The notes below the pieces were generated by a model. It made no database searches. It saw nothing but the letters and a program-made list of their open reading frames with translations, and was not told where the DNA came from. 24,010 nt of DNA from positions 1 to 24,010 of the IMG/VR virus record IMGVR_UViG_3300018063_000043; one strand, 5' to 3'. This document shows positions 1-24,010 of this stretch, in pieces. Position numbers and translations under genes: made by a program. Numbering within the stretch: the stretch's first letter is position 1; each line of letters opens with the position of its first letter. The DNA is from a virus.

Positions 1-641
1 CGCAGTTGCCGAGCTGCCCGTAGCAGGGACGCTGACTTGACCAGCTTGACTTCGATGGCAGGGTCGTAGTCGAACACCATCCGGAGAGGGAAGCGGTTCA
101 GCAGAGCCTCGTTAAGTTGCCGCGTACCCGTGTAGTCGGGGTTCATGTCAGCGACGACAAGTAGTTGCCCGGCCTCGATGACTTCACCACGGTTGTCGAC
201 GAGTGAGATCGAACGCCGCTTGTCCAAGAGTGAGAACAGTACAGTCGCGATCTTGGCGAGCATGAAGTTGATCTCGTTGACAAGCAACAGGCACGGGCGC
301 TTGTGACTCATCCTCATGAGTGCGGTGAGACCACCGTCCTGGAACTGCCAGACGCCTGCCTCGTTCTGCACCATGCGACCGAAGATCTGAGAAGGTTCTG
401 CGCCCGCGTTACTCTGGATGGCGTAGAACGGCATGTCGTGGAGTGCTGCGAACGCAAGACACGCTGACGTCTTACCAGGACCAGTCGGCCCTTCGATCAA
501 CACGTTCATGTTGTTGGCGAGTGCGTACTTGAATACGTCGAACTCACTGACACCCTTATCGATCTCACGAGAGATGTACTCGTCGTAGTACTTGCGAGGT
601 GGTATCAGGGTTTCAGGGGAGTTCAATCGACCAATAGCCAT
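1..641 (-). CDS. MoxR/CbbQ-like AAA+ ATPase, C-terminus beyond window
   Basis: The reading frame is open to the left edge, giving 213 residues of a longer protein. The start is ATG at 641, with AGGAG ten bases upstream. Visible motifs are Walker A GPTGPGKT (about residues 51-58), a Walker B strand CLLLVNEIN (117-125), sensor-1 VVADMNPDYTGT with N167, and LNEALLNRF (176-184), whose Arg is the likely finger. This order fits the MoxR/AAA_5 family, ATPases that remodel partner proteins, often with a VWA-domain partner. The usual Walker B Asp-Glu is Asn-Glu here. A partner could lie just beyond the left edge. The AAA call is firm; the phage role is unknown. Confidence 0.85.
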   Translation of the reverse strand, partial: MAIGRLNSPETLIPPRKYYDEYISREIDKGVSEFDVFKYALANNMNVLIEGPTGPGKTSACLAFAALHDMPFYAIQSNAGAEPSQIFGRMVQNEAGVWQFQDGGLTALMRMSHKRPCLLLVNEINFMLAKIATVLFSLLDKRRSISLVDNRGEVIEAGQLLVVADMNPDYTGTRQLNEALLNRFPLRMVFDYDPAIEVKLVKSASLLRAARQL

Positions 642-674
642 TATTTAGGAGCTCCTTTCTGTCTAAGGTAAAAG

Positions 675-750
675 GGTGCCTAGCTATCTGCGCCGTCACG
701 AGAGTTCAACGGGAACAGGGTTGTTGTTTTGGTTTTGATAACTAGGCACC
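675..750 (-). repeat. Long inverted repeat between tRNA-like gene and ATPase gene
   Basis: Bases 675-688 are complementary to 737-750 over 14 positions with a single non-Watson-Crick pair, which is a G-U wobble if the leftward strand is transcribed. The loop is 48 bases and rich in A and C as read leftward. The repeat begins two bases after the 3' end of the tRNA-like gene and ends about 33 bases before the ATPase start. A weak CTTTT follows on the leftward strand. It could be a processing stem or an attenuator. Nothing else is recognised in 642-752. Confidence 0.6.
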
Positions 751-752
751 AG

Positions 753-821
753 TGGAACCGGCGTGATTTGAACACGCATTGGGCAAATAAGTTGCCTGTC
801 CTGCCATTGGACGACGGTCCC
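753..821 (-). tRNA. tRNA-like gene with irregular anticodon arm
   Basis: Reading leftward, the acceptor GGGACCG pairs with CGGTTCC (one G-U) followed by discriminator A. The D-stem is GTCC/GGAC with a 7-base loop containing GG. The T-arm is GCGTG-TTCAAAT-CACGC. The anticodon arm is only 15 bases (GGCAACTTATTTGCC). It folds either as a 5-bp stem with a 5-base loop, or as a 4-bp stem with the 7-base loop ACTTATT, which lacks T33. The total is 69 bases with no encoded CCA. The anticodon cannot be assigned (TTA or TAT are the literal options). It may be a degenerate tRNA or a minimal form. Confidence 0.65.
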
Positions 822-824
822 GCA

Positions 825-854
825 CCCCTGTTGTCGGCCCATCAACAACAGGGG
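825..854 (-). repeat. Perfect 10-bp hairpin upstream of tRNA-like gene
   Basis: CCCCTGTTGT (825-834) is perfectly complementary to ACAACAGGGG (845-854) across a 10-base loop. It lies between the stop of the leftward gene at 893 and the 5' end of the tRNA-like gene at 821. No T-run follows on either strand, so it looks more like an RNA processing or insulating stem than an intrinsic terminator. Confidence 0.65.
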
Positions 855-892
855 CTCTCCTGTCGAGCCGCCCCTCAGCGACGACAGGAAGT

Positions 893-1225
893 CTATCCTT
901 TGAAAACTCTCGTCAGGTACTCGGCTCGAAGTGTCTGCCTTCCGTTCCCGTCGACATGCGTACGATCCTTGCCCGTACGAGCAAGATAGCCCTTGACGTA
1001 GCCGTAGCTGGACGACAGGATCTCGCCTGTCTTCGACCACCAGGCACGGCGCTCGGTCTCGCAGCGATCGCATTCGTGGATGACGTAATACGCCTGCGAA
1101 AACTTGTCCCACGTCGCGGTGCGAGGCGTCCAGCGGTGACCCATGGTCCGACATTCCAGGAAGTTACGAGCGAGTCCGCTAACCCAGTCAGTAAACTCTG
1201 GGATCTCTACAGTTTCAGTGGCCAT
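893..1225 (-). CDS. Small putative zinc-binding phage protein (C/H/C/C)
   Basis: This is a 110-residue protein. I chose ATG at 1225 because GGAAGAGG lies just upstream; an ATG at 1249 in the same frame has no ribosome binding site. Visible features are C25 and H30 in LECRTMGHRW and C52-x2-C55 in ECDRCETERR, a likely zinc site, followed by TGEILSSSYGYVKGYL. From memory, short proteins of this shape (C..GH.W, then C.RC, then TG.....Y.YP.GY) are common in actinobacteriophages, mostly unannotated. The function is unknown; nucleic acid binding is a guess. It sits in the tRNA region between two tRNA genes. Confidence 0.8.
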   Translation of the reverse strand: MATETVEIPEFTDWVSGLARNFLECRTMGHRWTPRTATWDKFSQAYYVIHECDRCETERRAWWSKTGEILSSSYGYVKGYLARTGKDRTHVDGNGRQTLRAEYLTRVFKG

Positions 1226-1288
1226 TTCCTCTTCCAAAATAGCTGGCATTTTGTCTAGGATTCCTATCTGTCTACTTGGATATTACCG

Positions 1289-1361
1289 TAGCCCGACTGG
1301 GACTCGAACCCAGACTGAAAGTGGTTTAAGCACTTTTCCTCTGCCGTTGGGATACCGGGCC
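1289..1361 (-). tRNA. tRNA-Leu(TAA), short variable loop
   Basis: Read leftward, the acceptor GGCCCGG pairs with TCGGGCT (terminal G-U pairs), discriminator A. The anticodon stem is AAGTG/CACTT with loop CTTAAAC, giving anticodon TAA, which reads UUA/UUG leucine codons. The T-arm is CTGGG-TTCGAGT-CCCAG. The length is 73 bases with no encoded CCA. The variable region is only about five bases, whereas bacterial leucine tRNAs normally carry a long variable arm. The amino acid identity is therefore read from the anticodon only. Confidence 0.88.
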
Positions 1362-1383
1362 AATTCACCACCGACATTTAAGT

Positions 1384-1416
1384 CCCCCTGGTGGATGTCC
1401 ACTTACCACCAGGGGG
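1384..1416 (-). repeat. Perfect 11-bp hairpin upstream of tRNA-Leu
   Basis: CCCCCTGGTGG (1384-1394) is perfectly complementary to CCACCAGGGGG (1406-1416) across an 11-base loop. It stands 23 bases upstream of the tRNA-Leu 5' end on the leftward strand and has no T-run on either side. It resembles the hairpin at 825-854 in size, position relative to a tRNA and lack of a terminator tail. Confidence 0.65.
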
Positions 1417-1487
1417 CACACCGTAGTGCTATTCAGTTGTCAGGTCATTCAACATCTTGTAGCTTTATTCAGCAGTCCGTACAACCT

Positions 1488-1547
1488 CTAACGTAACAGG
1501 CGGTCTCTGCGGCAAACAGAGTTACAGCTTTTCGCTGTGTAGCCCAC
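1488..1547 (-). CDS. Possible 19-residue micropeptide
   Basis: A GTG at 1547 follows a strong ribosome binding site (GGAGGTG, about eight bases away) and opens a 20-codon frame ending in TAG. The product is MGYTAKSCNSVCRRDRLLR if GTG is read as Met: basic, with two Cys. The same DNA holds two small tandem hairpins (ACAGC/GCTGT and CTCTG/CAGAG), so this stretch could instead be structured RNA. The only strong argument for translation is the ribosome binding site. Nothing else is seen in 1417-1577. Confidence 0.25.
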   Translation of the reverse strand: MGYTAKSCNSVCRRDRLLR

Positions 1548-1577
1548 GGGTTTCACCTCCAATCCATTGATCAGTCG

Positions 1578-1650
1578 TCCTCCCGGAGGGATTTGAACCC
1601 CCGACCTAGTGGGTAGAAACCACTTGTTCTTTCCGCTGAACTACGGGAGG
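1578..1650 (-). tRNA. tRNA-Arg(TCT)
   Basis: Read leftward, the acceptor CCTCCCG pairs fully with CGGGAGG, discriminator A. The D-stem is GTTC/GAAC. The anticodon stem AGTGG/CCACT carries loop TTTCTAC, anticodon TCT, which reads AGA arginine codons. The T-arm is GGGGG-TTCAAAT-CCCTC. The length is 73 bases with no encoded CCA. Bases 8-10 of the tRNA (TAG) also serve as the stop codon of the upstream small gene. Confidence 0.92.
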
Positions 1651-1823
1651 TTAGGTAGCTTTGTAAATGTAATTAGAAATCTTGTCCCTTGGAGGATTTC
1701 GTCTTCCGACACAATACTCAAACCATGGTCGGTATAAAGCTGCCATTCTTTACTGCGAATGTTGTACTTGACCTCGGTTACAATATCAACCATAGAGAAA
1801 TCAAACAACTCATTATCTGTCAT
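1641..1823 (-). CDS. Small hypothetical acidic protein overlapping tRNA-Arg
   Basis: This is a 60-residue protein starting at ATG 1823, four bases after GGAGG. The frame runs further upstream but without a better site. The sequence is mostly acidic with aromatic residues (MTDNELFDFSMVDIV, then KEWQLYTDHGLSIVS). I recognise no domain. The end is unusual: the last two codons and the TAG stop lie inside the 5' end of tRNA-Arg, overlapping by ten bases on the same strand. The gene is therefore presumably co-transcribed with the tRNAs, and processing of the tRNA would remove its stop codon. Confidence 0.6.
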   Translation of the reverse strand: MTDNELFDFSMVDIVTEVKYNIRSKEWQLYTDHGLSIVSEDEILQGTRFLITFTKLPNLP

Positions 1824-1910
1824 ATGTCCTCCATGTTTAATGTCTGTCGCGGTATCCCTCAATACCCACAGACTCTACACAGGAGCGACGTCATCCTAAT
1901 GCGCAGCTCG

Positions 1911-1986
1911 TGCTCCCGGAAGGATTTGAACCTTCGCATCTCCCGCTTATAAGACGGGCGCCGTTACCAGACTTGGCTACGGGAGC
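1911..1986 (-). tRNA. tRNA-Ile(TAT)
   Basis: Read leftward, the acceptor GCTCCCG pairs fully with CGGGAGC, discriminator A. The anticodon stem CCCGT/GCGGG (closing T-G pair) carries loop CTTATAA, anticodon TAT, which reads AUA isoleucine codons. The T-arm is GAAGG-TTCAAAT-CCTTC. The length is 76 bases with no encoded CCA. Bacterial hosts usually read AUA with a lysidine-modified CAT tRNA, so a direct TAT tRNA is a typical phage supplement. Confidence 0.92.
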
Positions 1987-1990
1987 AATC

Positions 1991-2069
1991 GATCGACTAG
2001 GTGTTCACTCCGGGGAGAATGTCCAAACCCGGTCCGGAGTTCTCCTCCGACTCCTAGTCCTAGTCGATC
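1991..2069 (-). repeat. Nested inverted repeats upstream of tRNA-Ile
   Basis: GATCGACTAGG (1991-2001) is perfectly complementary to CCTAGTCGATC (2059-2069). Inside it, ACTCCGG (2007-2013) pairs with CCGGAGT (2034-2040), and GGAGAA can alternatively pair with TTCTCC. The whole element folds as one long branched stem whose base lies five bases from the tRNA-Ile 5' end. It contains no T-run. Its role is unknown; tRNA processing or protection are guesses. Confidence 0.6.
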
Positions 2070-2105
2070 TGCTTAAGTGTGCGTTGTTTCCTTTGGTCTT
2101 ATGCC

Positions 2106-2191
2106 TGTCTAGATTCCTGTTGACGTCCAGTAACCAACAGGGAAACAGACACCCAACGGAGGTAGACGCACCCCTACCCGATTATGGGGTG
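2106..2191 (-). repeat. Two further hairpins in the 1987-2191 gap
   Basis: TTCCTGTTG (2114-2122) pairs with CAACAGGGAA (2135-2144, one bulged G), extended by TGTCT/AGACA (2106-2110 with 2147-2151). A second stem, CACCCC/GGGGTG (2169-2174 with 2186-2191), begins directly after the stop codon of the small gene at 2192. Neither is followed by a T-run. No protein gene is seen between 1987 and 2191. Confidence 0.5.
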
Positions 2192-2308
2192 TTACTTACT
2201 TGCTTTGTTCTTCCTCTTCTTTGGCTTCAGCTTCTCTTGGGGTCTTTGCTTCATCAGCCATTGTATCGACTGTCGACGTTGTTCGTCCGTCAGTGGGCTC
2301 ATAGCCAT
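2192..2308 (-). CDS. Small basic hypothetical protein
   Basis: This is a 38-residue protein starting at ATG 2308 with GAGG five bases upstream; a second in-frame ATG is two codons later. The N-terminal half, MAMSPLTDEQRRQSIQWLMK, looks helical. The C-terminal half is Lys/Arg rich (EKLKPKKRKNKASK), suggesting nucleic acid contact, but no family is recognised. It lies 21 bases downstream of the HTH-like gene and probably shares its transcript. Another frame in the same DNA encodes a 21-residue acidic peptide with no ribosome binding site, which I rejected. Confidence 0.5.
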   Translation of the reverse strand: MAMSPLTDEQRRQSIQWLMKQRPQEKLKPKKRKNKASK

Positions 2309-2329
2309 CTCTACCTCAGGAATAGAATA

Positions 2330-2548
2330 TCAATCGTCGTCTTCACTACGTTGTTCTTCAAGTTTTTTGGCTATCTCCTCCTGCACTATAGCGTACTCAG
2401 TGATGGTACGCAGCCAGCGATAAAAAACTTGCTTATGTACGGTGATCATTCTTTCAGAGATCTTGTTGATGGGTGGATCACCGAACTCACGGACCTTGTA
2501 AGCAGGGTAGACATCTTCCGCGAGTTCAACATAAATCCTGATCGCCAA
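2330..2548 (-). CDS. Putative helix-turn-helix protein
   Basis: This is a 72-residue protein. The frame stays open upstream straight through tRNA-Lys, so the true start must lie after that tRNA. I chose TTG at 2548, preceded by AGAGGAAA about ten bases upstream. Residues 27-48 (INKISERMITVHKQVFYRWL) match the pattern of an HTH with a YRWL recognition helix, preceded by a possible GDPP turn. The C-terminus is a charged helix ending EEQRSEDDD. It could be a small regulator made from the tRNA transcript. The HTH call rests on pattern alone, and the start is uncertain. Confidence 0.55.
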   Translation of the reverse strand: MAIRIYVELAEDVYPAYKVREFGDPPINKISERMITVHKQVFYRWLRTITEYAIVQEEIAKKLEEQRSEDDD

Positions 2549-2578
2549 CTCTTGGTTTCCTCTCTTGAGTAGGTCAAG

Positions 2579-2653
2579 TGCTCCGGGGGAGAATCGAACT
2601 CCCGAAATCTGCGCATTAAAAGTGCGCTGCCTTGTCCAATTGGCTACCGGAGC
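2579..2653 (-). tRNA. tRNA-Lys(TTT)
   Basis: Read leftward, the acceptor GCTCCGG pairs fully with CCGGAGC, discriminator A. The anticodon stem GCGCA/TGCGC carries loop CTTTTAA, anticodon TTT, which reads AAA lysine codons. The T-arm is GGGAG-TTCGATT-CTCCC. The length is 75 bases with no encoded CCA. It is the first tRNA of the leftward array and lies just downstream of the structured non-coding stretch. Confidence 0.93.
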
Positions 2654-2689
2654 GATCATCAGTTTCGGTGAGGAACCCCTAGCATACGT

Positions 2690-3135
2690 CTGCTCTGGTG
2701 TCTGCCAGGTAGTGCTACGGGATCTTGGTACCGTCGTCCCCACGGCCCCACCGCTTCACGTCACTGTGCAGTTCTCAGTGTGCGTGTGCTGATCTAGGAC
2801 TTACGATCACAGCCTCCCGACTGTGCTGGCCTACCGCGTCTTGATGATGGTGGTTGGTCCGGCCCCAGGGGTGGTGACTGTCGGGGGACGTAGCCACGCT
2901 CGCCGGGGCCGGACTGAAACCCAAGGTACAGACGACCTGTGGAGAGGTCAAGCCAAGTCGTCCAACATCCTGTATCTACGGGTATGTCTGATCCTCTGAG
3001 GTAGGGCTTTCGATCTTGGTCTGGGGGCGCTACACTTGCCAAGCCTCGCAGCCATGCGCCCTCGGCAGGATGCTGGTTAGGCAGGGGAGCTGATCTTCCG
3101 GGATGTTGCGTCAGCTCCCCTTCAACATCAAGATC
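2690..3135 (-). ncRNA. Candidate large structured non-coding RNA upstream of tRNA array
   Basis: The 666-base gap 2654-3319 has no convincing protein gene but many long complementary segments. They are CACG.CACTG/CAGTG..CGTG (2757-2786), a perfect 10-bp stem 2857-2866 with 2905-2914, nested stems GACGAC/GTCGTC (2931-2936 with 2957-2962) and TACAG/CTGTA (2927-2931 with 2970-2974, sharing base 2931), a crossing pair CTTGG/CCAAG (3015-3019, 3039-3043) with GGGCGC/GCGCCC (3025-3030, 3056-3061), and a pseudoknot at 3084-3129. Loop geometry of that pseudoknot favours the leftward strand, the strand of the adjacent tRNAs. Large ornate RNAs such as GOLLD and ROOL occur in phages near tRNAs; I see no sequence match I could name. 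The boundaries are approximate. Confidence 0.5.
3084..3129 (-). other. H-type pseudoknot within candidate RNA
   Basis: GGGGAGCTGA (3084-3093) pairs perfectly with TCAGCTCCCC (3111-3120). GATGTTG (3102-3108), inside its loop, pairs perfectly with CAACATC (3123-3129) just outside. Read leftward, the order is a 7-bp stem and a 10-bp stem with connecting loops of 2, 2 and 8 bases, the classic H-type arrangement. Read rightward, a 2-base loop would have to span the shallow groove of the 10-bp stem, which is not feasible. Confidence 0.6.
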
Positions 3136-3181
3136 ATGACTACTCGACAACGCTTGTCCGCAGAAGTTCCCAAGATTGGGG

Positions 3182-3209
3182 TTGCATTATGGCCGAGTGG
3201 TTATATACA
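3182..3209 (+). promoter_or_regulatory. Putative sigma70-like promoter for the helicase operon
   Basis: TTGCAT (3182-3187) and TATACA (3204-3209) are separated by 16 bases, an acceptable -35/-10 pair facing the helicase gene. The -10 overlaps a small dyad TACA-TTG-TGTA, a possible operator. Transcription would leave a leader of roughly 100 bases containing a perfect 7-bp hairpin, AACCTGC/GCAGGTT (3263-3269 with 3288-3294). The assignment rests on consensus resemblance only. Confidence 0.4.
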
Positions 3210-3319
3210 TTGTGTACAGCACCCCACAACAGAAGTCTGGCGCTAGAGATTCGCACAGAACGAACCTGCTGGCCTGAATCTCCTACGGCAGGTTGGCCTA
3301 GGCTTCTGGTGGGCACAGA

Positions 3320-4600
3320 GTGAGCAACATCAACCCCGAACGGGCTCTCATCAGTGCCGTACTCCGCACACAGAAACACCAGCCTCTCCTAGAAGAGATG
3401 ATCTCCCCGGACTACTTCGACGGGTACGTAGACGAGGCTGAGTGGTTGTTCCGCTACATCGACAGACGCAAACGAGCACCTAGTCGCGCACTGTTCAAGG
3501 CAGAGTTCCCTGATTTTCGTCTGCTAGCCGTTGACGACGTCGAACACTACTGTGCCGAAGTACGTAAGCGTCACAGCGCTGTTCTTCTCACCGAGACTCT
3601 GTCGAACGCCGCTGAGATGATCCACGACGGTGAGGTAGAGAAGGCTCTCGACATCATCCAGCGAGGAACAGTCAAAACGTACTCAACTATACGTTTACAT
3701 CACGACACAGACATAATTGACAACTGGCAACCCCTGTACCAGGATGTCCAAGAGCGCAAAGAAAAGTATGATACCGATGGGTTTGCCGGAATCCCTACCG
3801 GATTCGAGTCAGTCGACGAACGGACCGGGGGATTGCAGGGTGGCCAGCTAGGTGTCCTCGCCGCAAGACTAGGAGAGGGTAAATCGTGGTCGCTCATGCG
3901 AATGGCCGTAACCGCACTCATGTGCGGAAAGGTAGTCCAGTTCAACGCATTAGAAATGCACCGACAGGAAGTCTCCAAGAGAGTTCATGCTTTCCTCTCT
4001 TCCTCGATAGGGCGGAACATATTCAGCAACACCAACCTTGCCCAAGGCAAGGAAATAGACCTTGTGGAGTACAACAAGTTCCTACGGACACTGAGGAAGG
4101 AACTCAATTCATCTGGACGACTACATGTGGCCGACAGTTCTCATGGCCAGATATCTACGATGGACATCGAGAGTCAGATAACAAGAAATCAGCCTGACAT
4201 AGTTTTTATCGACTACATCACTCTCATGAAGATGAGAGGTGAGGGTGACTGGTCGTCCATCGCCCGTCTCACCAACGAGCTCAAGCAGCTAGCGTCCCAG
4301 TACCACGTACCGATCATGGTTGCAGCACAGCTCAATCGCAACGCGGCCGGGGGCCAAGAGCCTGCTGGCCCAGAGGATCTGGCCAGATCGGACTCAATTG
4401 GCCAGGATGCTGATATAGTGCTGAGCCAACGTCTTATGTCTAGCCGTGCCCTGAAATGTAAGTGTGTGAAAAACAGGCACGGGGTAGGGAACTTCACATA
4501 CTATTGCGTATTTGACCCGAGTCACGGAGTTCTTCAGGAGATCAATAGGGATACGTTTGACGATATACGTAGCGAAGATCAAGTAAACAATACCAAGTGA
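3320..4600 (+). CDS. dnaB: Replicative DNA helicase, DnaB family
   Basis: This is a 426-residue protein with GTG start at 3320 and GGTGG upstream. The N-terminal domain (about 1-110) matches the helical DnaB primase-interaction domain, beginning NPERALISAVL. The RecA-like domain has GIPTGFESVDERTGGLQGGQ (158-177), Walker A ARLGEGKS (182-189), ALEMHRQE (210-217), Walker B DIVFIDYI (293-300) and the sensor AAQLNRN with Q337. DnaB-type hexamers unwind DNA at the phage fork. The protein is slightly shorter than host DnaB, typical of phage versions. It heads the rightward operon with a primase two genes downstream, consistent with a self-encoded replisome. Confidence 0.93.
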   Translation: MSNINPERALISAVLRTQKHQPLLEEMISPDYFDGYVDEAEWLFRYIDRRKRAPSRALFKAEFPDFRLLAVDDVEHYCAEVRKRHSAVLLTETLSNAAEMIHDGEVEKALDIIQRGTVKTYSTIRLHHDTDIIDNWQPLYQDVQERKEKYDTDGFAGIPTGFESVDERTGGLQGGQLGVLAARLGEGKSWSLMRMAVTALMCGKVVQFNALEMHRQEVSKRVHAFLSSSIGRNIFSNTNLAQGKEIDLVEYNKFLRTLRKELNSSGRLHVADSSHGQISTMDIESQITRNQPDIVFIDYITLMKMRGEGDWSSIARLTNELKQLASQYHVPIMVAAQLNRNAAGGQEPAGPEDLARSDSIGQDADIVLSQRLMSSRALKCKCVKNRHGVGNFTYYCVFDPSHGVLQEINRDTFDDIRSEDQVNNTK

Positions 4601-4607
4601 GGTAGAC

Positions 4608-5075
4608 ATGACAATCTTAGGTGTGGTCGGTAGTACCGAGTTAACAGAAGACGAGCGGCAAGTAGTAATAGACTATGTGTCTGAGTTCCTCGACAATAAT
4701 AAAGAAGTTACCGAGATCCTGCACTTGCACTCCACAGGTGTCGAGGAGACCGTGGTAAATATTGCGAGCGAACGAGGTCTGCCCAACGAGTCCATCCCGA
4801 TCTACCACTACACATGGAATGGTGGCCAAAGCACGGGTGTGTTAGAAGGCGGATTCAAGGACGCAAATATAAAATTAATCGACCGCTGCGACAGACTTCT
4901 GGTCATGACCACGGCACGAGATAAATCAGGTGGTCCGTTGTGGGCTGCTAAGAGAGCAAGGAAGTTACAGAAGCCAGTTATACAGAAAACCTTTGTCTAT
5001 ACTCCTCCACGACCTCCGGTAGAAGTGATTGACAGTGCTCAAGTACCAGCGGTTGGCAAAGGAAGTGCTAAGTGA
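4608..5075 (+). CDS. SLOG/DUF2493-like Rossmann-fold protein
   Basis: This is a 155-residue protein, ATG at 4608 with GAGG six bases upstream, seven bases after the helicase stop. The N-terminus MTILGVVGSTELTEDE is a glycine-rich Rossmann start. HSTGVEETVVNIASERGL (40-57), Y.W (67-69) and ANIKLIDRCDRLLVM (86-100) follow the layout of SLOG-superfamily proteins (YspA/DUF2493, DprA/LOG-like), which bind nucleotide-like ligands. The C-terminus is proline rich. SLOG proteins are frequent in phage replication regions with unproven roles; nucleotide metabolism or sensing is plausible. The superfamily is likely, the function open. Its 3' end overlaps the primase start by about 47 bases. Confidence 0.6.
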   Translation: MTILGVVGSTELTEDERQVVIDYVSEFLDNNKEVTEILHLHSTGVEETVVNIASERGLPNESIPIYHYTWNGGQSTGVLEGGFKDANIKLIDRCDRLLVMTTARDKSGGPLWAAKRARKLQKPVIQKTFVYTPPRPPVEVIDSAQVPAVGKGSAK

Positions 5076-5895
5076 GGTCACGATCTCGGGGGACGAGGCT
5101 ACTTCGCTCTGCCCTTATCATTCCGACACATCCCCTTCCTTTCGTTTTAATATGCGAAAAGGATTATTCTACTGTCATTCCTGCGGGGCCAGCGGAAACG
5201 CAGACGACCTCCTTCAGGGACAACGAGCTATGTCTGCCGATCTACAGTCAAATCTGGCACTCCTCGACACGCAAATCGCAGGGTTGCGGACGCCCACGAA
5301 CGAGGAGATATCGTTAGATAGATATCTTCCCGAGACTTCATTACTCAGGTACAGGTTCCCGCACCCATATTGGAAAAGCCGAGGGTTTGATGAAGATACC
5401 GTTGATTGGTGGGACCTTGGGTACGACCCGATTTCCTCCCGGCTTACAATTCCAATACGAAACGAGGCTGGGCAACTTCTCGGGGTCATTTTTAGGCGGC
5501 TCGATGACGGTCGTCCGAAGTACCTCTACCCACGAGGATTTTCTAGAAGCAGAAATCTATTCGGTAGCTGGAAAATCTCTGGACATCGAACTGCATGTCT
5601 CGTCGAAGGGAGTCTGGACGCGATTAGAGTCTTTCAAGCGGGGTTTCCAGCTCTCGCTGTCTACGGCTCCTCGGTTTCCGAGCATCAAGTCCGTCTCCTC
5701 CATCGACTTGGAATCACTAAGGCAATCTGTTTCTTCGACAGTGACAACGCAGGCCGCAAGGCTGAAGGAGATGCTAGAAACAGGATTAGACGAATAGAAT
5801 TAGAAGTAGTCCAGTGGCCACGTAAATGGGAAGGGCGAGATCCCGGTGGACTTACACTTCCCGCCATACGATCACTAGTAGACAGGTATTTTTAA
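5029..5895 (+). CDS. dnaG: DnaG-type DNA primase (CHC2 zinc finger and TOPRIM)
   Basis: This is a 288-residue protein. The first possible start is TTG 5029, or GTG 5035, both inside the preceding gene; neither has a strong ribosome binding site, suggesting translational coupling. The CHC2 zinc ribbon has C28, H31, C49 and C52 (SLCPYHSD and FYCHSCGASG). The TOPRIM domain shows ACLVEGSLDAIRVFQAG with E193, and CFFDSDNAG with D237 and D239, the metal-binding acidic residues. It would synthesise RNA primers with the helicase two genes upstream. It is much shorter than host DnaG and lacks an obvious helicase-binding C-terminus. The family call is firm. Confidence 0.9.
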   Translation: MTVLKYQRLAKEVLSEVTISGDEATSLCPYHSDTSPSFRFNMRKGLFYCHSCGASGNADDLLQGQRAMSADLQSNLALLDTQIAGLRTPTNEEISLDRYLPETSLLRYRFPHPYWKSRGFDEDTVDWWDLGYDPISSRLTIPIRNEAGQLLGVIFRRLDDGRPKYLYPRGFSRSRNLFGSWKISGHRTACLVEGSLDAIRVFQAGFPALAVYGSSVSEHQVRLLHRLGITKAICFFDSDNAGRKAEGDARNRIRRIELEVVQWPRKWEGRDPGGLTLPAIRSLVDRYF

Positions 5896-6174
5896 ATGCT
5901 AGAAAGTGTACCGACCATGCCAGATGGCCGTCCAGGCTTCGGACCTGTGCCGCTGATGCCAGCGCCCATGGCAGTAGCAGTCGAGGGCGTACAGACAGCT
6001 CAAGGACCAGCAGTGGCTTTCACGATGTACTTCACCAACGGCCAAGTCACGGGAATATTTGAACCAGAGTCACTGGACGAGATCGCCGACGACATCAAAG
6101 CTAAAGTAAAATCGCTGACCACTGGGCTTGTCGTTCCGAGCCCATCTAAAAAAGGTGGTCTGATCGTTCCGTAA
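5896..6174 (+). CDS. Small hypothetical protein
   Basis: This is a 92-residue protein whose ATG directly follows the primase stop (TAA then ATG), so it is coupled to the primase. An internal ATG at 5917 is a possible alternative start. The N-terminus is rich in Pro, Met and Ala (MPDGRPGFGPVPLMPAPMAV). The middle has a predicted beta pair (VAFTMYFTNGQVTGIFEP) and an acidic helix. It ends SKKGGLIVP. I recognise no family. It is the last gene before the terminator and may be a replication accessory by position only. Confidence 0.7.
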   Translation: MLESVPTMPDGRPGFGPVPLMPAPMAVAVEGVQTAQGPAVAFTMYFTNGQVTGIFEPESLDEIADDIKAKVKSLTTGLVVPSPSKKGGLIVP

Positions 6175-6183
6175 TTTTAAATT

Positions 6184-6220
6184 AAGAGCCCATGGTTAAT
6201 AACGACGACCATGGGCTCTT
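6184..6220. terminator. Bidirectional intrinsic terminator between convergent operons
   Basis: AAGAGCCCATGGT (6184-6196) is perfectly complementary to ACCATGGGCTCTT (6208-6220), a 13-bp stem with an 11-base loop. On the rightward strand it is followed by a T-rich stretch, TGTATTT; on the leftward strand by AATTTAAAATT. It starts ten bases after the stop at 6174 and ends five bases before the stop of the leftward holin gene at 6226. Confidence 0.85.
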
Positions 6221-6225
6221 TGTAT

Positions 6226-6501
6226 TTACTTAGGATCAAGAGACTTCGGAAGAGTCGCAGCGCTGTCACTGTTACCGTAGAAGCTAGCTGCAACACCCTT
6301 GAGCAGAGACAGCACAGTAGCAGCCCCGCCGACTGCGGCACTCTGTAGGATGCTAACGTCTGTGATGTTGGCGACGTCGAACCACCCACCGACGACGAGC
6401 AGACCTAAGAACGTCTGAAGGAACGTCCAGAGAGCACGCTCGCCTATGTCGAGTAGGTAAACAAGTCCCTTGGACGGCGAAAAATCACTAAGATGTGACA
6501 T
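6226..6501 (-). CDS. Holin, r1t-like, two membrane segments
   Basis: This is a 91-residue protein. I chose ATG 6501, with AAGG about eight bases upstream; a GTG at 6510 overlaps that ribosome binding site. Two hydrophobic helices lie at about 23-41 (ALWTFLQTFLGLLVVGGWF) and 50-72, joined by a short DVANITDVS turn, and the tail is polar. The motif LLDIGERALWTFLQ... with AAVGGAATVLSLLKG is typical of r1t-type holins of Gram-positive phages, which permeabilise the membrane at lysis. It is the last gene of the late operon. No endolysin adjoins it within the window. Confidence 0.8.
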   Translation of the reverse strand: MSHLSDFSPSKGLVYLLDIGERALWTFLQTFLGLLVVGGWFDVANITDVSILQSAAVGGAATVLSLLKGVAASFYGNSDSAATLPKSLDPK

Positions 6502-6513
6502 GTTACTCACCTT

Positions 6514-6945
6514 CTATTTGACAAGACCATTTGGGCAATTAAGATCCACTCGCGTTCCTTTGGATATATCTATGAACTGCTGTTGTATATCTGTCAGTGA
6601 TTCTATCCCGCGTGCTTCTATTACCTGTTGAAGACTTTGGTTGAATAGATAATCCATGTTGCATATGTTCTTGCGCTGACTGTCAGTCAGCGCAGATATT
6701 TGATCTGTACGTCTATCTCCCGCGTCCTGTAGATTTGATAAATTTACAGCGCTGTAAGCTAACCATACGGTGAGTGCTATGTCAAGTATTACCGAGAACA
6801 ACGTAATAATGATAAATAATGTTTTACGTTTGAGTATTTTGTTGCCCGCCGCAAGAGTACGTTCTAGTTCAATAGCAGCATCTTTGTTTTCATTTACCGC
6901 TCTGTCAAGTTCTGAGAGCAGATCGGGAATGTCCTTACTCGTCAT
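6514..6945 (-). CDS. Membrane protein with flanking coils, lysis cassette
   Basis: This is a 143-residue protein, twelve bases upstream of the holin. The N-terminal 40 residues are acidic and helical, ending KILKRK. One membrane helix lies at about 42-67 (LFIIITLFSVILDIALTVWL). The C-terminal domain is largely helical with two Cys (C95 in NICNMDYLF and C137 in NCPNGLVK) that could form a disulfide if outside the membrane. The positive residues before the helix suggest the N-terminus is inside. It may be a holin partner or antiholin by position; I cannot name a family. It overlaps the upstream gene by 11 bases. Confidence 0.7.
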   Translation of the reverse strand: MTSKDIPDLLSELDRAVNENKDAAIELERTLAAGNKILKRKTLFIIITLFSVILDIALTVWLAYSAVNLSNLQDAGDRRTDQISALTDSQRKNICNMDYLFNQSLQQVIEARGIESLTDIQQQFIDISKGTRVDLNCPNGLVK

Positions 6946-7126
6946 CAGTACCCTCTCCGATCTGCCGCCGAATCATTACTACTAACTCTTTGATGTCGTC
7001 AATATTGCTAACGGTCTGGTCCAAGAGACTACTTATTTTGTCGAATGCTTTCTTGTCGTACGACGAATCTTGCTTTAGGATCTGTAGACCTTTTTTGATG
7101 TCAAGAACTTCGTCTTTTTCATCCAT
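6935..7126 (-). CDS. Small acidic coiled-coil protein
   Basis: This is a 63-residue protein, ATG at 7126, three bases after the stop of the upstream small gene and with no strong ribosome binding site of its own, so probably coupled. It is charged throughout with hydrophobic residues in heptad-like spacing (LDIKKGLQILKQDSSYDKK, then ISSLLDQTVSNIDDIKELVV), suggesting a short coiled coil. No membrane segment and no family recognised. It lies in a run of small coiled-coil or membrane genes between fibre genes and holin. Confidence 0.6.
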   Translation of the reverse strand: MDEKDEVLDIKKGLQILKQDSSYDKKAFDKISSLLDQTVSNIDDIKELVVMIRRQIGEGTDDE

Positions 7127-7129
7127 TGG

Positions 7130-7303
7130 TCATAGCCGTTTCATCTCGTCCATCAAAGCTTTACGAATTTCTAGTTGACTAGCTGCAAGATCGGCAGATA
7201 TTTTTTCGAGATCGGCTTTGATCTTAGCGGTTCTCTTCTCCATCTTTAATGCTATGTTCTCTAAGCGTTCTGCTAATGGAGGTCCGGTGAAAGCATCCTC
7301 CAT
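7130..7303 (-). CDS. Short coiled-coil protein
   Basis: This is a 57-residue protein, ATG at 7303 with AGGAG upstream, ten bases after the stop of the upstream coiled-coil gene. The sequence is almost entirely amphipathic helix (ERLENIALKMEKRTAKIKA, then DLEKISADLAASQLEIRKAL) with MKRL at the end, and contains no Cys and no membrane segment. Oligomerisation with the neighbouring coiled-coil proteins is a guess from position and composition. Confidence 0.65.
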   Translation of the reverse strand: MEDAFTGPPLAERLENIALKMEKRTAKIKADLEKISADLAASQLEIRKALMDEMKRL

Positions 7304-7313
7304 TTCCTAGCTC

Positions 7314-7883
7314 CTATTTGCTTAATGTAATAATTGTAATAGCTATAGCTACAATTGTGAGCAACAGTCCGCCAGCTCCTACAAAGACACCCCAGCTAGC
7401 ACCCACACCCTTACTTATTGATTCTATCTTTTCGATCCTAGTAGCATTTGCGTTAGCCTTGTCGTTCAAACGTAGCTCTAGACTGTTCAATCTTTCCGTC
7501 ATTACTATGACTGTGCTGTCTACCTTCTCAGCGATAGAACCTAGTCGTGCTTCCGACTCCGTCCTAGGCATAAGTCTTGACGCCTGATCCGACAGAGTAG
7601 AACGAAACTCATTAACTGAGTCGAACCGCTTTTCGTTAGCTATTTCGGCCTTGGTAACAGCTTTCTCAGCAGCACTCAGAGCGGTCTGTACGGCTTTCTC
7701 AGCAGCAAGTAGGGCCGCTTGCATAGCTGTCTGCTGAGCAAGGAACGCGGCGTCCAGGGCTTTTGTCTGCGCCTCAAACCTTTCCTGGTAGCGACGGTCC
7801 ATCTGAACAATCAAATCATTCATGTATTGATTTAAAGTACTGACTGTCCAGCCCGACACTTGTTGCTCTGTTTCACCAGACAT
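7314..7883 (-). CDS. Long coiled-coil protein with C-terminal membrane anchor
   Basis: This is a 189-residue protein starting at ATG 7883, preceded by AGGAGGTGAGG; an upstream extension of the frame into the fibre gene is not used. Residues 20-150 are a charged, alanine-rich helix with repeats such as LLAAEKAVQTALSAAEKAV. Residues about 160-186 are a glycine-rich then strongly hydrophobic membrane helix (VFVGAGGLLLTIVAIAITII), with a two-residue tail. From memory this helix-plus-anchor design is widespread in phage genomes near the lysis genes, without assigned function. It could act in lysis or host surface remodelling; that is inference. Confidence 0.75.
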   Translation of the reverse strand: MSGETEQQVSGWTVSTLNQYMNDLIVQMDRRYQERFEAQTKALDAAFLAQQTAMQAALLAAEKAVQTALSAAEKAVTKAEIANEKRFDSVNEFRSTLSDQASRLMPRTESEARLGSIAEKVDSTVIVMTERLNSLELRLNDKANANATRIEKIESISKGVGASWGVFVGAGGLLLTIVAIAITIITLSK

Positions 7884-7894
7884 TTCCTCACCTC

Positions 7895-8422
7895 CTATGC
7901 ACCACGCCATGCACCGTAGATAGACGGGTAAGCTTCATTACTAATATCTGCGGCGATCGAGGCGCCACTGTTTTGGTAATGCCAGAAGCTGATGGTATTA
8001 CCGGTGGTTACATACGACTCTCCGTAAGCATGGACTATTTTTGCTTGAGCCGAGTCATCACCTACTCTTATGACTTGGAAAGCAATTACTGATCCTTCAT
8101 TTTCATTATCTATCCTGGCTTCCCTAACACCTACACCTGAATTGGAAGCCTCGCGAATACAAGTACCAAAGCTATGAACTCCATTTCTACGTATGTCACA
8201 CGTTCCGTCAGTTGCTTGGAACATGTTGTCGGTGTCGTAAACTTCAGTGTTGCAGTTTACTAACACACCACCATTGAATAATGTCAGAGCGGTACTCTGC
8301 CTAGCTTTGAACCTAGGGATGTTGTAGAGATAGTTAAGATTATCCTTAAGATACAGGTTGAAATTACCAGCAGTTACTATCTCTCCGGTGAGCCAGGTCC
8401 TCGGTGTTGACCAGGCCATCAT
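7895..8422 (-). CDS. Tail fibre/minor tail protein, paralog 1 of 3
   Basis: This is a 175-residue protein starting at ATG 8422 (overlapping the previous stop) or the adjacent ATG 8419, better spaced from GGTGG. The N-terminus MAWSTPRTWLTGEIVTAGNF followed by N.YLKDNLNYLYNIPR is a signature common at the start of actinophage fibre proteins. The rest is beta rich with YDTDNMF, a central GVREARI strand and an end YGAWRGA, compatible with a C1q/TNF-like jelly roll. The likely role is trimeric receptor or surface binding at the tail tip. It is the last of three tandem paralogs. Confidence 0.75.
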   Translation of the reverse strand: MMAWSTPRTWLTGEIVTAGNFNLYLKDNLNYLYNIPRFKARQSTALTLFNGGVLVNCNTEVYDTDNMFQATDGTCDIRRNGVHSFGTCIREASNSGVGVREARIDNENEGSVIAFQVIRVGDDSAQAKIVHAYGESYVTTGNTISFWHYQNSGASIAADISNEAYPSIYGAWRGA

Positions 8423-8943
8423 GCACCACCCCAAGAACCGGCGTGCCAGCAGTCAATGTAGTCAACTGTTGTAGTAGTGTTCTTAGCAGAGCCACTATTC
8501 TGCCAACCTGTATTGTCAACAACTGTACTAGCTGACAATACTTTGTGTCCTGTTACGGACAAGCTCTGTTCCTCGGTGTTCGCAGAATTTCTTAGCCACA
8601 TAATTTCAGCAATAGTTGTTGCTCCTGTAGAAATCAAACAGGACTGAACACCGCCGAAAGCTCCTGATACTAGATTGTAGCCGCACATCATGGTCCATAG
8701 CCCTGTGACATTTGTAGTAAAGCTGTTGTCAGTTGGTGCAAACAACCCTCCTATATCGTATCGTTCGTTGTCACAGTCCAAGCCAATAGTAGTAGCATTA
8801 GTAAGAGAAAGAGCAGTAGTACGAAAAGCTCTGTACCTAGGGATATTATACAAGAAATTCGTGTTGTCACGGACATGAAGATTGAGGTTGGCAGCAGTAA
8901 CAAGCTCGCCAACAAGCCATGATTTCGGCGTAGTCCAAACCAT
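8419..8943 (-). CDS. Tail fibre/minor tail protein, paralog 2 of 3
   Basis: This is a 174-residue protein. I chose ATG 8943, five bases after GGAGGTG; the frame runs further upstream into the neighbouring gene. The N-terminal signature MVWTTPKSWLVGELVTAANL with N.HVRDNTNFLYNIPR matches both neighbours. The C-terminal beta region has diverged from them most (YDIGGLFAPTDNSFTTNV, ending HAGSWGGA). Its TGA stop overlaps the next gene's ATGATG. A conserved attachment end and a variable tip would fit alternative receptor or glycan specificities, which is inference. Confidence 0.75.
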   Translation of the reverse strand: MVWTTPKSWLVGELVTAANLNLHVRDNTNFLYNIPRYRAFRTTALSLTNATTIGLDCDNERYDIGGLFAPTDNSFTTNVTGLWTMMCGYNLVSGAFGGVQSCLISTGATTIAEIMWLRNSANTEEQSLSVTGHKVLSASTVVDNTGWQNSGSAKNTTTTVDYIDCWHAGSWGGA

Positions 8944-8959
8944 TACCCACCTCCCCTTG

Positions 8960-9508
8960 TCATACTCCGCGCCACGTGGACCAATGCCCTGGCGAAGCAT
9001 CAACTGTCGGCAAGTCAGCCATATCGTTACCAGCATCATGGTAGGCAGTAAAAATTATGAACTCCGAAGTAGTAAACGTTCTTTCTCCAGAACCATTTAC
9101 TCGCATATGCTGAGTTTCAAGGGCGGCATGAGTACCAACAATATACTTCTGCCTGAATACCACGTCTTGTAGTGCTCCGTCATATCTAATAGCTTGTACT
9201 TCACGAACCCCCTCCCCGTCGTACTGCCCGTGTGCCCAACCAGCACCGCACGCATACAATCCAGCAGTATTGATATCTGCCGCGTGACTGCTGCCAGTAT
9301 TCCACATGTTATCCGTGTCATATATCTGCCGAGTAGTATTTATATTCGTTGAAGTAAAGTTCACCCAGATTATGTACCCAGAATGATAAGCCCGGTGCCT
9401 AGGTACATTATATAAAAAATTCTGGTTATCGCGTATATCAGTATTCATCCAACCAGACGTAGGGATATCACCAGTGGACCATGTTCGAGGCGTAGTCCAG
9501 ACCATCAT
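8960..9508 (-). CDS. Tail fibre/minor tail protein, paralog 3 of 3
   Basis: This is a 182-residue protein starting at ATG 9508, overlapping the upstream stop in ATGATGG, or at the second ATG 9505. The N-terminus MMVWTTPRTWSTGDIPTSGW with N.DIRDNQNFLYNVPR is the same signature with the VTA replaced by PTS. YDTDNMW and GEGVREVQAI align with paralog 1 (YDTDNMF, GVGVREARI), so these two are closest in the tip region. It ends HWSTWRGV. It is first of the three in transcription order, directly after the zinc-ribbon proteins. Confidence 0.75.
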   Translation of the reverse strand: MMVWTTPRTWSTGDIPTSGWMNTDIRDNQNFLYNVPRHRAYHSGYIIWVNFTSTNINTTRQIYDTDNMWNTGSSHAADINTAGLYACGAGWAHGQYDGEGVREVQAIRYDGALQDVVFRQKYIVGTHAALETQHMRVNGSGERTFTTSEFIIFTAYHDAGNDMADLPTVDASPGHWSTWRGV

Positions 9509-10374
9509 GGACCAACTATAGGACGTGTATCGACTACACCGTGCAAAAACTCCATCGCTAGTCTAAACAGCAAGTCATCGGTAGGGTCTTCACCTAGAGC
9601 AATCATCTCAGCCTTTATTCTAAATGCTTCCTGCACATAATCTGGTTGTTCAGACGTCGGTACGTCCACCCACTTTGAAAAAAGATCGTTTCTTTGTATT
9701 GGTGGTCGTGGCTTCGGTGGTGCGTCAGGTGAGCGCTTCAAGCTTTCTAGCGTAACCCCCGTGTTGTAGTCCTTGTCAGGCACGTACCCGTCCGTTGGTG
9801 TCGGGTCGAAAGACTTGAGGTCTACAGGTATTTCTAGGCCAGCACGTTTGAGTATAGTTACCTGTTCGTCTTTCGGTATAGTCCAATCCATCGGAAAGCC
9901 GAACTGCATTCTGTCTCTGATGAATGCAGGCACATCGTGCGTCTCGTTGACGTGAGTAACATTCTGATCTATTAACATCGCTATGGTCTCACCAGGATAC
10001 CAATTACGATTCTTTTCCTGCTTGCGATTGACAAGAACTTCGACAAGCTGAGCAGGAGACGGGTCAGTAGGCCAGACTAGTGGAACCAACTTGTAATTAC
10101 TATTGACATTCAAACATGAAGTACAAAAGAACCAGTGGTCTTTACCAGAAGGGAACTGCGCCCCGCCGCACTCAGTATTAGGGCAGTTGACTATCCATCT
10201 CCCGTGGTTGGCTACGACCACAGCGGGAGACCCTACAGGATCTTCTTCAGGTTCAAACGGTAGAATATCTATTCGCTCCCAATTATCTATAGTAACGAGC
10301 ATAGCTCCCCGCACACCAGTTACTATCCTACCTACACCGTAGGTTTGTTCCGCAATTAAGAACGCCATGATCAT
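9505..10374 (-). CDS. Tail-region zinc-ribbon protein, paralog A
   Basis: This is a 289-residue protein. ATG 10374 overlaps the upstream stop by four bases and has AAGG five bases upstream; a second ATG follows two codons later. A four-Cys ribbon is seen in NCPNTECGGAQ followed by HWFFCTSCLN (about residues 63-90). Then YKLVPLVWPTDPSP and NWYPGETIAMLI are shared with the gene just upstream. The C-terminal third (DLFSKWVDVPTSEQPDYVQE) is proline-rich and acidic and absent from the shorter paralog. I recognise no named family. Position between tail hub and fibres suggests a baseplate or fibre-attachment role, or an assembly factor. Confidence 0.7.
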   Translation of the reverse strand: MIMAFLIAEQTYGVGRIVTGVRGAMLVTIDNWERIDILPFEPEEDPVGSPAVVVANHGRWIVNCPNTECGGAQFPSGKDHWFFCTSCLNVNSNYKLVPLVWPTDPSPAQLVEVLVNRKQEKNRNWYPGETIAMLIDQNVTHVNETHDVPAFIRDRMQFGFPMDWTIPKDEQVTILKRAGLEIPVDLKSFDPTPTDGYVPDKDYNTGVTLESLKRSPDAPPKPRPPIQRNDLFSKWVDVPTSEQPDYVQEAFRIKAEMIALGEDPTDDLLFRLAMEFLHGVVDTRPIVGP

Positions 10375-10949
10375 CGATACCTTATCTTGTGTGTGTCCAT
10401 AGCTTTCACATGTTTTGGTATCCGAGCTATCTTCATGAACCTCTGGATGTCATCGTCATGATGCGTAGGACCGACAGGTGCAGTCCATCTACCAGCAAGC
10501 CTGTTCGGTAGCGTCTCGGCAGTAACCTCGGGATGGCTCTTTATCGTTTCGGTCCGAAGAAAGTCTAAAGTGTCTCCCGGTAGCCAGTTGCATTGACTTA
10601 CGACCCTTCGCAGTGACAGTTCTGACATAATACCATGTGGTGAAGGATCACTCGGCCAAACAAGTGGTATCAGCTTGTAGTCGTCCTCAGAGTTCAGGCA
10701 GTCACCGCAGAAGTACCAATGATCTGTCATAGAGGGTATCTGAGCCCCGCCACACGACGGACAAGAGGCACACCAACGCTCGTGGTTGACTACTACCAGA
10801 GCCGGGACAGCATCTATATCCTCTCCCGGTACGAAAGGATAGATGTCTCTACGGTGCCAGAATCTTAGCGGTACCCACATAGCTGGTCTAGCGTCTGGGT
10901 ACATCATAGGTGGACTGCCGTACTTCTGTTCCGCAGTGAAGTAAGACAT
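10371..10949 (-). CDS. Tail-region zinc-ribbon protein, paralog B
   Basis: This is a 192-residue protein, ATG at 10949, eight bases after the tail hub stop. It shares with its neighbour the opening F.AEQ.YG, a PF.PGED-type segment, VVVNHERW, the Cys ribbon CASCPSCGGAQ...HWYFCGDCLN (about 60-85), and YKLIPLVWPSDPSP. One extra Cys pair arrangement differs (CASCPSC against CPNTEC). It lacks the neighbour's long C-terminal region. Tandem duplication followed by truncation or extension is the simplest reading. Function unknown. Confidence 0.7.
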   Translation of the reverse strand: MSYFTAEQKYGSPPMMYPDARPAMWVPLRFWHRRDIYPFVPGEDIDAVPALVVVNHERWCASCPSCGGAQIPSMTDHWYFCGDCLNSEDDYKLIPLVWPSDPSPHGIMSELSLRRVVSQCNWLPGDTLDFLRTETIKSHPEVTAETLPNRLAGRWTAPVGPTHHDDDIQRFMKIARIPKHVKAMDTHKIRYR

Positions 10950-10957
10950 TGGTACTC

Positions 10958-13900
10958 CTAATAACCAAGGTACGTGTTGGTGTCTAGAACGTTCGTACCC
11001 AGCACCCAGTACATCGGACCCTGGATGCCACCAGGTGCGTCCGGCAGGAACCCTGACGGAGTCCAGATAGGCGTCAGGGACCAGGTCACGTAAGTAGGGC
11101 TACCAGGCTTCAGCTTGACGTCTATAGACTCTATCTGATAAACGCGACTGTAGCCAGCAGCGAAATAGTTTGGTCGACGCTTGACCAGTAATTTGTCACC
11201 GATCTTGCGTTCCATGATTTCTGGCCAGTCCACATTGAAGTCGGGAATAACAGTTACAGTGTCTACTCTTCGTGACGTCAGTGACAGGACGTTCAACAAG
11301 TACTGAGCTATGTCGTCGCACTCGTAAGGGTTATTGCTCCACGAAAGCTGGCTGTGAGTACGAACACCGTACTGGTCCTGGATTCTAGTCGATGCGTCTT
11401 TCTGGAAGCTCTGACTAGTACTAGCCGCGTCACCATTAGGATCAAGGGCTAGTATCTCTCGATTGACAATGACTCTAGTAAACACCTTCTCGATGTCTAA
11501 AGAAGGGTGGTAGTCTGTAGTATAAGGAATTTCTCCACCAGCTACGTTCTCTCCTAATGTAGCGGAAGTAGTGGTGAGCAGAGGTAAGTAGTCTCTGTTC
11601 TCGAATATTATTACACCTTCACCGTTGCAGTAGAAGAGTCCTAGCTCCGTACTGTTAAGAGCCTGAGCGTAGTCCAGTAAGGAGACACCTGACTCTCGTC
11701 TTGATGTAACGATGGTGGTTCTGCCAGTGTCTATCTTGCGTCGACCAGTAGGAATGTCAGCCAGCACGATGGTACTGAGCCGTGAGCCAGTGTCCTCTTC
11801 CGGATACATTACTTTGCTAGCTGACCAGAATTGAGTCATCTTGGTGGTGTTAAGCACAGTAGGTAGCATAAAGAACTGTGCCATGTCGAAGCGGCTCTGG
11901 CTAGTGGTGGCAAACGGCAGTCCCCAACCTACATTTATGCCCCATGTATGTGTTGTGGAATCCCAAGCGGACTCAAGTAAATCACCAGTTGGTCCAAACG
12001 TGGCCTGTAGTGTAGGAGCAGCACTAGCAGTACCTCGATAGACTTTAAAGCCTAGACTATTTTTAGTTATGATAATAAAGTAGTTGGTGCTAGCAGAGAT
12101 AGATGTTGCCGTTGCTACTGTGTTGACGGCACCGACCATGTACCACATGCGTATCTGGTCGTACGCCGACCCAGCACCAGCAGAAGCTCTTAATGTTATT
12201 TGCATTTCCGGAAAAGTAATTAGTCCAGCTTCTTGGATCGAGGTACCGGTATTACTGTTAGCTTTTACCCAAAAGCCCATCGTCCAGTTATTCAGATAAG
12301 ATGTTTGCATCAGGGCGTTGCTGATTTCAGAGGTCAACGGGTCACCGAAGTAGACACCACCGTACTCAAGATCGTAGTATGCGGCCACCGAAGGTGCTCC
12401 ATGAAATCTGGTACCCAAGTCAGCTGTCGTGTTAAGCATCAGACCCATGACCCGCGATGTCATACCAGCTTTCTTGTTCAACCACTCAGGTTTTATACCT
12501 GGGTCGACACCACGATTAAGAGGGTCTATGTCTTTGTCAGTGTCCTCCATGAGCGGAAGGTGAATCAACGGGTCATTGACAGCTATCAGGTCTTCGATGG
12601 TCTCTGGCACAGTAGCATTCTGCAACAAACGCATGAGGTCGGAACACTGTATATTTACTATAGTAGATTTGTTACCAGCGTCCCACTCCTGCACCACGCT
12701 TTCGACGTTCCCTATGATGCCAGGATAGATCACACGTGCATTGCTACCTACTGCCGGAGCTTGGACACGTACACGTATTTGAGTCTGGACACCTAGCTTA
12801 CCGCTACCGGCATAGGCAGTAGCGACAGAACTAGTAGGCTTCAGGGCTATTATTATCCCGACACCAGTACCAGAGCCACCAGTTACGGTGAAAGTCTTCG
12901 TGCTGATGACCTGTGGACCGGTAGGGATAAGAGCGTAGTCCCAGACCAGACCACCGTCGTCCAACGTAGTCGAGTCAGGCTCTCCTATTTCCACCCATGT
13001 AAGTGAATCACCCGTCAGGGTAGCGACAGATGTCCAGTCGTCCCCACGTGCTCCTACGACTACCGTGGCCCCACCGCTGTAGCTTGTCTGGATAGCAGGG
13101 ATCGGCCCTAAGTTAGTAGCCGCACCGTTCGATCCCGGCACACCCATGACCGGTACCGGGTCGAGCAGATGGACGTTCCTGAATGTAGCGATCTGAGTAA
13201 TGTGCAAGTCGTTGGCGCTGGTACCGTAGTACTCGACTGTCGGAGTAGTGTCACCAGTCACAAAATATCTGTAGAGTAAAGAGATACGAGGTGATGCCGC
13301 ACCGTCTCTGTTGAACTCAGTGAGTAAGTTCCATCCCGTCGGCACGACTACGTTACCAGGGATACCAGCCGCTATAGCTGTGTCTGCCATGATCATGAAG
13401 TCGTCGACCGCAGTCGAGGCATGAATAGTCGGAGCGGTGCTGGCGTTGTTGGCCGAACTTGCAGTACCCGCACCAATAAACGAGATGGCATTGGTAGTGC
13501 CCAAGTAATCAGAGTCGAACTCTCCACTGTTGGTATTACAAGTTAACTGAAGAGTTCCTGTCTCGAACTGGTCAGTAATATATGTACGACCGTATTTGTA
13601 AGACACATCTCTTACAAAACTTGTGATGTTGGTATGCTTGTCCTCGACTTGAATATCGTCAACTCTAATAGTTTGTGATGCGCCTGCCGACACTACTGAT
13701 GCTACTACTCTCATTTTAACGGCAGTAGCAGGAGCTGTATGATCCGCTTCATACCGTGTGTGGACGTCACCCGGGCAGCTTACAGTAGAACCTGACGTAG
13801 TAGATATCAAAGTACTGCCAGAGGTATACCATTCAATATCTACTTCACATGAACGAGTTGTAGTAGTCGGACGAAAAACACATCGAGCAGTATAGACACG

Positions 13901-14176
13901 AGCAGCGACAACTCTACCCAACCCCTGGAATACAGAACCAGCTGAGGTAGCAATTTTGGTGTCCCCACCTGCCGTTGCCGTCCATTGAAGACAACGTGTT
14001 CCACGAAATGGTGTACTCGCAGTGTTAGTGATTGAGCTAGCGTTTGTGTGTGCTGCCCAGTCTCCTGTAGTACTGCCTTCAAAATTACTGTTGTCGTCGA
14101 CTAGGTACTGTGCGTCCCAATCAGCACCAAATTTGTCGGAAGGCAGAAAATCAATGAGTGCATTGTCGTGTGTCAT
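10958..14176 (-). CDS. Tail hub/minor tail protein with carbohydrate-binding-like and LamG-like domains
   Basis: This is a 1072-residue protein, ATG 14176, two bases after the tape measure stop. Regions in order: about 25-180, a beta sandwich resembling CBM4/9 modules (NFEGSTTGDWAAHT, ending TIRVDDIQVEDK); about 185-225, hub core start (SFVRDVSYKYGR..ETGTLQLTCN); about 235-455, an inserted jelly-roll-like domain (VVPTGWNLLTEF...); about 455-520, the core resumes (GKLGVQTQIRVRV); about 540-770, a LamG-like region (NNWTMGFWVKAN, VYRGTA); then a C-terminal hub segment (ESGVSLLDYAQALNSTELGLFYCNGEG). It likely forms the tail tip below the tape measure and binds host surface glycans. Domain borders are estimates. 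Confidence 0.8.
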   Translation of the reverse strand: MTHDNALIDFLPSDKFGADWDAQYLVDDNSNFEGSTTGDWAAHTNASSITNTASTPFRGTRCLQWTATAGGDTKIATSAGSVFQGLGRVVAARVYTARCVFRPTTTTRSCEVDIEWYTSGSTLISTTSGSTVSCPGDVHTRYEADHTAPATAVKMRVVASVVSAGASQTIRVDDIQVEDKHTNITSFVRDVSYKYGRTYITDQFETGTLQLTCNTNSGEFDSDYLGTTNAISFIGAGTASSANNASTAPTIHASTAVDDFMIMADTAIAAGIPGNVVVPTGWNLLTEFNRDGAASPRISLLYRYFVTGDTTPTVEYYGTSANDLHITQIATFRNVHLLDPVPVMGVPGSNGAATNLGPIPAIQTSYSGGATVVVGARGDDWTSVATLTGDSLTWVEIGEPDSTTLDDGGLVWDYALIPTGPQVISTKTFTVTGGSGTGVGIIIALKPTSSVATAYAGSGKLGVQTQIRVRVQAPAVGSNARVIYPGIIGNVESVVQEWDAGNKSTIVNIQCSDLMRLLQNATVPETIEDLIAVNDPLIHLPLMEDTDKDIDPLNRGVDPGIKPEWLNKKAGMTSRVMGLMLNTTADLGTRFHGAPSVAAYYDLEYGGVYFGDPLTSEISNALMQTSYLNNWTMGFWVKANSNTGTSIQEAGLITFPEMQITLRASAGAGSAYDQIRMWYMVGAVNTVATATSISASTNYFIIITKNSLGFKVYRGTASAAPTLQATFGPTGDLLESAWDSTTHTWGINVGWGLPFATTSQSRFDMAQFFMLPTVLNTTKMTQFWSASKVMYPEEDTGSRLSTIVLADIPTGRRKIDTGRTTIVTSRRESGVSLLDYAQALNSTELGLFYCNGEGVIIFENRDYLPLLTTTSATLGENVAGGEIPYTTDYHPSLDIEKVFTRVIVNREILALDPNGDAASTSQSFQKDASTRIQDQYGVRTHSQLSWSNNPYECDDIAQYLLNVLSLTSRRVDTVTVIPDFNVDWPEIMERKIGDKLLVKRRPNYFAAGYSRVYQIESIDVKLKPGSPTYVTWSLTPIWTPSGFLPDAPGGIQGPMYWVLGTNVLDTNTYLGY

Positions 14177-14178
14177 GT

Positions 14179-17100
14179 TTACCTACCGAACTTTCCGGTA
14201 CGCTTGTCTCGGTGGACACCATACCGATAAGCCTTTTCATACATTTCTTTTTCAGTAACCAAAGACCCGTGGATATGGATATGTGTTACGGTAGTGCCGC
14301 TACCACCAGTTTCAGAACCAAGAGCTGCAGCAGCAGCGGCAGCGGCGGGATCGTTAATGCTAGGCGGGCTACCAGCGTCGGGAACATACATACCACCAAC
14401 AACTCCACCACCAGCAGCCTTAATAAATTGAGCTAATTTATCAGGCTTAGCGGTAGCAAGCGTAGCAGCAAGTTCATATCCACTTTCTCCCATGCCACGT
14501 ATTTGTTCGATAAGTTCTGCTGACACACCCTTTCTACCGAGCGCCGCAAGGTCTCCGCCAAACCCTATCTCTCTGTTCTTTTTCATACGTTCAGCAGCAG
14601 CAGCTACAGGGTCAATTTTCTGACCGACAGTATTGTTTCTGTTAAAGGCACGAATCATCGAATCTACGCTACCAGCAGCACCACTGTCGGTCATCTTTTT
14701 TAGCATGTCTTCAAGTGTCGCTTTGAAAATAGGTGTCGGTGGAATCCACCCCGTACCAGAACCACCACCGCTACTTCCGCCACGGCTGCCACCACCCCAG
14801 CCTTGCTTCTGGTGGTTGTTGTGCCAGTGGTCACCACGCTGCGAGTCCCAGTGACCCCACCCACGTGTACCACCGTCGTTAAAACTAATTATTCCACCAT
14901 CGGCCATATTGACATGTGCCTTTGGCTTCAGACTCATTCCGAATCTTTTTGCTACGTCAGCGAGTATGCGCATTGATGTCGGACGCTTACCAGGACCAAG
15001 AGGTATGTATGCTTCACCACCTGTGGCTGCTTCTGCCCATCTCACTAGTGGACCGTTGCCGGCACCGGCGATCATTGCACCTGGTTCGTCAGCGCCATGG
15101 AACCCACCCTGCGCATATCCACCAGGCTGTGCATCAGCTGCACACCATCCACCATATCTAGCAGCGGCATATTTAGTAGCGGCGTAAATGTTAGCTAGTG
15201 GGTCTGTTAGTCCACGAGCACAAAGTGGAGCACAGTAAGCGGCGAAGGTCGGAGGAATTACCTGCATTAATCCCTGAGAAGGAACTCCGGCGGCTGCGTT
15301 GCTGTCAGTCAAGTTTATAGCCCCCGAGTTACCCCCGGATTCTTTCTGCATACGTGACAGCAGACAGCCTAGTTCACTAGCAGGTCTTCCAGCCAACGCC
15401 AAGGCTTGTAGAGCAATAGGTGCCCATGCCTGAACTGGTTGTGTAATACCTACGCCACCGCCACCAGCAGCGGCCATAGTCGCTTCTTGTTCACAAACAT
15501 AGTCTATGAGTGAATCAGCTAGTTTACGTGGTATCGCAACAGCTGCTTCAGCCCAACGACCACCTGCCATGCCTGCTATGTCACTAGCGATATCACCTAC
15601 AAATTCCATCATAGTTCTGACACCAGCACAAATACCCTCTTGCAAAAAACCTAGTACCGCGTCAAGAGCAGGTCCTATGATAGGAATACCACTAGCAAGA
15701 TCCTCAAGAACATTTAAGGCATCTGCCGCTCCACCTAGTATGTCACTAGGGCTAGGAACATTAGGTAGAATATCTGGACCTACGTCTGGACCTATGCCTG
15801 AGCCAAGGAATCCGTCTTCAGCTATTCTAATTAAACCGTTAGCAGCTTTAGTTTTACATGGGCCACAAGACCCACCACATGCACCAGGAAGACAGCTAGG
15901 ACCGGCCATGTTCTTGCCAGTTGCCATAATACTGTAACCGAACATGTCAGCCACTTTGCCCAACAACATGACAGAGCGATTTCGTTTGCCAGCACCTAGC
16001 GGGATAAATGCCTCGCCACCCGTTTCGCTTTCAGCCCACTGAACAAGACCACGCCCACGACCTGGTTGTATCATAGCGTCGTTCGGTAGACGGTCGCTAT
16101 TATGTATACCACCTTTTGCAAAACTAACGGTTACGTTTGGAAGAGTTGGTAAACCAACAAAATCTAGCACAGCGTTGGCAACTCTACGAATACCGTCGTT
16201 ATACACAGTGTTGACAACAAATCGTATAGGTGCGGCAAAGATCTCTCTTAAGCCTTCCCACACGGTTCTAACCGCACTTACGAACCCTTCAAGAACTCCA
16301 CGCATACCAGCCAGGAAGTTGTTGAAAGTAGTCCTAATCGCGTCCCATATACCTGTTGCTACAGTTCTAATCGTGTTCCATAATGTAGACCAGGCCGCTT
16401 GTAGACCAGAAGACCAAGCGTTGTAGATATTACGCATTACAGAAGTAAAAGTATTCCATGCTGCTTGTAATGCGCCCCATACCGTTTGGGCAATTGTCCG
16501 AATAGTATTCCAGAATGCCGTCCACGCAGCTTGTAGCCCTGAAGACCAAGCATTGTAGACTGCTCGCATGGCTGACGTAAAGGCGTTCCAAGCAGAAACT
16601 AGTGCATTCCATACAGCTTGGGCAATTGTCCGAATAGCGTTCCAGAATGCCGTCCATGCAGCCTGAAGACCTGAAGACCAGGCATTATAGACGGCTCGCA
16701 TAGCTGATGTAAAGGCGTTCCAGGCAGATACTAGTGCATTCCATACCGCTTGAGCAGCCGACTGGATTGCACCCCAGAAAGCTGACCAGGCGGTGCGTAG
16801 CGCACCAGAAACAGTGTCCCAAATTGTACGTAGGCCGATGATGAAATTATCCCAAGCTGCCTGCAAGAAACTCCAAACAGCCTGAGCAGCAGCGGACATA
16901 GCGTTCCACACTGTATTCCAAGCGCTCTGTAAGGCGCCAGAAACAGTATTCCAGATACCAATAAAGAAGTTACAGAACGCATCCCAGGCAACTTGCAAAG
17001 CTTGCCAAATATCAGTAGCTATTTGCTTAATGAATTCCCAAGAGTTACGCCACGCATCCTGTAGAGTGCTTCTCCACCCATCAAATATATTATAAAAGAA

Positions 17101-19362
17101 TTGCAAGAACGCATCCCAAGCTATCTGTAGCGCATTCCAAATAGCCGATGCCGTATCTTTAATCAAAGTCCAGCTTGCGTTCCAAGCATCATACAATGCA
17201 CCAACAAAACCATTCCAAACATTAATAAAGAATCCGCAAAAATCTTGCCATGCTGCCTTTACACTTTCCCAAATATCTACGGCTATTTGTTTGACCGTTC
17301 CCCAAGCCGTATTCCAGGCTTCTTGAAATGTATTAATAAAAGAATCCCAAGCGGCTTGAATACCTTGCCATAAAATATTCCAGGCTTCTCGTATGCCTTG
17401 CCAAATTGTACTAGCGATTTCTTTTAAACCACCCCAGAAAATATTCCATGCCTCAGATAAGGTATTCCTGAAAATATTCCATAAATTCATCAACACCCCG
17501 AGAAAAATATCCCAGAGTTCTTGTATTCCATTCCAAATAGAACTACCTATTTCTTTCAGACCTTCCCAAACTCTCGCCCAATCGGCGGTAAAGAATCCAG
17601 CAATAACATCCCAAGCGCCCTTTATAACACCAAGGAAGATATCCCAGGCTGCTTGCATAGCATCCCAGATTCCTTGAGCTACTGTTTTTATCGCTCCCCA
17701 GAATCCTTCCCACAGAGTAGTAACAATACCGGAGAAGGTTTCCCAGGCGATCTTCATTACATTAAGAAATGTATCCCAGGCAACTTGTAAAATATTCCAT
17801 ATTGTAGAAGCTATTATTTTAATTGTATTCCAAGTACCTTCCCAAAGTTCTTTCAAACCGAGGTTATTCCAAGCCCATAAGATAGCTTTCATAACTTCGT
17901 CCCAGACCATCTGCATCCAGCGCCAGATAGTACCGGCAATATTCTTTATCTGATTCCAAACCTGTTCCCAGTAAATCACAAGAAGAACAATTGCTGCTAT
18001 TACGGCAAGAACAACAGCTATAATTAAAAGGACTGTCCCAGTAATAGCACCAACCGCACCAGCGATAACACCTACCATAGCCATAAAAGCAATTCTAATG
18101 CCATGCAATATAGCGGACACAGGTCCAAGTCTAATAAACGCCGCAATAAGACGCCCAATCAATCTAACCACTGGGCCTAAAACAGTGCTCAGAGTATCCC
18201 AGGCACCAGCTATAGCTTGAATTAAATGAGCTATACCTAGTGCTATCTTCAAAAGAATCAAAGAAGCAATAATAGCCTTTAAGACTGGTTCGGGAGTAGC
18301 AGCAACCAAGTCAGCAAATGCATTGGTAATAGCAACTAGGGCAGGGGTAAGTTCTACAGTAGCTTCAGTTATCTTAATGAATGCGTCGGCCAAAGCTTTC
18401 AGGTCAACACCCTTAAGATCTTCTCCAATCCCCTTGAAGACTTCCATGAGTCTTCTGCCCATTCTATTTACTTCTCCGAAGACTTCCACCATCTTCTCGA
18501 AACCAGGTGTGCCTTCGTCAGTATTTTTCTTAAGTTCTCTAAGCCAGTTAGAAAGCTTGCCCATTGTGTCACCAGAAGCAATACCAGCTGCTTCCATAAC
18601 ATTCTTGATGACGCCGCCGAACGCCCACACACCAGCAACGAAGTCTATTAACGCCTTGGTACCTTTACGGAAAGTTTCTTCGAGTTCACCCGACGCTCGC
18701 TTAGCAGCAATGAAGTCAGCAAATTGTTGCGCCCACATAGGAGCAAAGCCACTAAACTGATTTAGTACCTTAGCTGCTACTGCTGCTAAATCTCGGAGTG
18801 GACCTAATAGCGTGATTCCCGCTTCACCAAAACGAAACATAGAATCGCTATTGTACGCCATTATTTGGCCGATATCACGCTTGAACAAAGGACTAGCTAT
18901 AACTTTACCGGCCTCTGCGGCTAGTCTACCGAGCACGATACCAGTATCGCTAAGACCTCTGCTCAATACAGGAACAAGGGCAGAAGCACTCTTGAGACCA
19001 GCATTTAGTCCCGGTAGAACACTTGCCGAGGCTTTGACGAAGTCGTTGTTCATCTGCTGCCAGGTATCTTTTAATGTCTTAGCACCGGCATTGTTCTCGT
19101 TCATTGCTAGCTTAAGCACGGAGAATGCCTGTGCGCCCAGTAGGATACCGGCGAAACTGAGAGCACCAAGTGCTTGCCCAGCCTGAACTATTTGATTACC
19201 CATACTCAGCAATTGAGTAGTGGCACCAGCAGCACCGATAGCTAAGTCGCCGAGAGCAGTAGCCTTGCCAAGAGTCAGTAGCCCAGCCTGAGCACCCTTG
19301 ATAGCGGCGTCAAACTTTTTGGTGTCGGCGTCAATGATAGCGTTTAGCGTAACCCGTGCCAT
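14179..19362 (-). CDS. Tape measure protein with Trp-rich repeats and lytic transglycosylase domain
   Basis: This is a 1727-residue protein, ATG 19362 with GGAGAGGTGAAGG upstream. Regions in order: N-terminal helical domain; hydrophobic segments at about 355-385 and 415-465; a long array (about 465-1015) of roughly 44-residue Trp-rich repeats such as AWNAF...YNAWSSGLQAAW; a Cys motif ACGGSCGPC (near 1164); an SLT-type domain near 1325-1420 (MQKESGGNSGA with the likely catalytic Glu, then GLMQVIPPTF); two GGEA(F/Y)IPLG.GKR modules on either side; a glycine-rich linker; and an end with THIHIHGSLVTEKEMYE. It sets tail length, and the transglycosylase probably opens peptidoglycan during DNA entry. 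It is the largest gene and the anchor for the late operon assignment. Confidence 0.93.
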   Translation of the reverse strand: MARVTLNAIIDADTKKFDAAIKGAQAGLLTLGKATALGDLAIGAAGATTQLLSMGNQIVQAGQALGALSFAGILLGAQAFSVLKLAMNENNAGAKTLKDTWQQMNNDFVKASASVLPGLNAGLKSASALVPVLSRGLSDTGIVLGRLAAEAGKVIASPLFKRDIGQIMAYNSDSMFRFGEAGITLLGPLRDLAAVAAKVLNQFSGFAPMWAQQFADFIAAKRASGELEETFRKGTKALIDFVAGVWAFGGVIKNVMEAAGIASGDTMGKLSNWLRELKKNTDEGTPGFEKMVEVFGEVNRMGRRLMEVFKGIGEDLKGVDLKALADAFIKITEATVELTPALVAITNAFADLVAATPEPVLKAIIASLILLKIALGIAHLIQAIAGAWDTLSTVLGPVVRLIGRLIAAFIRLGPVSAILHGIRIAFMAMVGVIAGAVGAITGTVLLIIAVVLAVIAAIVLLVIYWEQVWNQIKNIAGTIWRWMQMVWDEVMKAILWAWNNLGLKELWEGTWNTIKIIASTIWNILQVAWDTFLNVMKIAWETFSGIVTTLWEGFWGAIKTVAQGIWDAMQAAWDIFLGVIKGAWDVIAGFFTADWARVWEGLKEIGSSIWNGIQELWDIFLGVLMNLWNIFRNTLSEAWNIFWGGLKEIASTIWQGIREAWNILWQGIQAAWDSFINTFQEAWNTAWGTVKQIAVDIWESVKAAWQDFCGFFINVWNGFVGALYDAWNASWTLIKDTASAIWNALQIAWDAFLQFFYNIFDGWRSTLQDAWRNSWEFIKQIATDIWQALQVAWDAFCNFFIGIWNTVSGALQSAWNTVWNAMSAAAQAVWSFLQAAWDNFIIGLRTIWDTVSGALRTAWSAFWGAIQSAAQAVWNALVSAWNAFTSAMRAVYNAWSSGLQAAWTAFWNAIRTIAQAVWNALVSAWNAFTSAMRAVYNAWSSGLQAAWTAFWNTIRTIAQTVWGALQAAWNTFTSVMRNIYNAWSSGLQAAWSTLWNTIRTVATGIWDAIRTTFNNFLAGMRGVLEGFVSAVRTVWEGLREIFAAPIRFVVNTVYNDGIRRVANAVLDFVGLPTLPNVTVSFAKGGIHNSDRLPNDAMIQPGRGRGLVQWAESETGGEAFIPLGAGKRNRSVMLLGKVADMFGYSIMATGKNMAGPSCLPGACGGSCGPCKTKAANGLIRIAEDGFLGSGIGPDVGPDILPNVPSPSDILGGAADALNVLEDLASGIPIIGPALDAVLGFLQEGICAGVRTMMEFVGDIASDIAGMAGGRWAEAAVAIPRKLADSLIDYVCEQEATMAAAGGGGVGITQPVQAWAPIALQALALAGRPASELGCLLSRMQKESGGNSGAINLTDSNAAAGVPSQGLMQVIPPTFAAYCAPLCARGLTDPLANIYAATKYAAARYGGWCAADAQPGGYAQGGFHGADEPGAMIAGAGNGPLVRWAEAATGGEAYIPLGPGKRPTSMRILADVAKRFGMSLKPKAHVNMADGGIISFNDGGTRGWGHWDSQRGDHWHNNHQKQGWGGGSRGGSSGGGSGTGWIPPTPIFKATLEDMLKKMTDSGAAGSVDSMIRAFNRNNTVGQKIDPVAAAAERMKKNREIGFGGDLAALGRKGVSAELIEQIRGMGESGYELAATLATAKPDKLAQFIKAAGGGVVGGMYVPDAGSPPSINDPAAAAAAAALGSETGGSGTTVTHIHIHGSLVTEKEMYEKAYRYGVHRDKRTGKFGR
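16430..16760 (-). repeat. 132-bp near-identical tandem repeats in the tape measure gene
   Basis: The copies beginning GGGCAATTGTCCGAATAG at 16488 and 16620 (window strand) are offset by exactly 132 bp, 44 codons, and differ at only scattered positions. Adjoining copies on both sides are more diverged. The encoded unit contains VWNALVSAWNAFTS and YNAWSSGLQAAW. The similarity at DNA level points to recent in-frame duplication, a simple way to change tail length by whole repeats. Confidence 0.8.
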
Positions 19363-19380
19363 GACGCCTTCACCTCTCCT

Positions 19381-19572
19381 CTATCGCCGAGACTTAGCAG
19401 CAGCAGCGGCATTCTGTCGCTCTTGCTCGTCGGCCTCTATTTGGTATAACGCTACCCAATGTATATATTCATCGTGACTTAAAGGAGCTGCTTGTCCGTC
19501 TAAAAGTTCCTGTACCGTTTTACCTAGCTCACGTGCCAACCTGTAGATGAATCTATTCTCCGGTCGAAGAAG
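19381..19572 (-). CDS. Tail assembly chaperone, frameshift extension (T part)
   Basis: This frame has no good start of its own but continues the upstream chaperone if the ribosome slips +1 near its end. The last codons read AAA TTT TCT; a phenylalanine tRNA on TTT (19576-19574) can move one base and re-pair perfectly on TTT. Reading on from 19572 gives 63 residues (LLRPENRFIYRLARELGKTV, then LSHDEYIHWVALYQIEADEQ) before TAG, 18 bases upstream of the tape measure start. The .R..NRF...LARELG.TV.EL...LS..E...W.A. pattern is the usual T extension of siphophage chaperones. The total fusion would be 178 residues. Confidence 0.75.
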   Translation of the reverse strand, partial: LLRPENRFIYRLARELGKTVQELLDGQAAPLSHDEYIHWVALYQIEADEQERQNAAAAAKSRR

Positions 19573-19918
19573 AAAATTTGCGCTGGACCGCCTTCAAATC
19601 AGCATCACTGAATCGAGAAACCTTCATAATCTTGAGAACAATTTTGTCCAAGGTGCCAGCGTACCCGTCCGACAGTTTCTCAAAAGCAGCATCATCTACA
19701 GCTGGATCAACCATTCCATGCTGTAGCAATAGCTTGTTCAGTATCTGAGTGTTCATGTCGGTAGGATCGTCACTACCGCCACTTGCTTCTTTCCAGATCA
19801 ATTGCTGATCACGCTTGCTGATGCCCCGGAGCAAAACAGTACCGCCCCACTCCGGGACCTCAAACTCTTCTGTCTCGACCTTGGACGCTTTGACGATTTG
19901 ATCAATTGTAAGTGCCAT
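19553..19918 (-). CDS. Tail assembly chaperone (G part)
   Basis: This is a 121-residue protein, ATG 19918 with a weak, distant AAAGGA. It begins MALTIDQIVKASKVETEEFE, then VPEWGGTVLLRGISKRDQQL, and helical segments to KIMKVSRFSDADLKAVQRKF. This is the standard short chaperone found directly upstream of the tape measure, coating it during tail assembly. It ends SSSTGE in the normal frame; a fraction of ribosomes would read into the overlapping T frame. The location between tail tube and tape measure genes and the overlapping downstream frame make the call strong. Confidence 0.85.
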   Translation of the reverse strand: MALTIDQIVKASKVETEEFEVPEWGGTVLLRGISKRDQQLIWKEASGGSDDPTDMNTQILNKLLLQHGMVDPAVDDAAFEKLSDGYAGTLDKIVLKIMKVSRFSDADLKAVQRKFSSSTGE

Positions 19919-19968
19919 GATGTTTCATTATCCTTTATATAGTAGTAGCGTAATTTCGTTAACTCGAT

Positions 19969-20385
19969 TTACGGGACAGTCCCGCGAGTAATTGCAGAGA
20001 TGCACTGAAGCTGGAACGTCCAGGAAGATACGTCACCAATACCAGCGGTCACCTGGTAGTTAGTAGGTACGCAGGAACCAGAGAACTGGGGTAAACCGGT
20101 GGTGTTACCTTGTGGACGATAGAAGTAGTCCACTGATGCTTCACCCATCAGGTCCGACAAGATAACGTCGATGACCGGGTCGTAACGACCGTCCAGTGAA
20201 ATTGAACCGTCCGTAAGACCAGGGACATAGGTCTTGAATAAGTTACCTAACGTAGAAGTCTCGGCGGTGTCAGTCGTCCGAGGCATCTGAATGTTAAGAA
20301 CGTAACTAGAAATATCGGCTTCAGTTGTAGGTGCCGCTTTGGTACCAAGCCAGAACTTAGCCTTAGAACCATGGGTAAATGCCAT
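19969..20385 (-). CDS. Major tail (tube) protein, short paralog
   Basis: This is a 138-residue protein, ATG 20385 with AGGAGG nine bases upstream. It begins MAFTHGSKAKFWLGTKAAPT and shares TTDTAETSTLGNLFKTYVPG and DGSISLDGRYD with the gene just upstream, plus a C-terminal TNYQV.(A/S)GIGDVS..T.Q segment. This matches the tail tube family that stacks as hexameric rings. Its position just before the tail chaperone and its compact length make it the better candidate for the main tube subunit. Which paralog dominates the virion cannot be read from sequence. Confidence 0.8.
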   Translation of the reverse strand: MAFTHGSKAKFWLGTKAAPTTEADISSYVLNIQMPRTTDTAETSTLGNLFKTYVPGLTDGSISLDGRYDPVIDVILSDLMGEASVDYFYRPQGNTTGLPQFSGSCVPTNYQVTAGIGDVSSWTFQLQCISAITRGTVP

Positions 20386-20405
20386 TGCTAATCGCCTCCT
20401 TTAGG

Positions 20406-21143
20406 CTAAGAAACGGGGTTGGCCCCACGACAAAATATTACGCTGAATGTAGCACTTGTCGTAAGGTCGTATGTCACCTGAACATAACGGCGAACCGTTG
20501 CACCTTGAGTGCTTGCAAGTCTCTGCGCTGAAACAGCAGTAAGAGTAGTAAAAGAACCGCCCGTCAAGTTAGCGAACGTAGTACCGTCCGCCGAGTCTTG
20601 AAGAGTAACAGCGGTCATAGTTGCTGCTGCCTGTGTAATATGTAAATATGCTGTCCAACCTGTAGTAGTAGTAGCATCTACAAAGTCGACCTCTTGAGTG
20701 TTACCAGTGTAGTCGACGGTTTCTTGTTGAAGAATATGCAGTATCTTCCCGTGTTCAAGACCCATGTTATTCTGGCCCTGAAGAGTAACCTGAGAGACGT
20801 CGCCAATGCCTGAAGAAACTTGGTAGTTAGTAGTAGTGGAGCTAAAGCCAAACCCTGGCCCACCAAAGACGTCACCCTGAATACATAACGTAAAAATATC
20901 TTGAGCAGTGCTGTCTAAGGCGGCAGTAAATACCTGGTCTACCGCATTTGTAGCACCATCGTAAATACCGTCGCATGAGATACTACCGTCCTTCAGACCA
21001 GGAACATATGTCTTGAATAGGTTCCCAAAGGTAGACGTCTCCGCCGTGTCTATAGTGAATGGAGCCTGCACATTACGAAGGTACGGGCTCATATTATAGC
21101 CGTTAAGATAAATCTTAGCCTTAGAGCCGTGGATGAATGCCAT
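20406..21143 (-). CDS. Major tail-like protein, long paralog with extra C-terminal domain
   Basis: This is a 245-residue protein; ATG 21143 shares its A with the upstream TAA and has GGAGG about 11 bases upstream. Residues 1-140 align with the shorter paralog (MAFIHGSKAKIYLNGYNMSP, TIDTAETSTFGNLFKTYVPG, TNYQVSSGIGDVS). Residues about 140-245 are an added beta domain (DFVDATTTTGWTAYLHITQ, TLQDSADGTTFANLTGG) compatible with an Ig-like or lectin-like fold displayed on the tail surface. It could be a minor tube component, a decorated tube subunit or the terminating ring. It is separated from the short paralog by 20 bases. Confidence 0.75.
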   Translation of the reverse strand: MAFIHGSKAKIYLNGYNMSPYLRNVQAPFTIDTAETSTFGNLFKTYVPGLKDGSISCDGIYDGATNAVDQVFTAALDSTAQDIFTLCIQGDVFGGPGFGFSSTTTNYQVSSGIGDVSQVTLQGQNNMGLEHGKILHILQQETVDYTGNTQEVDFVDATTTTGWTAYLHITQAAATMTAVTLQDSADGTTFANLTGGSFTTLTAVSAQRLASTQGATVRRYVQVTYDLTTSATFSVIFCRGANPVS

Positions 21144-21343
21144 TATTCTTCAGCCTCCTTCCTTTTCTCCTCGTGTATGTGCTCTATAACTCCATCTCTA
21201 ACATCACACCTAGCACTAGACGGCGGGTAGTCAGTAACTATATCACCCACCTTAGCATGTACTAGCTTACCATTAGAATCTGGATATGTAACCTCTCTAA
21301 GAGCACAATATTTTGACTCTCTGGTAAACGATTGTTTAGTCAA
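21143..21343 (-). CDS. Small hypothetical protein in head-tail region
   Basis: This is a 66-residue protein starting with TTG 21343, overlapping the upstream TGA as TTGA, and ending in TAA that shares its last base with the next ATG. It reads MTKQSFTRESKYCALREVTY, then GKLVHAKVGDIVTDYPPSSA, and a Glu/Lys-rich tail. The middle looks like a small beta barrel. No family recognised. Tight overlap on both sides supports that it is translated. Small proteins at this position exist in many siphophages, often unassigned. Confidence 0.65.
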   Translation of the reverse strand: MTKQSFTRESKYCALREVTYPDSNGKLVHAKVGDIVTDYPPSSARCDVRDGVIEHIHEEKRKEAEE

Positions 21344-21768
21344 GGTGAACTCACCGCCGATAGATCCTTAATAATATGGAAGTTGACTGACAATAAAACC
21401 CTGTCTTGTGTATCAGTAGGTAACGGTAGCGGAGTACTAGAAGCTCTGATACGTATGTAGCGTGTTCCGCTTAAAGTTACATCATTTACAGCGTCGAGGA
21501 CATTAGTTACCCGCTCGATAAATTGTCGAGCAGCCAAGTAATTATATTCTGCCTCACGCACTACAATCTGAAGATTTATCTCTTCCCACACCCGCTTGCC
21601 GCCATCAAGTGTGTATTCCCCCATAGATATAGGCGATTCGTACAATGACACACAAAAATCAGGAGAATCTTGAGTACGCGACAAGAATAGATTGACACCT
21701 TCGGCTAAAGAAGGTGTCGTAGTTGCGTACGTCGTAGCCAAGTACGCACTAATCTCATCGAGCATCAT
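21340..21768 (-). CDS. Tail terminator-like / minor capsid protein
   Basis: This is a 142-residue protein; ATG 21768 shares its A with the upstream TGA, and a second ATG follows. The order helix (MLDEISAYLATTYATTT), beta strands (DFCVSLYESP, WEEINLQIVVREAEYNYLAA), helix (RQFIERVTNVLDAV) and strands (YIRIRASSTPLPLP, LLSVNFHIIKDL) matches tail terminators and the related minor capsid family of Gram-positive phages. It would cap the finished tail and join the head. Position directly after the HK97-gp10-like gene supports this. Confidence 0.7.
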   Translation of the reverse strand: MMLDEISAYLATTYATTTPSLAEGVNLFLSRTQDSPDFCVSLYESPISMGEYTLDGGKRVWEEINLQIVVREAEYNYLAARQFIERVTNVLDAVNDVTLSGTRYIRIRASSTPLPLPTDTQDRVLLSVNFHIIKDLSAVSSP

Positions 21769-22223
21769 CAGTTATGCCAGTCCTTCTCAAAACGTACCAC
21801 ATAATGGCGATATAGTTTAGGATCAGCACGTGCAAATTCTACATGCGCTGGTCGGAACAAATATTTGTAGGTCGTCGGTGGTGTATGTTTGTTACCTGTG
21901 TGCCATCTACCTCCGCTGTTAGGCGGGATCTCGTGAGCATAGATAGCATAGTCGTTACCACTGCTATTGAATGTTGTACCTGTGTTTCCGTACTCGACAG
22001 ACCCCTCGTAGTTAGTCAGGATCTTCTTAGCTAGTGTCCGGCGGCCAGACTTCTTAAGACGCCCTGTTCTCACCGGCACTAATAATTGCGACTGCTTGTA
22101 TATATTACCCGAAATATCATTTATGAAAGAGCGAGATCCTTTGTCGGAAGAGTCCTTTAGACGTCCAAGTGCCGAGTGTGCTTCTACAAGATTTTTTTTA
22201 TTCCATCGTATATGGACAATCAC
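21768..22223 (-). CDS. HK97 gp10-like head-tail joining protein
   Basis: This is a 151-residue protein with GTG 22223 overlapping the upstream TGA by four bases (GTGA). The motif IYKQSQLLVPVRTGRLKKSG (about 41-60) followed by EYGNTGTTFNSSGNDYAIYAHE, a HTPPTTYKYLF strand and RPAHVEFARADPKLYRHY is characteristic of the HK97-gp10/minor capsid family (VPV.TG.L...). These proteins act in tail completion or head-tail joining. It fits the usual gene order between head closure and tail terminator. Confidence 0.8.
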   Translation of the reverse strand: MIVHIRWNKKNLVEAHSALGRLKDSSDKGSRSFINDISGNIYKQSQLLVPVRTGRLKKSGRRTLAKKILTNYEGSVEYGNTGTTFNSSGNDYAIYAHEIPPNSGGRWHTGNKHTPPTTYKYLFRPAHVEFARADPKLYRHYVVRFEKDWHN

Positions 22224-22579
22224 AAGAAACTCACCTCGACCCCGTAGACAGTACCGTCGCTTGGGTCTGGCCAGTTTGTAACTTGACCGATCTTTCTTTT
22301 GTCCCCGCCGTACTCAGCCGGTAGAACTATCTTGTCGTCAGAACCAACACGCGTACCGTCTGTATTTATGTAAGCGACGGTAGTAGTCTTTATCTCTAGT
22401 CCATCGGCGCCACGGTCTGTCGACGTACGCTCTTCTATAGCTGCCCGGTAAGGACCACGCGGCGAACTCACGTACTGTGGCTCACCGTATTTGTCAGAGC
22501 CCGCCTTGCTATAGACATAGATGTTGTATGGCATCAGTTTATCAAATGTTCTGTGTGAGGCGGCGGGCATAACAATCAT
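22220..22579 (-). CDS. Head closure / head-tail connector protein
   Basis: This is a 119-residue protein, ATG 22579, overlapping the upstream gene by four bases (ATGA). An alternative ATG lies three codons later. The sequence is beta rich (YNIYVYSKAGSDKYGEPQYV, PYRAAIEERTSTDRGADGLE, TTTVAYINTDGTRVGSDDKI, then GQVTNWPDPSDGTVYGVEVS), the pattern of SPP1 gp16-like head closure proteins and of putative minor capsid proteins. Order after the adaptor supports the assignment, which is otherwise based on general shape. Confidence 0.65.
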   Translation of the reverse strand: MIVMPAASHRTFDKLMPYNIYVYSKAGSDKYGEPQYVSSPRGPYRAAIEERTSTDRGADGLEIKTTTVAYINTDGTRVGSDDKIVLPAEYGGDKRKIGQVTNWPDPSDGTVYGVEVSFL

Positions 22580-23019
22580 GCTCCCGTCTCACTAGTATCA
22601 ACATTTACATCAGGATTATCGTGCAATCCTTTTTTGAATGCAAACTGTGGATATTCATCTTGACTATCCATATTCTCGATATCAGCAATAGTCATACCTG
22701 GAATTATCTGGTCAGCATCAATAACAGAATAACGCATTCCAAGTCTTCTTAAGTGCTTAGCCAATTTGTCCCAAGCGGTAGTCAACTGCCAGTCGCTCGA
22801 TTGGAACGGACCAACAGTAACTCGCTGAGAAGTAGCTGCGAACTGACTACCAATTATGTTAGCGCACTCAGCAGCAGCAAGATATATATTATTGTTATTG
22901 AGCGACAATGCAAATGTTATTTCAGAGTCAACAATCAGGTCATCAGCCGTAGTGCCACCCAAAAGCCAACGCACCTGTTGAAGCGTACTAGTGGCTAGAG
23001 TAGCTGGGTTGTAGACCAT
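22576..23019 (-). CDS. Head-to-tail adaptor (gp6-like)
   Basis: This is a 147-residue protein. I chose ATG 23019, five bases after AGGAG; GTG 23025 overlaps that site. It begins MVYNPATLATSTLQQVRWLL and has VDSEITFALSLNNNNIYLAA, AAECANIIGSQFA and WDKLAKHLRRLGMRYSV, the helical layout of gp6/gp15-like adaptors, which form a ring below the portal. The C-terminus is acidic and probably flexible. It is the first of the neck genes after the capsid cluster. Confidence 0.75.
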   Translation of the reverse strand: MVYNPATLATSTLQQVRWLLGGTTADDLIVDSEITFALSLNNNNIYLAAAECANIIGSQFAATSQRVTVGPFQSSDWQLTTAWDKLAKHLRRLGMRYSVIDADQIIPGMTIADIENMDSQDEYPQFAFKKGLHDNPDVNVDTSETGA

Positions 23020-23029
23020 GACCACTCCT

Positions 23030-23302
23030 CTAGTTTGTAATTACTACTCTAACATCAGCATTGCCAGTTACAGATCTTGCATATAAGGTTTCACCTTTGC
23101 CGATATGAAATTCTTGCGAATCTGGAACAGCAGCCCCAGCTGATATCTGAAATCCAGTAGCAGTGGTAACACCAGTAACAGTATCAACATAGATATGATT
23201 AGCAACAGCATTAAGATTCTGCACTAATATATTGTTACCCTTGGTGTTGTAGCCAGTAGCTAGTAGCACGGACGCAGCCGTGCCCACAGTAAACGCTGCC
23301 AC
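23030..23302 (-). CDS. Small beta-rich capsid-cluster protein, paralog 1
   Basis: This is a 90-residue protein with GTG 23302, five bases after GGGAGG. It is all beta in appearance: NILVQNLNAVANHIYVDTVT, TTATGFQISAGAAV, FHIGKGETLYARSVTGNADV. It shares IYVDTV..V...TGF.I.AG.....F.(I/V)GK.E.LYA with the neighbour at 23314. Location between capsid and neck genes suggests a capsid decoration or head fibre-like protein. It is not a recognised family to me. Confidence 0.7.
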   Translation of the reverse strand: MAAFTVGTAASVLLATGYNTKGNNILVQNLNAVANHIYVDTVTGVTTATGFQISAGAAVPDSQEFHIGKGETLYARSVTGNADVRVVITN

Positions 23303-23313
23303 GTCTGCCTCCC

Positions 23314-23601
23314 TTAGTGAGTGAACACCGAACGAATGTCTACAGGAGCGGTACCGTACGCATACAGGCGCTCGTTCTTACCTACTTTGAAACTGTGACT
23401 ACCACCGGCCAAAATCTTAAAGCCGGTGGTGTCGTTGACATTAGCCACAGTGTCTACGTAGATAGGAGTTGCGCCTTTATTATTTATTTTTACAGTGCCA
23501 CCGTGAGACGACGACTCGGTATGACTGATCGTAGGGTTGACAGCAACAGTATAAGCAACCGTTACCGGCGTAAAGCTAATACCTACTGGTGTGTCAACCA
23601 T
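23314..23601 (-). CDS. Small beta-rich capsid-cluster protein, paralog 2
   Basis: This is a 95-residue protein, ATG 23601 with GGCGGTGA upstream. It reads GISFTPVTVAYTVAVNPTIS, GTVKINNKGATPIYVDTVAN, TTGFKILAGGSHSFKVGKNE, LYAYGTAPVDIRSVFTH. The shared core with the gene at 23030 indicates duplication; the N-terminal 35 residues differ. The same arguments on position apply: probably a virion surface protein exposed on the head. Confidence 0.7.
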   Translation of the reverse strand: MVDTPVGISFTPVTVAYTVAVNPTISHTESSSHGGTVKINNKGATPIYVDTVANVNDTTGFKILAGGSHSFKVGKNERLYAYGTAPVDIRSVFTH

Positions 23602-23611
23602 GATTCACCGC

Positions 23612-23803
23612 CTACTTGACTCGGAACTTGTTCTTAGCGGTACCAAGGGCAATACCAGCTTTGGTTTCCCACTGCGGACCGTTCGGGTGACGGACGATGA
23701 GGTCAATGTTGTCACCAGTATTGTCAACAAGCACGACACCTTCGTGCCAGACACTTTCGTTTGAGCGGTACTCGACGAGAGAACCGACAGCATACGAGGC
23801 CAT
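23612..23803 (-). CDS. Small hypothetical protein next to major capsid gene
   Basis: This is a 63-residue protein, ATG 23803 with GGAAGGAG upstream. MASYAVGSLVEYRSNESVWH, EGVVLVDNTGDNIDLIVRHP and GPQWETKAGIALGTAKNKFR suggest a small SH3/Tudor-like barrel. It lies 36 bases after the capsid gene stop, a usual place for decoration or head-assembly proteins. No family recognised. Confidence 0.7.
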   Translation of the reverse strand: MASYAVGSLVEYRSNESVWHEGVVLVDNTGDNIDLIVRHPNGPQWETKAGIALGTAKNKFRVK

Positions 23804-23839
23804 TTCTTTACTCCTTCCGAAATAAAGTGGTTAACCCGA

Positions 23840-24010
23840 CTACGCCACCAAGCCGCTGTAGAACACGCCAAGGTCAGTAGCGACGGACTTGAGCGAGAAA
23901 GCCATTTCGCCCTCAATCCGCTCGGCCGCGTTCTCGTCCATACGGAACCGCTTGATACGAGTACCGAACGAGCTGGCACCCATGTAGCCGTTCCACGAGA
24001 ACGTATAGCC
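23840..24010 (-). CDS. Major capsid protein, C-terminal part, N-terminus beyond window
   Basis: The frame is open to the right edge and ends with TAG at 23840, giving the last 56 residues: GYTFSWNGYMGASSFGTRIK, RFRMDENAAERIEGEMAFSL, then KSVATDLGVFYSGLVA. TFSWNG..GASS.GT.IKRFRM....A.RIEGEMAF..K.VA.DLG.F is the kind of ending found in HK97-fold capsid proteins of actinophage siphoviruses. Position before decoration-like and neck genes agrees. The identification rests on this short piece and gene order. Confidence 0.7.
   Translation of the reverse strand, partial: GYTFSWNGYMGASSFGTRIKRFRMDENAAERIEGEMAFSLKSVATDLGVFYSGLVA

Follow-up and report, generated by a model that had tools for sequence, protein, structure and literature searches.

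A non-coding gap between divergent tRNA and helicase genes

The window, by which we mean the whole 24,010-nt stretch of DNA analysed, is a 24-kb viral contig with an actinophage-like genome. tRNA gene prediction placed an array on its minus strand (752-2653) that begins, reading leftward, with tRNA-Lys (2578-2653), while the plus strand carries a DnaB-like replicative helicase gene (3320-4600; PHROG 19, E 1.8e-59) with a primase gene next after it. Separating tRNA-Lys from the helicase gene is a gap of 666 nt (2654-3319), which a sequence-only reading had described as adjoining the tRNA array and as holding no convincing gene. Both descriptions hold: the gap lies directly upstream of tRNA-Lys, a location as for the phage RNA GOLLD, and every ORF of at least 40 amino acids within it is broken in the alignment to the homologous gap of a related phage (L002) by indels of non-multiple-of-three length. 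A coding explanation was ruled out by these frame-breaking gaps.

The nearest named relatives of the helicase are found in Gordonia Bendigovirus phages and Brevibacterium phage Cantare (~40-44% identity). From IMG/VR we identified a single close relative, L002 (helicase 93% identical, gap ~73%), and a more distant one, L004 (helicase 52% identical), to which L003 and L005 are identical across the helicase and gap region; a further phage, L015, has a 41%-identical helicase. Comparative evidence for the gap rests on one clear homologue, L002. No meaningful match was returned by blastn searches of the window gap against phages and plasmids or of the L002 and L004 gaps against phages, and scans of genome contigs for gap homologues gave no useful match. 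Scanning IMG/VR for exact patterns taken from four conserved blocks recovered only the contig of L002 again or unrelated contigs, and covariance models were negative on the new contigs from these scans.

The abundance of long stems proposed for the gap is marginal in the window and far above chance in its homologue. Perfect stems of the window include one of 10 bp (2857-2866/2905-2914), one of 11 bp (3083-3093/3111-3121) and two of 8 bp (2963-2970/3101-3108 and 2839-2846/3126-3133). Two stems of at least 9 bp were observed against 0.46 expected, a number reached by 10 of 100 shuffles, and the folding energy of the whole gap is likewise marginal (z -0.65 on minus, -1.72 on plus). In L002, nine stems were found against 0.82 expected, with none of 100 shuffles reaching that number. 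The two gaps can be aligned along their length except for ~430 nt exclusive to L002 (by blastn, window 2955-3005 faces L002 4222-4650), and in every sub-region the RNAalifold consensus of the pair is more stable than almost all column-shuffled alignments (z on the better strand -2.6 to -4.6). Among 20 coding controls put through the same consensus-fold test, 19 fell between -1.9 and +1.8 and one at -4.0; the latter corresponds to window ~4320-4520 (plus strand), in the 3' part of the helicase gene, compared with L002, and may represent an RNA element within coding sequence or chance.

The sequence-only reading had made its RNA dependent on compensatory changes in homologues, and several helices carry them relative to L002. 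When the substituted letters were shuffled, 13 of 3000 trials produced a helix matching the compensatory changes of the best one, and 14 of 3000 produced two helices that each had three or more. Conversely, the long-range crossing stems proposed within 2690-3135 are not conserved: L002 is entirely different at the place of 2963-2970/3101-3108, and 2839-2846/3126-3133 does not re-form there. The best-supported crossing pair (3246-3294) lies outside that interval and fits the plus strand. A GC-rich spacer with functionless stems would account for the closeness of the window's own stems and folding energy to shuffles, but is very improbable given the stem excess in L002, the consensus-fold scores in every sub-region and the compensatory helices. 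Judged from sequence comparison, the gap is a real, non-coding, conserved and structured region without a known family.

A predicted pseudoknotted leader on the helicase side

On the plus strand, a promoter-like site (TTGCAT-N18-TACATT; 3182-3211) falls at a 22-nt block identical in L002; the sequence GAGTGGTTATATACATTGTGTA, identical in the two phages and surrounded by diverged sequence, offers the pattern TTGCAW-N18-TACATT. At the equivalent position L004 has TTGCGC-N17-TACTAT, the promoter-like pattern having been composed after both the window/L002 and the L004 sites had been seen. Downstream, consensus folding and compensatory changes point to a 5' leader of the helicase gene (3220-3319, plus strand), whose consensus fold scores z -3.72 on plus against -0.95 on minus and whose wobble pairs all speak for plus. 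Its outer stem (3230-3237/3301-3308), which shows a U-G to C-G change, encloses two crossing helices, S1 (3246-3252/3276-3282; three double changes) and S2 (3263-3271/3286-3294; five double changes). The eight double compensatory changes of S1 and S2 together were reached in 9 of 5000 shuffles, with an alignment hand-adjusted at two small gaps. From covariation with L002, S1 and S2 are predicted to be an H-type pseudoknot directly before the helicase start.

Both the leader and the promoter-like block lie outside 2690-3135 and on the strand opposite to the RNA originally proposed, which had been taken to read leftward through the gap as one molecule. A single continuous RNA of this kind, running into the tRNAs as a new ornate class with the habit of GOLLD and ROOL, would suit the position against the tRNA array, the stem-rich gap of L002, and a conserved tRNA-side domain with a variable distal part. 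We consider it unlikely, however, since the fold of 3220-3319 is conserved on plus and not on minus, a promoter-like block lies between the two parts, and the long-range crossing stems are not conserved. What stands of the proposal is the left part, which modestly favours the minus strand; the right 100 nt are better read as a rightward helicase leader, and a single RNA across the gap is improbable.

A comparable arrangement is known from gene 32 of phage T4, whose mRNA leader contains a pseudoknot that serves the encoded replication protein as an operator for repressing its own translation (PMC535899). As in T4, the pseudoknot lies in the 5' leader, upstream of the start codon of a replication gene, and the conserved pseudoknot that marks operators of the gene 32 type was found in S1 and S2. 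Unlike gene 32, the downstream gene encodes a helicase and not a single-stranded DNA-binding protein (SSB), and regulation, known for T4, is predicted here; the helicase pseudoknot is also larger, is enclosed by an outer stem and has no UUAAA repeats noted. Transcription rightward from the promoter-like site at 3182-3211 would yield a leader of ~100 nt, in which the pseudoknot probably restrains translation of the helicase as long as no protein or condition unfolds it. With the outer stem located just upstream of the start region, helicase synthesis could be adjusted by opening and closing of the fold.

The divergent slot is also long and non-coding in relatives. The region before the L004 helicase (4803-4966) comprises the promoter-like site, an apparent pseudoknotted leader that folds well (z -3.76 on plus), and a terminator hairpin followed by seven T's, 22 nt before the helicase gene. 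This different leader at the equivalent place, with its intrinsic terminator, suggests attenuation. By blastn and a covariance model (R1), no homology was detected between the L004 and window gaps; position alone is shared. A plus-strand terminator so close to the helicase, together with the significant plus-strand folds of 2976-3180 and 3180-3319, might indicate that the whole gap is transcribed rightward, either as a long helicase leader or as an RNA ending before the helicase. Such a reading is improbable: with conservation starting ~10 nt from tRNA-Lys it would need a promoter in or beyond the tRNA-Lys gene, and wobble pairs of the left part favour minus.

Upstream regions of the Bendigovirus helicase resemble the window in having a divergent slot, which there separates an AAA-ATPase block from the helicase. 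They differ in lacking tRNAs in this stretch, and neither sequence nor model comparison showed a convincing resemblance to the RNAs of the window. By eye, a covarying hairpin (GATAGT-TGCGCG-ACTATC / GAAGGT-TGCGCG-ACCTTC) precedes the Bendigovirus helicase start. Also identified in the equivalent region of distant relatives were tRNA-like minihelices (L021 2789-2842; L020 ~400-445, minus), consisting of an acceptor-like stem and a T-arm without an anticodon arm. L019 carries two copies (~4010-4060 and 4190-4235) of a foldable repeat of ~47 nt, CTGTTAGTTG..TTTGACCCTAGCCACG..GCACTAACAG. In L017, an 82-nt segment (3766-3847, minus) matches both ends of tmRNA above the cut-off (64.7 bits) and leaves no space for the mRNA-like part; it is possibly a phage tmRNA reduced to its tRNA-like domain.

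The tRNA-side part and the array beyond it

From consensus folds and wobble pairs, the remainder of the gap (2654-3180, minus strand), whose right, upstream end we infer, is a candidate large structured RNA or leader reading into tRNA-Lys. Consensus folds score better on minus than on plus for both 2660-2960 (z -4.59 vs -3.31) and 2976-3180 (z -3.52 vs -2.54), by an energy test that slightly misjudged a true tRNA-Leu. Wobble pairs of the left part (2654-2960) favour minus over plus by 4 to 1, and the stem that closes the tRNA-side domain is neutral; single-sequence folding energy gave no strand decision. The leftward strand is thus modestly favoured for the left part. A search for a leftward promoter recognised none.

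Beside tRNA-Lys lies a near-invariant three-way junction (2660-2757, minus; z -3.98) with a closing stem (2666-2673/2746-2753) and a hairpin arm (2676-2684/2713-2721), which is 95% identical to L002 and folds alike in both phages. Further upstream, and likewise on minus, a hairpin at 2808-2825 pairs CACAGC with ACTGTG in the window and CATGAT with ATCATG in L002, its helix (2808-2813/2820-2825) showing three double compensatory changes and one wobble explicable on the minus strand only. It is followed by a domain (2827-2955, minus) that is closed by 2827-2835/2946-2955 and holds a long stem (2856-2867/2904-2915) with one double change and wobble pairs conserved on minus. An 11-bp hairpin, GGGGAGCTGA/TCAGCTCCCC (3083-3121, minus), has a stem invariant in L002. 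A possible pairing of the loop with the flank (3104-3108/3123-3127) shows one double change at a place where the alignment is uncertain. The ~430 extra nt of L002 also sit upstream of the three-way junction.

Because conservation of the gap begins ~10 nt from tRNA-Lys, the simplest reading is leftward co-transcription followed by RNase P release. The invariant block could nevertheless be DNA control sequence, and possibly contains a promoter for the tRNAs, in which case the large fold would be cut off from the tRNA transcript. More broadly, the gap might be mainly DNA, a replication origin or the operators of divergent promoters, with its stems acting as DNA; helicase and primase adjoin it, a block of 100 bp is near-invariant, and the slot is long and non-coding in relatives as well. 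This is quite unlikely, as compensatory changes on G-U-tolerant helices, and likewise the conservation of an H-type pseudoknot, are what one expects of RNA, and iterons were searched for and none found. A stable tRNA-side RNA or a processed leader is favoured over pure DNA control sequence for the leftward element.

The array itself carries further conserved folds, so that the leftward transcript looks like a chain in which new structured RNAs are interspersed with tRNAs. Between tRNA-Ile and tRNA-Lys, an 84-nt three-way-junction RNA (1988-2071, minus; z about -6.8) has a stem and a hairpin, with the loop GGAGA, that covary with L002 3073-3155. Its covariance model also finds L015 1468-1547 (E 6e-5), a copy with the matching GGAGA loop and re-paired stems directly upstream of a leftward 340-aa ORF. 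This new element has no Rfam match and is presumed to lie on the same leftward transcript as the tRNAs. A second, statistically weak element (2080-2182; L002 3304-3392) consists of a conserved frame, TGCGTTGTTTCCTTTGGTCTTA...CCCAACGGAGG..GACGCACCCC, around a middle that is unrelated yet hairpin-forming in the two phages. Elsewhere in the array, orthologous tRNA genes (window 752-821, minus; L002 1332-1402) differ in predicted anticodon, UUA in the window, which would read the UAA stop, and UAA (Leu) in L002, with C at position 33; the window gene is possibly a suppressor or a degenerate tRNA.

Proposed divergent control and ornate phage RNAs

We favour, at a probability of roughly 55%, a divergent control region between the leftward tRNA array and the rightward helicase-primase operon, with a structured RNA on each side. 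Because the right part folds on plus and the left part better on minus, there are probably two separate RNAs, a large leftward one and the rightward pseudoknotted leader. The leftward transcript would be ~500 nt long (~940 nt in L002), comprise several domains ending in the near-invariant three-way junction, and read directly into tRNA-Lys, most likely with release by RNase P at 2653/2654. Such a molecule would count as an ornate tRNA-side phage RNA or leader, conserved in its 3' domain and variable towards 5'. Transcription, the strand of the left part, RNase P release and regulation are what we infer in this model from the sequences.

GOLLD is a large, stem-rich, phage-borne RNA beside tRNAs with a conserved 3' part and a variable 5' part, and ROOL an ornate phage-borne RNA near tRNA islands, with pseudoknots; both form RNA cages of unknown purpose, and ROOL can reach the abundance of 16S rRNA (PMC12286853). 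Membership in either family, one option raised by the sequence-only reading, found no support: with E values up to 10 allowed, the GOLLD covariance model (RF02032), which describes the conserved 3' region, matched nothing in the window, L002 or L004, and scanning the gap against Rfam gave no match to ROOL (RF03087). A ROOL family search of genomes also returned no match, with no positive control scored in that search. Rfam scans at the gathering threshold and at E up to 10 yielded only tRNAs, tRNA shadows and noise. The leftward RNA has in common with GOLLD that it is phage-borne, stem-rich, tRNA-side, and conserved at 3' and variable at 5', while being smaller and without a model match; with ROOL it shares a phage-borne location near tRNAs, again without a model match. 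By analogy, its mode of action may be that of the tRNA-side ornate phage RNAs, without membership in GOLLD or ROOL. Tentatively, the leftward RNA may form a new class of its own, large and ornate, with no sequence relationship to GOLLD and ROOL but with their habit of preceding a tRNA array; its transcript would then include several more new structured RNAs (1988-2071, 2080-2182).

Should an independent RNA with the GOLLD and ROOL habit be confirmed, association with tRNA arrays would look general, and the leftward RNA would offer a smaller test object than either family. The pseudoknotted helicase leader, if true, would mean RNA-level control of replication-gene expression in this phage group.
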